NCBI RefSeq assembly: GCF_030814655.1
Contig: NZ_JAUSVK010000001.1
Coordinates: forward strand, 6,083,001 to 6,147,000
DNA length: 64,000 bases
From: Labrys monachus
Lineage (GTDB): Bacteria; Pseudomonadota; Alphaproteobacteria; Rhizobiales; Labraceae
Direction: 5' to 3'
Both the position numbers and the translations under genes were made by a program. Positions within the stretch are counted from its first letter, which is position 1. Each line of letters begins with the position of its first letter. Of the stretch, positions 1 to 64,000 are shown one piece after another. Under the pieces are notes generated by a model, which saw only the letters and a list, made by a program, of their open reading frames with translations, was not told the DNA's origin and ran no database searches.

Positions 1-250
1 TTCGCGTCAAGTAAAAAACTGTCGCATTATTACCGCAATGTGTCGCATGCGATCGTTTCCGGCCGACGCAAAACCGTCTTCACTCACCGGGTTTACCCGT
101 TTCCCGATCCGGGCGCGTGGCCGGCGAAATCCCAACCACACGGCCTGAAAACAGCAGGCATTCACCATCCATCAAGCCATCCATCTCCTGGACGGGGAGC
201 GAAGCCTTGGCTGCGCTCTTTGGGCAGGCCTGATTTGAAGAGGGACTTTC
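1..250. other. Left-edge non-coding stretch
   Basis: I see no convincing gene here. The stretch upstream of the first gene ends with a purine-rich ribosome-binding site (GAAGAGGGA) about 7 bases before the ATG at 251. It probably carries that gene's promoter, but I could not single one out. Confidence 0.5.
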
Positions 251-1150
251 ATGAAATCAGTCATTCTTGCGTATGCCCTGGCGGCGGTATTGACCGCACC
301 GGCTTTCGCCGCCGACGTCAAGGTGGTCAATCCCGACGCCTACTTTCCCGAAGGACCGATCTGGCACGACGGCAAGCTCTTCTATGTCGAGTATGGCCGA
401 AATACCGTCATGACCTGGGACGGCAACAAAAACGAGGTGTTCTGGCGCCAGGATGGCTGTGGCCCTTCGGCGGTGGTGCCGACCGCGTCTGGCGAGTTCC
501 TGGTGACATGCTATGATTCCAACATGATCGGCCACATCTCGGCCGACGGCAAGACGCTGCCGCCCTACGACAAGGACAGCGACGGCAACCCCTTCATCGG
601 GCCGAATGATTTCGCGCCGGACAGGAAAGGCGGCATCTATTTCACCGGTTCCGGCCATGAAGGACCGGCGATCGATGCTTCGGCGTATTATCTCACTGGG
701 GATGGCAAGGTAACCAAGGTCGCGGACAATTTGCACAACGCCAACGGACTTGCAGTGTCCAACGACGGCAAGCTGCTCTACCTGATCGAGACGGAGGACA
801 ACCGCCTGATCGAGTTCGATATCAAGCCGGACGGGACCCTGTCGAACCGCCGCGTTTTCCTGCGCCTCGACGACCTCTTCCCGAATGCGCCGCATATCTG
901 GCCCGACGGCGTGAAGATCGATGCGAAGGGTGAACTCTATATCGGCCAAAGCCCGCGCTCGCTCGACGCGCCCGGAAAGATCATCGTGGTGGACGGGGAC
1001 GCCAAGCTGCTGCGCACGATAGCAGTCCCCTCGGTCTCGATGCCAAATCTCGCCTTCGGGCCGGAGGAGAAGGTGATTTACGTCATGGCGCTCGACCAAA
1101 TCGACAAAGCGCCATGGCACGGGAAAGTCTACGAGGTCCCCAACCCGTAG
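251..1150 (+). CDS. Secreted SMP-30/gluconolactonase-like beta-propeller protein
   Basis: This 299-residue protein has a clear Sec signal peptide: a hydrophobic segment ending in AFAA around residue 21. It is therefore probably periplasmic. The body has the repeated blade pattern of the SMP-30/gluconolactonase/LRE family, including a GGIYFTGSG segment near residue 119, NGLAVSNDGKLLY near residue 165 and PDGVKIDAKGELYIG near residue 217. Members of the family are calcium-dependent lactonases or esterases, but many are uncharacterised, so the substrate cannot be named. The ATG start has a GAAGAGGGA ribosome-binding site. The gene stands alone and converges on the oxidoreductase gene downstream. 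The fold call is fairly secure; the activity is not. Confidence 0.75.
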   Translation: MKSVILAYALAAVLTAPAFAADVKVVNPDAYFPEGPIWHDGKLFYVEYGRNTVMTWDGNKNEVFWRQDGCGPSAVVPTASGEFLVTCYDSNMIGHISADGKTLPPYDKDSDGNPFIGPNDFAPDRKGGIYFTGSGHEGPAIDASAYYLTGDGKVTKVADNLHNANGLAVSNDGKLLYLIETEDNRLIEFDIKPDGTLSNRRVFLRLDDLFPNAPHIWPDGVKIDAKGELYIGQSPRSLDAPGKIIVVDGDAKLLRTIAVPSVSMPNLAFGPEEKVIYVMALDQIDKAPWHGKVYEVPNP

Positions 1151-1190
1151 ACGCCCTATGACCCAGCCGAGCCGACTTGAAAGCGGCTTG

Positions 1191-1216
1191 GCCGGCCCCC
1201 TCCTATGCGGGCCGGC
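1191..1216. terminator. Hairpin between convergent genes
   Basis: An 8-base perfect inverted repeat (GCCGGCCC and GGGCCGGC) with a 10-base loop lies between two convergent genes. There is no T-run, so use as a bidirectional terminator is inference from position and stem strength only. Confidence 0.4.
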
Positions 1217-1244
1217 ACCGCCGAAAGGACGTCCGGGACCCCCG

Positions 1245-2261
1245 TCAGGCCTGCTGCGCGACGTCGATCACGAGCTTGCCCTTGGCCGCGCCCGCCTCGT
1301 ATTTGCGGTGCGCGTCGGCTGCCTGTGCGAGGGTGAAGCGCTCGGGGTCGAGGCGCGGCTTCAATCGGCCCTCCTCGGCCATCGCCGCGACGATCTCGAG
1401 GATCTCGCCATGCCGCTCGATGCCGATGCCCTTCATGATCGGCAGCAGGACCAGGACCATGTGCAGATTGCCGCCCCTGAGATAGAGCGGGGCGAGGTTG
1501 TGGGATGCGGCGCCGACGACGGTGACCACATCGCCGGTCGGCCGGACCATCTGGAAGGCCGCGTCGAGCGCCGCGCCGCCGACGGTGTCGAAAATGACGT
1601 CGAAGCCGCGGCCCCCTGTATGCTTGCCGATCACATCCGCCGCGGTCTCGACCGAAAGATCGACGCTGGCGCAGGCCCCGGCGCCGAGCGCCAGCGCGGC
1701 GCTCTCCTCGGACCGGGTGCCGGCGACGACATAGGCGCCCGCCGCGGCCGCCATTTGCACCGCCATATAGCCGACGCCGCCGGCGCCGCCCGATATGAAG
1801 ACCTTGCTGGCGGGCGTGACGCTCGCCTTGTCGAACAGCGCCTTCCAGGCGGTCGCTGCCGTCAGCGGCAGGGCGGACGCGGCGCGGAAATCGAGATTTG
1901 CGGGTTTGCGGGCAACCAGCGCGGCATCATAGACGGCATATTCGGCAAGCGCGCCCGGCACATCGCCGGCCGGCCCCTTGAAGCCGCCGGCAAAGCCGAA
2001 GACCTCGTCGCCGACGGCGAATTTGGCGACGCCCGGGCCGAGCGCATCGACGATGCCGGCGAAATCGCTGTGCAGCACGGCCGGAAACGTCCCCGGCGTC
2101 ATCGGCAGGGCCGCCTTGCGCACCTTGACGTCGATCGGATTGAGGCTGGAGGCGATGATCCTGACCCTGATCTCGCCGGCCGCGGGCTCGGGTATCGGGC
2201 GTTCGACCAGCTTGAGAACGTCGGGCGTCCCCTGTTCGACGGCAATGACGGCTCTCATCAT
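1245..2261 (-). CDS. NADPH:quinone oxidoreductase (zinc-free MDR family)
   Basis: This 338-residue medium-chain dehydrogenase/reductase has a GroES-like N-terminal half (EVFGFAGG near residue 90) and a Rossmann half with the glycine-rich motif SGGAGGVGYMAVQMA near residue 155, which binds NADPH. The cysteine/histidine zinc ligands of classical alcohol dehydrogenases are not visible, so it belongs to the quinone oxidoreductase (zeta-crystallin) branch. It would reduce quinones or activated alkenes in the cytosol. It starts 91 bases from a divergently transcribed LysR regulator, the usual arrangement for a regulator and its target. The second codon is also ATG, so the start could be three bases later. 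Confidence 0.85.
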   Translation of the reverse strand: MMRAVIAVEQGTPDVLKLVERPIPEPAAGEIRVRIIASSLNPIDVKVRKAALPMTPGTFPAVLHSDFAGIVDALGPGVAKFAVGDEVFGFAGGFKGPAGDVPGALAEYAVYDAALVARKPANLDFRAASALPLTAATAWKALFDKASVTPASKVFISGGAGGVGYMAVQMAAAAGAYVVAGTRSEESAALALGAGACASVDLSVETAADVIGKHTGGRGFDVIFDTVGGAALDAAFQMVRPTGDVVTVVGAASHNLAPLYLRGGNLHMVLVLLPIMKGIGIERHGEILEIVAAMAEEGRLKPRLDPERFTLAQAADAHRKYEAGAAKGKLVIDVAQQA

Positions 2262-2352
2262 GGGACACTCTGCTTCTGCGTTGTCGGAAGCCGCATTTTA
2301 TTGGTGCTTCGTCACGCCGCAAAGATCGTCAGAAATATGATACTGTTTCCTC

Positions 2353-3279
2353 ATGAGCAATAATGACCGGCTGACACAGCGGATTGCAGGGGTCGAGGAA
2401 TTCGTGCGCGTCGCGGAGACATCGAGTTTCATCCGCGCGGCGGAATCGCTGGGGCAGGCGCCCTCGGCCGTATCGAAGGCGATCCGGCAGCTTGAGCTGC
2501 GGCTCGGCGCCCGGCTCTTCCACCGCACGACGCGCAGCGTCAGCCTGACGGAGGAAGGTTCGCTGTTCTACCAGCGGGCGAGCCGCTGGATCTCCGAGCT
2601 CGACGACATGCAGAGTGCCGTCAGCGGCGATCCGGCCGAGCTCAGCGGCCTGGTGCGGATCGACATGCCGACGACCTTCGGGCGGGCGCTGTTCATTCCG
2701 CATCTCGCCGCCTTTCTGGATCGCTTTCCGAAGCTTTCGGTCGAGGTCCGGATGAACGATCACCGCGTCAATCTGGTCGCCGAGGGGGTGGATCTCGCCC
2801 TGCGCATCGGGGACCTCGCAGATTCCGACCTGGTGGTGAAGCCGCTGGGCCGGGCGCCGATGGGCACCTATGTCTGCCCCCGATGCCTGGAGCGTTACGG
2901 CGAGCCGGCCTCGCCGGAAGAGCTGCTGTCGCACCGGCTGATCGCGCTGATGCCGCCGACGGGACGGTCGAAACCGATGCTCTACGTCGTCGGCGACCAG
3001 GATATCGCCATCGACACCCGCCACGCGGTGGCGAGCTTCACCAATGGCGATGCGATGATCGACGCCGCGATCACCGGGATCGGCATCGCGCAGACGCCGG
3101 CCTTCTATGCCGAGCAGGCGGTCGGGCAGGGATTGCTGACGCAGATCCTGAAAGGACAGGATGCGCCCGGCCTGGCGATCCAGCTCGTCTACCCCTCGCG
3201 CAGGCAGCTGCCGAAACGGGTGCGCGTGCTGATCGAGTTCCTGACGGATGCGATGGCGCATGCCTGGGACGAGACGTAG
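2353..3279 (+). CDS. LysR-family transcriptional regulator
   Basis: This 308-residue protein has an N-terminal winged helix-turn-helix (residues 12-70; SSFIRAAESLGQAPSAVSKAI is the recognition region, followed by LGARLFHRTTRSVSLT). A periplasmic-binding-protein-like effector domain follows from about residue 95. Sequence features place it in the CrgA/DmlR-like branch of LysR regulators. It is transcribed away from the quinone oxidoreductase gene at 1245-2261, which is the likely target. The shared intergenic region is only 91 bases, so operator and both promoters must overlap. The effector is unknown. The accessory block starts directly after its stop codon. Confidence 0.9.
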   Translation: MSNNDRLTQRIAGVEEFVRVAETSSFIRAAESLGQAPSAVSKAIRQLELRLGARLFHRTTRSVSLTEEGSLFYQRASRWISELDDMQSAVSGDPAELSGLVRIDMPTTFGRALFIPHLAAFLDRFPKLSVEVRMNDHRVNLVAEGVDLALRIGDLADSDLVVKPLGRAPMGTYVCPRCLERYGEPASPEELLSHRLIALMPPTGRSKPMLYVVGDQDIAIDTRHAVASFTNGDAMIDAAITGIGIAQTPAFYAEQAVGQGLLTQILKGQDAPGLAIQLVYPSRRQLPKRVRVLIEFLTDAMAHAWDET

Positions 3280-3603
3280 GACGAGAAGCGGTGCATTTAT
3301 GTGATGGGCCTGAAGCCGGTTCCGATGCGGCAGATGGTGTTTATTTGTGCAGTGTCACCGTTATTCCTGTGCAGTGTCACCGTTATTCCGAGCCAGTACA
3401 CTCGACTGGACCATCGTTAGGCGTGGATGGCGACCACCCGAACTCTCCGCCGCCATACGCCGCCGCTTCTACTCTCTTCCGAAGAGAGCATCTCCCACTC
3501 TCCGCGCTGTCGTGGCTTCGGCGGTTTCAGAGTGCTGTGCAGGGAAATCGGGGAGATGGCGCGCCGGAGAGGATAAAACTGGGCACTCTTATGTCATTGT
3601 TTG
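3280..3603. other. Junction of core gene and accessory block
   Basis: No intact gene is recognised between the LysR gene and the IS3-family element. It contains a 22-base tandem duplication (3346-3389) and short open frames without recognisable similarity. It looks like debris of earlier insertions. Confidence 0.5.
3346..3389. repeat. Two perfect tandem copies of a 22-base unit
   Basis: The unit TGTGCAGTGTCACCGTTATT plus CC occurs twice head to tail (3346-3367 and 3368-3389). Short directly repeated transposase-binding sites of this kind are found inside the ends of IS21-like elements, so this may be an orphan IS end. That origin is inference. Confidence 0.6.
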
Positions 3604-3688
3604 AGAGCTGGCTCGGGAAAAACGGACAGGACCGATAAGTGGAATTTGGCCCTGAACCTGGCATAGGATGCCAAGAACAGGAGCGACG

Positions 3689-4000
3689 ATGACGAGACGA
3701 GCACGCCGGAACCATGGCCCGGCTTTCAAGGCGAAAGTAGCCTTGGCGGCGATCAAGGGCGAGAAGACGCTGAATGAGTTAGCTCAGCAGTTTGATGTCC
3801 ACACCAACCAGATCAGTCAGTGGAAGACACAGCTTCTTGAAGGGGCAACCGGGGTATTCGGTGCGGGTGGCACGGCCGTGCCAGCTTCGTCCGGGGTTGA
3901 TGTCAAAACCCTCCATGCCAAGATCGGGGAGTTGACGCTTGAGAATGATTTTTTAGAAGGAGCGCTCACCAAGGCCGGCCTTCTGAGCGCAAGAAAATGA
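3689..4000 (+). CDS. IS3-family transposase, OrfA
   Basis: OrfA is a 103-residue DNA-binding subunit. It has a helix-turn-helix (residues about 14-45, FKAKVALAAIKGEKTL then LAQQFDVHTNQISQWK) and a C-terminal leucine-zipper-like segment (LHAKIGELTLENDFLEGAL) that mediates oligomerisation in this family. An AGGAG sequence 7 bases upstream supports the ATG at 3689 over an ATG 21 bases earlier. Its stop overlaps the OrfB start as ATGA at 3997-4000. OrfB lies in the -1 frame, so the overlap allows translational coupling or frameshifting to the OrfAB fusion. Confidence 0.9.
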   Translation: MTRRARRNHGPAFKAKVALAAIKGEKTLNELAQQFDVHTNQISQWKTQLLEGATGVFGAGGTAVPASSGVDVKTLHAKIGELTLENDFLEGALTKAGLLSARK

Positions 4001-4827
4001 TCGACCGCACGCACGAACTTCCGATCACTCGCCAAGCCAAGGCTTTGGGACTGGCGCGAAGCAGCGTCTACTATCTGCCCCGTCCTGTGCCGCCCGCCGA
4101 CCTTACCCTGATGCGGCAGATCGACGAGCTGCACCTTGAGCATCCCTTCGCCGGTTCTCGCATGCTGCAAGGTCTTTTGGCTGCCGATGGGCACCAAGCC
4201 GGACGGTTGCACGTCGCCACGCTGATGAAGCGCATGGGGATAGAGGCAATCTACCGGCGACCGAACACCTCGAAACCAGCGCCGGGACACAAGATCTATC
4301 CCTATCTCCTGCGCGAACTGCCGGTGACCAAGCCCAATCAGGTCTGGGCGATGGACATCACCTACATCCCGATGCGGCGTGGCTTTGTCTATCTGGCAGC
4401 CGTGGTGGATTGGTTCAGCCGCCGCGTGCTGTCCTGGCGGCTCTCGATCAGCATGGAGGCGGACTTCTGTATCGAGGCGGTCGAGGAGGCTCTGGTGCGT
4501 TATGGCAAGCCGGAAATCTTCAATACCGATCAAGGCAGCCAGTTCACCAGCGAGGCCTTCACCGGCTTGCTGATCAAGAACGACATCAAGATCAGCATGG
4601 ATGGCAGGGGCGCCTGGCGCGACAATGTCTTCGTCGAGAGAATTTGGAGGTCGGTGAAATACGAGGAAGTCTATCTCCACGCCTACGACACGGTGTCCCA
4701 GGCCCGCGCCTCGATCGGCCGATATTTGATTTTCTACAATACCCGCAGACCCCATTCGAGCCTTGACCGGAAGACACCCGATCAGGCCTACTTCAGCCAG
4801 CCAACCCCAATCCCGGCCGCGGCATAA
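3997..4827 (+). CDS. IS3-family transposase, OrfB (DDE catalytic subunit)
   Basis: This 276-residue protein has an HTH_21-like N-terminal region (about residues 45-95) and an integrase core with the DDE triad: WAMDITYIP (first Asp near residue 113), NTDQGSQFTS (second Asp near residue 173) and the glutamate in DNVFVERIWRSVKYEE (near residue 210). The C-terminal FYNTRRPHSSLDRKTP block is typical of the family. All catalytic positions are present, so the element is probably active together with OrfA. Confidence 0.92.
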   Translation: MIDRTHELPITRQAKALGLARSSVYYLPRPVPPADLTLMRQIDELHLEHPFAGSRMLQGLLAADGHQAGRLHVATLMKRMGIEAIYRRPNTSKPAPGHKIYPYLLRELPVTKPNQVWAMDITYIPMRRGFVYLAAVVDWFSRRVLSWRLSISMEADFCIEAVEEALVRYGKPEIFNTDQGSQFTSEAFTGLLIKNDIKISMDGRGAWRDNVFVERIWRSVKYEEVYLHAYDTVSQARASIGRYLIFYNTRRPHSSLDRKTPDQAYFSQPTPIPAAA

Positions 4828-4892
4828 TACGGGCTGAAATCCACTTATCCGGCAGGGCTAAGCTGTCCAAACAAACCGAGCCAACTCTTTTG

Positions 4893-5077
4893 TGCTGTGT
4901 AATTCTTTGCGAATGCCGCTGAACGCTCACCGCCGCCATTTGGGTTCTAATACCAAAAACTCGCGGGCGATCTCGGCAGATGTTGAGCCGAAAGCCGCCC
5001 GTTCGTTAATGGAACACAATTGGTCGAAGCGGACATGCGAGAGTGACTTGCCCGCCCGCAGATCTCGGCCGGCCCCG
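4893..5077. other. Short stretch without a recognised gene
   Basis: Between the IS3-family element and the stop of the coiled-coil nuclease-like gene I see no recognisable gene. A 63-codon frame can be drawn, but it lacks a ribosome-binding site and known motifs. Confidence 0.4.
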
Positions 5078-6004
5078 CTATGAGGCTATGGTGGCCAGAA
5101 ACATGATGCCGCCCTCTACGCGCTGCCTAAGAGCTTTCAGGCTGGCGAAGGTGAGCGTCCCCGCCGCTCCGTGTGTGGCTTTGTTGAAAACTGGGAAAAG
5201 CTGAAGTATGTCGTCGATGTCTTTTTCAACGAAGCCGAGCATCTCAGGCGAATCCGCGCCCTTCTGCTTCAACAGGTATCTGACCTTCGCTTTTCGTGAG
5301 GGGGTACCGTTGGGTGTCTTCTCGTAGCTTGGATCAGCCGCGATGACATCCTTGTCGTCGGCCCACCGGTCCAGAATCTCGGTGAAAATCTCGCGCACGC
5401 TTGTGCAGAAGTGGCGAGCAGCATCCGTATTGGCCGGATTGAGCGCGAAGAGCGCCCCTTTCCACCGGTCGCAAAGATCTTGGGAGAGGTCGGTAAGATA
5501 GTCGAGGATGCCAGTATCCTGTGCGCTTTCAGTCGGCGCTTCGGTGTCGGCGTTCAAGGCGTATGCGACGGCAGCGCTGTTGCTGCTTTCTCGCTTGGCG
5601 GCCGCCAGGATGTCGGTATTCGCAGAGCCTATAGCCTCAACTCGATCATACCTCGCGCTCAAGTCGAAGGAAGAGTCTCTGACGTCTGCATAGCGCGATG
5701 TGGTCAGCGCGCGGAGCGCTGAGAGGCGGCGCTGCCGGTCCCGCTCGACCTGGGCGTTGTGAGTGCGCACCGCCTGATTGTATTTGCCGATGGCCGCTTG
5801 GCGCTTCTGGTTGTACTGGCGAACCTCGCGATTGTGGTTATCGACCAAGCGCTTGTTGTGCTGGTTGATCCTGTCGATCTCTCTGTTCGTGTCACGCACC
5901 CACTTTTCGTAGGCGGCCTTATTGGCACGGTTTACGCGGTCGATTTCTTGGTTTTGCCGCCTAACCATAGCGTTGTACTCTGCAGGGGTTACCCTCCGAA
6001 CCAT
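5078..6004 (-). CDS. Coiled-coil protein resembling predicted pPIWI-associated nuclease
   Basis: This 308-residue protein has two parts. Residues about 8-90 are a highly charged, Asn/Gln/Arg-rich coiled coil with repeated RxNxxxDRxN patterns. Residues about 165-308 form a helical domain (DRWKGALFALNP, HFCTSVREIFTEIL, FNKATHGAAGTL) that resembles the 'predicted pPIWI-associating nuclease' families known from prokaryotic defence loci. That assignment is from memory of the motif pattern and is tentative; catalytic residues are not evident. The ATG at 6004 is preceded by GGAGGG at 5-base spacing; a GTG 12 bases upstream is less likely. It is the third gene after the DUF262 and HEPN genes, separated from the HEPN stop by 220 bases, so it may have its own promoter. 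Confidence 0.5.
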   Translation of the reverse strand: MVRRVTPAEYNAMVRRQNQEIDRVNRANKAAYEKWVRDTNREIDRINQHNKRLVDNHNREVRQYNQKRQAAIGKYNQAVRTHNAQVERDRQRRLSALRALTTSRYADVRDSSFDLSARYDRVEAIGSANTDILAAAKRESSNSAAVAYALNADTEAPTESAQDTGILDYLTDLSQDLCDRWKGALFALNPANTDAARHFCTSVREIFTEILDRWADDKDVIAADPSYEKTPNGTPSRKAKVRYLLKQKGADSPEMLGFVEKDIDDILQLFPVFNKATHGAAGTLTFASLKALRQRVEGGIMFLATIAS

Positions 6005-7111
6005 GAATCCCTCCACTTACTTGACCACCGTTCGTCTAGCTGGGGATGCTGTGGCGTCAGTTCAAGGGTATTTGGTAATAGTTCACAGTGCTTGCGGGGT
6101 GAGAGTACAATAGGCTGAAAAAGAGTCGTAGTCGATCGATCGCCTAGTTTGGATTCGATTTCGCAGGCCGCCATGGGTTTGCGGAGTGGTTCGCGCGGCT
6201 GCCCCTTCGGGCCGATTTGGTTTTTTATCCAGCCAATTCGATCGGTTGCCCTGTTCTATCTCGCACTATGACAAATGGTTTTGCGGCCCGAGCCACCGCC
6301 CCAGCAATTCCGATAGCACGGTTGGGATAAAGTTTGGTTCCCTTGCGTACTGTAAAAGGGCGCTCGAGCCAGGAGCCGTCCGCTTGTTCATCGAGGAAGC
6401 GCGTATCGCGAGAATATGTCGCTACATCTTTCTCAAGGTTCTTCTTGTCCTGACATGCCTTGATCGCAGCGCCAGCGTTCTTCGCCAACACGTCACAGCA
6501 GATACCTATCACAATGGCAGAACGGATGTTTGATTGGAGGTCGGCAACAGGGATGCTGGAGACAGGATCATGAGCAGCCTTATGCCGTGTACCTGCTAAG
6601 TTCTTGTAGTTCTCTTGTAGACTAAGGGCAGCTCCACCAAATGCGGCGGCAAGACTGTTCATCTTGCTCCAGGGGTCTTTCACTCCGAATGTTCCAAAAG
6701 CCTGTTTGATATCATCGTGACCAACGTTCGAACCTTTCGGACTGAAGCCAAGGGCAGTGTAAGAGGGTGGAGCGTCTTTATACTTCACAACGAGTTCGAG
6801 CGTCTGCGTCACGTAATTGATACGGTCAGGCGCACCGCGGAGGAACGAGAGGCGGTTATTCATGCCGATAGTCGAGTCGACCACGATGAAATCGCGGATG
6901 CCGTCCGGCAATGCCGCGAAACCGAGGTGGGCGGCACCGACATCCTTCTCCACCAAGTGGTCGAAGACCGAACCCACGTACTTCTCGAGCATTGCAAATG
7001 CGGTCACTGCGAGTCCGAGCCTGAGGACACGTGCACTCAGGTTGGCCGGGTCTGTAAGCGGCAACCGGTCTTGGAGCAGCGGCTCTCCGCTGACCTTGAG
7101 CATCTGCTCTA

Positions 7112-8169
7112 GAGCGAAATTGTTCAGACTGTAGAATATCCAGCATTAGAGAAGTAATTTCTGCATTCGGACGGGGAGAAGCGCGGGAGAGTTTTGGCGA
7201 TTTCGTCCCAGAGATCGTGGATGGATCGGGTTGCAGCCGCGCGCAGGAGAGCTTTGAGCTTTGCGAAGAGGTTCTCGATCGGATTGAGATCGGGGGAGTA
7301 GGCGGGCAAGTAAAGCAGTTCCGCCCCTGCGGCCTCGATGGCTTGGCGCACACCCGGGACTTTGTGGCTGCTCAGATTGTCCATGATGACGATATCGCCG
7401 TAATTGAGGGTGGGAACGAGGATCTGCGCGACATAGGCCTTGAAGCAATCGCCGTTGACTGGGCCGTCGAGCACGCAGGGAGCTGTCAATCCCCCGCTGC
7501 GCAGAGCGCCAATGAAGGTCGTGGTTTTCCAATGGCCATGCGGCACGTAGTCGATCAGGCGCTGTCCGCGCTTGCACCTGCCGTAGTGGCGCGCCATCGC
7601 GGTCGAGGCCCAGGTCTCGTCAATGAAGACCAGACGCGAGGGCCTCAGCCAGATTTGGTTGCTGTGCCATTTGCGGCGAGCGGCCGCGACATCGGGGCGT
7701 TTTTGCTCGCTGGCGTGGATCGTCTTTTTTTATATGTCAGCCCAAGCCGCTTGAGCATATGCCACATCGGGGCATGGCTGATGCTGACCCCCAATTCTTC
7801 CTCCGCCCAGGCCCGCAGATCCGCGACACGCGCATCCGGATCAGCCGCGACCTTGGCCCGCAGAACCTCTTCATGCTTGGCAAGCTTGAGCGGAACATGA
7901 TTGCGCTGGGGGCGGGCACTGACCTCCCCCGTCGCGCGCCGCCGCGCGGCCGCCTTGTAGATGTAGGACACACTCACCCTGAAGATTGGTGCGATTGTGC
8001 TCGCCGACATCCCGCTATCCAGCGCCCCAAGCACACGATCTCGCAAATCCTGCGAATAGGCTTCACCACGCTTCGTCATGCTTCATCTCCGGAATAGCCC
8101 GGAAACCTATGAATCACACTAAGCCATCCAGTGGAATCCCTTCCGATTCCACTCAGACAAATTCCGCTC
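7112..8169 (-). mobile_element. IS630-family insertion sequence inside the HEPN gene
   Basis: The ends form imperfect inverted repeats beginning GAGCG(A/G)AATT (7112 onward and complement of 8169 backward). They are flanked by the TA dinucleotide at 7110-7111 and 8170-8171, the TA target duplication expected of IS630/Tc1-mariner transposition. The single transposase gene is read through a -1 frameshift. Its precise insertion within a continuous host reading frame fixes both boundaries. Confidence 0.9.
7124..8079 (-). CDS. IS630-family transposase with programmed -1 frameshift
   Basis: Two frames together encode a full-length IS630 transposase of about 318 residues. The first (8079 to 7645) has a helix-turn-helix region (YSQDLRDRVLGALDSG, TIAPIFRVSVSYIYK). 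The second (ending at 7124) holds the DDE core: FIDETWAST with the first Asp, IVIMDNLSSHK with the second, and the PAYSPDLNPIENLF block with the third acidic residue. The frames are in -1 relation and meet at a run of seven A on the coding strand (complement of 7725-7731), a typical slippery site. Interpreted as programmed frameshifting, not decay, because both halves are otherwise intact. Confidence 0.85.
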
Positions 8170-8207
8170 TAGCGTGCTGAAGAATTCCCGCCGAAACTGC
8201 GCCATGG

Positions 8208-9299
8208 CTAGATCGCTTCGAGCAGCCTTTTCATGCGATTGACACGATAACGAATGCGAGCCGGTGTGTTAGTGCCGGTACGGACAGACTTATCGAACTC
8301 AGCCTCATCAAACAGCGCGCGCGTCTGGCCCTGAACAGCGGCTTGATGATTGGCAGCTTTGTCGGCTACCTGCTGTGAGATTTGAGACGCAGATATCATT
8401 TGGGCGTCGTACATGCCGGCGAGGGTTTGATCGCGCCAGCCCTGCCCTTCAGGCCGACGGAAAGCGTAATCCCCCCAAATTGCCTGACACCGATCCATGG
8501 CTTGATTGAAAGTCGCGGCGAGATTCTCGACTTTCAGCCCACTATCGAGCTGGTGACGCCGCATGTATTCATCCATTTCCTTCACAAGGCTGCCGCTGAA
8601 GATGGCAATGCGCTCGGAAAGCGTGAGAAATCGAAGCACGTATTCAGCGTCGTCCATCTCGCGATAGGCTGCCGACTTATGTCCATCGATTTTGAGCCGC
8701 TGGCGCAAGAATTGATTCTCGGAGAGCGTGTAAATCCGATCGTTAAGTGGGCCTCTAAAGGCCACGTTTCGGATCTCCTGGGCGTTAAGCGCTTCACCAC
8801 CGCGATTGAGCCTAAGAAAGACCTCATATTTCAGCATCGGGTCGGTTTGCTTCAGCAGAGTTACAACGCGTAAATACGGGCGGAGCCGGAACGAATTTGT
8901 AATTTCACTAGGCAAATCGTCAAATTTCAAGCCCTGAGCTTCCGTCAACCGTTCCAAATTGCGAAGGGTCAACCTACCGAAGATGAAATCGGAAATCGCG
9001 CGCAGGCGTTGCTTTCCGTCGATTGCGGTATAGGTGCCTGATAGCTCTTCAGCGAGATAGACCGGCGGGACAGGAACGTTTAGCAGAAACGACTCAATCA
9101 ACGCTGACTGCTTATCTGGGGACCATCGCTCACGTCGCTGGAATCCTGGTTGCAGATCGATTGCATTGTCTTCCACCATTTGCGCGAGCGTCGCTAAAGG
9201 CAGGTCTGCGGTTTGCACAACTAGCTTTGACTGCGCTTCGCGGAAACTCGATATCAGCTTTTCCAGCGGTAACATGCTCGCCCCTGCCACTTTACTCAA
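8208..9299 (-). CDS. DUF262 (GmrSD/ParB-like) protein of a defence-like operon
   Basis: This 363-residue protein carries the DUF262 hallmarks: LQPGFQRRERWSPDKQ near residues 49-63 and the nucleotide-binding/cleavage motif DGKQRLRAI near 94-102, a variant of the usual DGQQR. DUF262 domains are ParB/sulfiredoxin-fold NTPases found in type IV restriction enzymes such as GmrSD and in several antiphage systems. The DUF1524 nuclease domain common in GmrSD is absent, which fits a two-gene arrangement where the nuclease is the partner. The HEPN gene starts two bases after the stop. Start is uncertain: TTG 9299 has AGGAGG 9 bases upstream; ATG 9275 has AGGGG at closer spacing. Confidence 0.8.
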   Translation of the reverse strand: MSKVAGASMLPLEKLISSFREAQSKLVVQTADLPLATLAQMVEDNAIDLQPGFQRRERWSPDKQSALIESFLLNVPVPPVYLAEELSGTYTAIDGKQRLRAISDFIFGRLTLRNLERLTEAQGLKFDDLPSEITNSFRLRPYLRVVTLLKQTDPMLKYEVFLRLNRGGEALNAQEIRNVAFRGPLNDRIYTLSENQFLRQRLKIDGHKSAAYREMDDAEYVLRFLTLSERIAIFSGSLVKEMDEYMRRHQLDSGLKVENLAATFNQAMDRCQAIWGDYAFRRPEGQGWRDQTLAGMYDAQMISASQISQQVADKAANHQAAVQGQTRALFDEAEFDKSVRTGTNTPARIRYRVNRMKRLLEAI

Positions 9300-9415
9300 T
9301 TCGGCATTCCTCCTTTCTCTTACCCCTTTTCAGAGGCTTCTGCATCGAGCCAGGCGGACCGCTCCTCCCCGCCCAGATTGCACCGGTCTCGGGATCGCGG
9401 CACTCGAATCGTAGA
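9292..9415 (-). pseudogene. Remnant of an H-NS-family nucleoid protein C-terminus
   Basis: Reading the minus strand gives RDPETGAIWAGR, then in the next frame RSAWLDAEASEK, then back in the first frame GKRKEECRIE and a stop. Stitched together this matches the H-NS C-terminal DNA-binding domain pattern (YRDPETGxTWSGRGRxPxWL...GK...F.I). Two compensating frameshifts are needed, so it is either decayed or affected by sequence errors. The group II intron ends immediately upstream. The stop at 9292-9294 overlaps the proposed TTG start of the DUF262 gene. The call rests on motif memory and is tentative. Confidence 0.45.
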
Positions 9416-9476
9416 GTCGAGGAAGGGCGCGGTAGCTTGTGCCGTTCGGCAACGCCCCGTTTCCCTTCCCCGCTCA

Positions 9477-9514
<38 letters not shown>

Positions 9515-9522
9515 GACAGACT

Positions 9523-10848
9523 TCATTGCAGGCTCACGGCGGTTGCCTTCGGCGTCGTGGTGAGTTGCTTGACCCCGAGTGTCCCGAAGATTTCTCTCCA
9601 GGGGAAGGGCCGCGTTCCTCGTCCACCTTCCTTGTGCCGCTTGGCGAGGAAGCGTCTGACGCGATCACAGATGTGCCGATCGATGGCCCGATAGGCCGCA
9701 GCCCGGGTGCCATAGCCAAAATACGCCGACCAGCCAGTCAGAAGACCGTTCAGCCTGTCGCGCACGTCTGGCCATGCTCCCTTGTTGCCTGGCACCAGAA
9801 GGTCACCGATCTTGGTCTTGATCCGTTTCACGCTCTTTCTGGAGGGACTTGCGCCCGAATACCTCTGGCCATCCCGTTTCCGGAACTTCGGACCAAACGT
9901 GTAGCCGAGGAAGTCGAAGCTGTCCGCGCCGGCATCCTTCACCGAGGTTTTCGCCTCGTTGATGCTCAGCCCAAGCCTGATCATCACTGCCCTCGTCCAC
10001 GCGAGAGCCTCAGGCGCATGCCCGCGGCTGAGGATGACGAAGTCATCGGCATAGTTGACCAGATGCGCACGGAACGCCCGACTGCATCCTTGCCTCCGCC
10101 AATACTTCAGGAACCGGTTCATATAGAGGTTGGCAAGCAACGGGCTGACAACGCCGCCTTGCGGCGTGCCTCGCTTGTTGCTCTTGCCGCCACTCATGCG
10201 CCGGATACCACCACCATCCCGCTCCTCGACCGGAGCACGAAGCCACATCTTGATCAGATGCAGAACATGCCGGTCAACGATACGGCGAGCCACCGATTTG
10301 AGGAGCTCCGCATGCGGGATCGTGTCGAAGTATTTCGACAGATCGGCGTCGACGACATCCGTATACCCCTGTCGGATCAGCCGATGGGTCTGCGTGATGG
10401 CATCGAGCGCGCTTCGTTTGGGCCTATAGCCATAGGCATTGTCTTCCAGATCTGCCTCAAAGATCGGTTCCAGCACCAGCTTGGCAGCAGTCTGGGCCAC
10501 CCGGTCCCGGATCGTGGGAATACCCAAGGGCCTCTCCCCGCCACCGGGCTTGGGGATCATCACCCGCCGCACCGGCTCGGGCCGATACCTCTTCGAGGCA
10601 AGGTCCTCCCGCAAGGCTGCCAGCCATTTCTCCACCCCCGACCGCTCAATGTCCTCGAAGTGCACTCCATCCACGCCCGGAGCCCCGCCATTGTGACGGG
10701 CACACGCCCACGCATGAGCCAGAATGTCCGCGCGACAAATCTTGTCGTGGAGCAGATAGAAGCGGAAGGCAGGCTCCGCCTTCGCCTTGCAATACAGCTT
10801 CCTCTGAAGGTTCCTGATCTTATCCGGTGTTGCCAGGCTCATCGCCAA
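9523..10848 (-). CDS. ltrA: Group II intron reverse transcriptase/maturase
   Basis: This 441-residue protein has the ordered motifs of group II intron RTs: GAPGVDGV (RT0/1, near residue 55), RPLGIPTIRDRVAQ (near 107), DADLSKYFDTIPH (first catalytic Asp, near 167), GTPQGGVVSPLLAN (near 232), YADDFVIL (the YxDD catalytic centre, near 268) and LGLSINEAKT, FDFLGYTF. A maturase X domain (GWSAYFGYG, near 375) follows. No C-terminal HNH endonuclease is visible, so mobility would use nicked or replication-fork targets. It splices and reverse-transcribes the surrounding intron RNA. Confidence 0.93.
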   Translation of the reverse strand: MAMSLATPDKIRNLQRKLYCKAKAEPAFRFYLLHDKICRADILAHAWACARHNGGAPGVDGVHFEDIERSGVEKWLAALREDLASKRYRPEPVRRVMIPKPGGGERPLGIPTIRDRVAQTAAKLVLEPIFEADLEDNAYGYRPKRSALDAITQTHRLIRQGYTDVVDADLSKYFDTIPHAELLKSVARRIVDRHVLHLIKMWLRAPVEERDGGGIRRMSGGKSNKRGTPQGGVVSPLLANLYMNRFLKYWRRQGCSRAFRAHLVNYADDFVILSRGHAPEALAWTRAVMIRLGLSINEAKTSVKDAGADSFDFLGYTFGPKFRKRDGQRYSGASPSRKSVKRIKTKIGDLLVPGNKGAWPDVRDRLNGLLTGWSAYFGYGTRAAAYRAIDRHICDRVRRFLAKRHKEGGRGTRPFPWREIFGTLGVKQLTTTPKATAVSLQ

Positions 10849-11441
10849 TCACCCTATCCTCACCTTCTTCACAAGCGCATCTGAAGCAAGGGGCCTTCCC
10901 TCCACCGCAATTACCCGGTTTCGACAGTACTACGCCCCTCTCCGACTCCCGCTCGGTCCACCGCCCTGCGACGGCGCGAGGTATCATCCTCGACCAGCGG
11001 GTCTCCCCTGATGACCCGTCTCTCTCTTCCGGCGTGCCGTGCCCAATACCCCGGCGGATCAAACAGGTGCACGTGTCGATGGCTTCCCTGTCCGTACTGC
11101 CTTCCCCATCACCGTGGCGGGTCGGCATCCGCATCGCACCTTTCGAGGCCTGCTCAGGCTTCACTCACATTACGGCCCGTCGGATCGCTCAGCCACCCAA
11201 GGCGGCCTTTGTCACGAGGCTCCGACCCAGCAGATTACCCTGCCAAGCCGCTCGTCAGCTACCGAACCTATCGACTATTATCCGGGTGGAACCTACCTCC
11301 ACTAGAGAAACACGCCTACAGGGCGCACACGGTGACAGTGCATTTTATTTGGCGGGCATCAACGGAGTCGTTAAATGCGAATCTCGGTTTGACCAGTCTG
11401 TGACCAAGACCTAAGCACCCAAGACGTGGTAAAGTGAGGTA

Positions 11442-11518
11442 TGGCGCACCCAGCACGATTCGAACGTGCGACCTTTGCCTTCGGAGGGCAACGCTCTATC
11501 CAGCTGAGCTATGGGTGC
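11442..11518 (-). tRNA. tRNA-Arg (anticodon CCG)
   Basis: The 77-base minus-strand sequence folds as a full cloverleaf. The acceptor GCACCCA pairs with TGGGTGC, the D-arm is AGCTCAGCTGGATAGAGC, and the anticodon stem TTGCC/GGCAA encloses loop CTCCGAA (anticodon CCG). The T-loop is TTCGAAT, and the CCA end is encoded. It borders the accessory block on its 3' side, the side where integrative elements commonly insert. Confidence 0.95.
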
Positions 11519-11618
11519 TTCCGCAGTCCTTCTAGCCGATCGAATCGCTTCCCGCAATCGCCTGTTGCGGATCTCGTTCAGTTGAAGGGGGCCTCTCGCT
11601 CAGTTGAAGGTCTTGCGC

Positions 11619-12767
11619 TCAGTTGAAGGTCTTGCGCGGGTCGAGCGCGTCGCGCACCGCTTCGCCGATGAAGATCAGCAGGGAGAGGATGACGGCCATC
11701 ACCGCGAAGCCCGTCACGCTCAGCCAGTAGGCGTCGGGCTTGGCCTGGCCCTGCTGCAGGAGTTCGCCCAGCGAGGCGGTGCCGGGGGGCAGGCCGAAGC
11801 CGAGATAGTCGAGGGCGGTCAGCGTCGAGATCGAGCCCGAGAGGATGAAGGGCAGCATGGTCAGCGTCGCCACGGTGGCGTTGGGCAGGAGGTGCTTCCA
11901 GATGATCCTGGTGTTGGAAAGGCCGAGCGCGCGGGCGGCGCGGACATATTCGAAATTGCGCGCCCTGAGGAATTCGGCCCGCACCAGCGGCACCAGCGTC
12001 GTCCAGGAGAACAGCAGGAGGATGCCGAGCAGGATCCAGAAGCCGGGCGCCAGCACCGCCGAGATGATGATGAGCAGATAGAGCGACGGCACGCTCGTCC
12101 AGATCTCGATGGCGCGCTGGAAGGTGATGTCGACCCAGCCGCCGAAATAGCCCTGCACGGCGCCGGCGAGGATGCCGATGATCGAGGAGAAGAAGGTGAG
12201 GATCAGCCCGAACAGGATGGAGATGCGCGTGCCGTAGATGATGCGCGCCAGCACGTCGCGGGCATTGTCGTCGGTGCCGAGCCAGTTCCACTCGATGTCG
12301 CGGCAGGTCTTGCCGCCGACGCGCTCGGCGGCGGCCTTGCACTGGTCGTCCGCCAGCGTCCAGGTCGGCGCGGAGGGCGCCGGCTGCGGCAGATTGCGGT
12401 TGATGGTGTCGTAGGAGAAGCGGATCGGCGGCCACAGCACGAAGGCGTGGCGGTCGGCGAGCAGCTTGGCGACGAAGGGGTCGCGGAAATCGGCCTCGGT
12501 CTCGAAGTCGCCGCCGAAATCCGTTTCGGTGTAGGAGGTGAATGCCGGCCAGTAGAGATGGCCGCGGTCGACGATCAGCAGCGGGCGGCTGTTGGCGACC
12601 AGTTCGGCGAACAGGGTGACGACGAAGATGAACAGGAACAGCCAGAGCGCCCAATAGCCGCGCCGGTTGGACTTGAAGTTGCGCCAGCGCCGGCGGTTGA
12701 TCGGCGAAAGCGCAAAATGGCTGCCGCGGACGGCGGCGGGGCTCGGCGTCGCGGCCTCGGTCGCCAT
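11619..12767 (-). CDS. yejE: ABC peptide transporter permease, YejE-like
   Basis: This 382-residue inner-membrane protein has an N-terminal cytoplasmic tail, one membrane helix (residues about 38-58), a large periplasmic loop typical of YejE, and five further helices. The EAA permease loop YVRAARALGLSNTRIIWKHL (near residue 288) contacts the ATPase. It would form the channel with YejB for import of peptides. The yejB stop and yejE start are one base apart, so they are cotranscribed. No ATPase (yejF) follows: the next feature is tRNA-Arg. The rest of the transporter must be elsewhere. Confidence 0.88.
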   Translation of the reverse strand: MATEAATPSPAAVRGSHFALSPINRRRWRNFKSNRRGYWALWLFLFIFVVTLFAELVANSRPLLIVDRGHLYWPAFTSYTETDFGGDFETEADFRDPFVAKLLADRHAFVLWPPIRFSYDTINRNLPQPAPSAPTWTLADDQCKAAAERVGGKTCRDIEWNWLGTDDNARDVLARIIYGTRISILFGLILTFFSSIIGILAGAVQGYFGGWVDITFQRAIEIWTSVPSLYLLIIISAVLAPGFWILLGILLLFSWTTLVPLVRAEFLRARNFEYVRAARALGLSNTRIIWKHLLPNATVATLTMLPFILSGSISTLTALDYLGFGLPPGTASLGELLQQGQAKPDAYWLSVTGFAVMAVILSLLIFIGEAVRDALDPRKTFN

Positions 12768-12768
12768 C

Positions 12769-13860
12769 TCAGACCTCCCGCGCTTCGAAGTCGATCCTGG
12801 GATCGATCAGCATGTAGACGAGGTCGGTGATCAGGCCGACGACGAGCGCGACCAGCGAGAAGATGTAGAGATTGGCGAGGACGATGGGATAATCCCGGTC
12901 GACCAGCGCGTTGTAGCTGAGCCAGCCGAGGCCATCGAGGGAGAAGGTGCGCTCGATCAGCAGCGCGCCGGTGAACAAGGCGCTGATGAAGGCGGCGGGA
13001 AAGCCGGCGATGACGATCAGCATCGCGTTGCGGAAGACATGGCCGTAGAGCACCCGGGTGGAGGACAGGCCCTTCATCCGCGCCGTCAGCACATATTGCT
13101 TGCGGATCTCGTCGAGGAAGGAATTCTTGGTGAGGATGGTCAGCGTCGCGAAGGCCGAGAAGCTCATGGCGATGAGCGGCAGCGTCATGTGCCAGGCATA
13201 GTCGGTGATCTTGTGCCAGAGCGAGAACTCCGACCAGTTCTCCGAGACGAGGCCGCGATTGGGGAAGATCTGCCAGAAGCTCGAGCCGGCAAAGAGGGTG
13301 AGCAGCAGGATCGCCAGGGTGAAGCCGGGTATGGCGTAGCCGACCACGACGATGCCGCTGGTCCATGCGTCGAAGCGCGAGCCGTCCATCATGGCCTTGC
13401 GGACGCCGAGCGGGATCGAGATGAGATAGCTCAGCAGCGTCACCCACAGGCCGATGGAGACGGAGACCGGCAGCTTCTGCTCGATCAAGGTGAGAACGGG
13501 CGTGTCGCGGAAGAAGCTCTTGCCGAAATCGAAGGTCACATAGTTCCGCATCATGATCCAGAAGCGCTCATAGGCCGGCTTGTCGAGCCCGTATTGCTTC
13601 CGGAGACTTTCGATGAAGGCGGGATCGAGCCCCTGGGAACCGCGATATTGGGAGGAGGACGAATCGGCGCCGGCCGGCTGGCCCTGCCCGCCGAAATCGC
13701 CCCCGCCTCCCATGCGGTCGCCGCCATTGCCCGAGAGGACCGCCACCATGCGCTCCACCGGCCCGCCCGGCACGAACTGGATCACCGCGAAGGAGATCAG
13801 CATGATGCCGAACAGCGTCGGCAGGATCAGCAGGAGGCGGCGGAGGATATAGGCGGGCAT
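12769..13860 (-). CDS. yejB: ABC peptide transporter permease, YejB-like
   Basis: This 363-residue permease begins with the membrane segment of the family (RRLLLILPTLFGIMLISF, residues 7-24). It has the long periplasmic insertion after helix 1 (about residues 40-120, Gly/Ser-rich at 48-70) and an EAA loop (QYVLTARMKGLSSTRVLYGH, near residue 262). It pairs with YejE. No binding protein (yejA) is seen upstream; the 160 bases before it contain a dispersed repeat and the lptB stop. Confidence 0.88.
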   Translation of the reverse strand: MPAYILRRLLLILPTLFGIMLISFAVIQFVPGGPVERMVAVLSGNGGDRMGGGGDFGGQGQPAGADSSSSQYRGSQGLDPAFIESLRKQYGLDKPAYERFWIMMRNYVTFDFGKSFFRDTPVLTLIEQKLPVSVSIGLWVTLLSYLISIPLGVRKAMMDGSRFDAWTSGIVVVGYAIPGFTLAILLLTLFAGSSFWQIFPNRGLVSENWSEFSLWHKITDYAWHMTLPLIAMSFSAFATLTILTKNSFLDEIRKQYVLTARMKGLSSTRVLYGHVFRNAMLIVIAGFPAAFISALFTGALLIERTFSLDGLGWLSYNALVDRDYPIVLANLYIFSLVALVVGLITDLVYMLIDPRIDFEAREV

Positions 13861-13870
13861 ACGGAATCCT

Positions 13871-13920
13871 AGAGCATTTTCCGGAAAAGTTCACAGACTT
13901 CTCGATCGAGAAAATGCGCC
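13871..13920. repeat. Dispersed repeat, copy 1 (related copy at 43788-43835)
   Basis: This block contains CATTTTCCGGAAAAG and, further on, TCGATCGAGAAAATGCGCC. A clearly related block lies at 43788-43835, where it encodes the N-terminus of the murein endopeptidase. The two copies align over about 49 bases with scattered mismatches. Confidence 0.7.
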
Positions 13921-14020
13921 GAGCAAGGAGCGGGAGAACATTGCGGTCCGATGCGATCGCCATTCGCCCCGGAGCCTGATCGGGCCGGCGGGATTCGCTG
14001 CGATGACGCCGATCGCCGCC

Positions 14021-14872
14021 TCACATCCTGAATTCGCTGCCGAGATAGAGGCGGCGCGCCTCGGGATTGTCGATGATCTCCTGCGGCGTGCCCTGGGTGA
14101 GCACATGGCCGGAATGGATGATGTAGGCGCGGTCGATCAGCGCCAGCGTCTCGCGCACATTGTGGTCGGTGACGAGCACGCCGATGCCGCGATTGGTGAG
14201 ATGGCGCACCAGGGTCTGGATGTCGCCGACGGCGATCGGGTCGATGCCGGCGAAAGGCTCGTCGAGCAGCATGAAGGAGGGCCGGCCGGCCAAAGCGCGG
14301 GCGATCTCGACGCGCCGGCGCTCGCCGCCCGACAGCGCGATCGAGGGGGTCTTGCGCAGGCGCTGGATGCGGAACTCGTCGAGGAGCTCGTCGAGCTGGT
14401 TCTCGCGCTCCACCCGGTCCGGCTCGACGATCTCCAGCACGGCGCGGATGTTCTGCTCGACATTGAGGCCGCGAAAGATCGAGGCCTCCTGCGGCAGATA
14501 GCCGATGCCCAGGCGCGCGCGCCGGTACATCGGCAGATGGGTGACGTCGTAGCCGTCCAGCTCGACGCGGCCTCGGTCGGGCGGCACCAGGCCGGTGACC
14601 ATGTAGAACACCGTGGTCTTGCCGGCGCCGTTCGGCCCGAGCAGGCCGACGGCCTCGCCGCGCCTGACCTCCAGGCTGACATCGCTGACGACCTCGCGCT
14701 TGCCATAGGTCTTGGCGATGGAATGCACCGAGAGAATGCCCTCGGCGGTTTCGGCGTAGCTGCCGCCTCCCCCGCCCGATTCATACTCGACTGCCCCGGT
14801 TCCCGCCGGTCCGCGTCGTTCCAAAGGCAGCCAGGCCACGATGGACAAGTCCTCTATTGATTTCGCATTCAT
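14021..14872 (-). CDS. lptB: LPS export ABC transporter ATP-binding protein LptB
   Basis: LptB is the cytoplasmic ATPase that powers lipopolysaccharide extraction by LptFG and transfer through LptC and LptA. This 283-residue copy has Walker A GPNGAGKTT (near residue 79), the Q-loop in GYLPQEASIF, the signature LSGGERRRVEIARAL (near 178), Walker B MLLDEPFAGIDP (near 199) and the switch His in VTDHNVRETL. About 45 extra N-terminal residues with a Gly-rich stretch precede the usual start, so the true start could lie further in. It follows lptA after 182 bases. In many Rhizobiales rpoN follows lptB; here it does not. Confidence 0.93.
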   Translation of the reverse strand: MNAKSIEDLSIVAWLPLERRGPAGTGAVEYESGGGGGSYAETAEGILSVHSIAKTYGKREVVSDVSLEVRRGEAVGLLGPNGAGKTTVFYMVTGLVPPDRGRVELDGYDVTHLPMYRRARLGIGYLPQEASIFRGLNVEQNIRAVLEIVEPDRVERENQLDELLDEFRIQRLRKTPSIALSGGERRRVEIARALAGRPSFMLLDEPFAGIDPIAVGDIQTLVRHLTNRGIGVLVTDHNVRETLALIDRAYIIHSGHVLTQGTPQEIIDNPEARRLYLGSEFRM

Positions 14873-15054
14873 GCCGATGGCGGCCGGGCATCCACCGATG
14901 CCCGCCGCCGGGCGCGCACCGCTTGCGCTGCGGGCGCGAAGCGGGAAAGCGGGCCGTCGTCATGCCGCGCCCTCCCTTGCATCCGGCGCGCCGGCGCAAG
15001 AAAGGGACGCTTCCCCCATGAAACACGCGCAATGTTTCAGTCAGATTTCTGGTT

Positions 15055-15771
15055 TCAGTCGGATTTCTGCTGCTGGCTGTTGACGAAGAGGCCGGTGGTG
15101 CCGCCCATCACATTGGCGATGCCCGTCTTGAGATTGACGACCAGCTTCTTGCCCTTCACGACGTTCGAGCCCTGCACCATCACGACCTCGCGGCCGGTCA
15201 GGGTCGCCATGTTGGTGGCCATGTCGAAGACGCCCTCGTCGCCGGTCGCCTTCTGGTCCTTCGAGGTCACCACGACGCTGCCCTTGGCGATCAGCTTCTT
15301 GATCGAATTGGCCTGCGCGCCGGACGTGCCGCCCGCCGCCTTGCCCTCGGCGGCAGCCGGCTTGGCGCCGGCGTCCGGCGTCTTGGTGGCATCGCCGGAC
15401 TTGGTGGCATCGCCGGACTTGGTGGCATCGCCGGACTTGGTGGCATCGCCGGACTTGGCCCCGTCAGCGGGCTTGGCGGCCGAGCCGTTGACGGCGCTGT
15501 TGTCGTAGAAGACCGTGAGCTCGTTGGCATGCAGCACGGATTCGCCCTGCGTCGCCACGACATTGCCGCTGAAGATCGCCTTCTGCTCGTCCTGGTGCAC
15601 CTCGAGCGAATCCGACTTGACGTCGACGGGCTTGCCGTTATCGGACGAGAAGCCCTGGAAGGGGCTGGATGCCTTCTTCTCCTTCTCCGCCGCCCCTGCC
15701 GCCACGGGCATCAATGCAAGAGCGAGCGGTACCAGCACGAGCGGTGCCAGCCGGCCGAATTTCGTCATCAT
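15055..15771 (-). CDS. lptA: Periplasmic LPS transport protein LptA
   Basis: LptA forms the periplasmic bridge that carries LPS to the outer membrane. This 238-residue protein has a signal peptide (hydrophobic to AAGAA near residue 28) and the OstA/LptA jelly-roll signature VDVKSDSLEVHQDEQKAIFS (near residue 49) and GNVVATQG. A low-complexity insertion of four perfect KSGDAT units plus Ala/Pro-rich sequence (about residues 100-150) interrupts the domain; that is unusual and is encoded by an 18-base tandem repeat. The start overlaps the lptC stop by four bases, so the genes are translationally coupled. Confidence 0.9.
   Translation of the reverse strand: MMTKFGRLAPLVLVPLALALMPVAAGAAEKEKKASSPFQGFSSDNGKPVDVKSDSLEVHQDEQKAIFSGNVVATQGESVLHANELTVFYDNSAVNGSAAKPADGAKSGDATKSGDATKSGDATKSGDATKTPDAGAKPAAAEGKAAGGTSGAQANSIKKLIAKGSVVVTSKDQKATGDEGVFDMATNMATLTGREVVMVQGSNVVKGKKLVVNLKTGIANVMGGTTGLFVNSQQQKSD
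15385..15456 (-). repeat. Four perfect 18-base tandem repeats inside lptA
   Basis: The plus-strand unit GGTGGCATCGCCGGACTT occurs four times without mismatch (15385-15402, 15403-15420, 15421-15438, 15439-15456). It encodes a six-residue repeat on the minus strand. Perfect identity suggests recent expansion and possible length variation between strains. Confidence 0.95.
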
Positions 15772-16538
15772 GGTGAAGATCCCCCCTGAACAGCATCGGT
15801 AGGAAGCGGCGTGGACCCGGTCTGCTCGGCCGGTTCCTGCCCCTCGGCAGCCGCGGCGGGCGAAGCGTCCGCCTGCGGATTCTGCGGTGTGCGGAAATGG
15901 GCGGTGACGCCGCCCTGGAACGTGATCTTGCCGCCGCCGTCGACGATGTCGATGCCGTTGCCGGAGATCGAGCCGTTGGCGAGGTTCACCGTGACGGGAT
16001 CGGAACTCTTCACCGTTCCCGCCTTGAAGTCGATCGTGCCGCTCTGCAGCAGCGCATCGTAGCCCTTGGTCGACTTCACCTTCACATTATCCTGCAGCGA
16101 CAGGATTTCCGCGTCGGAATTGAACTTGCCGCCATCGGCGGTCATGGTCGTCTCGCTCTTGTCGACCATGGTGATCACCGCGTCGAGATGGGTGAGGTCG
16201 ATGAGCCCGGGCGCGGCGATCTTCTGCGACGCCGTCTTGGCGGTGACGTTGTAGGACTGCTGGCGCTTGTTGAAGCCCGTCAGATGCGGCAGCTCCATCA
16301 CGAGCTTGCCGCCGTCGACCCCGACCTGCCCGACATTCACCGTCACGTTCTCCGCCCGGAAGGGATTGAACCAGGCGAAGAAGACGAAGGAAGCCATTCC
16401 CAGCACGGCGACCGTGGGGACGGCGAATTTCAGAAAACGCACCAGCCTGCTGTGCGAGCGGGCGGCGTGAAAGGCGCTCTCGCGGGAAAAAGCCGCGGAC
16501 GGCGCCCCCTTGCCTCGCGAATCGATGATATCGGCCAA
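15768..16538 (-). CDS. lptC: LPS export protein LptC
   Basis: LptC is a bitopic inner-membrane protein that passes LPS from LptBFG to LptA. This 256-residue protein has one transmembrane helix (residues about 37-57, AVPTVAVLGMASFVFFAWF) followed by a periplasmic LptC jelly-roll domain (DUF1239 type), for example DNVKVKSTKGYDALLQSG near residue 148. The C-terminus is Ala/Pro/Glu-rich. It is the first gene of the lptC-lptA-lptB run. An IS630-family element occupies the region upstream, between it and the RNase D gene, and probably displaces the native promoter or readthrough from rnd. Confidence 0.88.
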   Translation of the reverse strand: MADIIDSRGKGAPSAAFSRESAFHAARSHSRLVRFLKFAVPTVAVLGMASFVFFAWFNPFRAENVTVNVGQVGVDGGKLVMELPHLTGFNKRQQSYNVTAKTASQKIAAPGLIDLTHLDAVITMVDKSETTMTADGGKFNSDAEILSLQDNVKVKSTKGYDALLQSGTIDFKAGTVKSSDPVTVNLANGSISGNGIDIVDGGGKITFQGGVTAHFRTPQNPQADASPAAAAEGQEPAEQTGSTPLPTDAVQGGSSP

Positions 16539-16688
16539 TGCAGTACCTTTCCGCGGCGTAAACCGGGCACGATCGATCCATCATATTGCGATGCGGAACC
16601 TGCACGTCAACCCGGCGCCGTGCGTCGGGGCATCACTGCCAGCGATTCCTCAACGTTGGGTGAAAATGGCAACAACCTTTTTCATATA

Positions 16689-17830
16689 CCCCGAGTCCGT
16701 AGAATCCCGGCAAATAGCTGCGAAGGCTTGCGGAATCGGCGCTGATGGATTCAGATTACGGGATGATCAGAGGCCAATTCCTGACCGCTTCGGAACGCCA
16801 GCATTTGCTGGGGCTGGTTCGCCGCCCGTCTGGCCAGCATGGCCCGGCGCGGCGGGCGCATGCGATCTTGCTTCTGGATGACGGGCTCGCCGTGCCGGAG
16901 GTGGCGCGGGTGCTTTATGTTGATGACGACACTGTTTACCAGTGGCATCAACGCTGGACATCGGGCGGTGTTGAGCGTCTGACGGATTTCGGCTGGAAGG
17001 GCAGCCTGCCGCGTCTTTCGACGCCGCAGGAAATAGACTTGGTGAAAGCGCTGATGGCGCGCGTGTTCACCAGCACGTCCGAGATCATTGCCCTTGTAGA
17101 GAAGCGGTTTTCCATCGCCTACAGCCGATCCGGGATGATCAAGCTGCTCGATCGCCTCGGGTTCGAATACAAGAAGCCGAAGGCGCTGCCGCGCTTGCCG
17201 ACAGTGCAAGCGCAACAAGCGTTCATAGCCGAGTATTCCCGTCTTCTCAGCGGACTCGCGGCCAATGACCAGATGGTTTTCCTTGATGCTGTCCATCCAG
17301 AATACCAGAGCCGTCCGGCTCATGGTTGGATCAAAAAAGGCGATCCGGTTGCCATCTTGCGGACGGCCGGTCGCCAGCGGCTGAACCTGCATGGCGCCAT
17401 CAATCTGGAAAGCGGTCTCTGCCAGATCGTCGAAGGGGAAACCGTCAACGCAGAGACGACCATCCGCCTGTTCTCGCGCCTGCTTTCCGCCTATCCGGGG
17501 GCGGGGAAAATCCATGTTTTCCTCGACAATGCCAGATACCACCACGCCAAGGAGGTCGAGGCATGGATGGTCGAGCACGGACAAAGGATCGATCTCAGAT
17601 TCCTGCCACCCTACGCGCCAAATCTCAACGCGATCGAGCGACTATGGCGCGTCATGCACACGTCGGTCACCCACAACAAATACTATGAAAGCTTCGCTGA
17701 TTTCGTAGATGCAGTGAACATGTTCTTCCGAAAAACACTACCAAGTCAATGGCATAAGTTGAGAGACTTTGTCTCCGATGACTTCCATGTCATCGACCCG
17801 CGAGATTTCCGGGTTTTGATGTAGGCCGGG
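16689..17830 (+). mobile_element. Second IS630-family insertion sequence, intact
   Basis: A full transposase gene is bracketed by imperfect inverted repeats (CCCC-GAGTCC...CCCGG on the left; complement CCCGGCCTAC...CCCGG on the right). TA dinucleotides at 16687-16688 and 17831-17832 fit TA-target insertion. It is not closely similar to the element at 7112-8169: its transposase is a single frame. It lies between lptC and the RNase D gene, which are neighbours in relatives. Confidence 0.8.
16745..17824 (+). CDS. IS630-family transposase (single frame)
   Basis: This 359-residue transposase has two helix-turn-helix regions (LAVPEVARVLYVDDDTVYQW near residue 48; FSIAYSRSGMIKLLDRLGF near residue 122) and a DDE domain. 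The domain has VFLDAVHPEYQSRP (first Asp near 179), KIHVFLDNARYHHAK (second Asp near 258) and LPPYAPNLNAIERLWRVMH (third residue Glu near 300). In the DDE third block the usual Asp-Leu-Asn-Pro is Asn-Leu-Asn-Ala, a common variant. All catalytic residues are present. Confidence 0.92.
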   Translation: MDSDYGMIRGQFLTASERQHLLGLVRRPSGQHGPARRAHAILLLDDGLAVPEVARVLYVDDDTVYQWHQRWTSGGVERLTDFGWKGSLPRLSTPQEIDLVKALMARVFTSTSEIIALVEKRFSIAYSRSGMIKLLDRLGFEYKKPKALPRLPTVQAQQAFIAEYSRLLSGLAANDQMVFLDAVHPEYQSRPAHGWIKKGDPVAILRTAGRQRLNLHGAINLESGLCQIVEGETVNAETTIRLFSRLLSAYPGAGKIHVFLDNARYHHAKEVEAWMVEHGQRIDLRFLPPYAPNLNAIERLWRVMHTSVTHNKYYESFADFVDAVNMFFRKTLPSQWHKLRDFVSDDFHVIDPRDFRVLM

Positions 17831-17960
17831 TATAGCAGAATTGTCCACAGGGATAAACGATCGCCTGCGCATGGCGGCAATGGCGCGACGGCAGACCTGC
17901 AAAGGTCTCCGGCGGATTTCAGCGGGCCGGCGGGTTGCCCTGCCTCGGGGCGATCGCGCC

Positions 17961-18575
17961 TCAGCCGTGGGCGAAGATGTCGACGTCGGGCCAGCCGCCG
18001 AGATCGAGCAGGGCGCGCGTCGGCAGGAAACGGAAGCAGGCGGCGGCGATGGCGGTGCGCCCCTCGCGCGCGATGTTGGCGTCGAGCTTGGCCTTGAGCT
18101 CATGCAGGTGCAGCACGTCGGAAGCGGCATAGGCGAGCTGGGCGTCGGTGAGCGTCTCGGCGCCCCAGTCGGAGGATTGCTGCTGCTTGGAGAGGTCGAT
18201 GCCCAGCAATTCGCGCGTCAGGTCCTTGAGGCCGTGGCGGTCGGTATAGGTGCGCACCAGCTTGGAGGCGATCTTGGTGCAGTAGACGGGCTGCGTCACC
18301 ACCCCGAACGCCTTGTAGAGCATGGCGACGTCGAAACGGGCGAAGTGGAAGATCTTGGTGACCGAGGCGTCGGCCAGAAGCTTCGCCAGGTTCGGCGCCT
18401 CCTTCTGGCCGCGCATGATCTGCACCACGTCCGCCGTGCCGTCGCCGGGCGACAGCTGCACGACGCAGAGCCGGTCGCGATGCGGGTTGAGCCCCATCGT
18501 CTCGGTGTCGATGGCGGCGCTCGAGGCGTAGCGGGAGAGATCGGGCAGATCGCCACGATGATAACGAATGGTCAC
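17961..18575 (-). CDS. rnd: Ribonuclease D-like 3'-5' exonuclease
   Basis: This 204-residue protein is a single DEDDy exonuclease domain. It has the Asp and Glu in IDTETMGLN (near residue 23), the Asp in FHFARFDVAML (near 78) and the Tyr and Asp in LAYAASDVLHL (near 150). HRDC domains of full-length RNase D are absent, so it is the short form common in Rhizobiales, probably trimming stable RNA 3' ends. The GTG start at 18575 is chosen because AGGA sits 8 bases upstream and the protein then begins at the family's usual TIRYHxGDLP. It is divergent from the ubiB-like gene. Confidence 0.88.
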   Translation of the reverse strand: MTIRYHRGDLPDLSRYASSAAIDTETMGLNPHRDRLCVVQLSPGDGTADVVQIMRGQKEAPNLAKLLADASVTKIFHFARFDVAMLYKAFGVVTQPVYCTKIASKLVRTYTDRHGLKDLTRELLGIDLSKQQQSSDWGAETLTDAQLAYAASDVLHLHELKAKLDANIAREGRTAIAAACFRFLPTRALLDLGGWPDVDIFAHG

Positions 18576-18805
18576 GGAAGATCCTGAAGTCGCGATTGTC
18601 CTGTCCCTGCGACATAGAACCGGTTCGGCGCGCCATGCAAGCCGCTTCATGGGATCATGTCGTTTGCGTGGCGCCCGGCACGATGCGCCGTCCGGCTCGG
18701 GCAAAGGGCCGGAAAAGAAGGGCGGGGCGGCGGCCGGCCGTCCCAGGAAGGTTTGACCGGCGGCCGGCCCGTGCTATCGACCTGCGTCCCTCCCATTGGC
18801 TCGGC

Positions 18806-20377
18806 TTGATCTTGGCATCCTTCCTCGACCCGTTCCGTCTCATGCGCGCCGGCTGGATGCTGGCCCGCGAGGGCGCGCTTGGCCTCGTCGACGTCGCCGA
18901 ACTGCCGGCGTCGGCGCGCCTGGCCGTCCGCCTCGGCCGGCTGGCCGAGCGGCGCGACGTCGCGGGCGGCAAGGGCCTGGCGACGGCGCTCGGCCGCCTC
19001 GGGCCGAGCTGGGTGAAGCTCGGCCAGTTCCTCGCCACCCGGCCGGACGTCGTCGGCTTCGGCGTCGCCCGCGACCTCGAGGCCCTGCAGGACCGCATGC
19101 CGCCCTTCGGCCAGGACATCGCGGTCGCCGAGATCGAGCGGGCACTGGGCGGGCCGCTCGGGCAGTTCTTCGCTGAGCTGTCGCAGCCGGTGGCGGCCGC
19201 CTCGGTGGCGCAGGTCCACAAGGCGACGATCCGCGACGAGGCGGGCACGCGCCAGGTCGCGGTGAAGATCCTGCGCCCGGGCATCGACCGGCGGTTCCGG
19301 CGCGACCTCTCCGCCTTCTATTTCGCCGCCCGCATGATCGAGCGGCTCAATCCGCGGTTCAAGCGCCTGAAGCCGGTCGAGGCGGTCGACATGCTGGCGC
19401 GGACGGTGGCCTTCGAGATGGATTTTCGCCTCGAAGCCGCCGCGCTCTCGGAAATGGCGGAGAACATCGCCGACGATCCGGATTTCCGCATCCCCGCGCC
19501 GGACTGGAACCGCACGGCCCGCAGCGTGCTCACGCTGGAATGGATCGACGGCATCGCGCTGTCCGATCTCGACAGCCTCAGGGCGGCCGGGTTCGACCTG
19601 AAGAATCTCGGGCGCATCATCATCCAGTCCTTCCTGCGCCACGCCATCCGCGACGGCTTCTTCCATGCCGACATGCATCAGGGCAATCTGATGATCGACC
19701 GGGCGGGCAACCTCGTCGCCGTCGATTTCGGCATCATGGGGCGGGCCGGCCTGAAGGAACGGCGCTTCCTGGCCGAAATCCTGCACGGCTTCATCACCCG
19801 CAATTACCGCCGGGTGGCGGAGGTGCATTTCGAGGCGGGCTATGTGCCCGCGACCCATTCGATCGACGATTTCGCCCAGGCGATCCGCGCCATCGGCGAG
19901 CCGATCCACCAGAAGCGGGCCGACGAGATCTCGATGGCCAAGCTCCTCACCTTGCTGTTCGAGGTGACCGACCTCTTCGACATGAAGACGCGGCCGGAGC
20001 TGATCCTGCTGCAGAAGACCATGGTGGTGGTCGAGGGCGTGGCGCGGCGGCTCGATCCGCAGCTCGACATGTGGGCGACCGCCGATCCGGTGGTGCGCGA
20101 ATGGATCGAGCGCAATCTCGGCCCGCTCGGCAAGCTCGGCGACTTCGGCAGCCAGACCTGGGAAGCCGGCAAGTCGCTGACCCTGCTGCCGGGCCTCATT
20201 CACCGGGCGCAGGTGCTGGGGCAAAGGCTGGAGGAGGCGGCGGAGAAGGGCTTCGGGCTGCATGTCGACAGCATCGAGGCGATCGGCAGGGCCGAGGCGC
20301 GGCGCGCGCGCTGGAGCACCGCGGCGCTGTGGATCATCGCTGCTGCGCTGATCTACATCGCCTGGCACCTGGCCTGA
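18806..20377 (+). CDS. ubiB: UbiB/AarF/ABC1-family atypical kinase
   Basis: UbiB-family proteins are ATPases of the inner membrane needed for ubiquinone synthesis or trafficking. Visible motifs are the KxGQ region SWVKLGQFLATRPD, the Ala-rich loop AAASVAQVHKA, the lysine in QVAVKIL, FHADMHQGNLMID with the catalytic loop, and VDFGIMGR (the DFG equivalent). A C-terminal hydrophobic segment (ALWIIAAALIYIAWHL) anchors it. The start is uncertain: the frame is open from 18596. TTG at 18806 or 18812 would give the family's usual length, and ATG 18841 is the first ATG near the conserved MRAGWMLAREG. Confidence 0.88.
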   Translation: MILASFLDPFRLMRAGWMLAREGALGLVDVAELPASARLAVRLGRLAERRDVAGGKGLATALGRLGPSWVKLGQFLATRPDVVGFGVARDLEALQDRMPPFGQDIAVAEIERALGGPLGQFFAELSQPVAAASVAQVHKATIRDEAGTRQVAVKILRPGIDRRFRRDLSAFYFAARMIERLNPRFKRLKPVEAVDMLARTVAFEMDFRLEAAALSEMAENIADDPDFRIPAPDWNRTARSVLTLEWIDGIALSDLDSLRAAGFDLKNLGRIIIQSFLRHAIRDGFFHADMHQGNLMIDRAGNLVAVDFGIMGRAGLKERRFLAEILHGFITRNYRRVAEVHFEAGYVPATHSIDDFAQAIRAIGEPIHQKRADEISMAKLLTLLFEVTDLFDMKTRPELILLQKTMVVVEGVARRLDPQLDMWATADPVVREWIERNLGPLGKLGDFGSQTWEAGKSLTLLPGLIHRAQVLGQRLEEAAEKGFGLHVDSIEAIGRAEARRARWSTAALWIIAAALIYIAWHLA

Positions 20378-20640
20378 ACGCTGTTTCATGGGAAACGGGA
20401 GCGGACGTCCTGGGTGCTAAGTCGCAGGAAATAAAGCGGCTTCTCTTCTCCCGCATCGGAGAAGGTGGCGCGCAACGCCGGATGGCGGTTTAGCGTTCCC
20501 GGTATAGGCACACCTTTTCGGCTTTTCTCGTTGAGGTTGAGTCCCTCATCCCCTGCCGGGACCTTCTCCCCGCCCGGGAGAAGGCCGCTCGTTCTGGTAT
20601 ATCCGCGCTTATGGACCGGACGTCGGCGCCCCGAACGACC
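20378..20640. repeat. Intergenic region with dispersed repeat copies
   Basis: No gene is seen. It contains GTCCCTCATCCCCTGCCGGG followed by ACCTTCTCCCCGCCCGGGAG (about 20540-20585), an inverted copy of the repeat at 27143-27186. A fragment resembling the CGGGAGCGGAC repeat family is at about 20396. These are probably REP-like palindromic units between the convergent ubiB and cysNC genes. Confidence 0.7.
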
Positions 20641-22545
20641 CTACAGGCCCCAATCGTCCCGATGTTCCAGGAAGCCGCGTTCGCGCAGGGTCTTCACCAC
20701 GATTTCGGCGAGGGATTCCGCCGTCGCCCCGGGCGTGCGCAGGACGAGTTCGGCCTGCTCCGGCTTCTCATAGGGGCTGTCGATGCCGGTGAAGTTGCGG
20801 ATCTGGCCGGCCATCGCCTTGGCGTAGAGGCCCTTGGGATCGCGCCGGATGCAGTCCTCGATCGGGGTGTCGACGAAGATCTCGATGAACTCGCCGTTCT
20901 CCACCAGGGAGCGCACCAGGCTGCGCTCGGCGGCGAAGGGCGAGATGAAGGAGCACAGCACGATCAGCCCGGATTCCACGAAGAGCTTGGCGACCTCGCC
21001 GACGCGGCGGATGTTCTCGACCCGGTCGGCATCGCTGAAGCCGAGATCGCGGTTGAGCCCGTGGCGCATATTGTCGCCGTCGAGCAGCATGGTGTGGTGG
21101 CCGGCACGGGCGAGCTGGGCCTCGACCAGATTGGCGATGGTCGACTTGCCGGATCCGGACAGGCCGGTGAACCAGACGACCGCCGCCTTCTGGTGCTTCA
21201 TCGCGGCGCGCGCCGCCTTGTCGATGGTGTGGGAGTGGCGGTGGACATTGGTGGCGCGGCGCAGCGCGAAATCGATCATGCCCGCCGCCGCCGTCTGGTT
21301 GGTGGTGCGGTCGATCAGAATGAAGGCGCCGGTCTCGCGGTTGTCGCGATAGGCGTCCAGCGCCACCGGCACGCCGGTTGACAGGTTGACGACGCCGATC
21401 TCGTTGAGCTGGAGCGTCCGGGCGGCCAGGCTCTCCTGGGTGTTGACGTCGATCTTGTGCTTGATCGAGGTGACCGCCGCCGGCACGAATTTGGTGCCGA
21501 TGCGCATCATGTAGGAGCGGCCGGGCAGCAGGGCCTCCTCCGCCATCCAGATGACATGGGCCGCGAACTGGTCGACCACGTCCGGCCGCTCGGAAGGAAG
21601 CGACAGCACGTCGCCGCGCGCCGCATCGATCTCGTCGGCGAGCGTCAGCGTCACGGCGTCGCCCGCCACCGCCTCGTCGAGATCGCCGTCCTGGGTGACG
21701 ATGCGTGTCACCACCGAGGACTTGCCCGAGGAGGCCACGGTCACCGCGTCGCCGGGGCGGATCGAACCGGAGGCGACGGTGCCGGCGAAGCCGCGGAAAT
21801 CGAGATTGGGCCGGTTGACCCATTGCACGGGAAAGCGGAACGGCTTCCTCAGCCGGTCGGAGGCGATGTCCACCGTCTCCAGATGCTCGATCAGGCTCGG
21901 CCCCTGATACCAGGCGATATTGCCCGAGCGGCTCGAGACATTGTCGCCGTAGCGGGCCGACATCGGGATCGGCGTGACCGAGGAAAAGCCGAGCCCGGCG
22001 GAGAAGGTGGCGAAATCGCTGACGATGCGGTCGAACACCGCCCTGTCATAGCCGACGAGGTCGATCTTGTTCACGGCGACGACGACATGGCGGATGCCGA
22101 GCAGCGAGCAGATGGTGGCGTGGCGCTTGGTCTGCACCAGGACGCCCTTGCGCGCATCGATCATCAGCACGGCGAGATCGGCCGTGGAGGCGCCCGTCGC
22201 CATGTTGCGGGTATATTGCTCGTGGCCGGGCGTATCGGCGACGATGAAGGAGCGCCTGGCGGTGGAGAAGAAGCGATAGGCGACGTCGATGGTGATGCCC
22301 TGCTCGCGCTCGGCCTCGAGCCCGTCGACCAGAAGGGCGAGATCGATGTCCTCGCCCGTCGTGCCGTGGCGGCGCGAATCCTTGGCCAGCGCCGCGAGCT
22401 GGTCTTCGAAGATCAGCTTGGAATCATAGAGCAGGCGGCCGATCAGGGTCGACTTGCCGTCGTCGACGGAGCCGCAGGTCAGGAAGCGCAGGAGCTCCTT
22501 CTCGCGGGGCTTGAGCATTTCGGCGAGGGAGGGATGGGCGTTCAT
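20641..22545 (-). CDS. cysNC: Bifunctional sulfate adenylyltransferase subunit 1 / APS kinase
   Basis: This 634-residue fusion activates sulfate. The N-terminal CysN GTPase has the G1 loop [17 protein letters not shown] (near residue 26), [13 protein letters not shown] (G3) and NKIDLV (G4). It drives CysD to make adenosine phosphosulfate. EF-Tu-like domains follow to about residue 435. The C-terminal CysC kinase (from about residue 445) has Walker [10 protein letters not shown] and the [11 protein letters not shown] loop and makes PAPS. The start at 22545 overlaps the cysD stop by one base (TGATG), so the two genes are coupled. Confidence 0.95.
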
Positions 22546-23453
22546 CAGAAATAACCCTCGCGCTTCTTCTTTTCCATCGACGCGGCTTCGTCGCTGTCGA
22601 TCAGGCGGCCCTGGCGCTCGGAGGTGCGGGCGGTGAGCATCTCGCGCACGATGTCCTCCACCGAGGTGGCGTCCGAATCGATGGCGCCCGACAAGGGATA
22701 GCATCCGAGGGTGCGGAAGCGGACCCGGCGCATCTGCGGCACCTCGCCCGGCTCCAGCGGCAGGCGTTCGTCGTCGACCATCAGCATCGTGCCCGAACGG
22801 AACACCACCGGCCGCTCCTTGGCGAGATAGAGCGGCACGATCGGAATGTCCTCTTCCAGGATATATTGCCAGATGTCGAGTTCGGTCCAGTTGGAGAGCG
22901 GAAAGACGCGGATCGACTCGCCCTGCCGGATCTTGGTGTTGTAGAGCGACCACAATTCCGGGCGCTGGTTCCGCGGATCCCAGCTGTGGCTGGCGGTGCG
23001 GAAGGAGAAGATACGTTCCTTGGCGCGGCTCTTCTCCTCGTCGCGCCGGGCACCGCCGAAGGCCGCATCGAACTTGTAGCGGTCGAGCGCCTGGCGCAGT
23101 CCTTCGGTCTTCATCACCTGGGTGTGCAGGGAGGAACCGGAGTCGATCGGATTGATGCCGCGGTCGAGCCCGTCCTGGTTGATGTGGACGATGAGATCCA
23201 GGCCGTAACGCAGCGCGATCTCGTCGCGGAAGGCGATCATGTCCCGGAACTTCCAGGTCGTGTCGACATGCAGCAGCGGAAACGGCAGCTTGCCCGGAAA
23301 GAAGGCCTTGAGGGCCAGATGCAGCATCACCCCCGAATCCTTGCCGATGGAATACAGCATGACCGGATTGGAGAATTCGGCCGCGACTTCGCGCATGATG
23401 CCGATCGACTCGGCTTCGAGCCGCTTGAGGTGAGGAGACAGGGAGCGAGCCAT
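22545..23453 (-). CDS. cysD: Sulfate adenylyltransferase subunit 2
   Basis: This 302-residue subunit belongs to the PAPS-reductase/ATP-pyrophosphatase superfamily and adenylates sulfate when driven by the CysN GTPase. The PP-loop [13 protein letters not shown] is near residue 36, with LHVDTTWKF and [20 protein letters not shown] further on. The ATG at 23453 gives the family's usual N-terminus ([18 protein letters not shown]). An in-frame start 60 bases upstream is unlikely. It is the first gene of the cysD-cysNC operon. Confidence 0.95.
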
Positions 23454-23731
23454 GAATGTCTTTTCACACGCAAAAATGCGTAATTGGGTGAATTTACATA
23501 GAAGGTCGGCCATGGCCGCGCAAGTGCGTTTCGCGCATGGTAATTATGAAGCACGCCGGCCCGGCGACCTCCGCCCCGCCTCGCCCTCGCACGGCGAAGC
23601 AGGATCCGCGCTCGCCCGCCGGAATTTACCGCGATCCCGCGGCCTGCGGCAAGATGTCCGCGCAGGCACGACGCGCCGCCCAGGGGCTGAGCGTTCCATG
23701 CATGGGAATGCCGGCACTCCGATGAAGGCTC
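23454..23731. other. Gap upstream of cysD
   Basis: No gene is recognised. The stretch holds the cysD promoter region on one side and the end of the FAD dehydrogenase gene on the other. The AT-rich segment at about 23455-23510 is the likely promoter zone of cysD. Confidence 0.4.
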
Positions 23732-24976
23732 CTATCCGAACCGCTTCAGGTCGAACGGGGCGACCGGAACCGGCGGCCGCTCGCCGGCGACGAGCGCGGC
23801 GACGATCGCGCCGGTGACCGGCGCCAGGGTCAGGCCGAGATGCTGGTGGCCGAAGGCATAGACGAGGTTGGACGCCTGCGGCATCCGGCCGATCGCCGGC
23901 AGATAGTCCGGCAAAGTGGGCCGCGCGCCGACCCAGCGGTTCCAGGGCCCGGCGGCGGGCAGGCCGAGGGCGGCGGCGTGGCGTTCCAGCCGCCGCCATT
24001 TGCGGGCGTCGGGCGGCGCGTCGAGCCGGCCGAATTCCACGAAGCCCGCGGCGCGCAGGCCGCTGTCGAAGCGCGTCACGATCATCGAGCGTTCCTCGAA
24101 CACGATCGGCGGCATGCCGGCCGGCCAGGCGTGGGACGGGCTCTGGATGTGGTAGCCGCGTTCGGCGATGATCGGGGCGCGGACGCCGAGCATCGCCATC
24201 AGGGCGCCGCTCTCGACGCCGACCGAGAGCACGAGATGCGGCGGGCGCAGGCGCTCGCCATCGTCCAGCACGGCTTCGGCCAGGCCGCCCCCGAGCCGGA
24301 GGCTGCGCACGAACCCTGTCCGGCGGTCGCCGCCGGCCTGGCGGAAGGCATGATCGAGCGCCGACAGAACCGCCGCGGGGTCGGCGACCTGGCCGGTGTT
24401 CTCGAAGACGACGGCGCCGGCGGGCGGCGTCCGCATCGCCGTGGCGAGCCAGGCGAGCTCGTCGCGGGAGGCGGCGTGGAAGCGCGCCTGGCCGACATCG
24501 GTGCCCTGCCAGGCCGCGAGGCCGCGCGCCGCCGCCGCCTCGCCGTGCCACACCACCGCATGGCCGCCCTCGCGCAGCAGGCCGCGCGGCTCGAGGCTGT
24601 CGGACAGCTCCCGCCAGGCCGGCATCGCCTGGGCGAGGAGGGAGCCGAGCGCCGCCCGGCCGGCGGCGAAGCGGTCCGGCCGGGCGGCGCGGGCGAAACG
24701 CAGGGCGAAGGGCAGCCATCGACCGGCCTGTCGGGGCGGCAGCGAAACCGGGCCGCCGAACAGCGCGAGGCGGCGCGGCAGCGAGCGCAGCGTCGCCTGC
24801 GAGGCCAGGGGTTCGGCCTGCTCGATGGCGATATGGCCGGCATTGCCATAGGAGGCCGGCGGCGGACTGCGCGCCGGATCGATCAGCAGCGTAGCGACGC
24901 CCCGGCGCTGCAGGGCCAGCGCGCAGCACAGGCCCACGATGCCGCCACCCATCACGACCGCTTTTTCCGCCGCCAC
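23732..24976 (-). CDS. FAD-dependent D-hydroxyproline/D-amino-acid dehydrogenase
   Basis: This 414-residue DAO-family flavoprotein begins at the dinucleotide-binding motif VVMGGGIVGLCCALALQRRG. The C-terminal RPTLPDYLPAIGRMPQ and GHQHLGLTLAPVTG blocks are typical of DadA-like dehydrogenases. Set divergently to a DapA-family deaminase and a hydroxyproline epimerase, it most likely oxidises cis-4-hydroxy-D-proline to pyrroline-4-hydroxy-2-carboxylate and passes electrons to the respiratory chain. The GTG start at 24976 is preferred because AGGAGG lies 5-6 bases upstream. The ATGs at 25003 and 25024 have poorer context, and the second overlaps the operator palindrome. Confidence 0.8.
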   Translation of the reverse strand: MAAEKAVVMGGGIVGLCCALALQRRGVATLLIDPARSPPPASYGNAGHIAIEQAEPLASQATLRSLPRRLALFGGPVSLPPRQAGRWLPFALRFARAARPDRFAAGRAALGSLLAQAMPAWRELSDSLEPRGLLREGGHAVVWHGEAAAARGLAAWQGTDVGQARFHAASRDELAWLATAMRTPPAGAVVFENTGQVADPAAVLSALDHAFRQAGGDRRTGFVRSLRLGGGLAEAVLDDGERLRPPHLVLSVGVESGALMAMLGVRAPIIAERGYHIQSPSHAWPAGMPPIVFEERSMIVTRFDSGLRAAGFVEFGRLDAPPDARKWRRLERHAAALGLPAAGPWNRWVGARPTLPDYLPAIGRMPQASNLVYAFGHQHLGLTLAPVTGAIVAALVAGERPPVPVAPFDLKRFG

Positions 24977-25022
24977 GAAACCTCCTCGAATGCCGCGGGG
25001 CATTCCCTCTTGATTCCGAGTC

Positions 25023-25041
25023 ATCGTATATAGTATACGAT
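25023..25041. promoter_or_regulatory. Palindromic operator, probable GntR binding site
   Basis: Perfect 8-base arms ATCGTATA and TATACGAT with a three-base spacer lie between the divergent dehydrogenase and deaminase genes. Half-sites of the type ATNGTATAC are typical targets of FCD-subfamily GntR regulators. The cluster's own GntR gene at 27332-27991 is the obvious candidate. Position suggests control of both directions. Confidence 0.75.
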
Positions 25042-25065
25042 TCCTGCGGACAATGGAGAACAACG

Positions 25066-25980
25066 ATGAAGACGAACTGGAACGGAGTGTTTCCCGCGGT
25101 GACGACGCAGTTCGACACCGATCTCGCAATCGATGTCGACGCCACGCAGCGCGTTCAGGATGCACTGGTACGGGATGGTGTCAACGGCCTCATCGTCCTC
25201 GGCACCTGCGGCGAGAACAACTCGCTGGAGGCGGATGAGAAGCGCCTCGTCCTCAAGGCCGCCGTCGAGGCGGTCCAGGGCCGCGTCCCCGTCGTCACCG
25301 GCGTCTCAGAACTCGATACCCGCCGCGCCATCGCCTATGCGAGGGATGCCGAGAAGCTCGGCGCCGACGGGCTGATGGTGCTGCCCGCCATGGTCTATGT
25401 GCCCAAGCCCGAAGAACTCACGGCGCATTTCCGCCTGATCGCCGAGGCGACCTCGCTGCCGATCATGCTCTACAACAACCCGCCGGCCTATCGCGTCAAC
25501 ATCGGCGCCGACGTGCTGCGGGCGCTGGAGGACGTGCCCAACATCGTCTGCGTCAAGGAGAGCGCGCCGGACCCCCGCCGCTTCACCGACCTCATCAACA
25601 TTTTCGGCGACCGCTTCGAGCTCTTCGCCGGCCTCGACGACGTCGCGCTGGAAGGCCTGATGCTCGGCGCCAAGGGCTGGGTCTCAGGCCTGACCAGCGC
25701 CTTCCCGCAGGAATCGGTGCAGCTCGTCAAGGCGGCCGCCCGCGGCGACTGGGAGATGGCGCGCCGCATCTATCGCTGGTTCATGCCGCTGCTCCATCTC
25801 GACGCCGAGCACGACCTCGTGCAGTCGATCAAGCTCGCCGAGCAGATCATGGGCCGCGGCTCCGAACGGGTGCGCCCGCCGCGCTGGCCGCTCACCGGCG
25901 CCCGCCGCGCCGAGGTCATCGCGATGGTCGAGAAGGCCGCCGCCACCCGCCCGAGCCTGTCCCTCGACAAGGCGGCGTAA
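25066..25980 (+). CDS. DapA-family lyase/deaminase, probable pyrroline-4-hydroxy-2-carboxylate deaminase
   Basis: This 304-residue (beta/alpha)8 protein has the DapA-family features: GTCGENNSLEADEK (substrate-binding loop near residue 46), the tyrosine in MLYNNPP (near 136) and the Schiff-base lysine in IVCVKESAPD (near 164). Context with a hydroxyproline epimerase and a D-amino-acid dehydrogenase points to deamination of pyrroline-4-hydroxy-2-carboxylate to 2-oxoglutarate semialdehyde, as in known 4-hydroxyproline pathways. A diaminopimelate role is unlikely in this setting. GGAG lies about 10 bases before the ATG. The epimerase gene follows after 113 bases. Confidence 0.8.
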   Translation: MKTNWNGVFPAVTTQFDTDLAIDVDATQRVQDALVRDGVNGLIVLGTCGENNSLEADEKRLVLKAAVEAVQGRVPVVTGVSELDTRRAIAYARDAEKLGADGLMVLPAMVYVPKPEELTAHFRLIAEATSLPIMLYNNPPAYRVNIGADVLRALEDVPNIVCVKESAPDPRRFTDLINIFGDRFELFAGLDDVALEGLMLGAKGWVSGLTSAFPQESVQLVKAAARGDWEMARRIYRWFMPLLHLDAEHDLVQSIKLAEQIMGRGSERVRPPRWPLTGARRAEVIAMVEKAAATRPSLSLDKAA

Positions 25981-26093
25981 CGCTCCTCCGGCCGCGGCGT
26001 TTCCGTGCCGGTCGGGGACCGGCACACCGGTGGGCGGGTCCCGACCCGCCCCTTCGGATCCACGCATACCACCCACCAGAAACCGGCGACATC
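25981..26093. repeat. Intergenic spacer with GTGCCGGTC repeat, copy 1
   Basis: Bases 26005-26046 form a repeat with internal palindromes (GTGCCGGTCGGGGACCGGCA then CACCGGTGGGCGGGTCC). An inverted, nearly identical copy lies at 46234-46278. It sits within the hydroxyproline operon, between the deaminase and epimerase genes. Confidence 0.75.
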
Positions 26094-27092
26094 ATGAGAC
26101 ACACCTTCTTCTGCATCGACGGACATACGGCCGGCAATCCCGTGCGCCTGGTGGCCGGCGGGGCGCCGCTGCTGCGCGGCGCCAGCATGTCGGAACGGCG
26201 GCAGGATTTCCTCGCCCGCTTCGACTGGATCCGCACGGGCCTCTGCTTCGAGCCGCGCGGCCACGACATGATGTCGGGCGGCTTCCTCTACCCGCCGACG
26301 CGAGCCGACACCGATATCGGCATCCTCTTCATCGAGACCTCGGGCTGCCTGCCGATGTGCGGCCACGGCACCATCGGCATCGTCACCTTCGGCCTGGAAC
26401 ACGGGCTGATCCAGCCGGCGACCCCGGGCCGCCTGCGCGTCGAGGTGCCGGCTGGGGTCATCGATATCGCCTATACCGTCGAGCAGGGCCGCGTCACCTC
26501 GGTCCGCATCGTCAACGTGCCCGCCTATCTCGCCGCCAGCGGCATCGAGATCGAGGTGCCGGACTTCGGACCGCTCACCGTCGACGTCGCCTATGGCGGC
26601 AATTATTACGCGATCGTCGAGCCGCAAGGCGCCTATCGCGGCCTCGACGCGCTCGGCGCGGCGCAGATCGTCGCGCTCAGCGGCGCCATCCGCCGGCTGG
26701 TCGCCGATAAATTCGTGCCGGTCCACCCGCTCGACGCCACCATCCGCGGCGTCAGCCATGTGCTGTGGGCCGACAAGCCGCGCGGCGACGGCGCCGACGG
26801 CCGCAACGCCGTGTTCTACGGCGACAAGGCCATCGACCGCTCGCCCTGCGGCACCGGCACCTCGGCGCGCCTCGCCCATCTCGCCGCCAAGGGCCGCCTG
26901 AAGCCCGGCGACAGCTTCGTACATGAGAGCTATATCGGCAGCCGCTTCGTCGGCAAGGTCGAGGGCGCGGCCAATCTCGCCGGCCAGCCCGCCATCATCC
27001 CCTCGATCACCGGCTCGGCGATCGCCACCGGCTTCAACACGATCTGGATCGACCGCGAGGACGCCTTCTGGGAAGGCTTCCAGGTGGTGTAG
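26094..27092 (+). CDS. 4-hydroxyproline 2-epimerase (proline racemase family)
   Basis: This 332-residue proline-racemase-family enzyme keeps both catalytic cysteines: MCGHGTIG (Cys near residue 90) and DRSPCGTGTSARLA (Cys near 253). Two cysteines mark racemases and epimerases, whereas trans-3-hydroxyproline dehydratases replace the second by Thr or Ser. With the neighbouring dehydrogenase and deaminase, the likely reaction is trans-4-hydroxy-L-proline to cis-4-hydroxy-D-proline. This would be the first step of the pathway encoded here. Confidence 0.85.
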   Translation: MRHTFFCIDGHTAGNPVRLVAGGAPLLRGASMSERRQDFLARFDWIRTGLCFEPRGHDMMSGGFLYPPTRADTDIGILFIETSGCLPMCGHGTIGIVTFGLEHGLIQPATPGRLRVEVPAGVIDIAYTVEQGRVTSVRIVNVPAYLAASGIEIEVPDFGPLTVDVAYGGNYYAIVEPQGAYRGLDALGAAQIVALSGAIRRLVADKFVPVHPLDATIRGVSHVLWADKPRGDGADGRNAVFYGDKAIDRSPCGTGTSARLAHLAAKGRLKPGDSFVHESYIGSRFVGKVEGAANLAGQPAIIPSITGSAIATGFNTIWIDREDAFWEGFQVV

Positions 27093-27331
27093 GCGGGAGC
27101 GCGGACATCCTGTCCATATGCGCCGGAATACTAGATCGGCTGCCTTCTCCCGAGCGGGAGAAGGTCCCGGCAGGGGGATGAGGGACTGAACCGGGACGGG
27201 TGAAGCGCGAAAGACCTGCTTGCATCGTCGACGTCAGGCCCTCATCCGGCGCTACGCGCCGCCTTCTCCCACTCGGGAGAAGGAAAATCGCACCAAATTC
27301 TGCAAACCCAGCGCTCCCACCCAGGCCCGCA
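27093..27331. repeat. Intergenic region with several dispersed repeat units
   Basis: Three units occur: a half copy of the GGGAGCGCGGACATCCTGTC family (27098-27118), a hairpin repeat CCTTCTCCCGAGCGGGAGAA continuing GGTCCCGGCAGGGGGATGAG (27143-27186; inverted relative to 20540-20585), and a related CCCTCATCC...CTTCTCCCACTCGGGAGAAGG unit (27239-27284). No gene is seen. Confidence 0.75.
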
Positions 27332-27991
27332 ATGCCCCTCATCGACCGCAAAGCCCTGCCCGAACGCATCGTCGACGTCATGCGCAGCCGCATCATCGCC
27401 GGCACCCTGGCGCCCGACACCTCGATCCGGCAGGACGCCCTCGCCGCCGAGCTCGGCGTCAGCAAGATCCCGGTGCGCGAGGCGCTGGCGCGGCTGGAAC
27501 AGGACGGCCTGATCGTCTCGCAGGCCAATCGCGGCTTCTTCGTCGCGCCCCTCTCGGCCGAGGAGGCCTATGACGTCTTCGGCCTGCGCCTCAGGATCGA
27601 GCCCGACGCCGTCGCCTGGGCCTGCGACCGCGCGGGCTCGGACGATCGCGTCCGCGCGCGGAGGGCCCTCGATGCGCTGAACGCCGCCATCGCCGGCCAT
27701 ACGCCCGAGATCGGCGCCTGCAACCGCGCCTTCCATTTGTCGCTCATCCGTCCCGGAGACCGGCAGGTGACGCTGCAGATCGTCGAGCGGCTGCACGTCC
27801 TTGCCGAGCGCTACGTGTTCAAGCATCTGGAGCCGTCGAGCCGCAATGCCCGCGCGGAGGCCGAGCACGAGGCGCTGTTCGAGAGCTGGGCCGCCGGCGA
27901 CGCCTCGGCCGCGGCCGCCAGGACGACGGCCCATATCGAGGCGACGCTGGCCGATCTGACCGACCAGTTCCAGGCGGCCGAGACGGCGTGA
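27332..27991 (+). CDS. GntR-family (FCD) transcriptional regulator of hydroxyproline catabolism
   Basis: This 219-residue protein has an N-terminal winged helix (residues about 8-70; LAAELGVSKIPVREALARLEQDGLI) and a C-terminal FCD ligand-binding helical domain. That domain has the metal/ligand residues spread through RLRIEPDAV, HLSLIRPGDR and EAEHEALFESW. It lies at the end of the hydroxyproline cluster. The palindrome at 25023-25041 is its probable operator. Regulators of this type usually repress until the substrate or a pathway intermediate binds. The frame is open further upstream, but the ATG at 27332 gives the normal family length. Confidence 0.85.
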   Translation: MPLIDRKALPERIVDVMRSRIIAGTLAPDTSIRQDALAAELGVSKIPVREALARLEQDGLIVSQANRGFFVAPLSAEEAYDVFGLRLRIEPDAVAWACDRAGSDDRVRARRALDALNAAIAGHTPEIGACNRAFHLSLIRPGDRQVTLQIVERLHVLAERYVFKHLEPSSRNARAEAEHEALFESWAAGDASAAAARTTAHIEATLADLTDQFQAAETA

Positions 27992-28018
27992 AGCCCGCCG
28001 CCGGACCGGGTGGCCGTC

Positions 28019-28423
28019 CTATCGGACCCGCGTCCAGCCGACATTGCGGCAGAGGAGGCCGCCGAGCATGCAGCCTCGGGTCTGCAGCCTGCCGGCGCTC
28101 AGGGTCATGGTCATCGCAAAGGTCATCCTTCGCTTCGGGTCGTAGGCCTGCCCGGCCCACATCGCGGCGCCCGTGGCCTTCAGCGTCATTTCCAGCCGAT
28201 CGCCCACCTTCTCGCTGCTGTCCCGGTCGCGGATCCAGGTGTTGGTCGCACACACCGCCTTGCCGCACGGCGCGATCCGCACCTTCGCCTGCCCGTCGTC
28301 GCGCGACCAGTTGCCGAACGCATCGCGGAGATGCCCGGCCTGGGCGCTCTGCGCCTCGGCCCCGCCGGACAGCGACAGCATGCCTGCAACGGCCAGGCAG
28401 GGGATCGGCAGGTGCTTCCTCAT
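28019..28423 (-). CDS. Secreted DUF2147-family protein
   Basis: This 134-residue protein has a signal peptide (MRKHLPIPCLAVAGMLSLSG, cleavage after AEA). The mature part matches DUF2147: GNWSRDDGQAKVRIAPCG, CATNTWIRDRD and the terminal RTRGCMLGGLLCRNVGWTRV pattern with paired cysteines. The function is unknown; the family is periplasmic and often appears in envelope-stress contexts. Its start overlaps the stop of the upstream CFA-like gene by four bases (ATGA), so it is the last gene of the ECF-controlled minus-strand operon. Confidence 0.82.
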   Translation of the reverse strand: MRKHLPIPCLAVAGMLSLSGGAEAQSAQAGHLRDAFGNWSRDDGQAKVRIAPCGKAVCATNTWIRDRDSSEKVGDRLEMTLKATGAAMWAGQAYDPKRRMTFAMTMTLSAGRLQTRGCMLGGLLCRNVGWTRVR

Positions 28424-29709
28424 GATGCCGCCTCCCGGTGGACGATCGAATAGAGGCCGACATCCAGCGCATCGGCGCGGAAGCCCGCCTCGCAATAGCT
28501 GAGATAATAGGTCCACAGCCGCCTGAACGAGGCGCTGTAGCCGAGCTTCTCGATCTCGGGCCAGGCCGCCTCGAAGCGCGTCCGCCAGTCGTGCAGCGTG
28601 CGGGCGTAGCTGTGGCCGAAATTCTCCGCCGCCACGAGGCGAAGGCCCGCCTCCTCCAGCCGCCGGCGCATCAGGGCCTTGGTCGGCAGGAAGCCGCCGG
28701 GAAAGATGGAGCGCTGGATGAAGTCCGGCCGGGCCCGATAGCCCTCGAAACGCTCCTCGGCGATGGTGATCGCCTGGATGACGGCGCGGCCGCCGGGCTC
28801 GAGCCGGCGGGCGAGCGCGTGGAAATAACCCGGCAGGAAGCGCTCGCCGACCGCTTCGATCATCTCGATCGACACGATGCGGTCATAGCGGCCCTCGATC
28901 TCGCGATAGTCCTGCAGGCGCAGGTCGACCCGATCCGCGATGCCGGCCTGCCGCACCACCGCCCGCGCCATCGAAAGCTGGGCGGGCGACAGCGTTACCG
29001 CCGTCACGGCCGCCCGCTCGCCGCCGAGCCGGGCCGCCAGGGCCCCCCAGCCGCAGCCGATCTCCAGCACCCGGTCGCCAGGACGCGGCTGGAGCGCCGA
29101 CACGATCGCATCGATCTTGCGGCGCTGCGCCCGTTCGAGCGTATCGGCCGGCTCCGCATAGATCGCCGAGGAATAGATCATGTCGCGGCACAGCCACAGG
29201 CGGTAGAAGTCGTTGCCGAGATCGTAGTGGAAGGCAATGTTGCGGCGGCTGCCCGTCCTGGTATTGGCCCGGGCAAGGTGGCTCAGCCGGTTGAGGAGGC
29301 GGCTCGGGACCCAGCCCGACAGACGCTCGACGATGGCGCTGCCGTTGCGGGCCACGAGCTCGATCAGCGCCGTGAGGTCGGGGCTCGACCAGTCGCCGCG
29401 CACATAGGCCTCGGCGAAGCCGACATCGCCGCCGAAGGCCAGGCTGCGGAGCGCGCGGCGCCGATGCACCACCAGCACGCCCTGCGGACCGTCGATGCCG
29501 GTGCGGTGCTCGATCGCCTTTCCGCCAGGCAGGACCACGACGAGGGAACCGCTCTCCACGCAGGCGAGGAGGCGGCCGAACAGCCACGCCGTCGGCCCGC
29601 GCATCGCCGCCCGCCGGCCCGCGCCTTCCCGTACGGCCTGCTCGCCAGCCATAGTCCCGACCGGCCCCGCCGGTGCCGTCATCTGCGAAGTCGCGTCAGC
29701 CATGATCAT
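28420..29709 (-). CDS. cfa: Cyclopropane-fatty-acid-synthase-like SAM methyltransferase (paralogue 1)
   Basis: This 429-residue protein has an N-terminal lipid-binding region (about 40-150) and a CMAS methyltransferase domain. SAM-binding motif I is VLEIGCGWGALAARLG (near residue 215). Other family landmarks are AFHYDLGNDFYRLWL, IYSSAIYA, VSIEMIEAVGERF and SIFPGGFLPT. The enzyme is expected to modify unsaturated acyl chains of membrane phospholipids. In Rhodobacter sphaeroides the corresponding gene (cfaA) belongs to the RpoE-ChrR singlet-oxygen regulon, as the context here also suggests. The start overlaps the DUF1365 stop; ATG at 29703 is an equal alternative. Confidence 0.88.
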   Translation of the reverse strand: MIMADATSQMTAPAGPVGTMAGEQAVREGAGRRAAMRGPTAWLFGRLLACVESGSLVVVLPGGKAIEHRTGIDGPQGVLVVHRRRALRSLAFGGDVGFAEAYVRGDWSSPDLTALIELVARNGSAIVERLSGWVPSRLLNRLSHLARANTRTGSRRNIAFHYDLGNDFYRLWLCRDMIYSSAIYAEPADTLERAQRRKIDAIVSALQPRPGDRVLEIGCGWGALAARLGGERAAVTAVTLSPAQLSMARAVVRQAGIADRVDLRLQDYREIEGRYDRIVSIEMIEAVGERFLPGYFHALARRLEPGGRAVIQAITIAEERFEGYRARPDFIQRSIFPGGFLPTKALMRRRLEEAGLRLVAAENFGHSYARTLHDWRTRFEAAWPEIEKLGYSASFRRLWTYYLSYCEAGFRADALDVGLYSIVHREAAS

Positions 29710-30493
29710 GCCGCCTGGTTGGAGAGACCGCCGTCACCGGGCTTGCCGGCGGGGGCGGACGCGGCCTCGTCCGCATGCCCTTGATCCAGAGGCGCAGGGC
29801 CTCCCAATGGATGCCGCCGAGAACCCGGACCATCTGGAGGGGATGGCCGAGGAAGGCACGCAGCAGGGCGCCGTCGCTCCATTCGACCCGCGACGCCGCG
29901 TGGGTCGCGACCAGCAGCGGGCCGCCGCCGTCCCCGACCGTGATCGTCAGCGCCAGCCTCCGGGCCGGCAGCGAAAGGCGGAAGGCATAGTCCAGCGCCA
30001 TGTCCATGAAGGGGGAGACGTAGAAGTCCTTGGCGACAGCTTGGCGCACCACGCCGCCCGCCTCCGGCGCGGCCGGAATGAGATAGGCGTGGCGCTGGCC
30101 GAACGTGTTGTTGACCTCGTAGAGGACCGCCGCCAGCGTGCCGTCCGCGCGGTGGCAGAAGAAGACGCTGAGCGGATTGAAGGCGCAGCCGAGGATGCGC
30201 GGCATGGTCCATACCCGGATCGCCCCGCCCGCATCCGCCAGGCCCGCCGCGGCGAGATGGGATGCGATCTGGCTCCGCAGGCCCGGCGCCGTTCCGTCGC
30301 CGTAATCGGCATCGTGGAAGCTGAAGAGATTGAAGCGGTTGCGGGAGAACAGGCGCGAGGAGCGCGCCAGCGCGTCGATCTCGTCGAGATCGAGCAGGAC
30401 GGAAAGGACGCGGTAGCGCAGGCGATGCACGGCCGGACGCAGCCGCCGATGCTTCACCCAGCCGTCATAAAGGGCCGATGCGGGCCTGTTCAT
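29696..30493 (-). CDS. DUF1365-family protein
   Basis: This 265-residue protein shows the DUF1365 pattern: LYDGWVKHRRLRP near residue 8, NPLSVFFCH near 105, LYEVNNTFGQRHAYL near 123 and KDFYVSPFMDMALDYAF near 155. The biochemical role is unsettled, but DUF1365 genes nearly always sit between an amine-oxidase-like flavoprotein and a CFA synthase, and are linked to furan fatty acid or cyclopropane lipid formation. The start overlaps the flavoprotein stop by four bases. Confidence 0.9.
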   Translation of the reverse strand: MNRPASALYDGWVKHRRLRPAVHRLRYRVLSVLLDLDEIDALARSSRLFSRNRFNLFSFHDADYGDGTAPGLRSQIASHLAAAGLADAGGAIRVWTMPRILGCAFNPLSVFFCHRADGTLAAVLYEVNNTFGQRHAYLIPAAPEAGGVVRQAVAKDFYVSPFMDMALDYAFRLSLPARRLALTITVGDGGGPLLVATHAASRVEWSDGALLRAFLGHPLQMVRVLGGIHWEALRLWIKGMRTRPRPPPPASPVTAVSPTRRHDHG

Positions 30494-31851
30494 GCCGCCT
30501 CCTCTTCCGCCGACGGCAGCGGCGGGGCGTCGATATGGATGCGGCCGGATTCCTCCGCCACCCGCCAGGGCCGACGGGCGCCGCCGAGGGCTTCGGCCAC
30601 CGCGAGCCCGGCCTGCAGCCCGTCCTCGTGGAATCCAGCGCCAAAATAGGCGCCGGCGAACCAGGTGCGCCGGCGGCCCTGCAGGCGCCACAAGGTTTTC
30701 TGCGCCGCCATGGCGCGGCAATCGAAGATCGGGTGCTCGTAAATTTGCCGGCAAATTATCTTGTCCGCCTCGATCGCGGCCGTCGGATTCAGGGTGACGA
30801 ACAGCGGCATCGCCTCGTCGATGCCCTGCAGGCGGTTCATCCAGTAGGTCACCGAGAGCCGGTCCGCCTCGCCGCGCTGCGAGAGGTAGTTCCAGCTCGA
30901 CCAGACCTTCCTCCGTCTCGGCATCGTGGCGGGGTCGCGATGGAGGACGGCCTCGTTGCGCCCATAGGAGAAGCAGCCGAGCATCGCGCGCTCGTCCTCG
31001 TCCGGATCGGCCAGGAGCCCGAGGCTTTGATCGGCATGCGCCGCCAGCACGACGTGCTCGAACATCTCGGGCGCCGCGCCCCAGGGCTCGACGACGACAT
31101 GGCCGGACACGCGCCGGACACGCTGCACCGGCGTTCCGAGCCGGATCCTGCCCTGGAAATCGTCCAGCAGCGCGCGGACATAGACCCGGCTGCCGCCCGC
31201 CACCGTCCGCCAGACCGGCCTGTCCGAGACCTTGAGCAGCCCGTGATTGCTGCAGAAGCGGATGAAGGCGGCGGCGGGATAGTCCATCACCCGTGCTGCC
31301 GGAATCGACCAGATCGCCGCCGCCATCGGATAAAGATGATCTTCCCGCAGCGCCGCCCCATAGCCGTGGCGGTCGAGATAGGCGCCAAGCGGGAGATCGC
31401 CGGCGATAGCCGCATGGCCGGGAGCCTCGCGGTAGAAGCGCAGGAGATCGCGCAGCATCGACCAGAAGCGCGGGCTGACGAGATTGCGCCTCTGGGCGAA
31501 CAGGCCCGCCAGGTCGGTGCCGGCATATTCGAGCCGGCCGGAATCGAGCGAGACGGCGAAGGACATGTCGGACGGCATGGTCGCGACGCCGAGATGGGCG
31601 AAGAGAGCCGTCAGATTGGGATAGGTCGCCTCGTTGTAGACGATGAAGCCGGTATCGACGGGAACGGTGCCGTCCGCTCCGGCAACCTGCACGGTATTGC
31701 TGTGGCCGCCGGGCCGCGGCGAGGCCTCGAACAGCGTGACGTCATGGCGCTTGCCGAGGAGCCAGGCGGCGGAGAGGCCCGAAATGCCCGAACCGACGAC
31801 GGCGATACGCTTCTTTCCGGAACTGCCGCCTTGTCGTACAACTTCATTCAT
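30490..31851 (-). CDS. FAD-dependent amine-oxidase-like oxidoreductase
   Basis: This 453-residue flavoprotein has the N-terminal FAD motif IAVVGSGISGLSAAWLLGKRH (near residue 15) with the following GGHSNTV segment. The C-terminal FAD-binding block TWFAGAYFGAGFHEDGLQAG is near residue 415. It belongs to the NAD(P)-binding Rossmann/amine-oxidase family (COG2907) that accompanies DUF1365 and CFA synthase. Its substrate is probably a membrane lipid acyl chain. It is the first gene of a minus-strand operon whose ECF-type promoter lies 50 bases upstream. The ATG at 31851 is preferred over an upstream start that would run into the promoter. Confidence 0.85.
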   Translation of the reverse strand: MNEVVRQGGSSGKKRIAVVGSGISGLSAAWLLGKRHDVTLFEASPRPGGHSNTVQVAGADGTVPVDTGFIVYNEATYPNLTALFAHLGVATMPSDMSFAVSLDSGRLEYAGTDLAGLFAQRRNLVSPRFWSMLRDLLRFYREAPGHAAIAGDLPLGAYLDRHGYGAALREDHLYPMAAAIWSIPAARVMDYPAAAFIRFCSNHGLLKVSDRPVWRTVAGGSRVYVRALLDDFQGRIRLGTPVQRVRRVSGHVVVEPWGAAPEMFEHVVLAAHADQSLGLLADPDEDERAMLGCFSYGRNEAVLHRDPATMPRRRKVWSSWNYLSQRGEADRLSVTYWMNRLQGIDEAMPLFVTLNPTAAIEADKIICRQIYEHPIFDCRAMAAQKTLWRLQGRRRTWFAGAYFGAGFHEDGLQAGLAVAEALGGARRPWRVAEESGRIHIDAPPLPSAEEEAA

Positions 31852-31900
31852 GCCTGCACCGTCGAGACTTTCCGTGAACCGGCGTTTGCGACCCGTGCGG

Positions 31901-31959
31901 GAGATACGTCGGCGGCAGGCGGGTGGATCACTGATCCAAGGCCCTGCAGCCTGCGTAAG
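31901..31959. promoter_or_regulatory. Divergent ECF11 (RpoE-ChrR type) promoter pair
   Basis: Two -35 elements are back to back in GGATCACTGATCC (31925-31937). Rightward: TGATCC, 18 bases, TAAGAG (31956-31961), leading to the sigma gene. Leftward: TGATCC, 18 bases, TATCTC (31906-31901), leading to the flavoprotein gene. The TGATCC element matches the known binding sequence of Rhodobacter RpoE. A third promoter with the same spacing precedes the DUF2177 gene. Confidence 0.85.
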
Positions 31960-32058
31960 AGGAGCATGCATGGTGCCCTGGCCCAGACCCGCTGTCCCCT
32001 TCCCGCCTCCCTGCCTCTCCAGGAACGAGAGACGGGAGCGCGGCAGAAATCGCGCGCG

Positions 32059-32634
32059 ATGATGCGGTCCTCCCCGTCATCCCCCGAGGCGAGGACGGCC
32101 GCCAACGCGCTCGTCGTCGCCATCGCGGAGCGGGCGGACCGCCAGGCCTTCGCCACGCTGTTCGATCACTTCGCGCCGCGCGTGAAGGGCTTCCTCATCC
32201 GTCGGGGCACCGATGCGACGACCGCCGAGGAAATCGCCCAGGAAACCATGCTCACCCTGTGGCGCAAGGCCGGCACCTTCGCGCCGGACCGCGGCAATGC
32301 CAGCACCTGGATCTTCACGATCGCCCGCAATCTCGCCGTCGACCGCCAGCGCCGCGGTCAGATCGTGCCGGAAGGGGAGGCGGAGCCGAGCGAGGAAGCC
32401 GATCCGCTGCCCTCGGCCGAAGCGCTGCTGATCGCCGCCGAGCGGGAAAAGCAGCTCCGGACCGCGCTCGCCAAGCTTTCGCCCGAGCAGAGCCGTATCG
32501 TCGACCTCTCCTTCTTCCAGGGCCACGCCCATTCGGAGGTGGCGATGCAACTCGGCATTCCCCTCGGCACCGTCAAATCGCGCATCAGGCTGGCCCTCGC
32601 ACGGCTGCGGGCGCTTCTGGACGATCTGGCATGA
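32059..32634 (+). CDS. rpoE: ECF-family RNA polymerase sigma factor (RpoE, ECF11-type)
   Basis: This 191-residue ECF sigma factor has region 2 (FATLFDHFAPRVKGFLIRRG and EEIAQETMLTLWRKAGTF, near residues 31-75) and region 4 (LSPEQSRIVDLSFFQGHAHS, GIPLGTVKSRIRLALARLR). Its stop overlaps the start of a ChrR-type anti-sigma gene (ATGA). In Rhodobacter the homologous pair responds to singlet oxygen. The upstream TGATCC-N18-TAAGAG promoter indicates autoregulation. Either of two adjacent ATGs (32059, 32062) could be the start. Confidence 0.92.
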   Translation: MMRSSPSSPEARTAANALVVAIAERADRQAFATLFDHFAPRVKGFLIRRGTDATTAEEIAQETMLTLWRKAGTFAPDRGNASTWIFTIARNLAVDRQRRGQIVPEGEAEPSEEADPLPSAEALLIAAEREKQLRTALAKLSPEQSRIVDLSFFQGHAHSEVAMQLGIPLGTVKSRIRLALARLRALLDDLA

Positions 32635-33293
32635 CGATCCACCATCATCCGCAAGACGACCTGCTGCTGGCCTTCGCAGCCGGCACGCTCGCGCCGGCGC
32701 TGCGCCTCGTCGTCGCCGCGCATATCGAGGGATGCGCGGCCTGCCGGCATCTCGCCGGCCGCTTCGAGGCGGTCGGCGGCATCCTGCTCGAAGACGGGGC
32801 GCCGGCGGCGATGGCTGCCGACGCCCGCGACCGCGCGCTGGCCACCCTCGGCGCCGCTGCGGCGCCGCGCGCCGCGGCGTCCCGACCGCGCCATCCCGGG
32901 CCGGGCTTCCTGCCGCCGGGCATCGCGATGCCGGCCGCGCTGAGGGACGAGACCGTCGGGCCCTGGCGATGGGTCGCCCCCGGCATCCGCATCAGCCGGA
33001 TCGAAGGCCTGTGGCGCGCCCCGGTGCGCGGCTTCCTGCTCAAGGCCGCCCCGGGCGTGGCGGTACCGATGCACGGCCATCGGGGCGTCGAGCTCACCCA
33101 GATGCTGGCCGGGACGCTGATCGACGGCGACGAGCGCTATGGCACGGGCGACTGCGCACAGGCCATGCCGGACGACGAGCACCAGCCGCAGGCCGATCCG
33201 GAGGCGGGATGCATCTGCCTCATCGCCATCGACGGCCGCACCAGCCCGACCCATTGGAGCGGCCGGCTGATCCAGCGCTTCATCGACATCTGA
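32631..33293 (+). CDS. chrR: Zinc anti-sigma factor, ChrR family
   Basis: This 220-residue protein has the zinc anti-sigma motif H-x3-C-x2-C (HIEGCAAC, residues 31-38) with an additional His near residue 6 in the N-terminal sigma-binding domain. It also has a C-terminal cupin domain with PMHGHRGVELTQMLAGTL, whose His/Glu residues bind a second metal. ChrR holds RpoE inactive until singlet oxygen or organic peroxides release it. Translational coupling to the sigma gene fits stoichiometric production. Confidence 0.92.
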   Translation: MTIHHHPQDDLLLAFAAGTLAPALRLVVAAHIEGCAACRHLAGRFEAVGGILLEDGAPAAMAADARDRALATLGAAAAPRAAASRPRHPGPGFLPPGIAMPAALRDETVGPWRWVAPGIRISRIEGLWRAPVRGFLLKAAPGVAVPMHGHRGVELTQMLAGTLIDGDERYGTGDCAQAMPDDEHQPQADPEAGCICLIAIDGRTSPTHWSGRLIQRFIDI

Positions 33294-33305
33294 CCGGGAG
33301 GGACG

Positions 33306-34148
33306 ATGCCCATCGCTGCAGCCACCATCGAGGCCGGGCCCCTGCTCCTCTCGGTCGCCGCCATGGCGGTGTTCTTCTGCGTTGCGATGGCGGCCGCCTG
33401 GCTGGCGCAGCGCCGGACGGGCAAGTCGGGATGGGCCGACGTCGCCTGGACCTTCGGGCTGGGCGCAGCCGGCGCCTTCCTCGCCCTCGCGCCGCTCGGC
33501 GACGCGCCGCACCCGTTCCGCCAGGGCCTCGTCGCGGCGCTGGCGGTCGCCTGGGCGCTGCGCCTCGGCGTCCACATCCTCAAGCGCACGCTCTCCGGCG
33601 GCGAGGACCCGCGCTACCGCCAGTTCGCCCTCGAATGGGGGGACGCCTTTGCCCGCCGGCTGTTCTGGTTCCTGCAGCTGCAGGCGGTCTGCGGCCTCTT
33701 CCTCGCCCTGACCGTGCTCGCCGCCGCCCACGATCCCGTTCCGCACCTGCGCTGGAGCGACGCCCTCGGCCTCGCGGTGCTGGTGATCGCCATCGTCGGC
33801 GAAGGCGTCGCCGACGCCCAGCTCGTGCGCTTCCGCGCCGATCCCGGCGGTGAAGGACGGGTGTGCGACACCGGGCTGTGGGGGCTGTCGCGCCATCCGA
33901 ACTATTTCTTCCAGTGGCTCGGCTGGATCGCCTATCCCGTCATCGCCCTCGACCTGTCGGGCGCCTATCCGTGGGGCTGGCTCGCGCTGACGGGGCCGGT
34001 CTTCATGTACTGGCTGCTGGTGCACGTCTCCGGCATCCCGCCGCTCGAAGCGCATATGCTGCGTTCGCGCGGCGATGCCTACCGGGCCTACCAGGCCCGG
34101 GTGAACGCCTTCTTCCCCGGCCCGCCTTCGAAGGAGACCGCCCCGTGA
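33306..34148 (+). CDS. DUF1295 membrane protein (steroid 5-alpha-reductase-like)
   Basis: This 280-residue integral membrane protein has about six hydrophobic segments. The C-terminal signature is GLWGLSRHPNYFFQWLGWIAY with the following EAHMLRSRGDAYRAYQ, characteristic of DUF1295/isoprenylcysteine-methyltransferase-like reductases. It is thought to act on lipids. It lies 12 bases after chrR, and its stop overlaps the GTG start of the next gene (GTGA), so it belongs to the ECF-controlled operon. Confidence 0.88.
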   Translation: MPIAAATIEAGPLLLSVAAMAVFFCVAMAAAWLAQRRTGKSGWADVAWTFGLGAAGAFLALAPLGDAPHPFRQGLVAALAVAWALRLGVHILKRTLSGGEDPRYRQFALEWGDAFARRLFWFLQLQAVCGLFLALTVLAAAHDPVPHLRWSDALGLAVLVIAIVGEGVADAQLVRFRADPGGEGRVCDTGLWGLSRHPNYFFQWLGWIAYPVIALDLSGAYPWGWLALTGPVFMYWLLVHVSGIPPLEAHMLRSRGDAYRAYQARVNAFFPGPPSKETAP

Positions 34149-35173
34149 CTCTCGTCGCATCGGCCATCGGCATGATCGAGCGCACATCCCTGCCGGACTG
34201 GATGACCCGCGGCGGCGTGCAGTTCCTGGTCGGGCGCACGCGCCGGCAGCTCGCGCGCCTGCCCTGCGCCGACGCCGCCTTTGCCGGCATGATGGCGACG
34301 CATCCCATCGCCCTGCATGCCGAGGACGCCAACGCCCAGCATTACGAGATCCCTGCAGACTTCTTCGGCCTCGTGCTCGGGCCGAACCGCAAATATTCCT
34401 GCTGCCTCTATGACGAGGGCGCCGGCACGCTCGCCGAGGCCGAGGAGCACGCGCTCGCGCGCACCATGGATCATGCGGACCTGCGGGACGGGCAGGCGAT
34501 CCTCGAACTCGGCTGCGGCTGGGGTTCGCTCAGCCTCGCCATGGCCGCGCGCTTTCCGGCCGCCAGGATCACCTGCGTGTCGAACTCCGCCAGCCAGCGC
34601 GCCTTCATCCAGAGCCGGGCCGCCACCCGCCGCCTCGCCAATCTGAAGGTGATCACCGCCGACATGAACGTCTTCGCGCCGGCCGGCCGGTTCGACCGCG
34701 TGGTGTCGGTGGAGATGTTCGAGCACATGACCAATTGGCGGGACCTGCTCACGCGCGTGCGCAGCTGGCTCGAGCCCGGCGGCAGCCTGTTCCTGCACGT
34801 CTTCAGCCATCGCAGCCAGCCCTACCGCTTCGACCATGCCGACAAGGCCGACTGGATCGCCCAGCATTTCTTCACCGGCGGCATCATGCCGAGCCACGAT
34901 CTCATCCGCCAGTTCGGCGATCTCTTCGTCCTCGACGAGGCGTGGCGCTGGAGCGGGCGCAATTACGAGCGGACGGCGCTCGACTGGCTCGCCAATTTCG
35001 ACGCCAACGGCCGGCAGATCGATCGCATCCTGGCGGCGGTCTACGGCACCGAGGCGGCGCTGTGGCGCCGGCGCTGGCGGCTGTTCTTCCTCGCCACCGC
35101 CGGCCTGTTCGGCAATCGCGGCGGCACCGAATGGGGCGTCAGCCACTACCGGCTGCGGCCCCATATGCGCTAA
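34145..35173 (+). CDS. Cyclopropane-fatty-acid-synthase-like SAM methyltransferase (paralogue 2)
   Basis: This 342-residue methyltransferase has the CFA/coclaurine-N-methyltransferase type: AQHYEIPADFFGLVLG near residue 66, the SAM motif ILELGCGWGSLSLAMA near residue 119, VVSVEMFEHMTNWRDL and HFFTGGIMPSHDLI. It lacks the N-terminal lipid-binding domain of paralogue 1. Its GTG start at 34145 overlaps the DUF1295 stop. The last codons lie inside a 17-base sequence repeated in inverted orientation at the end of the convergent DUF2177 gene. Confidence 0.88.
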   Translation: MTLVASAIGMIERTSLPDWMTRGGVQFLVGRTRRQLARLPCADAAFAGMMATHPIALHAEDANAQHYEIPADFFGLVLGPNRKYSCCLYDEGAGTLAEAEEHALARTMDHADLRDGQAILELGCGWGSLSLAMAARFPAARITCVSNSASQRAFIQSRAATRRLANLKVITADMNVFAPAGRFDRVVSVEMFEHMTNWRDLLTRVRSWLEPGGSLFLHVFSHRSQPYRFDHADKADWIAQHFFTGGIMPSHDLIRQFGDLFVLDEAWRWSGRNYERTALDWLANFDANGRQIDRILAAVYGTEAALWRRRWRLFFLATAGLFGNRGGTEWGVSHYRLRPHMR

Positions 35174-35370
35174 CTTTAGATTGTTAAACGTGACGTTTGG
35201 GCCCTCCCTCCCCCTTGCGGGGAGGGAATAGAAGGGTGGGGGTCAGGACAACAATCTCATCGGTCGAGACTATGTCTCGACCCCCATCCCTTCCCCTTCC
35301 CCGCAAGGGGGAAGGGAGACCCGAGCGTTGCACCCGCCTAAGTTAAGTTAGCGCATATGGGCTGCGGCCC
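35152..35370. repeat. Inverted repeat joining the 3' ends of two convergent genes
   Basis: The sequence CCCATATGCGCTAACTT occurs at 35160-35176 and, inverted, at 35343-35360. Between them a second set of complementary pyrimidine/purine tracts (CCCTCCCTCCCCCTTGCGGGG and CCCCGCAAGGGGGAAGGGAG) can form further hairpins. The whole stretch resembles a palindromic dispersed element that also supplies both stop codons. Confidence 0.75.
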
Positions 35371-35756
35371 AGCCTCGACGCTGCGGCATAGCCGATGCCG
35401 GCGGCGCAGGCCGTCAGCACGGTGCCCCACGCCATGTCGGCGAGGGTCAGCACCGCCGGCCAGCCCTTCAGCGTCGCATGGTTGGTGAGGTCGTAGGTGC
35501 CATAGGCGACGAGCCCGAGCAGGGCGCCGCGCAGCACGGCCTCGCGCCAATGGCCGGAGACGGCGACGGCCAGTTGCACCACTCCGACCAGATAGAGCGC
35601 GTAGAACAGCACGGCCGGCGCCGGCGACACCCGGTCGGCCATGAGAGGGCCGAGGAAGGGGCGATAGAGGAGCGACGTCATCTGGGTCAGCCAGACCAGG
35701 TCGAGGCCGAGAAGGCACAGCGCCGCCCCCGCATAGGCCGCCAGAAACCTCGCCAT
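35343..35756 (-). CDS. DUF2177 membrane protein
   Basis: This 137-residue protein has four hydrophobic segments and the DUF2177 signature LGLVAYGTYDLTNHATLKGW (near residue 82). The function is unknown. The family often occurs near DUF1365/CFA genes, and here the promoter (TGATCC-N18-TATCAC at 35815-35786) matches those of the RpoE-ChrR operons, placing it in the same regulon. The C-terminal residues derive from the inverted repeat shared with the convergent methyltransferase gene. Confidence 0.85.
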   Translation of the reverse strand: MARFLAAYAGAALCLLGLDLVWLTQMTSLLYRPFLGPLMADRVSPAPAVLFYALYLVGVVQLAVAVSGHWREAVLRGALLGLVAYGTYDLTNHATLKGWPAVLTLADMAWGTVLTACAAGIGYAAASRLGRSPYALT

Positions 35757-35785
35757 GAACCCGCTCCGCTCGATTGTCCTGCCCG

Positions 35786-35815
35786 GTGATACGGAACCGG
35801 CCGGCGGGCGGATCA
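35786..35815 (-). promoter_or_regulatory. ECF11-type promoter of the DUF2177 gene
   Basis: On the minus strand TGATCC (35815-35810) is followed after 18 bases by TATCAC (35791-35786), about 30 bases before the ATG at 35756. Element and spacing equal those of the divergent promoter pair at 31901-31961. Confidence 0.8.
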
Positions 35816-35935
35816 ATCCGGACCCGGCCCGCGCCGATGCCGGCCGGCGTTCGCCGGGGGAAACGGCAAAGCCGCCCGGGAACGAACCCTGACGGCGGCT
35901 TTTGTCGATACGGACGAATTGACGAAGAAGGAGTT

Positions 35936-36011
35936 TGGTGGAGCCAGACGGGATCGAACCGTCGACCTCTTGAATGCCATCCAAGCGCTCTCCCAGCTGA
36001 GCTATGACCCC
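35936..36011 (-). tRNA. tRNA-Ala (anticodon GGC)
   Basis: The 76-base cloverleaf has acceptor GGGGTCA pairing with TGGCTCC, D-arm AGCTCAGCTGGGAGAGC, anticodon loop ATGGCAT (anticodon GGC) and T-loop TTCGATC, with an encoded CCA end. The G-U pair in the anticodon stem (CTTGG/TCAAG) is tolerated. Confidence 0.95.
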
Positions 36012-36163
36012 ACTCCTGAAAGGCGACGCTTGGGATTGTCGCCTTCGAACCGTTCGGCGTCACCGCCGACGGGCCGCTCATCTGTCACGGATCGCGGCCC
36101 GACGCAAGACATTTCGATGAAGAAAATTTCGAAAAAATCGGAAGGGCGTCGCCGCCCGGCCGA

Positions 36164-38852
<2,689 letters not shown>

Positions 38853-38913
38853 GCCGGCGCGGTATCTTTCCGCGACGGGCCTTGCCGAATCCGCCGCCAT
38901 CGGGAAGGGTCCG

Positions 38914-38932
38914 GCCGCCCTCGGGCGGCTTT
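38914..38932 (+). terminator. Hairpin terminator after cmk
   Basis: GCCGCC and GGCGGC form a 6-base stem with a four-base loop, followed by TTTG. It is a short rho-independent-like signal 60 bases after the cmk stop. The T-run is weak. Confidence 0.5.
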
Positions 38933-39039
38933 GAAAACGGCAAAATCGTGCTGGTGCCGGTGATCGAAGGCCGCTCAGGCTTGATTTCACTGCCGATGAG
39001 GCTGATATCCGCCCCGAACGAATTTTGGAACGGAAAGCC

Positions 39040-39693
39040 ATGACCAACAAGACCACTCCCCATGCCGAAGCTGCCGACGCCGCGATCGAGGCGGAGGCCA
39101 CGGCATCGGCCGAGGCCCGGGCCGCGGCGGGAAACAACCCTTCCTCCGACGCGAAGGCGGATGTGGGCGCCAATGACGGCGCCTTCGAGGTGCTGACCAA
39201 GCTCCAGGCCGAAAATGCCGAGCTGAAGGACCGCCTGCTGCGCACGCTGGCCGAGGTCGAGAACGTCCGCCGCCGCGGCGAGCGCGAAGTCAACGACACC
39301 CGGCTCTACGCCATCGCCAAATTCGCCGGCGACATGCTCGGCGTCGCCGACAATATGGGCCGGGCGCTCGCCACCATCCCGGCCGAAGCCCGCGCGACCG
39401 GCGATGCGACGATCAAGGCGCTGGTGGAAGGCGCCGAGCTGACGGAACGCGAGATGCTGCGCGCGCTCGAGAAGCACGGCGTCAAGAAGATCGATCCCAA
39501 GGGCGAGCGCTTCGACCCGAATTTCCACCAGGCGATGTTCGAGGTGCCCGATCCCTCGGTGCCGAACGGCACGGTCGCCCAGGTCGTGCAGGTCGGCTAC
39601 AGCATCGGCTCGCGCGTGTTGCGGCCGGCCATGGTCGGCGTCGCCCGCGGCGGCCCCAAGGCAGCGGCGCCGGAAGCCGAGAAGCAGGGATAG
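39040..39693 (+). CDS. grpE: GrpE nucleotide exchange factor
   Basis: This 217-residue co-chaperone releases ADP from DnaK. It has an Ala/Glu-rich N-terminus, a long coiled coil ([29 protein letters not shown], split here as two segments near residues 55-85) and the C-terminal beta domain ([40 protein letters not shown]). The ATG at 39040 is preceded by GGAACGGAA. A TTG 15 bases upstream is in frame but less likely. No hrcA or dnaK is adjacent. Confidence 0.93.
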
Positions 39694-39718
39694 GACCGCA
39701 TTTCCGCCGTTTTTCGGC

Positions 39719-39753
39719 AGCGAATATTTCCGGCGCAACCGGAAATATTCGCT
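39719..39753 (+). terminator. Strong 15-base hairpin after grpE
   Basis: AGCGAATATTTCCGG and CCGGAAATATTCGCT form a perfect 15-base stem with a five-base loop, 26 bases after the grpE stop. There is no long T-run, only GTTCCCTTATTT. It could be a terminator or a palindromic repeat or operator. Confidence 0.55.
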
Positions 39754-40024
39754 GTTCCCTTATTTAGATCCTCCCGCGCGACAGATATGCTTTCGCCCTC
39801 CCCGGCATTGCCTGCAGCCTTCCGTCCGCCGCCATTCCCTTGCTTGCGCGACGCGCGAAGATATCAACAGGCGTGGGCGCCGCAATAAACCTGCTCTTCG
39901 AAAGGCAGCGGCTCAAGAAGACCGCAGCCGGAGCAGAGTTTTTCATTGGGGCCGCCCCCGCAGACTCGCCTGCGATACGTCTTTCAATTATGCTGCCGTT
40001 GGGTTTGGGGAGGCTCGAAGCAGT
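39754..40024. other. Gap between grpE and the cytochrome gene
   Basis: No gene is recognised; a 62-codon frame lacks a ribosome-binding site and motifs. The stretch presumably contains the promoter of the diheme cytochrome gene. Confidence 0.4.
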
Positions 40025-40885
40025 ATGAGACGGACATTCTATTCGCTGGCGGTGCTGGCCTGCATGGCAGCCGGCGTCATCGCGCCCGCGTCGGCGCAGG
40101 CCGACGCCCTGCTGGAGCGCGGCAGCTATTTGATGAACGGCATCGTCGCATGCGGCAATTGCCATACGCCCAAGGGGCCGGAGGGCAAGCCGATCGCGGA
40201 TAGGGAATTGTCGGGCGGCTTCGTGATCGATGCGCCGGTCTTCCATGCGGTCGTCCCGAACATCACGCCGGATCCCGACACCGGCATCGGGCGCTGGACC
40301 GATGCGCAGATCGTCGAGGCGGTCCGCAACGGCAAGCGGCCGGACGGCTCGATCATCGGCCCGCCCATGCCGATCGCCTTCTATCGCGGCATGTCGGATG
40401 CCGACGTGAACGCGCTCGTCGCCTATCTGCGCCAGGTCAAGCCGATCTCGAACAAGGTGGAGAAGTCGGTCTACCGCATCCCGCTGCCCGCCGCCTACGG
40501 GCCGCCGGTGGTCGCCGTTCCCGAGGTGCCGAAGACGGACAAGGTCGCCTATGGCCATTATCTGGCCACCGGCCTCGGCCATTGCATGGACTGCCATACG
40601 CCCCTCGTCCAGGGGCGCAACGACATGGCCCGCCTCGGGGCCGGTGGCAACGAGTTCGGCGCGCCGGGCGGCGGCCTGATCGCCTCCTCCAACCTCACGC
40701 CGGCGAACGCCAACGGCATCGCTGCCTGGAGCGACGACGGGCTGAAGGCGGCGATCCGGACCGGCATCCGGCCCAATGGCAGCCATATCGTTCCGCTGAT
40801 GGCGTTCGGCTGGTACCGCAACATCAGCGACGACGATGCCGGGGCTCTCGTCGCCTTCCTGCGGACGCTGAAGCCGGCTCAGTAG
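40025..40885 (+). CDS. Periplasmic diheme cytochrome c
   Basis: This 286-residue protein has a signal peptide (to ASAQA near residue 25) and two c-type heme sites, CGNCH (43-47) and CMDCH (187-191). Each lies in a cytochrome c domain with a later ligand Met region. Diheme cytochromes of this type are the electron-accepting subunits of membrane-bound alcohol, aldehyde or sugar dehydrogenases. Here a sugar-acid dehydratase-like gene follows 59 bases downstream, but no dehydrogenase catalytic subunit is present, so the partner is unknown. Confidence 0.88.
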   Translation: MRRTFYSLAVLACMAAGVIAPASAQADALLERGSYLMNGIVACGNCHTPKGPEGKPIADRELSGGFVIDAPVFHAVVPNITPDPDTGIGRWTDAQIVEAVRNGKRPDGSIIGPPMPIAFYRGMSDADVNALVAYLRQVKPISNKVEKSVYRIPLPAAYGPPVVAVPEVPKTDKVAYGHYLATGLGHCMDCHTPLVQGRNDMARLGAGGNEFGAPGGGLIASSNLTPANANGIAAWSDDGLKAAIRTGIRPNGSHIVPLMAFGWYRNISDDDAGALVAFLRTLKPAQ

Positions 40886-40944
40886 CCGCCGAGGCTCTTT
40901 CCCTTTGCCGTCCGCTGCCTGTACAAGACGGCGAGGGGAACGAG

Positions 40945-42129
40945 ATGAAGATCACCGCAATCCGGGCCACGCCCGTCAATATTCCGCTCGAGGCCCCCTA
41001 TCTGTGGTCCTATGGCTCGCTGGCGGGCTTTTCCAAGGCCATCGTCGAGGTCGAGACCGACGAGGGCCTCACCGGCGTGGGCGAAGCGCCGTCTCATGCC
41101 CATGCCGCCATCATCGAGACACGGCTCGCCCCGCGCCTCGTCGGCCGTGATCCCATCGACATCGCCGGCGCCGAGCAGGTCTGCGTGCCGAGCTGGCAGG
41201 GGGTTTCCAACAACATCGACTACGGGCTCGTCCGCGCCTTCGGCGGCATCGAGATGGCGCTGTGGGACCTGCGCGGCAAGCTGTGGAATCGGCCTCTCTA
41301 CGACCTGCTCGGCGGCGCGGTCCGCAAGGCCATTCCCGTCACCGACTATTTCAGCTTCCGCGGCCGGGAAGGCGCCTTCGGCGGCGAGACGACGCCCGAG
41401 GAAGTCGCCGATTACTGCCTCGGCCTCAAGGAAACGTGGGGCACCACCTTCTTCGAGGGCAAGTTCTACACGGCGGAGCCGGGCCCGAGCATCCGCATGC
41501 TGGAATGCCTGCGCGAGACGCTCGGCCCGGACGCCATGCTGCGCATCGATTCGAACATGGCCTATGGTCTCGCCACCGCCCGGCGCATCGCCCGCGCCAT
41601 CGAGCCGCTCGACATCCGCAACTGGGAGGATCCCTGCGGCTCGCTCTACGAATTGAAGCAGCTGCGCGAGCACACCGCCATCCCGTTCTCCGTCCACAGC
41701 CTCGACCTGCGCCAGGCGGTCGACCTCGGCGTGCCCGACGCGGTCGTCACCGACATCGCCACCCATGGCGGCATCGGGCGGACGCTGCGCTTCGTCGGCG
41801 CCTGCGAGCAGATGGGCCTCGACTTCTGGTGCTATTCGGGCGATTCGGGCATCGGCAGCGCGGCCTACCTGCATCTGTGCGCCGCCATGCAGCACATCCG
41901 GGAGCCCAACCAGTCGCTCTTCCGCATGCAGCCGCTCGACGTGATCGAGGAAGGGCCGTTCCGTCCGCGCGACAATTTGGTCATGGTGCCCGAAGGCCCG
42001 GGGCTCGGCGTGACGCTGTCGCCGGACAGGCTGCGCCACTGCCACCGCCTCTTCCTCGACCAGGGCCCCTATGACAAATATCACGACCCCGACCGGCCGG
42101 GCGTCTTCCGCCGCCTGCCGCTGAGCTGA
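40945..42129 (+). CDS. Enolase-superfamily enzyme (mandelate racemase/glucarate dehydratase-like)
   Basis: This 394-residue protein has the enolase-superfamily capping domain and barrel. The barrel lysine is in FFEGKFY (near residue 174). Metal ligands appear as RIDSNMAY (Asp near 196) and NWEDPCG (Glu near 223), and a third acidic position in VHSLDLRQ. WEDPCG and the DLRQAVDLGVPDAVVTD stretch recall glucarate dehydratases, suggesting dehydration of an acid sugar. The substrate cannot be fixed from sequence. GAGGGG lies 7 bases before the ATG. Confidence 0.8.
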   Translation: MKITAIRATPVNIPLEAPYLWSYGSLAGFSKAIVEVETDEGLTGVGEAPSHAHAAIIETRLAPRLVGRDPIDIAGAEQVCVPSWQGVSNNIDYGLVRAFGGIEMALWDLRGKLWNRPLYDLLGGAVRKAIPVTDYFSFRGREGAFGGETTPEEVADYCLGLKETWGTTFFEGKFYTAEPGPSIRMLECLRETLGPDAMLRIDSNMAYGLATARRIARAIEPLDIRNWEDPCGSLYELKQLREHTAIPFSVHSLDLRQAVDLGVPDAVVTDIATHGGIGRTLRFVGACEQMGLDFWCYSGDSGIGSAAYLHLCAAMQHIREPNQSLFRMQPLDVIEEGPFRPRDNLVMVPEGPGLGVTLSPDRLRHCHRLFLDQGPYDKYHDPDRPGVFRRLPLS

Positions 42130-42136
42130 GGCCGCG

Positions 42137-42466
42137 ATGCTGGAGATCGCGTGGAAGGGGGCGGCCGGCGGCGCGATCACCGCTTTGATCGTCTTCCTGT
42201 CGAAGCGCGGCAATGTCCTGCCGGGCATCCTGCCTCTGTTCCCGACCTTTGCAGTCGTCGCGCTTGCCGTCATCGGGGCACGGGGCGATGCCGGCGGCTT
42301 CCGGCAAGCGTGCCTCGCCGGCGCGAAGACGATCCCGGCCTATCTCGCCTTCCTCGCCGTCTGCGCTCTCGCCATCGGCAGGCTCGACTACCGCCTCGCC
42401 ATCGGCCTCGGGCTGCTGGCCTGGCTCGCGATCGCGCTGGCGATGCTCCTGCTCACGCAGACATGA
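42137..42466 (+). CDS. GlpM-like small membrane protein (DUF3147 type)
   Basis: This 109-residue hydrophobic protein has four predicted membrane segments and the GlpM-like pattern KGAAGGAITALIVFLSKRGN near the start. The family is of unknown function. It begins seven bases after the dehydratase stop, so it is probably cotranscribed with it, though the metabolic link is unclear. Confidence 0.7.
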   Translation: MLEIAWKGAAGGAITALIVFLSKRGNVLPGILPLFPTFAVVALAVIGARGDAGGFRQACLAGAKTIPAYLAFLAVCALAIGRLDYRLAIGLGLLAWLAIALAMLLLTQT

Positions 42467-42530
42467 CAAAGGCGGCCCAGGGGCCGCCTTCCGAAAGCGC
42501 GAAGACATCACATCCGCGAATGCGGATGCC

Positions 42531-42863
42531 TCAGGCCGCGGACGAGGCCGAGATCCAGCGCGAGAGCTCGCCCTTGGGGGCCGCGCCGGTCTTCTGGGCC
42601 GTCAGCTTGCCGCCCTTGAACATCATCAGCATCGGGATCGACTGGATGCGGAACTGGCTCGCGATCTGCGGGTTCTCATCGACATTGACCTTGGCGATCT
42701 TGACCTTGCCCGCCATCTCGGTGGCGATCTCGTCGAGCGCCGGCGCGATCATGCGGCAGGGACCGCACCACTCGGCCCAGAAATCGACGACGACCGGCTC
42801 GGCCGAATTGAGGACGTCGGCCTGGAAGGACGCATCCGTGACCTTGATCGTGTTGGCACCCAT
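42531..42863 (-). CDS. trxA: Thioredoxin
   Basis: This 110-residue protein has the redox centre [13 protein letters not shown] (near residue 29), the buried Asp in VVVDFWAEW and the cis-proline in [13 protein letters not shown]. It is a standard cytosolic thioredoxin that reduces protein disulfides. The ATG at 42863 gives the family length; an upstream in-frame ATG would add 16 atypical residues. It converges on the GlpM-like gene. Confidence 0.95.
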
Positions 42864-43003
42864 CTCGAAATTCTCCACAGCGCGCGGCTGGATTGCCGCT
42901 ACAGGTCTCATGGCACAAAGCTATGAACGCGCTTGCGCCACGTCAAGGCGGGTCCGCCCCTCCAGGCGATGCCGGCACGCCAGCCATGCGGGATTGGGCG
43001 GCC

Positions 43004-43492
43004 TCAGCTGATGATGATGCGCGCCTCGGCGATGCCATGCTGGCGGATCAGCTGGTAGAGCGCCGCGGCATTCTGGGGCGCGAGGCGCACGCAGCCATGC
43101 GAAGCGGCCTTGCCGAGCTGGCGGACATAGGACGTGCCGTGCACCGCATAGCCGCCCTTGAAGAACACCGAGAAGGGCATCGGCGAATTGTGGTATTTCT
43201 TCGAATAGTGCATCCGCTGCAGCGCCTGGGCGCGGTAGACCCCGCGCGGCGTGTAATAGCCGTTGCGCGCCGTGGAGACCGACCACACGGCCTGCACCGC
43301 CCCGTCGACGATCACCGTCATGCTCTGCGAGGCGACGTCGACCTTGGCGATGACGTCGGCCGCGGCCGGCGCCGCCTGGAGCAGGACGCCGGCGCAGAGC
43401 GCCAGCAGCAGCATGGTCCAGCGCAGGGTGAAGGCATGCGCCAGGCGGGCGCATCCGCTGCGGAAGGAAGACGCGGAATGAAAGGAACACAT
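43004..43492 (-). CDS. L,D-transpeptidase (ErfK/YbiS/YcfS/YnhG family)
   Basis: This 162-residue protein has a signal peptide or anchor (hydrophobic segment MLLLALCAGVLLQAAPAAA, residues about 27-45) and a YkuD catalytic domain. VHGTSY carries the conserved His and SHGCVRL the nucleophilic Cys. It forms 3-3 peptidoglycan cross-links or attaches proteins to the wall. The ATG at 43492 has GAGGGG at 8-base spacing. It is compact, with no LysM domain. Confidence 0.92.
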   Translation of the reverse strand: MCSFHSASSFRSGCARLAHAFTLRWTMLLLALCAGVLLQAAPAAADVIAKVDVASQSMTVIVDGAVQAVWSVSTARNGYYTPRGVYRAQALQRMHYSKKYHNSPMPFSVFFKGGYAVHGTSYVRQLGKAASHGCVRLAPQNAAALYQLIRQHGIAEARIIIS

Positions 43493-43775
43493 GGCAAGCC
43501 CCTCGGAATGATCACGCGCGGGTCCCCATGGCCAGCGGGTCGATCGGGTGACGTTCCCTTCGCATTCGCCCGCCCGCCCCTCCATGCGCATTGGCACAGG
43601 GGCGTCGCGCGCGTCGAAAAATCACCATGGGACGAACCATGAATCATCATGGTTTAGCTTTCGTTTCGGCCTTCAGGCCGCGCGAATCCCGTTTCGAATC
43701 ACGTTCGAAGGACGGCTGCCGCGTCGCGCCGGGACAGGCTAGGATCGGGACAGCGAATCACGATGCGGAGCGGTC
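43493..43775. promoter_or_regulatory. Divergent intergenic region with hairpin (43635-43654)
   Basis: AACCATGA and TCATGGTT form an 8-base perfect inverted repeat with a four-base loop (43635-43654) between the L,D-transpeptidase and MepA genes. Both act on peptidoglycan, so a shared operator is possible. No gene is seen. Confidence 0.35.
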
Positions 43776-44795
43776 ATGCACGTCCTCAAGCGTTTTCCGG
43801 AAGAGCCGAGAGACCCTTCGATCGAGAAAACGCGCCAAGCCGGGACGTCGGCGACCAAGGGCGGGTCGGCGAAAGCGCGATTTGCTCCAGCCCCGTTCAT
43901 CCTGGCCGTGGCGGCGCTGCTGGCCGCCGCCCCCGCGGCGGCGCAGGACGTCACCCCGCCTGGCTTCAGGCTGGCGCCGCTGGCCGACGTCACGCCGGCG
44001 ACGCCCGCCAAGCAGCTCTTCGGCCGGAAGGCGGCGCCCGCCGCCCTCGGGCTGGGCTCGATCGGCTTCTATGCCCGGGGCTGCCTGGCGGACGGGGTGA
44101 GGCTGCCGATCACCGGGCCGACCTGGCAGGTGATGCGGCTGTCGCGCAACCGCAACTGGGGCAACCCGGCGATCGTCGCCTTCCTCAAGCGGCTGGCCAA
44201 CCGCGTGCCGCAGGTCGCGGGCGTGCGGGGTCTCCTGGTCGGTGACATGGCCCAGCCCCGGGGCGGCCCGATGATCACCGGCCACGCCTCCCACCAGATC
44301 GGGCTCGACGCCGACATCTGGTACCGGCCGATGCCCGATCACGTGCTGTCGGCGCAGGAGCGCGAGACGATGAGCGCGATCGTGATGGTCCGCAGCGACC
44401 GCCTCGACGTCAACGACTCGTGGAAGCCGTCCAACATGGCGGTGGTGGAGGCGGCCGCGGAGGATCCGGCCGTCGAGCGCATCTTCGTCAACCCCGCCGT
44501 CAAGAAGGCGATGTGCCGCGATGCGACGGGCGACCGTTCATGGCTCGCCAAGGTCCGGCCGATGTACGGGCACGACTATCATTTCCATGTCCGCCTGCTG
44601 TGCCCCAAGGGCAGTCGCCTCTGCACACCGCAGGTGCCGCCCCCGCCGGGGGAAGGCTGCGGCAAGGAGCTCGACTACTGGTTCTCGGACGCGGTGCTGC
44701 ATCCCAAGCCGCCGACGAAGCCGCCGCCACCGCCCCATCAGATCACGATGTCCGAGCTGCCGGCGGCCTGCCGCCAGGTCCTCGCGGTGCCATAA
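43776..44795 (+). CDS. mepA: Penicillin-insensitive murein endopeptidase
   Basis: MepA is a zinc (LAS-family) endopeptidase that cleaves D-Ala-meso-DAP cross-links. This 339-residue protein keeps the metal residues in ITGHASHQIGLDADIW (near residue 169) and GHDYHFHVRLLCP (near residue 266). The hydrophobic secretion segment lies at residues about 40-60 (FILAVAALLAAAPAAAQ). The first 20 or so residues are encoded by a dispersed repeat (43788-43835; relative at 13871-13920), so the true start may be later or the repeat has become part of the gene. The C-terminus is Pro-rich. Confidence 0.88.
   Translation: MHVLKRFPEEPRDPSIEKTRQAGTSATKGGSAKARFAPAPFILAVAALLAAAPAAAQDVTPPGFRLAPLADVTPATPAKQLFGRKAAPAALGLGSIGFYARGCLADGVRLPITGPTWQVMRLSRNRNWGNPAIVAFLKRLANRVPQVAGVRGLLVGDMAQPRGGPMITGHASHQIGLDADIWYRPMPDHVLSAQERETMSAIVMVRSDRLDVNDSWKPSNMAVVEAAAEDPAVERIFVNPAVKKAMCRDATGDRSWLAKVRPMYGHDYHFHVRLLCPKGSRLCTPQVPPPPGEGCGKELDYWFSDAVLHPKPPTKPPPPPHQITMSELPAACRQVLAVP
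43788..43835. repeat. Dispersed repeat, copy 2, inside the mepA 5' end
   Basis: CGTTTTCCGGAAGAG and TTCGATCGAGAAAACGCGCC match the block at 13871-13920. This copy is read as coding sequence in the annotated mepA frame. Confidence 0.7.
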
Positions 44796-44858
44796 GCCGG
44801 ACATCTTGCCATCTTGAGCCGTCGCGCCATATAGGGTGGGAGAGCAGGAGTAGCGACG

Positions 44859-45116
44859 ATGGCTGCAGAGCGACAATTATCCGTGCGTTCGGCACGGGCG
44901 AGTGAGCTGGCGCATCGCTTGGCGGCGCGCGAGCGGCGATCGATAGCTCATATCGTGGAGCGGGCACTGGATCTCTACGCCCGTCAGAGCATCGGCGAGG
45001 AACCTGCGTCGGAATTTTACGCGCGTCTGTCGCGGAACGCCGCGGCAGAGAAGGACATCGATATCGAGGCGCTCGCTCGAGCGGATCGCCAGCCTCATCA
45101 TGGCATCGATCTGTGA
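44859..45116 (+). CDS. VapB-like antitoxin
   Basis: This 85-residue protein shows a ribbon-helix-helix/Rv0623-like pattern (SVRSARASELAHRLAARERR, then ERALDLYAR). Its stop overlaps the GTG start of the PIN-domain gene (GTGA), the usual layout of VapBC modules. It should bind the toxin and repress the shared promoter. Confidence 0.75.
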   Translation: MAAERQLSVRSARASELAHRLAARERRSIAHIVERALDLYARQSIGEEPASEFYARLSRNAAAEKDIDIEALARADRQPHHGIDL

Positions 45117-45523
45117 TTTTCATCGACACCAACGTGCTGGCGGAGACAATGCGCCCCAGACCGGCACCGGCAGTGATCCATTGGCTGATCGCCAACGACC
45201 ACCTCGTCGCCGTGCCCGCCATCGTTATCGCCGAGATCGCCTACGGCATCGAGAAAATCCGGCACGATGAACGTTCGCCTCGGCTGCAGTCCAGCCTGGA
45301 CGAGTGGCGCAGGCGCTTTGCCGGGCGGATCTATGGCTTCGATGAAGAAGCCGCCTTGATCTATGGCCACGTGATGGGTGCGGCGCGTCGGAAAGGCGAA
45401 ACGCTGGATGCCCTGGATGGCATGATCGCTTCCATTGCCTTGCGCCACGATTATCCGCTCGCCACGCGAAACATCGCGCATTTCGCGCCATGCAGCGTCC
45501 GGACGATCAATCCCTGGGGCTGA
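45113..45523 (+). CDS. VapC-like PIN-domain toxin (RNase)
   Basis: This 136-residue PIN domain has the acidic active-site residues FIDTNVLAE (Asp near 5), IAEIAYGIEK (Glu near 42), LDALDGMIA (Asp near 98) and the later ATRNIAHF block (ThrArgAsn). FitB-like PIN proteins cut RNA, often tRNA. The GTG start at 45113 overlaps the antitoxin stop. Confidence 0.88.
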   Translation: MIFIDTNVLAETMRPRPAPAVIHWLIANDHLVAVPAIVIAEIAYGIEKIRHDERSPRLQSSLDEWRRRFAGRIYGFDEEAALIYGHVMGAARRKGETLDALDGMIASIALRHDYPLATRNIAHFAPCSVRTINPWG

Positions 45524-45576
45524 TGCGCAGGCGCCCTCGGCACGCGGTGGCGTATGTACCCGAAACGGGGCACGGC

Positions 45577-46083
45577 CTATTCCTCGCCATGCCCCGCTTT
45601 GGCCTGCAGCCAGTCCGACAGCGCCAGCAGCACGCTCGACAGCATGAAGACGATGTGGATGCCGACGAGCCAATAGAGGTCGCGGTCGGTCAGCTTCTCG
45701 ATCTGCATGAAGCCCTTGAGGAGCTGGATGGCCGAGATCAGCACGATGGAGGCGAGCAGCTTCAGCTTGAGGCCGGCGAAATCGACCTTGGTCATCCAGG
45801 ACGGCCAGTTGACATGGTCGGCGCCGTCGATGCGGGAGACGAAATTCTCGTAGCCCGAGAAGATGACGATCAGGATCAGGCTGCCGAGCAATGCGAGATC
45901 GACCATCTCCAGCGCGCCGGTCACGGTCTCCTCGCCGGTGAGGGCCACCGCATTCTCGATGTAGTGGACGAGTTCCTGGCCGAATTTCAGCAGGACCACC
46001 AGCAGCGAGACCATCAGCCCGATATAGAAGGGCGCCATGATCCAGCGCGAGGCGACGAGCCCTCTTTCGATCCATTTGTCCAT
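45577..46083 (-). CDS. UPF0114/YqhA-family membrane protein
   Basis: This 168-residue protein has about four membrane helices and the family pattern SRWIMAPFYIGLMVSL (near residue 12), LLGSLILIVIFSGYENFVSR and SAIQLLKGFM. The function of UPF0114 (TIGR00645) is unknown. The ATG at 46083 gives the normal length. It converges on vapC. Confidence 0.85.
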   Translation of the reverse strand: MDKWIERGLVASRWIMAPFYIGLMVSLLVVLLKFGQELVHYIENAVALTGEETVTGALEMVDLALLGSLILIVIFSGYENFVSRIDGADHVNWPSWMTKVDFAGLKLKLLASIVLISAIQLLKGFMQIEKLTDRDLYWLVGIHIVFMLSSVLLALSDWLQAKAGHGEE

Positions 46084-46304
46084 CGTGGCTTTCCCAGTCC
46101 CGTTGACGATTCGCCGCAAGGTAGAGAGCCGGCCGCGCCGTGAAAACCCGGCTTTCCAATTTGTAATACGCCGCGGCCCGGCGACGCAACCTTTGCCCGG
46201 GCGGGATAGGCCGGCCGAGGAAGACGAGCGGCCGGTCAGGGGACCCGCCCACCGGTGTGCCGGTCCCCTGACCGGCACCTTGGCTGACCGGACGTCCGCG
46301 CCGG
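46084..46304. repeat. Intergenic spacer with GTGCCGGTC repeat, copy 2 (inverted)
   Basis: Bases 46234-46278 are an inverted copy of the repeat at 26005-26046, with a longer outer palindrome (GGTCAGGGGACCCG and CGGTCCCCTGACCGG). No gene is seen. Confidence 0.75.
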
Positions 46305-46700
46305 CTACCCCTTCACCCGCACGATCTCGACGCCCGCCATCGCGCCGGGCACCGCGCGCGGCTTCTCGATGCGGACCTTGACCGCGCTGACCAGCGGAAG
46401 GGCGAGGCATTTTTGGGCGAGGCGCTCGGCGAAGGTCTCGATCAGGTCGACATGCTCGTCGGCGAGCGCATGAGCGGCCTCCGCGATCCTGCCGTAATCG
46501 ACGGTGCCGTGGATGTCGTCGCCGCCGAAGCCGTGCACGCCGAGCGTGAGCTCGACATCGGCGACCAGCGGCTGCCGGACGCCCTTCTCATGGGCGTAAT
46601 AGCCGATATGGGCATCGAGCTGGAGCGCGCGCAGGAAGACGCGGCTGGAAGTCCTGAGGGGGGCGATCTCGGTCATGCCGCTGACTGCCATCTCCGTCAC
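46305..46700 (-). CDS. folB: Dihydroneopterin aldolase
   Basis: This 131-residue tunnel-fold enzyme converts dihydroneopterin to hydroxymethyl-dihydropterin and glycolaldehyde in folate synthesis. Family landmarks are LQLDAHIGYYAHEKGVRQPL (near residue 27), TVDYGRIAE, IETFAERLAQ with the conserved Glu, and VRIEKPRAVPGA with the catalytic Lys region. The ATG at 46700 overlaps the MoeB-like stop by four bases. ATG at 46676 is an alternative. Confidence 0.9.
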   Translation of the reverse strand: MTEMAVSGMTEIAPLRTSSRVFLRALQLDAHIGYYAHEKGVRQPLVADVELTLGVHGFGGDDIHGTVDYGRIAEAAHALADEHVDLIETFAERLAQKCLALPLVSAVKVRIEKPRAVPGAMAGVEIVRVKG

Positions 46701-47506
46701 TCTTGTGCCATCGCCATCGCGCCCCTTGCTTGCGCCTCTTCGCCATTCAGCGGATTGTCCGGGTCCCAGTCATAGAGGGTTTCGACGAAACGCATGTCGC
46801 GCGCATCGATATGGACGAGGCGGCCGGTCAGTCCGGTGCCGAAGCCGACGATCTCGCGGATCGCCTCCAGCGCCATCATCGAGCCGGCGATGCCGGCGAG
46901 CGCTCCCAGGACGCCGGCTTCCGCGCAGCTCGGGATGGTGCCGGGCGGCGGCTTGTGCGGGAAGAGGCAGCGCCATGTCGGGTTCGGCCTGCCCTTGGCA
47001 TCCGTCTCGAAGGGACGTAGCGTCGTCAGCATGGCGTCGAACACCCCGAGCGCGCCGGCGATCAGCGGCTTGCGGGCGTGGAAGCAGGCATCCGAGACGG
47101 CATAGCGCGTGTCGAAATTGTCGGAGCCGTCGAGCACGAGGTCGTAGCCGGCGACCAGCCCGGCCGCATTGTCCGCGTCGAGCCGCACGGCGTGCCTGAC
47201 CACCCGCACATGCGGATTGAGGCGGGCGATCGCTTCGGCCGCGGTCTCGACCTTGGGCCGGCCGATATCGGCGGTGGCATGGATGACCTGGCGCTGCAGG
47301 TTGGAAAGGGCGACGACGTCGTCGTCGACGATGCCGAGCGTGCCGACCCCGGCCGCCGCGAGATAGAGCAGGACCGGCGCGCCGAGGCCGCCCGCGCCGA
47401 TCACGAGGACGCGCGCCCGCGCCAGCGCCTGCTGGCCGGCGCCGCCGACCTCGTGCATGACGACGTGGCGGGCGTAGCGCTCCAGTTCTTCGGAGGAAAA
47501 CATCAT
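46697..47506 (-). CDS. moeB: MoeB/ThiF-family adenylyltransferase (HesA-like)
   Basis: This 269-residue E1-like enzyme activates the C-terminus of a ubiquitin-like sulfur carrier. It has VLVIGAGGLGAPVLLYLA (nucleotide binding, near residue 34), SNLQRQVIH, KVETAAEAI and LDGSDNFDTRYAV. The paired CxxC zinc ligands of E. coli MoeB are not visible, so it is of the zinc-free HesA/MoeB type. It is translationally coupled to folB and divergent from polA. Confidence 0.85.
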   Translation of the reverse strand: MMFSSEELERYARHVVMHEVGGAGQQALARARVLVIGAGGLGAPVLLYLAAAGVGTLGIVDDDVVALSNLQRQVIHATADIGRPKVETAAEAIARLNPHVRVVRHAVRLDADNAAGLVAGYDLVLDGSDNFDTRYAVSDACFHARKPLIAGALGVFDAMLTTLRPFETDAKGRPNPTWRCLFPHKPPPGTIPSCAEAGVLGALAGIAGSMMALEAIREIVGFGTGLTGRLVHIDARDMRFVETLYDWDPDNPLNGEEAQARGAMAMAQE

Positions 47507-47653
47507 GGCGCCAGTGTAGCCGGCCGGGGCCGGCCTCCGCAATCGCTTCAAGAACGGCTCGCGAGCGCGCGCTCGCCTTCTCGGCGCCAGCGAGTATGAT
47601 CGCCGCTCGAGAATCGGGCTTCCAAAGAAGCTGGCCGCCATGATGAGGCTTCA

Positions 47654-50600
47654 ATGACCGACGCGTCCTCCGCCCCTTCTGCCCCGCATAGTCCCGGGCC
47701 GGGCGATCACGTCTTCCTGGTCGACGGCTCCTCCTTCATCTTCCGTGCCTATTTCCAGTCGATGAACCAGGACGCCCGCTACAATTACCGCTCGGACCGC
47801 CTGCCGACCGGCGCCGTGCGGCTGTTCTGCAACGTGCTCTACAAGATGATCCGCGAGGGGGTGATGGGCAAGAAGCCGACCCATCTCGCCATCATCTTCG
47901 ACAAGTCCGAGGAGAGCTTCCGCAAGGAGCTCTACCCGCCTTACAAGGCGCATCGGCCGCCGCCGCCCGAAGAGCTGGTGCCGCAATTCCCGCTGATGCG
48001 CGACGCAGTGCGCGCCTTCGGCCTCCGGCCGGTGGAGCAGATCCGCTACGAGGCGGACGACCTCATCGCCACCTATTGCCGGATCGCGGTCGAGGGCGGC
48101 GCCGACGTCACCATCGTCTCGGCCGACAAGGACCTGATGCAGCTGATCCGCCCCGGCGTGGTGATGTTCGACCCGGCTTCCGGCGATCAGAAGGCCAAGG
48201 GCTCGCGGCCCGAGCGGGTGATCGGCGAAGCCGAAGTCCTTGAGAAGTTCGGGGTGACGCCGGACAAGGTCGTCGACGTGCAGGCGCTCGCCGGCGATTC
48301 CACCGACAACGTGCCGGGCGTGCCGGGCATCGGCGTCAAGACGGCGGCGCAACTCCTCAACGAATATGGCGACCTCGAAACCCTGCTCGCCCGCGCCGGC
48401 GAGATCAAGCAGGCCAAGCGCCGCGAGAACCTCATCGAGCATGCCGGCCTCGCCCGCATCTCGCGCGAGCTCGTCAAGCTGGTCACCGATGTCGTGCTGG
48501 AGACGCCGATCGAAGAGCTGGTGGCGCCCGGCATCGACGCCAGGGGGGCGATCGCCTTCCTCAAGGCGATGGAATTCTCCACCCTGACGCGGCGCATCGC
48601 CGAGGACACCGGCATCGACGCGGCCGCCGTCGAACCCGACGAATTCCTCAAGGTCCCCGCCAGCGATTTCGCGCCGGCGCCGGCAGGCCCCGGCGCGGCC
48701 GCGGGCGGCCCGCCGGCCGAGGCCCAGTCCGGCGCGCCGCCGCTCGGCGGCCATGCCGGCACGCCCGCCGCGCTGGTCGACCAGGTCAGGGCGAAGCTCG
48801 CCGCCACGCCGGTCGATGTCGGCCGCTACGAGACGGTCTCCAGCCTGGAGGCGCTCGACCGCTGGATCGCCGAGGCACGCGAGCGCGGCGTCGTCGCCTT
48901 CGATACCGAGACCACCTCGCTCGACGCGATGCAGGCGGAGATGGTCGGCTTTTCGCTGGCGCTGGAACCGGGGCGGGCCTGCTACGTGCCGCTGCGCCAC
49001 CGCGACAAGGCCGACCTCTTCGGCGCCGGGCTGATGCCCGGGCAGGTCGCGCCCGAGGAAGCGCTGCCGCGCCTGAAGCTGCTGCTCGAGGACGCCTCGG
49101 TGCTCAAGATCGGCCAGAACCTCAAATATGACGCGCTGGTGATGCAGGGCGAGGCGATCCGCATCGCCTCCTATGACGACACCATGCTGATGTCCTACGT
49201 GCTCGACGCCGGCAAGGGCAATCACGGCATGGACGAGCTCTCCGTCCGCCATCTCGGCCACAAGCCGATCGCCTTCTCGGAGGTGGCCGGCTCCGGCAAG
49301 TCGCTCATCGGCTTCGACCAGGTGCCGATCGACCGCGCCACCGCCTATGCGGCGGAGGACGCCGACGTGACGCTGCGCCTCTGGCTGCTGTTCAAGGCCC
49401 GGCTGGTCGCCGAGGGCATGCTGACGGTCTACGAGACGCTGGAGCGCCCGCTCGTCGCCGAGCTCGCCAAGATGGAGGCGCGCGGCATCATGATCGACCG
49501 CCAGATCCTCTCGCGGTTGTCCGGCGAATTCGCGCAGAGCGCCGCGCGGCTGGAGGCGGCGATCCACGAACTGGCCGGCGAGACCTTCAATGTCGGCTCG
49601 CCCAAGCAGCTCGGCGACATCCTGTTCGGCAAGATGCAGCTGCCCGGCGGCCGGAAGACGCCGACCGGCCAATGGGCGACGTCCGCCAGCGTGCTGGAGG
49701 ATCTCGCCGAGCAGGGGCTCGAACTGCCGCGGCGCATCGTCGAATGGCGCCAGCTCACCAAGCTGAAATCGACCTATACCGACGCGCTGCCGACCTATGT
49801 GAACCCGAGATCGGGCCGCGTGCACACCTCCTTCGCGCTGGCGGCGACGACGACGGGGCGCCTGTCCTCCTCGGAGCCGAACCTGCAGAACATCCCGGTG
49901 CGCACCGAGGAGGGGCGCAAGATCCGCACCGCCTTCATCGCGGCGCCCGGCGCCAAGCTGATCTCGGCCGATTATTCGCAGATCGAATTGCGCGTGCTCG
50001 CCCATGTCGCCGAGATCCCGCAGCTCAAGCAGGCCTTCGCCGACGGCATCGACATCCATGCCATGACGGCGTCCGAGATGTTCGGCGTGCCGGTGCACGG
50101 CATGGACCCGCAGGTGCGCCGGCGCGCCAAGGCGATCAATTTCGGCATCATCTACGGCATCTCGGCCTTCGGCCTCGCCAACCAGCTCGCGATCTCGCGC
50201 GAGGAGGCCGGCGCCTATATCCGCCGCTATTTCGAGCGCTTTCCCGGCATCCGCGACTATATGGACCGCATGAAGGCCGAATGCCGGAACCAGGGCTACG
50301 TCACCACCGTCTTCGGCCGCAAATGCCATTTCCCGGCGATCGAATCGCGCAATCCCTCCGAGCGCGCCTTCGTCGAGCGCCAGGCGATCAACGCGCCGAT
50401 CCAGGGCTCGGCCGCCGACATCATCCGCCGCGCCATGGTGCGCATGGACGCGGCGCTGGCGAAGGCCTCGCTCTCGGCCCGCATGCTGCTGCAGGTGCAT
50501 GACGAGCTCGTCTTCGAGGCGCCCGAGGGCGAGGTCGAGGCGACGCTGCCGGTGGTCACCGCGGTGATGGAGGGCGCCGCCTTGCCCGCTCTGTCGCTGA

Positions 50601-50656
50601 AGGTGCCGCTCAAGGTCGACGCCCGCGCCGCCGACAATTGGGAGGAGGCGCATTGA
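47654..50656 (+). CDS. polA: DNA polymerase I
   Basis: This 1000-residue polymerase has all three domains. The 5'-3' exonuclease covers about 1-310 (VDGSSFIFRAYF; YEADDLIATYC; GVPGIGVKTAAQLL). The 3'-5' exonuclease covers about 370-590, with an intact DEDD centre (FDTETTSLDAM). The family A polymerase has motif A DYSQIELRVLAH (near 775), motif B RRRAKAINFGIIYG (near 825) and motif C QVHDELVFEAP (near 953). An Ala/Pro-rich linker lies near 340-370. It functions in Okazaki fragment processing and repair. Confidence 0.96.
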   Translation: MTDASSAPSAPHSPGPGDHVFLVDGSSFIFRAYFQSMNQDARYNYRSDRLPTGAVRLFCNVLYKMIREGVMGKKPTHLAIIFDKSEESFRKELYPPYKAHRPPPPEELVPQFPLMRDAVRAFGLRPVEQIRYEADDLIATYCRIAVEGGADVTIVSADKDLMQLIRPGVVMFDPASGDQKAKGSRPERVIGEAEVLEKFGVTPDKVVDVQALAGDSTDNVPGVPGIGVKTAAQLLNEYGDLETLLARAGEIKQAKRRENLIEHAGLARISRELVKLVTDVVLETPIEELVAPGIDARGAIAFLKAMEFSTLTRRIAEDTGIDAAAVEPDEFLKVPASDFAPAPAGPGAAAGGPPAEAQSGAPPLGGHAGTPAALVDQVRAKLAATPVDVGRYETVSSLEALDRWIAEARERGVVAFDTETTSLDAMQAEMVGFSLALEPGRACYVPLRHRDKADLFGAGLMPGQVAPEEALPRLKLLLEDASVLKIGQNLKYDALVMQGEAIRIASYDDTMLMSYVLDAGKGNHGMDELSVRHLGHKPIAFSEVAGSGKSLIGFDQVPIDRATAYAAEDADVTLRLWLLFKARLVAEGMLTVYETLERPLVAELAKMEARGIMIDRQILSRLSGEFAQSAARLEAAIHELAGETFNVGSPKQLGDILFGKMQLPGGRKTPTGQWATSASVLEDLAEQGLELPRRIVEWRQLTKLKSTYTDALPTYVNPRSGRVHTSFALAATTTGRLSSSEPNLQNIPVRTEEGRKIRTAFIAAPGAKLISADYSQIELRVLAHVAEIPQLKQAFADGIDIHAMTASEMFGVPVHGMDPQVRRRAKAINFGIIYGISAFGLANQLAISREEAGAYIRRYFERFPGIRDYMDRMKAECRNQGYVTTVFGRKCHFPAIESRNPSERAFVERQAINAPIQGSAADIIRRAMVRMDAALAKASLSARMLLQVHDELVFEAPEGEVEATLPVVTAVMEGAALPALSLKVPLKVDARAADNWEEAH

Positions 50657-50806
50657 GGCTGCCGCGCAGGGCGGCGAGGCCCGGAGATTAAGCCGAAGTA
50701 ATCCGCCGCATTTCCGGCCGCTTCTTGTCCCATCCCGAGACCGCTCCCACATGGGAGCGCAGCGGCCGATCCGCCCGAGGCGGAAAAACCGCGATGGAGA
50801 GAAGCG

Positions 50807-51583
50807 ATGACCCCGGACGAGAAATCCCTCATCGAAGACCTGTTCAACCGGCTGCGCAGCGCCACGCCAGGCGGACGCGATGCGGAAGCCGAACGCGCGA
50901 TCGAGGCCGAGATGGCCCGCTCGCCCGGCGCCGCCTATGCGCTGGTGCAGACCGTGCTGGTGCAGGATCACGCCCTGCGCGAAGCCCATGACAAGCTCAG
51001 GGCCGCGGAAGCGGCTGCCCAGCAGGCCGCCGAGCAGCGCCAGCAGCAGCCCGCCCCGTCCTTCCTGGAGCGCGCCGGCTCCGCCCTGTCCGGCTTCGGA
51101 CAGCGCCGCGACGCGCCGCCTCCCCCGCCTCAGGGCCAGCCCTACCAGCCCGGCGCCTACCAGCCCGGCCCGTACCAGGCACCGGAGCCGCCGGCGGCCT
51201 CCGCGCCGCAGGGCGGCGGCTTCATGCGGGGCGCCCTGCAGACGGCGGCCGGCGTCGCCGGCGGCGCGCTGCTGTTCGAAGGGGTGCGCTCGATGTTCGG
51301 CGGTGGGGGCGGCCTGCTCGGCGGAGGCGCCAATGCGAGCGGCCTGCTCGGCGGCGGCGGTGGCCTCGAAGGGCCCTGGGGCCGCCAGGCGCCGGAAACC
51401 GTCAACGAGACGATCATCAACGAGGCGCCGCGGGACGATCGCAACGACGATCGCGACAACCGGGCCGATTCGCGCGACGACAATGTCCGCGACGCCGCCT
51501 ATGATTCGCCGGACGACGACTATGGCGACGATACCGACTACGACAATGACGACGGCGGGTCGAACGACGACGACTGGGTCTGA
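50807..51583 (+). CDS. DUF2076-family protein
   Basis: This 258-residue protein has the DUF2076 N-terminus (MTPDEKSLIEDLFNRLRSA, helical, residues 1-90), a Pro/Gln-rich linker, a hydrophobic Gly-rich segment (GGGFMRGALQTAAGVAGGAL, near 138) and a highly acidic Asp/Asn-rich tail. The function is unknown; members are thought to be envelope-associated. It follows polA after 150 bases. Confidence 0.85.
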   Translation: MTPDEKSLIEDLFNRLRSATPGGRDAEAERAIEAEMARSPGAAYALVQTVLVQDHALREAHDKLRAAEAAAQQAAEQRQQQPAPSFLERAGSALSGFGQRRDAPPPPPQGQPYQPGAYQPGPYQAPEPPAASAPQGGGFMRGALQTAAGVAGGALLFEGVRSMFGGGGGLLGGGANASGLLGGGGGLEGPWGRQAPETVNETIINEAPRDDRNDDRDNRADSRDDNVRDAAYDSPDDDYGDDTDYDNDDGGSNDDDWV

Positions 51584-51877
51584 TCGCCGTCTCGCCTGAC
51601 ACGCGCCGCCTTCCCCTTCAAACCCGGGAAGGCGGCCTGGCGGCCTAATCGCCGGAAAGGCCCAATACCGCCGGGTCTTCGCCCAGGTGCCGGAGGCTCT
51701 TGGCCATGTCGGCGCGCCATTTCGGGCCGCGCCCTGCAGCCGCCGTCAGCGCATCTCGGGCTATACACAGATCCGCATGATCGAGTATAGCCGCCGAGCG
51801 GGCGCCAGGTCCGGCGCCTCTAGCCTCCCGCCGGCGCCTCTCACCTCTTGGCAATCTTTTCGCGCTAGAAACGCGCC
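51584..51877. other. Gap between DUF2076 and Mrr-like genes
   Basis: A hairpin CGCCGCCTTCCC...GGGAAGGCGGC (about 51605-51633) may terminate the DUF2076 transcript. A short minus-strand frame (51645-51854) has no recognisable motif and is not called. Confidence 0.4.
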
Positions 51878-52675
51878 ATGTTCCGGGCGTTCGGTCTCTT
51901 TCGTGCGGCGAGCTGGACCGGCCTGACCAAATTCGCGATCCTGTTCGTCGTCGCGATGAATCTGGCGGGCCTCCACCATCTCACCGCCCTCTCCGCCTCG
52001 CTTTCGCTCGCGGGCCTGCTGCTCGGCGCCCTGCTCTACCGGCTCGGCGTACTGCCCTTCGGCGCCCGCCGGCGCCATTGGCTGCGCCTGCTGCGGGCGC
52101 ATCGCCCGGCGCTGGTCAAGCGCTGCCGCCAGTTGGTCCGCACCAACGCCTATGGCGCGGAGGAGTTCGGCAAATGGCACGAGGAACTGGGGCGATTCCG
52201 CGCCGCGACGGGGCTCGATCTCGACGAGCGGTCCTGCGAGCGCTTCGACGCCTTCGCGACGCGGGTGGTGAAGGGCTGGATCGCCGCCGAGGACGGCGTG
52301 GCGATGCCGGAGGCGATCGAGGACATTAGCCCGCAGGACTATGAGCATCTGTGCGCCGACCTGCTACGCCAGGCGGGATGGGACGCCGAGGTGACGGGCA
52401 TGTCCGGCGACCAGGGCATCGACATCCTGGCACGGCGGGACGACGTCTCCATCGCCATCCAGTGCAAGCTCTATTTCGGCAATCCGGTCGGCAACAAGGC
52501 GGTGCAGGAGGCCCATGCCGCCGCCGGCTACAGCGATGCCGACCACGCCGCCGTCGTCTCCAACCGCGACTTCACCGCCGCCGCCGAGCAGCTCGCCCGC
52601 AAGCTCGGCGTGCTGCTGCTCCATCACAGCGAACTGCCGGAGCTGCATGCGACGCTGGCCAGACAACAGGGATGA
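51878..52675 (+). CDS. Membrane-anchored Mrr-like restriction endonuclease
   Basis: This 265-residue protein starts with two hydrophobic segments (residues about 15-65). A helical middle region follows, then an Mrr-type PD-(D/E)xK domain: LRQAGWDAEVTGMSGDQGID, DILARRDD and AIQCKLYFGNPVG give the D-QxK active site (near residues 181-202). Mrr enzymes cut methylated DNA, but membrane-anchored forms are common and mostly uncharacterised. It converges on the first citrate synthase gene with only 6 bases between stops. Confidence 0.85.
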   Translation: MFRAFGLFRAASWTGLTKFAILFVVAMNLAGLHHLTALSASLSLAGLLLGALLYRLGVLPFGARRRHWLRLLRAHRPALVKRCRQLVRTNAYGAEEFGKWHEELGRFRAATGLDLDERSCERFDAFATRVVKGWIAAEDGVAMPEAIEDISPQDYEHLCADLLRQAGWDAEVTGMSGDQGIDILARRDDVSIAIQCKLYFGNPVGNKAVQEAHAAAGYSDADHAAVVSNRDFTAAAEQLARKLGVLLLHHSELPELHATLARQQG

Positions 52676-52681
52676 GCCCCG

Positions 52682-53773
52682 TCACGCCGCCCTGTCCGGA
52701 AGCGGACCGACATAGCGCGATTGCGGGCGGATCAGGCGGCCATAGAGCGCCTGCTCGCGGGCATGGCCGATCCAGCCGGCGACGCGCCCGGCGGCGAACA
52801 CGCCGGTGAAGCTCTCGCGCGGGAAGCCGAGCGCCTCCAGCAGCAGCGCGGTGTAGAACTCGACATTGATCTGCAGCGGCCTGTCCGGCTTGCGCCGCGC
52901 CAGGATGCGCGTCGCCGCCGCTTCCACGCCCTCGGCGAGGGCGAGCCGCCCGGTGCCCTCGCCGCCCGAGGCGAAGAGGCGCTGCACCGAACGCTTGAGC
53001 GCCTCGGCGCGCGGATCGCGCACGCGGTAGACGCGGTGGCCGAAGCCCATCAGCCGCTCGCCGCGATCGAGGGCTGCTTCCAGCCAGGCCTCGGCGTCGC
53101 CCGTGGCGGCAATGGCGTCGAGCATGTCGAGCACCGGGCCGGGCGCGCCGCCATGGAGCGGCCCCTTGAGGGCGCTGAGGGCGGCGAGCACCGAGGAGGT
53201 CAGGCCGGCATGGGTCGAGGCGACGACACGGGCGGCGAAGGTCGAGGCGTTGAGGCCGTGGTCGCTGACGGTGACGAGATAGATGTCGAGCGCTGCCGCC
53301 TCGGCCGGCCGCGCATCGGCGCCGCGCAGCATGCGCAGCATGTCGGCGGCGTGCCCGGCGCCGGCATCGGGCGCGATCGGCGCCTGGCCCCGGCGCAGGC
53401 GGACGATCGCCGGCACCAGCACGGCCGGCGCGGCGACGAGCCGCAGCGCCGTCGCCGCATCCTCGCCGTCGGCGAGTTGCGCCAGCGCGGCGCGCAGGGC
53501 CTCGGTCACCGACAGAGGACCGAGGCCGGCGCAGGCCGGCACCAGCTGCTCGAACACCCGGGTCCGCGCCTCGCCGAGATCGGCGGCGAGCTCCTCGCTT
53601 TGCGCCAGCCCGGCGACGAAGCCGTCGAGCAGCAGGCCGACAAGGTCCTCGTAGCGGCTGGACGCGGCGAGATCGTCGAGCGAATGGCCGCGTATGGTCA
53701 GCCGGCCCGCCAGCCCGTCGACATCGGACATCACCGTCTCCGTCGCGACGACATCATCCAGTCCGTTGTTCAT
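52682..53773 (-). CDS. Citrate synthase-family protein (paralogue 1)
   Basis: This 363-residue protein has the citrate synthase layout: VSDHGLNASTFAARVVAST (first catalytic His), LKGPLHGGAPG, MGFGHRVYRVRDPRA (second His) and the end LIRPQSRYVGP. At the position of the third catalytic residue, normally Asp in N(V/I)DF, it reads INVEFYT with Glu (about residue 305). The citrate or 2-methylcitrate synthase activity is therefore uncertain. GGAGAG 7 bases upstream supports the ATG at 53773. It is divergent from paralogue 2, with an operator-like palindrome between. Confidence 0.82.
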   Translation of the reverse strand: MNNGLDDVVATETVMSDVDGLAGRLTIRGHSLDDLAASSRYEDLVGLLLDGFVAGLAQSEELAADLGEARTRVFEQLVPACAGLGPLSVTEALRAALAQLADGEDAATALRLVAAPAVLVPAIVRLRRGQAPIAPDAGAGHAADMLRMLRGADARPAEAAALDIYLVTVSDHGLNASTFAARVVASTHAGLTSSVLAALSALKGPLHGGAPGPVLDMLDAIAATGDAEAWLEAALDRGERLMGFGHRVYRVRDPRAEALKRSVQRLFASGGEGTGRLALAEGVEAAATRILARRKPDRPLQINVEFYTALLLEALGFPRESFTGVFAAGRVAGWIGHAREQALYGRLIRPQSRYVGPLPDRAA

Positions 53774-53831
53774 GAGACACTCTCCCTTCATTCGCAAATC
53801 CATTTGCGAGGAGGATTCGGACGCATTAGGG

Positions 53832-53860
53832 TTGACGTCAATCTTGATTGAAATCGTCAA
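53832..53860. promoter_or_regulatory. Nested palindrome between divergent citrate synthase genes
   Basis: An inner inverted repeat TCAATC-TT-GATTGA (53838-53851) is flanked by TTGACG (53832) and CGTCAA (53855-53860). It lies 12 bases before the ATG of the HTH-citrate synthase fusion and would cover its promoter. It is a likely binding site for the fused HTH domain (inference). Confidence 0.65.
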
Positions 53861-53871
53861 TGTGAGATGCG

Positions 53872-55029
53872 ATGTCCTGGCTAACCTCGGAACAGGCGCT
53901 GGCGGCGCTGAAGGTCCAGCCGCAGACGCTCTACGCCAATGTCAGCCGCGGCAAGATCCGGGCGAAGCCCGATCCCATGGACACGCGGCGCAGCCTCTAC
54001 AATGGCGATGACGTGCGCCGTCTCGCCGGCCGCCATGCCGGGCGACGCAGCGCCGCCGCCGTCGCGGCGGAAACCATCTTCTGGGGCGAGCCGGTGCTCG
54101 TCTCCGGCCTCTCCACCGTGGCGCAGGGCAGGCTGTGGTATCGCGGGCAGGACGCCGCCCGCCTCGCCGAGACCGCCACGCTGGAAGAGATCGCCACCCT
54201 GCTGTGGGATGCCGGCGGCGTGCATTTCGGGCGGGCGCCGCACGAAGCGCCGCCGCCCGCGCCCGCCCCCGCCAATCCGCTGGAGGCCGGCCTGCTCGCC
54301 CTCGCCCGCCGCGCGGGAAACGATCCGCCCGCGCAGGGCCGCTCGGGCGCCGTGCTCTGCCGCGAGGCGGCCGGTCTCGTCGCCGAGATGGCGGGCGCCA
54401 TGCTCGGCGCGGCGGCGCAGACCGGCGGGCCGCTGCACCGGCGCGTCGCCGCCGCCTGGGAGGCGCCCGCGGTGGAGGACCTCGTCCGCCGCGCTCTCGT
54501 GCTGCTCGCCGACCACGAACTCAACGCCTCGACCTTCGCCGCCCGTGTCACCGCCTCGACGGGCGCCCCGGTCTCGGCCAGCCTCCTGGCGGGGCTGGCG
54601 ACGCTCGCCGGGCCGCTGCATGGCGGCGCGGCCATGGGCACGCGCGCCTTGGTGGACGCGGCCCGCCGCAACGGCGCGGTGCGGGCGGTGCGCGACTGGC
54701 TCGCCCAGGGCCGGCCCCTGCCGGCCTTCGGCCACCGCCTCTATCCCGACGGCGACCCCCGAGCCGCCGCGCTGTTCGCCCGGTTCCAGCCCGATGCGGT
54801 GTTCACCGAGATCCGCGAGGCCGTCGAGGCGCTGACCGGCGAGCAGCCCAATATCGATTTCGCCGTGGCCGCCCTGTGCGACGCCCACGGCCTGCCGGCG
54901 AGCGCCCCCCTCACCCTCTTCGCCGTCGCCCGTTCGGTCGGCTGGACCGCCCATATCCTCGAACAGACGACGAAGGGCACGCTGATCCGCCCGCGCGCCC
55001 AGTATGACGGGCCGCCGCCGGCGGGATGA
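53872..55029 (+). CDS. Citrate synthase-family protein with N-terminal helix-turn-helix (paralogue 2)
   Basis: This 385-residue protein begins with a MerR/excisionase-like helix-turn-helix (residues 1-55; LTSEQALAALKVQPQTLYAN then VSRGKIRAKPD and SLYNGDDVRRL). A citrate synthase fold follows with both His regions (LADHELNASTFAARV; PAFGHRLYPDGDPRA) and the catalytic Asp (QPNIDFAVAAL). A DNA-binding enzyme could regulate its own divergon. Active-site residues look intact, so it may also be catalytic. The divergent paralogue is the obvious partner. Confidence 0.85.
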   Translation: MSWLTSEQALAALKVQPQTLYANVSRGKIRAKPDPMDTRRSLYNGDDVRRLAGRHAGRRSAAAVAAETIFWGEPVLVSGLSTVAQGRLWYRGQDAARLAETATLEEIATLLWDAGGVHFGRAPHEAPPPAPAPANPLEAGLLALARRAGNDPPAQGRSGAVLCREAAGLVAEMAGAMLGAAAQTGGPLHRRVAAAWEAPAVEDLVRRALVLLADHELNASTFAARVTASTGAPVSASLLAGLATLAGPLHGGAAMGTRALVDAARRNGAVRAVRDWLAQGRPLPAFGHRLYPDGDPRAAALFARFQPDAVFTEIREAVEALTGEQPNIDFAVAALCDAHGLPASAPLTLFAVARSVGWTAHILEQTTKGTLIRPRAQYDGPPPAG

Positions 55030-55362
55030 CGGGAAGCGCACATCCCCCGGGACCGCGGGCGTCCCGCCCGCTCTTGAACCACTGCGGCTGCAGGAGAGGC
55101 GAGCCTGCAGCCGGTGCTGCGGCGGAAAGGAAGGGCGGACGAGACGTCCGCGCTCCCGGGAGCGCGCATCCCCTGGGACCGTGAGCGTCCCGCCCGCTCT
55201 TGAACCACACCGGTGGCCGGATGAGGCGAGCCTGCACCCGTTGCGGCAGCGGAGCAGAAGAGCGGACGGGATTTCCGTTGAAATCACGATTTGTTCTCAT
55301 CCCCTCTTGGCGCGCTCCCCGCCGCCCGCTATCGTCCAGTCCGGCTTGTGGCGGGGGCTCCC
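55030..55362. repeat. Intergenic region with two tandem 126-base repeat units
   Basis: Two degenerate copies start at 55036 (GCGCACATCCCC) and 55162 (GCGCGCATCCCC). Both contain GTCCCGCCCGCTCTTGAACC and GGCGAGCCTGCA. The junction GTCCGCGCTCCCGGGAGCGC joins the end of one to the start of the next. They belong to the same family as the element at 61484-61564. No gene is seen. Confidence 0.75.
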
Positions 55363-56907
55363 ATGGTTTCGCGTGTCTCGACGGTGGCGTTCGAAGGGGT
55401 CGAGGCGCGGCAGGTCGACGTGCAGGTGCAGATCATGGCCGGCTCCGTCGTCTTCATGATCGTCGGCCTGCCCGACAAGGCGGTGTCGGAAGCGCGCGAG
55501 CGCGTGCGCTCGGCCCTGGTCGCCTCCGGCCTGGCGCTGCCGGCCAAGCGCATCACCGTCAACCTGGCGCCGGCCGACCTGCCCAAGGAAGGCAGCCATT
55601 TCGACCTGCCAATCGCCCTCGGCGTGATGGCGGCCATCGGCGCCATCCCGCACGACGCGCTGGAGGGCTATTGCGTGCTGGGCGAGCTGGCGCTCGACGG
55701 CACCATCACGCCGGTGGCCGGCGTGCTTCCCGCCGCCGTCGCCGCCAATGCCAAGGGCCTCGGCCTGATCTGCCCGGCCGCGTCGGGGCCGGAAGCGGCC
55801 TGGGCCGCGGCGGACATGGAGATCCTGGCGCCGCGCTCGCTGATCCAGCTCGCCAATCATTTCAAGGGCACGCAGCTGCTCTCGCGGCCGCAGCCGCGCA
55901 TCGCCGCCGCGCCGACCAACCTGCCTGATCTCAACGACATCAAGGGCCAGGAGACCGCCAAGCGCGCCCTCGAAGTGGCGGCGGCCGGATCGCACAACCT
56001 CCTGATGATCGGGCCGGCCGGCTCCGGCAAGTCGATGCTGGCGGCGCGGCTGCCCTCGATCCTGCCGCCGCTCGCCCCGCGCGAGCTGCTCGAAGTCTCG
56101 ATGATCCATTCGGTGGCGGGCCACCTGGCCGGCGGCGAGCTGACCAATCGCCGCCCGTTCCGCGCCCCGCATCATTCGGCCTCGATGGCGGCGCTGATCG
56201 GCGGCGGCGCGCATGCCCGGCCCGGCGAGGTCTCGCTGTCGCATCACGGCGTGCTCTTCCTCGATGAGATGCCGGAATTCGCGCCGCAGACGCTCGACGC
56301 CCTGCGCCAGCCGCTGGAGACCGGCGAGGCCGTGATCGCGCGGGCCAATGCGCGCGTCTCCTATCCGGCGCGGGTGCAGCTCGTCGCGGCGATGAACCCG
56401 TGCCGTTGCGGCAAGGCCAACGATCCCGGCTTCTCCTGCCGGCGCGGCCCGGTGGAACGCTGCGCCGCCGACTATCAGGCGCGGATCTCGGGGCCGCTGC
56501 TCGACCGCATCGACATCGTCATCGAGGTGCCCGCCGTCTCCGCCGCCGACCTGATCCTGCCGCCGCCGGCCGAAGGCTCCGCCGAGGTGGCGGCCCGCGT
56601 CGCCGCCGCGCGCGCCCGGGCGTCGGCGCGCTACCAGGCGCTCGGCCTCGCCGAGGCCTCGACCAATGCCGGCGTGCCGGTCAGCGTCGTCGAGCAGGTC
56701 GCCAGGCCCGACGCGGTGGCGACCAAGCTCCTGCGCGACGCCGCCGACGCCATGCGCCTCTCCGCCCGCGGCTTCCACCGCGTCCTGCGCGTCGCCCGCA
56801 CCCTGGCCGACCTCGACGGCGAGGACGCCGTCGGCCGCATCCATGTGGCGGAGGCATTGAGTTACCGGGCGCGGACCGACCGCGCGACGGTAATTCAATC
56901 AGCGTAA
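55363..56907 (+). CDS. yifB: YifB/ComM-family AAA+ ATPase (Mg-chelatase-like)
   Basis: This 514-residue protein has an N-terminal ChlI/Lon-protease-like domain (residues 1-170), a Mg-chelatase AAA+ core with Walker A GPAGSGKSMLAARLP (near residue 221) and Walker B LFLDEMPEF (near 303), and a C-terminal domain. NPCRCGKANDPGFSC gives the zinc-binding cysteines. ComM is a helicase that promotes branch migration in natural transformation. The ATG at 55363 has a G-rich site 6 bases upstream. Confidence 0.92.
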   Translation: MVSRVSTVAFEGVEARQVDVQVQIMAGSVVFMIVGLPDKAVSEARERVRSALVASGLALPAKRITVNLAPADLPKEGSHFDLPIALGVMAAIGAIPHDALEGYCVLGELALDGTITPVAGVLPAAVAANAKGLGLICPAASGPEAAWAAADMEILAPRSLIQLANHFKGTQLLSRPQPRIAAAPTNLPDLNDIKGQETAKRALEVAAAGSHNLLMIGPAGSGKSMLAARLPSILPPLAPRELLEVSMIHSVAGHLAGGELTNRRPFRAPHHSASMAALIGGGAHARPGEVSLSHHGVLFLDEMPEFAPQTLDALRQPLETGEAVIARANARVSYPARVQLVAAMNPCRCGKANDPGFSCRRGPVERCAADYQARISGPLLDRIDIVIEVPAVSAADLILPPPAEGSAEVAARVAAARARASARYQALGLAEASTNAGVPVSVVEQVARPDAVATKLLRDAADAMRLSARGFHRVLRVARTLADLDGEDAVGRIHVAEALSYRARTDRATVIQSA

Positions 56908-57116
56908 GGTACTGAAGATAACAAGGAACCGGGGTACAGGAGGGCGGTTGAGCTTGTTTTGAATAATTTGCGCCTAGGCAGCACAGAGCCACAGCGGATT
57001 ATTCAGCACGCGCTCCCTCTCAAAACCGCACGTCAGTGACGAGGAAATCCGTCAGCCCGCTTGCTGATCGATGCTCCTCCAACTAGACATACCTGCATCG
57101 TTGGACAAGGGATAAA
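56908..57116. other. Boundary between core genome and AT-rich island
   Basis: Base composition changes here from GC-rich coding to AT-rich sequence. A probable promoter for the exonuclease operon lies before 57117 (AAGGGATAAA precedes the ATG). No gene, tRNA or integrase is seen. Confidence 0.45.
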
Positions 57117-57764
57117 ATGAATTTTGTGAGCTCAAACCCACTTCCTAATCAGATTGAAGCTGAGCAATCGGGCAACATCTTGGAGAGCAGGGTGGACGCA
57201 TATTTTTCCGCGGACGTTGAAACTGATGGTCCTATTCCCGGCCCTTTCTCAATTTTGTCGTTCGCCCTTGTTTATGCCGGCTCCTTTGATGGGAAAGCAT
57301 TTTCTCGGCCTCAGGATTACCATAAGAATATTTATCGAGAGCTGAAGCCAATCTCCAATAATTTCGAGGCTGATGCATTGCAGGTTAATGGTTTAGATCG
57401 CGATTTACTTGTTAAAAATGGTGAAAATCCCGAAACCGCTATGACAGAGGCGTTTAAATGGATAACAAAAGTTGCTGGACACGCAAATCCAGTCTTAGTT
57501 GCATATCCGTTAAGCTTTGATTGGTCTTGGCTATATTGGTATTTTGTTCGATTTTGTCCCAACGGATCGCCCTTTGGCTATTCTCGCTGTTTTGACATTA
57601 AAACCGCAGTTGCGGTTAAAAGTAAACTCCCAATCTCTCAGGCTGGTCGTTCACGTCTTCCGAATCATCTGATTCCAGCTTCACGTCATACTCACCATGC
57701 TTTAGATGATGCAATTGAGCAGGCGGAGATATTTGCTAACGTGTTCCAATGGGAGGAAAGATGA
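57117..57764 (+). CDS. DEDDh-type 3'-5' exonuclease of an AT-rich two-gene operon
   Basis: This 215-residue protein shows the DnaQ/RNase T-like exonuclease centre: Asp33 and Glu35 in SADVETDGPIPG, an Asp in LSFDWSWLYWYF (near residue 130), and the His and Asp in HTHHALDDAIEQAEIF (near 197-201). It lacks any polymerase or helicase domain. Its stop overlaps the start of a nucleotidyltransferase gene (ATGA at 57761-57764), so the products are made together. Codon use is AT-rich, unlike the flanking core genes, which suggests horizontal acquisition. The substrate (DNA, RNA or oligonucleotide product of the partner) is unknown. Confidence 0.8.
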   Translation: MNFVSSNPLPNQIEAEQSGNILESRVDAYFSADVETDGPIPGPFSILSFALVYAGSFDGKAFSRPQDYHKNIYRELKPISNNFEADALQVNGLDRDLLVKNGENPETAMTEAFKWITKVAGHANPVLVAYPLSFDWSWLYWYFVRFCPNGSPFGYSRCFDIKTAVAVKSKLPISQAGRSRLPNHLIPASRHTHHALDDAIEQAEIFANVFQWEER

Positions 57765-58762
57765 ATCAGCTAGAAAGCCGACGCGCCTATACTAGGGAGC
57801 GCACGATTGCGCTTCAATCAGAGCTGAACTCTGCCCGGACGTTGCTGGATGGGAAAGCATGCGTCTATGCTACTGGTTCATTCGGCCGCCTCGAAGCGAA
57901 TCAGAATAGTGATCTAGATCTCTTCATCGTAGGTAGAAATAAGGACGATTCTGGAGCGAACTCCGTGAGGTTAAGTCAGCTTAGTAGGCTGGACGAGATT
58001 TGCATAAAGGCCGATCTAATAGAATCTACAAGAAAACTTATAATACCTGATTTTGACGGAGACGGAAAATACCTTGTACATTATTCTTCGGGTGAACTGA
58101 TAAATACCTTAGGAATGCCGGAAGATGACGCAAATAACACTCTAACCGGCCGACTTCTTCTATTTTTGGAGAGTCGCCCCCTACTCGGCGAGGAGACTTA
58201 TAATTACGTTATTGACGAAGTGATTGCGGCATATTGGCGCGACTATGAAGATCATAAGGGCGAGTTTATGCCAGCCTTTTTAGCAAACGATATACTGCGA
58301 CTCTGGCGCACCTTTTGCGTCAATTACGAGGCTAGAACAGAACGAAAACCCGACGAGAAGAAAATTAAAGGAAAAATAAAGAATTACAAGCTCAAGCACA
58401 GCAGAATGCTTACATGTTATTCGGCCCTCTTATATCTTCTTGCTATATATAAGAGGGAAAACACTGTTTCTCCAAAGGACGCCTCGGAGATGACTCGTCT
58501 AACGCCGTCGGAGCGCTTGGAGTGGCTGCTTGTACAGCGGGATCTAAGCGAGGCTAGCGGTGAAGTTAGATCTTTAATAAACCAATATAATAAATTTCTA
58601 GGGGATACCGACTTCGACGAAGACACCCTTAAAGAGAAATTCATGAACCCCGAACAAAGCAAAAGATATATGAAAGAGTCGTATAGGTTCGGAGATTTAA
58701 TGTTTGAGGCTCTCTCCAAAATAGGAAGAGGAAATAGATTTTTTAGACTTCTTACTGTTTAA
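57761..58762 (+). CDS. Pol-beta-superfamily nucleotidyltransferase paired with the exonuclease
   Basis: This 333-residue protein has the nucleotidyltransferase signature GSFGRLEANQNSDLDLFIVG (Gly-Ser near residue 38, Asp-x-Asp near 50). The helical C-terminal half (from about residue 120) has no recognised domain. The N-terminal pattern resembles GlnD/DUF294-type and other stand-alone nucleotidyltransferases. The ATG at 57761 has GGGAGG five bases upstream and overlaps the exonuclease stop. An in-frame ATG 12 bases earlier is less likely. The pair could modify and trim tRNA or make and degrade a nucleotide signal; neither is proven. Confidence 0.75.
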   Translation: MNQLESRRAYTRERTIALQSELNSARTLLDGKACVYATGSFGRLEANQNSDLDLFIVGRNKDDSGANSVRLSQLSRLDEICIKADLIESTRKLIIPDFDGDGKYLVHYSSGELINTLGMPEDDANNTLTGRLLLFLESRPLLGEETYNYVIDEVIAAYWRDYEDHKGEFMPAFLANDILRLWRTFCVNYEARTERKPDEKKIKGKIKNYKLKHSRMLTCYSALLYLLAIYKRENTVSPKDASEMTRLTPSERLEWLLVQRDLSEASGEVRSLINQYNKFLGDTDFDEDTLKEKFMNPEQSKRYMKESYRFGDLMFEALSKIGRGNRFFRLLTV

Positions 58763-59479
58763 GAATGCGGATGCGGTGACAGAGGAGACGGTACCGTCGG
58801 TATTATAAGATCTTCTATGCCAATTTGGCAATAACAGATCTTGACAATTCGAAGCAAAAGTACGTTAAATTTGTAACGAAATACTTAGAATTACCTATGG
58901 TTTATAGGATTAATTTTTTTTATAATAACTGCTTTCTGAGGTGAGCAGGTCCGCTGAGAAATGAAGTTTATGGCTTCGTCGTGACTGTTATCTAAAGAAC
59001 TCATTTATCAATTGGAAGAATTAATAGGGCGTTAAAATGATCTTTTGTGCGCCGTCTAATATTCGTCGCATTCCTGCCGTTTAATACGGCACCGTGGTAT
59101 TGTATTATTAACTCGAACTCTCTAGACCACCGAGCTGGCGGCCTATGTTTCATTCCCTCAGTCCTCCTGAATTGTGCCCGATATGACTAAGGATTTTGGC
59201 GAAGCAGGCGATATCGCGGGCAAGGCCCTGGAGACCACAGTTCTGTCTTTCGAACTCTTGGTTAGATCGGCCGATGTTCTTGCATATGCCGACGGCGAAT
59301 CGGTTCTTTGATGTGAGGCCTTCTCTACGGTTGGCGAAACTTCGGGCTCGGTCCTGACAGGCACCCACCCAATTTTGCCGACGCCGTCGAGAAATCCGGC
59401 GCCCCCTTGTCGGCGCGGCATGGCCTCGTTCGTCATTGTGATGTGGATCAGCCCGCAGGCCACAAAGGAGAGGAAACCG
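58763..59479. other. AT-rich tail of the island and transition to core genome
   Basis: No intact gene is recognised. Bases 58763-59150 are AT-rich with several palindromes, for example GACGGTACCGTC (58787-58798) and AATACGGCACCGTGGTATT (about 59080-59100). From about 59160 the sequence becomes GC-richer, with open but unrecognised minus-strand frames that may be decayed genes. Confidence 0.5.
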
Positions 59480-59845
59480 ATGAGCACGAACGACACCTAC
59501 CTCGCCGTCTTTCTCGGCAGCAGGACCAGCCCGCGCATGACGGCGTGGCTGGCGCTTCCCGACGCCGAAAGGCGTGCCCGGGAACAGGAGGGCATGGCCG
59601 CCTGGAAAGCCTGGGTCGACAAGCACCAGGCGGCGATCGTCGCCATGGGCGGCCCGCTCGGCAGGACGAAGAAGGTCTCCGAACGCGGCGTCGAGGACGT
59701 CGGCAATGCGATGGCCGCCTTCACGCTGGTGCGGGCGGAGTCGCATGAGGCCGCCGCCGCCTTGTTCGAAAACCATCCGCATTTCGCGATCTTCCCCGGC
59801 GAGTCCGTCGAGATCATGCCGGTCCTGCCGATACCCGGCGCCTGA
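59480..59845 (+). CDS. YCII-related domain protein
   Basis: This 121-residue protein matches the YCII-like/DGPF pattern: a small alpha-beta protein with GGPLGRTKKVSERG near residue 57, AAFTLVRAESHEAAAALF and HPHFAIFPGESVEIMPVLP at the end. The family occurs as stand-alone proteins next to sigma factors or SRPBCC proteins; the function is unknown. AAAGGAGAGG precedes the ATG. An SRPBCC gene follows after 43 bases, probably in the same operon. Confidence 0.82.
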   Translation: MSTNDTYLAVFLGSRTSPRMTAWLALPDAERRAREQEGMAAWKAWVDKHQAAIVAMGGPLGRTKKVSERGVEDVGNAMAAFTLVRAESHEAAAALFENHPHFAIFPGESVEIMPVLPIPGA

Positions 59846-59888
59846 CCGGCCGCGAACATCCCTTCCCGTCCCGAGAGGATAAACGAGC

Positions 59889-60332
59889 ATGCTCAACACG
59901 ATACGTCTTCACCGCGTCCTGCCGGCCAGCCCGCAGAAGATCTACCGCGCCTTCATCGAGGCGGATGCCCTCGCCAAATGGCTCCCGCCCAACGGCTTCA
60001 CCTGCACCGTCGATCATCTGGAAGCGAAAGTCGGCGGCACCTTCCGGATGTCCTTCCGCAACTTCACCACCGGCCACAGCCACGCCTTCGGCGGCGAATA
60101 TGTCGAACTCGTTCCGGGCGAGCGCGTGCGCTACACGGACAGGTTCGACGACCCCAATCTGCCCGGCGAAATGCAGGTGACGGTGGCGTTGAAGAAAGTA
60201 TCGGTCGGCACCGAAATCAATATCGAGCAGGCCGGCGTGCCCGACCTCATCCCGCCCGAGGCCTGCTATCTCGGCTGGCAGGAATCGCTGCGCAACCTCG
60301 CCAAGCTGGTCGAGCCCGAGATCCATCAGTAG
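59889..60332 (+). CDS. SRPBCC (AHSA1-like) domain protein
   Basis: This 147-residue protein has the AHSA1/START-like fold signature: RVLPASPQKIYRAFIEADAL near residue 9, KWLPPNGFTCTVDHLE, VGGTFRMSF and the C-terminal CYLGWQESLRNLAKLVEPEI helix. Such proteins bind hydrophobic ligands. The substrate is unknown. It is 43 bases downstream of the YCII gene and probably cotranscribed. Confidence 0.87.
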   Translation: MLNTIRLHRVLPASPQKIYRAFIEADALAKWLPPNGFTCTVDHLEAKVGGTFRMSFRNFTTGHSHAFGGEYVELVPGERVRYTDRFDDPNLPGEMQVTVALKKVSVGTEINIEQAGVPDLIPPEACYLGWQESLRNLAKLVEPEIHQ

Positions 60333-60503
60333 GGGAACGGGGACGACGGAAGAGCGGCGGTGCGGGAGCGCCGCCCTTCTCTACCGCCCCGAAGGCGCCC
60401 GCCCTGTACAATAAGCTTCCGCCTCGCTTATTGTTGTCACAAATGTTTCTGCATCGTGTGATCAACAGGCGGGTCATGGGGAACGTACGGGCAGGGGCTC
60501 CAG

Positions 60504-61475
60504 ATGCCGAAGGCAATGCCGAAATACACGACGCCGAAGGGCTTTCTCGCGATGATGGATCCGCGCGGGTGGGGCGAGCGGTTCCAGGGCAACATCGTGC
60601 CGCTGGCGCCGCGTCGGCTGAAGCCGGCGCTGCGGCTGCGCCGTGCCGAGAATAGCGGGTTGCCGATGACGCTCGGCCGCATCGGGTCCCTCGAGGTCCG
60701 CCTCGCCCGGACTGCCAAGGACGTCAAGAAGGCGCAGAAGCTGCGCTACCAGGTGTTCTACGAGGAGATGGCGGCGGTGCCGAACGCGCTCTCGCTGTTC
60801 TCCAAGCGCGACCGCGACGAATATGACACGCTGTGCGACCACCTCCTGGTCATCGACCACGATGCGCCGCCCAAATCCTTCGGCAAGCCGGCGCCCCGCG
60901 TCGTCGGCACCTACCGGCTCCTGCGCCAGGAAATCGCCGAACGCCATGGCGGCTTCTATTCGGCAAGCGAATTCGCCATCGAGCCACTGATATCGGCCCA
61001 TCCCGGCCGCCGCTTCCTCGAGCTCGGCCGCTCCTGCGTGCTGGCGCCCTATCGCAACAAGCGCACGGTGGAGCTGCTCTGGCACGGCATCTGGACCTAT
61101 GTCCTGCATCACCGCATCGACGTCATGCTCGGCTGCGCCAGCCTGGAGGGCACCGATCCGAGCCGCCTCGCTTTGCCGCTCGCCTTCCTGCACCACCACG
61201 CCACCGCCGCCGGCGAATGGAGCGTCAAGGCGGTGCCGGAGCGCTATGTCTCCATGAACCGCATCGGCAAGGAGGGCATCGACGCGAAGGCGGCGCTGCA
61301 CGGCCTGCCGCCGCTGATCAAGGGCTATCTGCGCCTGGGCGCCTGCTTCGGCGACGGCGCGGTGGTCGACCACCAGTTCGGCACCACCGACGTCCTGGTC
61401 ATCCTGCCGGTCGAGAAGATCAGCGAACGCTATGTCGGCCATTTCGGCCCCGGGGCCGAGCGCCACGCGGCCTGA
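60504..61475 (+). CDS. olsB: GNAT-family acyltransferase, OlsB-like (ornithine lipid synthesis)
   Basis: This 323-residue protein has the OlsB/hemolysin-type acyltransferase pattern: KAQKLRYQVFYEEMAA near residue 78, KRDRDEYDTLCDHLLVID, VGTYRLLRQE, FLELGRSCVLAPYRNKRTVE and GCASLEGTDP. OlsB transfers a 3-hydroxyacyl chain from ACP to ornithine, making lyso-ornithine lipid. No olsA-like O-acyltransferase is next to it. The length is slightly above typical OlsB; ATG at 60516 is an alternative start. Confidence 0.82.
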   Translation: MPKAMPKYTTPKGFLAMMDPRGWGERFQGNIVPLAPRRLKPALRLRRAENSGLPMTLGRIGSLEVRLARTAKDVKKAQKLRYQVFYEEMAAVPNALSLFSKRDRDEYDTLCDHLLVIDHDAPPKSFGKPAPRVVGTYRLLRQEIAERHGGFYSASEFAIEPLISAHPGRRFLELGRSCVLAPYRNKRTVELLWHGIWTYVLHHRIDVMLGCASLEGTDPSRLALPLAFLHHHATAAGEWSVKAVPERYVSMNRIGKEGIDAKAALHGLPPLIKGYLRLGACFGDGAVVDHQFGTTDVLVILPVEKISERYVGHFGPGAERHAA

Positions 61476-61483
61476 CGCCTTCC

Positions 61484-61564
61484 CGGGAGCGCGGACATCC
61501 TGTCCGCATCCGGGATGCGCCGCACGTTGAGGAAGGAAGAGCGGACGGGAAGTCCGCGCTCCCG
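61484..61564. repeat. REPIN/MITE-like element with 13-base perfect inverted ends
   Basis: The ends CGGGAGCGCGGAC and GTCCGCGCTCCCG are exact reverse complements, flanking about 55 bases with a further inner hairpin (GCATCCGGGATGC). Related units are at 27098 and, as tandem units, at 55036-55287. Confidence 0.8.
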
Positions 61565-61565
61565 C

Positions 61566-62348
61566 TCACCAGCGGCCCTGCGCCTGCAGGCTTTCGGCGA
61601 GGTTGCCGGCGAAATTATGCTGGCCGAGATGCATCAGCTTGGAGGTCGAATCGGCCCAGACCTTGCCGCCCATGTCACGCCAGCGGCGGCAGAAGGCATA
61701 GTCCTCCGACAGATAGCGGCCGCTGTCGGGATCGACCATGCAGTCGAAGAACAGCCAGTGCAGATGGGCCTGGGGATGGCCGGGCGGCCCGTCCGGCACG
61801 TAATTGAGCTGCGGGTAATGCTGCATCATCCGCGTGAAGACGTCGCGCTTGATCACCATGAAGCCGGTCGGGGCCTCCGACACTTCGATGAAGCCGTGCT
61901 CGTCGACATGCTGGCCGATCGGGCTCTTGTTCTGGTCGAGTGAATTCAGCGGATAGGACGCATAATTGATCTCGAAATCGCGCTGCGTCATGCCCTGCGG
62001 AATGCCGCCGGCCGGCCAGTTCAGCGACTTGATCGGATAGATGCCGGCCGCGACGTCCCGGTCCGCCAGCAGCAGGCGGAAGGCGGCGGCGGTGTCGAAG
62101 GCGATGTCGGAATCGATCCAGAACAGATGGGTGAAGGACGGGTCCTCCAGGAACTTCATCACGATCTTGTTGCGGCCGCGGGTGATGAGGCTCTCGCTGT
62201 GCATGTGGAGGACGCAGTCGAGCCCGACATGCCTGGAATCGAGCGCCAGGCTGAAGGTGCTCACCACATAGTTCATGGAGACGGCGGAGATGTAGCAGGG
62301 CGTCGCGAACATCACCTTCATGGAGCGCAACGCGGACAAGGGCAGCAT
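61566..62348 (-). CDS. Glycosyltransferase-like protein (GT-A fold)
   Basis: This 260-residue protein begins with a short hydrophobic stretch and shows a GT-A nucleotide-sugar-binding pattern: KVMFATPCYISAVSMNYVVS near residue 10, SLITRGRNKIVMKFL and LFWIDSDIAF with a DxD-like motif near residue 79. GFMVIKRDVFTRMM and SEDYAFCRRWRDMGG appear further on. The sugar substrate is unknown. Several in-frame starts exist (62399, 62348, 62321); 62348 is a compromise. It is convergent with the OlsB-like gene and divergent from the secreted-protein gene. Confidence 0.75.
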   Translation of the reverse strand: MLPLSALRSMKVMFATPCYISAVSMNYVVSTFSLALDSRHVGLDCVLHMHSESLITRGRNKIVMKFLEDPSFTHLFWIDSDIAFDTAAAFRLLLADRDVAAGIYPIKSLNWPAGGIPQGMTQRDFEINYASYPLNSLDQNKSPIGQHVDEHGFIEVSEAPTGFMVIKRDVFTRMMQHYPQLNYVPDGPPGHPQAHLHWLFFDCMVDPDSGRYLSEDYAFCRRWRDMGGKVWADSTSKLMHLGQHNFAGNLAESLQAQGRW

Positions 62349-62706
62349 GAGAGTCCCAATCGGTTCAGGCGGGCTGTGGCTGGAAGGCATCGTCGGCATC
62401 GGCGCGGCATGCCGCGCGCGCCCGTCGATGGCGGATCGCTGGGGAAATGGGAACGTCGCGAACTGGAATTCTCATTTCCGCATTTGGCGGCAATGCGATG
62501 GAATGGCGCTCCTTTGCTCCCGAGCGGCCATTTTCACCGCCGATGCCGTCTTTTTCGGCTTTTCCGCCAAGGTTTCCCGCCGCTTCGGCCGCTTATACGG
62601 CCGGACGGCGGCGGCGTCGCCTTGCCCGGCTTCCGAAATATGTTATGTCGCGAACATCCGGCCAAATTCCACAAAAATCACCGGCCACGGCATCCTTTCG
62701 GGCAAA
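62349..62706. other. Divergent intergenic region
   Basis: About 360 bases between the glycosyltransferase-like and secreted-protein genes. Frames are open in places, but I see no motif or ribosome-binding site to support another gene. Promoters for both neighbours are expected here. Confidence 0.4.
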
Positions 62707-63375
62707 ATGGACATGAAGGCAGATCACGCGAATGCAATGTCATCCCACGCCTTCCGCCCGGCGGCAGCCCTGGCCCGCGCCGTGGTCGCCTGCGGGCTGG
62801 CCTGCGTGAGCGCGCTGCCCGCGGCGGCGCAGAACGCGGCCGACGTTCCCGCCGCGCAGGCGCCGGCAGCGCAAGTACCCGCCGGCCGCCCCGCGCCGGG
62901 CCCGGTCAAGGTCGACCCGGGCGTGCTGCTGAAATTCACCCGCTCGACCCTGATCGCCCTCGACCAGGCCAACAAGACCGGCAATTACACCGTGCTGCGC
63001 GATCTCGGCTCGCCCGACTTCCAGAAGGTCAATACGGCGGCGCGCCTCGCCGAGATCTTCGCCAGCGAGCGGCAGGCCGGGCTCGACCTCTCGAATGCCG
63101 CCGTGCTCGAGCCGGTCGTGACGCAGCAGCCGGAGATCAACGCCGATGGCCTGCTGCACTATGCCGGATATTTTCCGGCGGGCAGCGACCAGCTGCGTTT
63201 CGAATTCCTGTTCCAGGCGGTCGGCACGTCCTGGCAGCTGTTCGGGCTGTCGGTGAATCTCGGCAATGCCGCCGGCGCGCCCGCTGCGGCTCCGCCGGCC
63301 GCCGCGGCGCCGGTCGCCAAGCCGGCTCCGGCCAAGCCCACGCACGGCAAAGCGGCCAAGGAGCCGGCAAAGTAG
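62707..63375 (+). CDS. Secreted hypothetical protein with Ala/Pro-rich ends
   Basis: This protein of up to 222 residues has a hydrophobic signal segment (AALARAVVACGLACVSALPA, ending in AAAQ). An Ala/Pro-rich linker follows, then a folded middle region (LLKFTRSTLIALDQANKTGN, RLAEIFASERQAGLDLS, LHYAGYFPAGSDQLRFEFLF) and an Ala/Pro/Lys-rich tail. I do not recognise a named family, although the middle resembles small periplasmic proteins of Hyphomicrobiales. Starts at 62707, 62713 and 62737 are possible. Confidence 0.65.
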   Translation: MDMKADHANAMSSHAFRPAAALARAVVACGLACVSALPAAAQNAADVPAAQAPAAQVPAGRPAPGPVKVDPGVLLKFTRSTLIALDQANKTGNYTVLRDLGSPDFQKVNTAARLAEIFASERQAGLDLSNAAVLEPVVTQQPEINADGLLHYAGYFPAGSDQLRFEFLFQAVGTSWQLFGLSVNLGNAAGAPAAAPPAAAAPVAKPAPAKPTHGKAAKEPAK

Positions 63376-63417
63376 GCGCCAAGGAGCCGGCCAAACAGGC
63401 GAGATGCCGGGAAAAGC

Positions 63418-64000
63418 CTATTTCCCCGGCACGCCGAAGGTCGAGTCGACGGCGATGGCGATGCAGGTCTTCGCGAAGCCCGGCACCAGGAACAGGCGCC
63501 TTCCATTGCGGTCGAACAGGATGCGGGCGTTGAGGATGGGCGTGGCGACGCTGCCCTCGGCCTGGATCAGCTTCTGTGCGGTATCGCAATCCCCGGCGAG
63601 CGGAAACACCTGGAGGGCGACGCCGTCGCAGGCGCCGTTCGGCGTCGGCGTGGCGACCAGCGCGGCCATGCCGTCCGGCGGCGTGTTCTGGGGATTGTTG
63701 AGGATGGCGACGCTCTGGAACACGTGCTCCGTGGGCGCTGCGCGGTTCCAGCCGGACTGGATGTTGTAGTTGCTGGTCAGGATCTGGTGCGCCATCTGGT
63801 CGACGACGCCGGCGCATTGCGTCAGGCCGATCTGGCGCACCTGAACGACGGGCGTCGGCGGGTCCGGCAGGACGACCGGCGGCGGCGCGACCACGGGCTG
63901 GGCGGCCTTGTCCCTGGGCACGGCCTTTTTGGGCGCTTTCGGCTTCGCCTTCCGAAGCGGCTTGGCCTTGTTGTCGGCCGGCGAGGCGGGGGCGGCGGGC
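63418..64000 (-). CDS. Hypothetical protein, cut by the right window edge
   Basis: The reading frame runs through the right edge, so the N-terminus is missing. The visible N-terminal part is Lys/Ala/Pro-rich (AKPLRKAKPKAPKKAVPRDK), followed by Pro/Val-rich sequence and a folded domain (LTQCAGVVDQMAHQILTSNY, AILNNPQNTPPDG, GRRLFLVPGFAKTCIAIAVD). It has several cysteines and looks exported. Function unknown. It is convergent with the preceding secreted-protein gene. Confidence 0.6.
   Translation of the reverse strand, partial: PAAPASPADNKAKPLRKAKPKAPKKAVPRDKAAQPVVAPPPVVLPDPPTPVVQVRQIGLTQCAGVVDQMAHQILTSNYNIQSGWNRAAPTEHVFQSVAILNNPQNTPPDGMAALVATPTPNGACDGVALQVFPLAGDCDTAQKLIQAEGSVATPILNARILFDRNGRRLFLVPGFAKTCIAIAVDSTFGVPGK

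Follow-up and report, generated by a model that had tools for sequence, protein, structure and literature searches.

The window, a 64,000-nucleotide stretch of the Labrys monachus genome, carries two overlapping genes on its forward strand. The first, here called EXO (57117-57764, +), encodes a 215-aa DEDDh 3'-5' exonuclease with residues D33, E35, D135, H193 and D198; the second, NT (57761-58762, +), encodes a 333-aa nucleotidyltransferase of the Pol-beta superfamily (NTP_transf_2) with G39-S40 and D51-x-D53. NT begins at an inner ATG of an open reading frame listed from 57749. At the junction (57749-57764, +), as read from the sequence, a GGAGG lies in the final EXO codons, 6 bases 5' of an ATGA stop/start overlap that occupies 57761-57764. 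Both genes are open, and the coordinates and four-base overlap reported in the first-pass annotation of this DNA are correct. GGAGG recurs at the same junction place in 9 of 14 paired loci (counted by eye), and across the 14 the aligned start of NT falls between -29 and +3 bases from the stop of EXO. The block was also described as AT-rich, with an AT-rich non-coding tail, and it is both. The genes form an island of about 44% GC in a window of about 66% (EXO 0.438, NT 0.436, whole window 0.658); the tail falls to 0.40 (58763-59200), and no convincing gene occurs in 58763-59400. Allowing for some short flanks, the module is lower in GC than its upstream flank in 13 of the 14 loci (L011 ties) and than its downstream flank in 12 of the 13 measured (L014 is the exception; L054 is without downstream sequence).

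Upstream of the module lies yifB, which is present in four congeneric genomes at 84-86% DNA identity. By blastn, homology with all four congeners stops at the end of yifB (56882-56891) and resumes at 60476-60533, and the left edge of the island occupies 56892-57116. The slot between the homologous ends spans 3.6 kb in the window and 2.0-3.1 kb in the congeners, all four of which hold other DNA there. Since homology is broken from the end of yifB until 60476-60533, we regard the stretch as a variable slot. Of the two GC-rich core genes originally proposed as borders, the YCII gene is no conserved border. When the congeners were searched genome-wide, three gave no relative of NT, and one (G747) gave a distant relative (35% identical), located elsewhere in its genome next to an HD protein. 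No 10-14 base word, direct or inverted, is common to 56851-57117 and 58763-59480, such as might mark flanking repeats or attachment ends, and the tail (58763-59400) shares none with the left edge. Counts of promoter-like and terminator-like sequences fall within the range of shuffles.

Relatives of NT occur widely. A scan of 84,980 species genomes, based on short patterns that miss relatives and therefore giving lower bounds, found at least 13 that are 51-67% identical in the best segment, and a scan of viral contigs (IMG/VR) added at least two close copies (61% and 51%) and one distant (L056, 36%). Of the 16 close copies (window included; 51-67% identical), 14 have EXO directly upstream, which indicates that the pairing is more than chance. 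The paired loci are the window, L004-L008, L010-L015, L054 and L055; the named hosts belong to the Pseudomonadota, Acidobacteriota, Myxococcota and Verrucomicrobiota, and two of the loci (L054 and L055) are IMG/VR contigs with phage genes. The prediction that the two genes stay together is thus upheld for the most part. It would be weakened by homologues that are not neighbours, and L009 is one exception, having a full-length NT with no EXO end within the 120 bases 5' of it, where the contig starts. The other unpaired copy, L016, preserves just a fragment of NT, and its contig (4.2 kb) has no EXO. No third gene accompanies the pair: among the window and L004-L016 (L054 and L055 were left out, and antisense frames over EXO and NT set aside), no other ORF family is common to two EXO-type loci. 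In three of 13 loci checked (L010, L013 and L015), NT is cut short or frameshifted while EXO is open, and the reverse was found in none. In L010 the cut falls only near the end of NT, close to the contig edge; in L013 a transposase-like start follows the break, as judged by eye. By hand calculation, this 3-to-0 result is at chance level (about 0.22) from the longer gene alone.

The settings of these loci point to mobility. In L014 the module sits inside a BREX cluster, on the opposite strand; one flank holds BrxC, PglX and a pair of unassigned genes, the other PglZ, BrxD and BrxHI. The L054 copy comes after an integrase gene, and the L055 copy is close to genes for a phage-type regulator and terminase. 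A tRNA-Gln gene lies 42 bases 5' of the EXO ORF in L008, and a tRNA-Val gene lies approximately 375 bases 5' in L010. NT itself found no match among plasmids and phages at E 1e-5 or 1e-2; with a distant NT relative as query, four plasmids were found. The first-pass annotation had called the block transferred cargo, and the other DNA at this spot in all four congeners, the GC island, and the BREX, integrase and phage settings bear it out. The module is, then, real, conserved and mobile. It is probably also defensive, judging from the company it keeps: the antiphage or conflict role first suggested for it is made plausible by the copy in the BREX cluster and by the two viral contigs with phage genes.

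The wider flanks are less telling. Defence models were run on 83 of 85 listed ORFs (at least 130 aa, within 6 kb; L013:1945-7182 and L016:1070-2476 were left out), and on seven ORFs flanking L014 separately. The 83 gave 39 model matches at 1e-20, each in one ORF, a raw count without a chance baseline. Among the 25 of these 39 that were listed are a type III restriction enzyme and methyltransferase, a candidate pair that we place at L009 by size and first residues, and strong matches to the RmrA, PDC-M41B, PDC-M30B and MzaA models, which may be ordinary enzymes. Many flank ORFs look ordinary by eye, and few genomes have the pair: among 385 drawn from across the class, the sole EXO-type NT was the window's own (0 of the 384 others), and the five other matches belonged to HD and 2H-like branches discussed below. 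Both observations would suit genes of RNA or nucleotide metabolism that have no defence role and spread as a pair by happenstance. We consider this improbable, however, in view of the occurrence in several phyla, the BREX and prophage settings, the GC content mostly below that of the flanks, and the other DNA in congeners.

EXO matches the Pfam model Rv2179c-like above its cut-off (1.4e-8) and RNase_T just below its own; no Pfam HEPN match was found. It also matches the PADLOC model PDLC00753, 'Effector/Exonuclease' (3e-37), and, in the PDB, the 3'-5' exonuclease 7t2s (3.7e-19), which we take to be Cap18, and RNase T (2f96; 3.2e-6). An alignment of 19 EXO sequences, that of the window among them, shows no variation at D33, E35, D135, H193 or D198. 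Of the catalytic residues initially assigned, Asp33 and Glu35 are as stated; the His-x3-Asp is not, the actual pair being H193 and D198, or H-x4-D, the usual DEDDh spacing. By the PDLC00753 and 7t2s matches, EXO belongs to the same DEDDh sequence family as the Cap18 of CBASS. It differs from Cap18, nevertheless, in that the 14 NT-paired copies form a clade of their own (support 98/97 in a tree of 28 rows), approximately 31-37% identical to CBASS copies, and in that the island comprises two genes only. The link of EXO to CBASS rests on gene neighbourhoods. One relative (32%), from a Klebsiella plasmid, has around it the Cap18 gene order given in excerpts of PMC9122588, and another lies inside a SAVED/cyclase/ThiF/Mov34 operon. 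In 10 plasmid contexts, drawn from 91 matching records, the family adjoins unrelated CBASS-type nucleotidyltransferases in five; the other five are without one, two having an ATPase beside EXO and one record being unannotated. The closest plasmid copies (47%) are on three Streptomyces longwoodensis plasmids; the one examined is out of frame and has no NT alongside.

NT matches Pfam NTP_transf_2 at 6.3e-5 (23.7 bits, cut-off 21). Its second half is conserved and covered by no Pfam model. The Gly-Ser and Asp-x-Asp motifs, recognized from the outset, are confirmed: all 18 sequences of the NT alignment, one of them the window's, have G39, S40, D51 and D53, the last two being the catalytic acids recognized. 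NT also belongs to the PADLOC candidate family PDC-M70A, which it matches over residues 10-284 at 2.5e-25 (the library is without cut-offs). Copies paired with PDC-M70B (L051 and L052) score far better on this model (1.1e-146 and 3.3e-149), so NT is a distant member; four further matches, in G131, G373, G056 and G295, are marginal (E 1.1e-4 to 9.2e-4). Like NT, the nucleotidyltransferase of PDC-M70 has a gene that overlaps a single partner gene, but PDC-M70B lies after the nucleotidyltransferase, whereas the DEDDh exonuclease of the window lies before NT. The PDC-M70B model found no match in EXO up to E 1, and none in four genomes including the window's own (G000); 14 control genomes were equally blank. 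As far as these models tell, the module shares one of its two parts with PDC-M70. Neither the EXO/NT pair nor the name PDC-M70 was found described in open-licence full texts. The original statement that no such system was known hence applies to the pair, though not to its parts, PDC-M70A and the Cap18 family; on present matches, these are known parts in an arrangement that we have not found described.

The more distant relatives of NT (21-34% identical over the alignment; L056, 31%) keep other company. In L020-L022, L111 and L050, an HD phosphohydrolase gene overlaps the NT relative or lies within 30 bases of it. One further genus has no partner gene directly beside NT, and an HD gene 0.5 to 8.4 kb off on the same contig in all three genomes. 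A protein that resembles 2H enzymes in having two H-I-T motifs (motif only) neighbours the relatives in L018 and L056, and found no PDB match; in L056, a viral contig, the gene at L056:6888-9155, directly 3' of the NT relative, joins the 2H-like domain to an apparent DNA methyltransferase (by eye). PDC-M70B, beside the relatives in L051 and L052, has a weak CbiR match far below cut-off, and one copy is annotated as a sugar phosphate isomerase/epimerase, hints that it might be a TIM-barrel. A histidine phosphatase lies beside the relative in L053 only, inside a sugar operon, and is possibly unrelated to NT for that reason. Partner type tracks lineage in small trees of both NT (25 rows) and EXO (28 rows). 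In the NT tree, which carries long-branch warnings, L009 falls in one group (89/91) with 13 EXO-paired copies, next to the two 2H-like copies. L050 is the E. coli plasmid pISHS7_5 (4.5 kb), which encodes an HD protein and a PDC-M70A-type nucleotidyltransferase. The HD gene spans the start of the plasmid record and is absent from the annotation, and the nucleotidyltransferase gene was found by DNA search in 1 of 5,426 E. coli genomes.

Nucleotidyltransferases occur in several known two-gene systems, and the module was compared with these. MntA nucleotidylates and silences HepT, and NT might likewise tag and silence EXO as a toxin. The gene overlap would suit a toxin-antitoxin pair, and weak MntA-like matches occur in NT (E 0.057) and in its relatives L051 (1.3e-4) and L050 (0.009). 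The match in NT, however, reaches 13.3 bits where the cut-off is 60, the partner is not a HEPN protein, NT carries a large extra conserved half, and EXO is still open in the three loci in which NT is broken. We think protein tagging very improbable. Membership in the HepT/MntA type VII systems is rejected on the same MntA score and the lack of a HEPN match in EXO, and membership in MenAT/AbiE on the lack of an AbiEii/MenT Pfam match up to E 1. Both resemble the module as two-gene pairs that include a nucleotidyltransferase, and differ from it in that the partner here is an exonuclease. For GlnD, too, any matches of NT were weak ones of the kind that nucleotidyltransferases give in general. Hailong (HalA and HalB) likewise defends with two genes, one of them for a nucleotidyltransferase; its HalA, a membrane protein, is unlike the exonuclease here, and NT scores 13.3 bits on the HalB model, whose cut-off is 190. 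NT matched six PADLOC models up to E 1, and not one of these is named as a CD-NTase of CBASS.

Clover, as portrayed in excerpts of PMC12265719, also consists of two genes, for a nucleotidyltransferase (CloB, which makes p3diT) and a nucleotide-cleaving enzyme (CloA); CloA, however, is an HD dGTPase, and the partner of NT is a DEDDh exonuclease. Starting from PDB entries for CloA, we reached one proxy for CloB, L077 (259 aa), picked since the protein encoded next to it shares 50% identity with a 311-residue piece of CloA; NT shows no sequence kinship to this proxy (BLASTP E 0.39; hhalign probability 0.9%). Clover membership is rejected on these comparisons; whether the module works like Clover is a separate matter. 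The proxy comes from a Phaeobacter plasmid, typed as conjugative, on which L077:2036-4266 encodes the dGTPase with 50% identity to the CloA piece, followed by the 259-aa nucleotidyltransferase-like 'hypothetical' protein, and is a probable Clover operon in its own right.

The main rival to the mechanism that we favour is of this kind. EXO could be an antiphage effector gated by an oligonucleotide that NT makes, either activated by it, as in CBASS, or restrained by it, as in Clover and Hailong. EXO is kin to exonucleases of CBASS operons, and a constant nucleotidyltransferase with changing partners has the look of a sensor plus effector. The Clover nucleotidyltransferase product restrains its partner hydrolase, according to excerpts of PMC12265719, in which the legend to Extended Data Fig. 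1a refers to approximately 650 CloB homologs coloured by adjacent effector; exonucleases may, for all the legend says, be among those effectors. EXO, on the other hand, consists of the exonuclease domain alone and has no evident sensor, and, in excerpts of PMC9122588, a catalytic-dead Cap18 left the protection of one CBASS against phage lambda unchanged. The three loci with open EXO and damaged NT are slight evidence against a model in which a toxic EXO is held in check. We consider gating unlikely, although to be taken seriously.

Our preferred reading, which we put forward tentatively and at somewhat less than an even chance, is that NT makes a nucleotide product or tag and EXO removes it. 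The module would be a horizontally moving conflict module of two genes, most likely antiphage, translated as a coupled pair. NT would act as a template-independent writer, adding nucleotides to a cellular target such as the 3' end of an RNA or tRNA, or making a short nucleotide product; for comparison, MenT toxins extend tRNA acceptor stems, as related in part of PMC10435456. EXO would be an eraser, similar to RNase T and Cap18, that removes or limits this product. Infection would upset the balance, and the NT product would then halt growth or phage replication. In the sister branches of NT, other hydrolases would take the part of partner. The pairing in 14 of 16 close copies and across four phyla with no shared third ORF family is in keeping with such a division of labour, as are the sister branches beside HD, 2H-like, PDC-M70B and histidine phosphatase proteins. 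EXO, moreover, resembles RNase T weakly, and its 215 aa leave little room for a ligand domain. Going by family, each of the partner classes would cleave P-O bonds (for PDC-M70B this reading is weak), and this, together with the EXO relatives beside CBASS-type nucleotidyltransferases, is why we favour a writer and an eraser. The damaged NT genes with open EXO in L010, L013 and L015 fit, but are no more than the greater length of NT could yield by chance. L009 points the other way: its NT is intact although no EXO ends within the preceding 120 bases, so a cell may tolerate NT with no neighbouring EXO.

More broadly, the NT lineage could underlie an additional class of immunity based on nucleotides, in which a writer of unknown product is joined, branch by branch, with a different hydrolase that either erases the product or is gated (DEDDh, HD, 2H-like or PDC-M70B), and which arose separately from CBASS, Clover and Hailong. 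We regard this proposal as speculative and rather doubtful, if worth entertaining. If true, bacterial nucleotide-based immunity would have a further branch, and nature would have done an experiment by placing the same nucleotidyltransferase with several unrelated hydrolases. The common substrate or controller of all these hydrolases should then be the nucleotidyltransferase product. It would also give a hint of the role of Cap18 in CBASS, where, in the excerpts of PMC9122588 already mentioned, protection was unaffected by catalytic death of Cap18.

The window has several other notable features. An ORF with a hydrophobic start (51878-52675, +), approximately 4.5 kb from the module, found no PDB match up to E 0.1; its second half resembles, by motif, an Mrr-type restriction endonuclease. 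Two divergent citrate-synthase-like genes follow (52682-55029), and the one on the + strand starts, by eye, with a helix-turn-helix-like segment. Just before yifB there are two 120-base direct repeats, 82% alike (55032-55150 and 55158-55277), and a further 32-base match occurs at 61533-61564.
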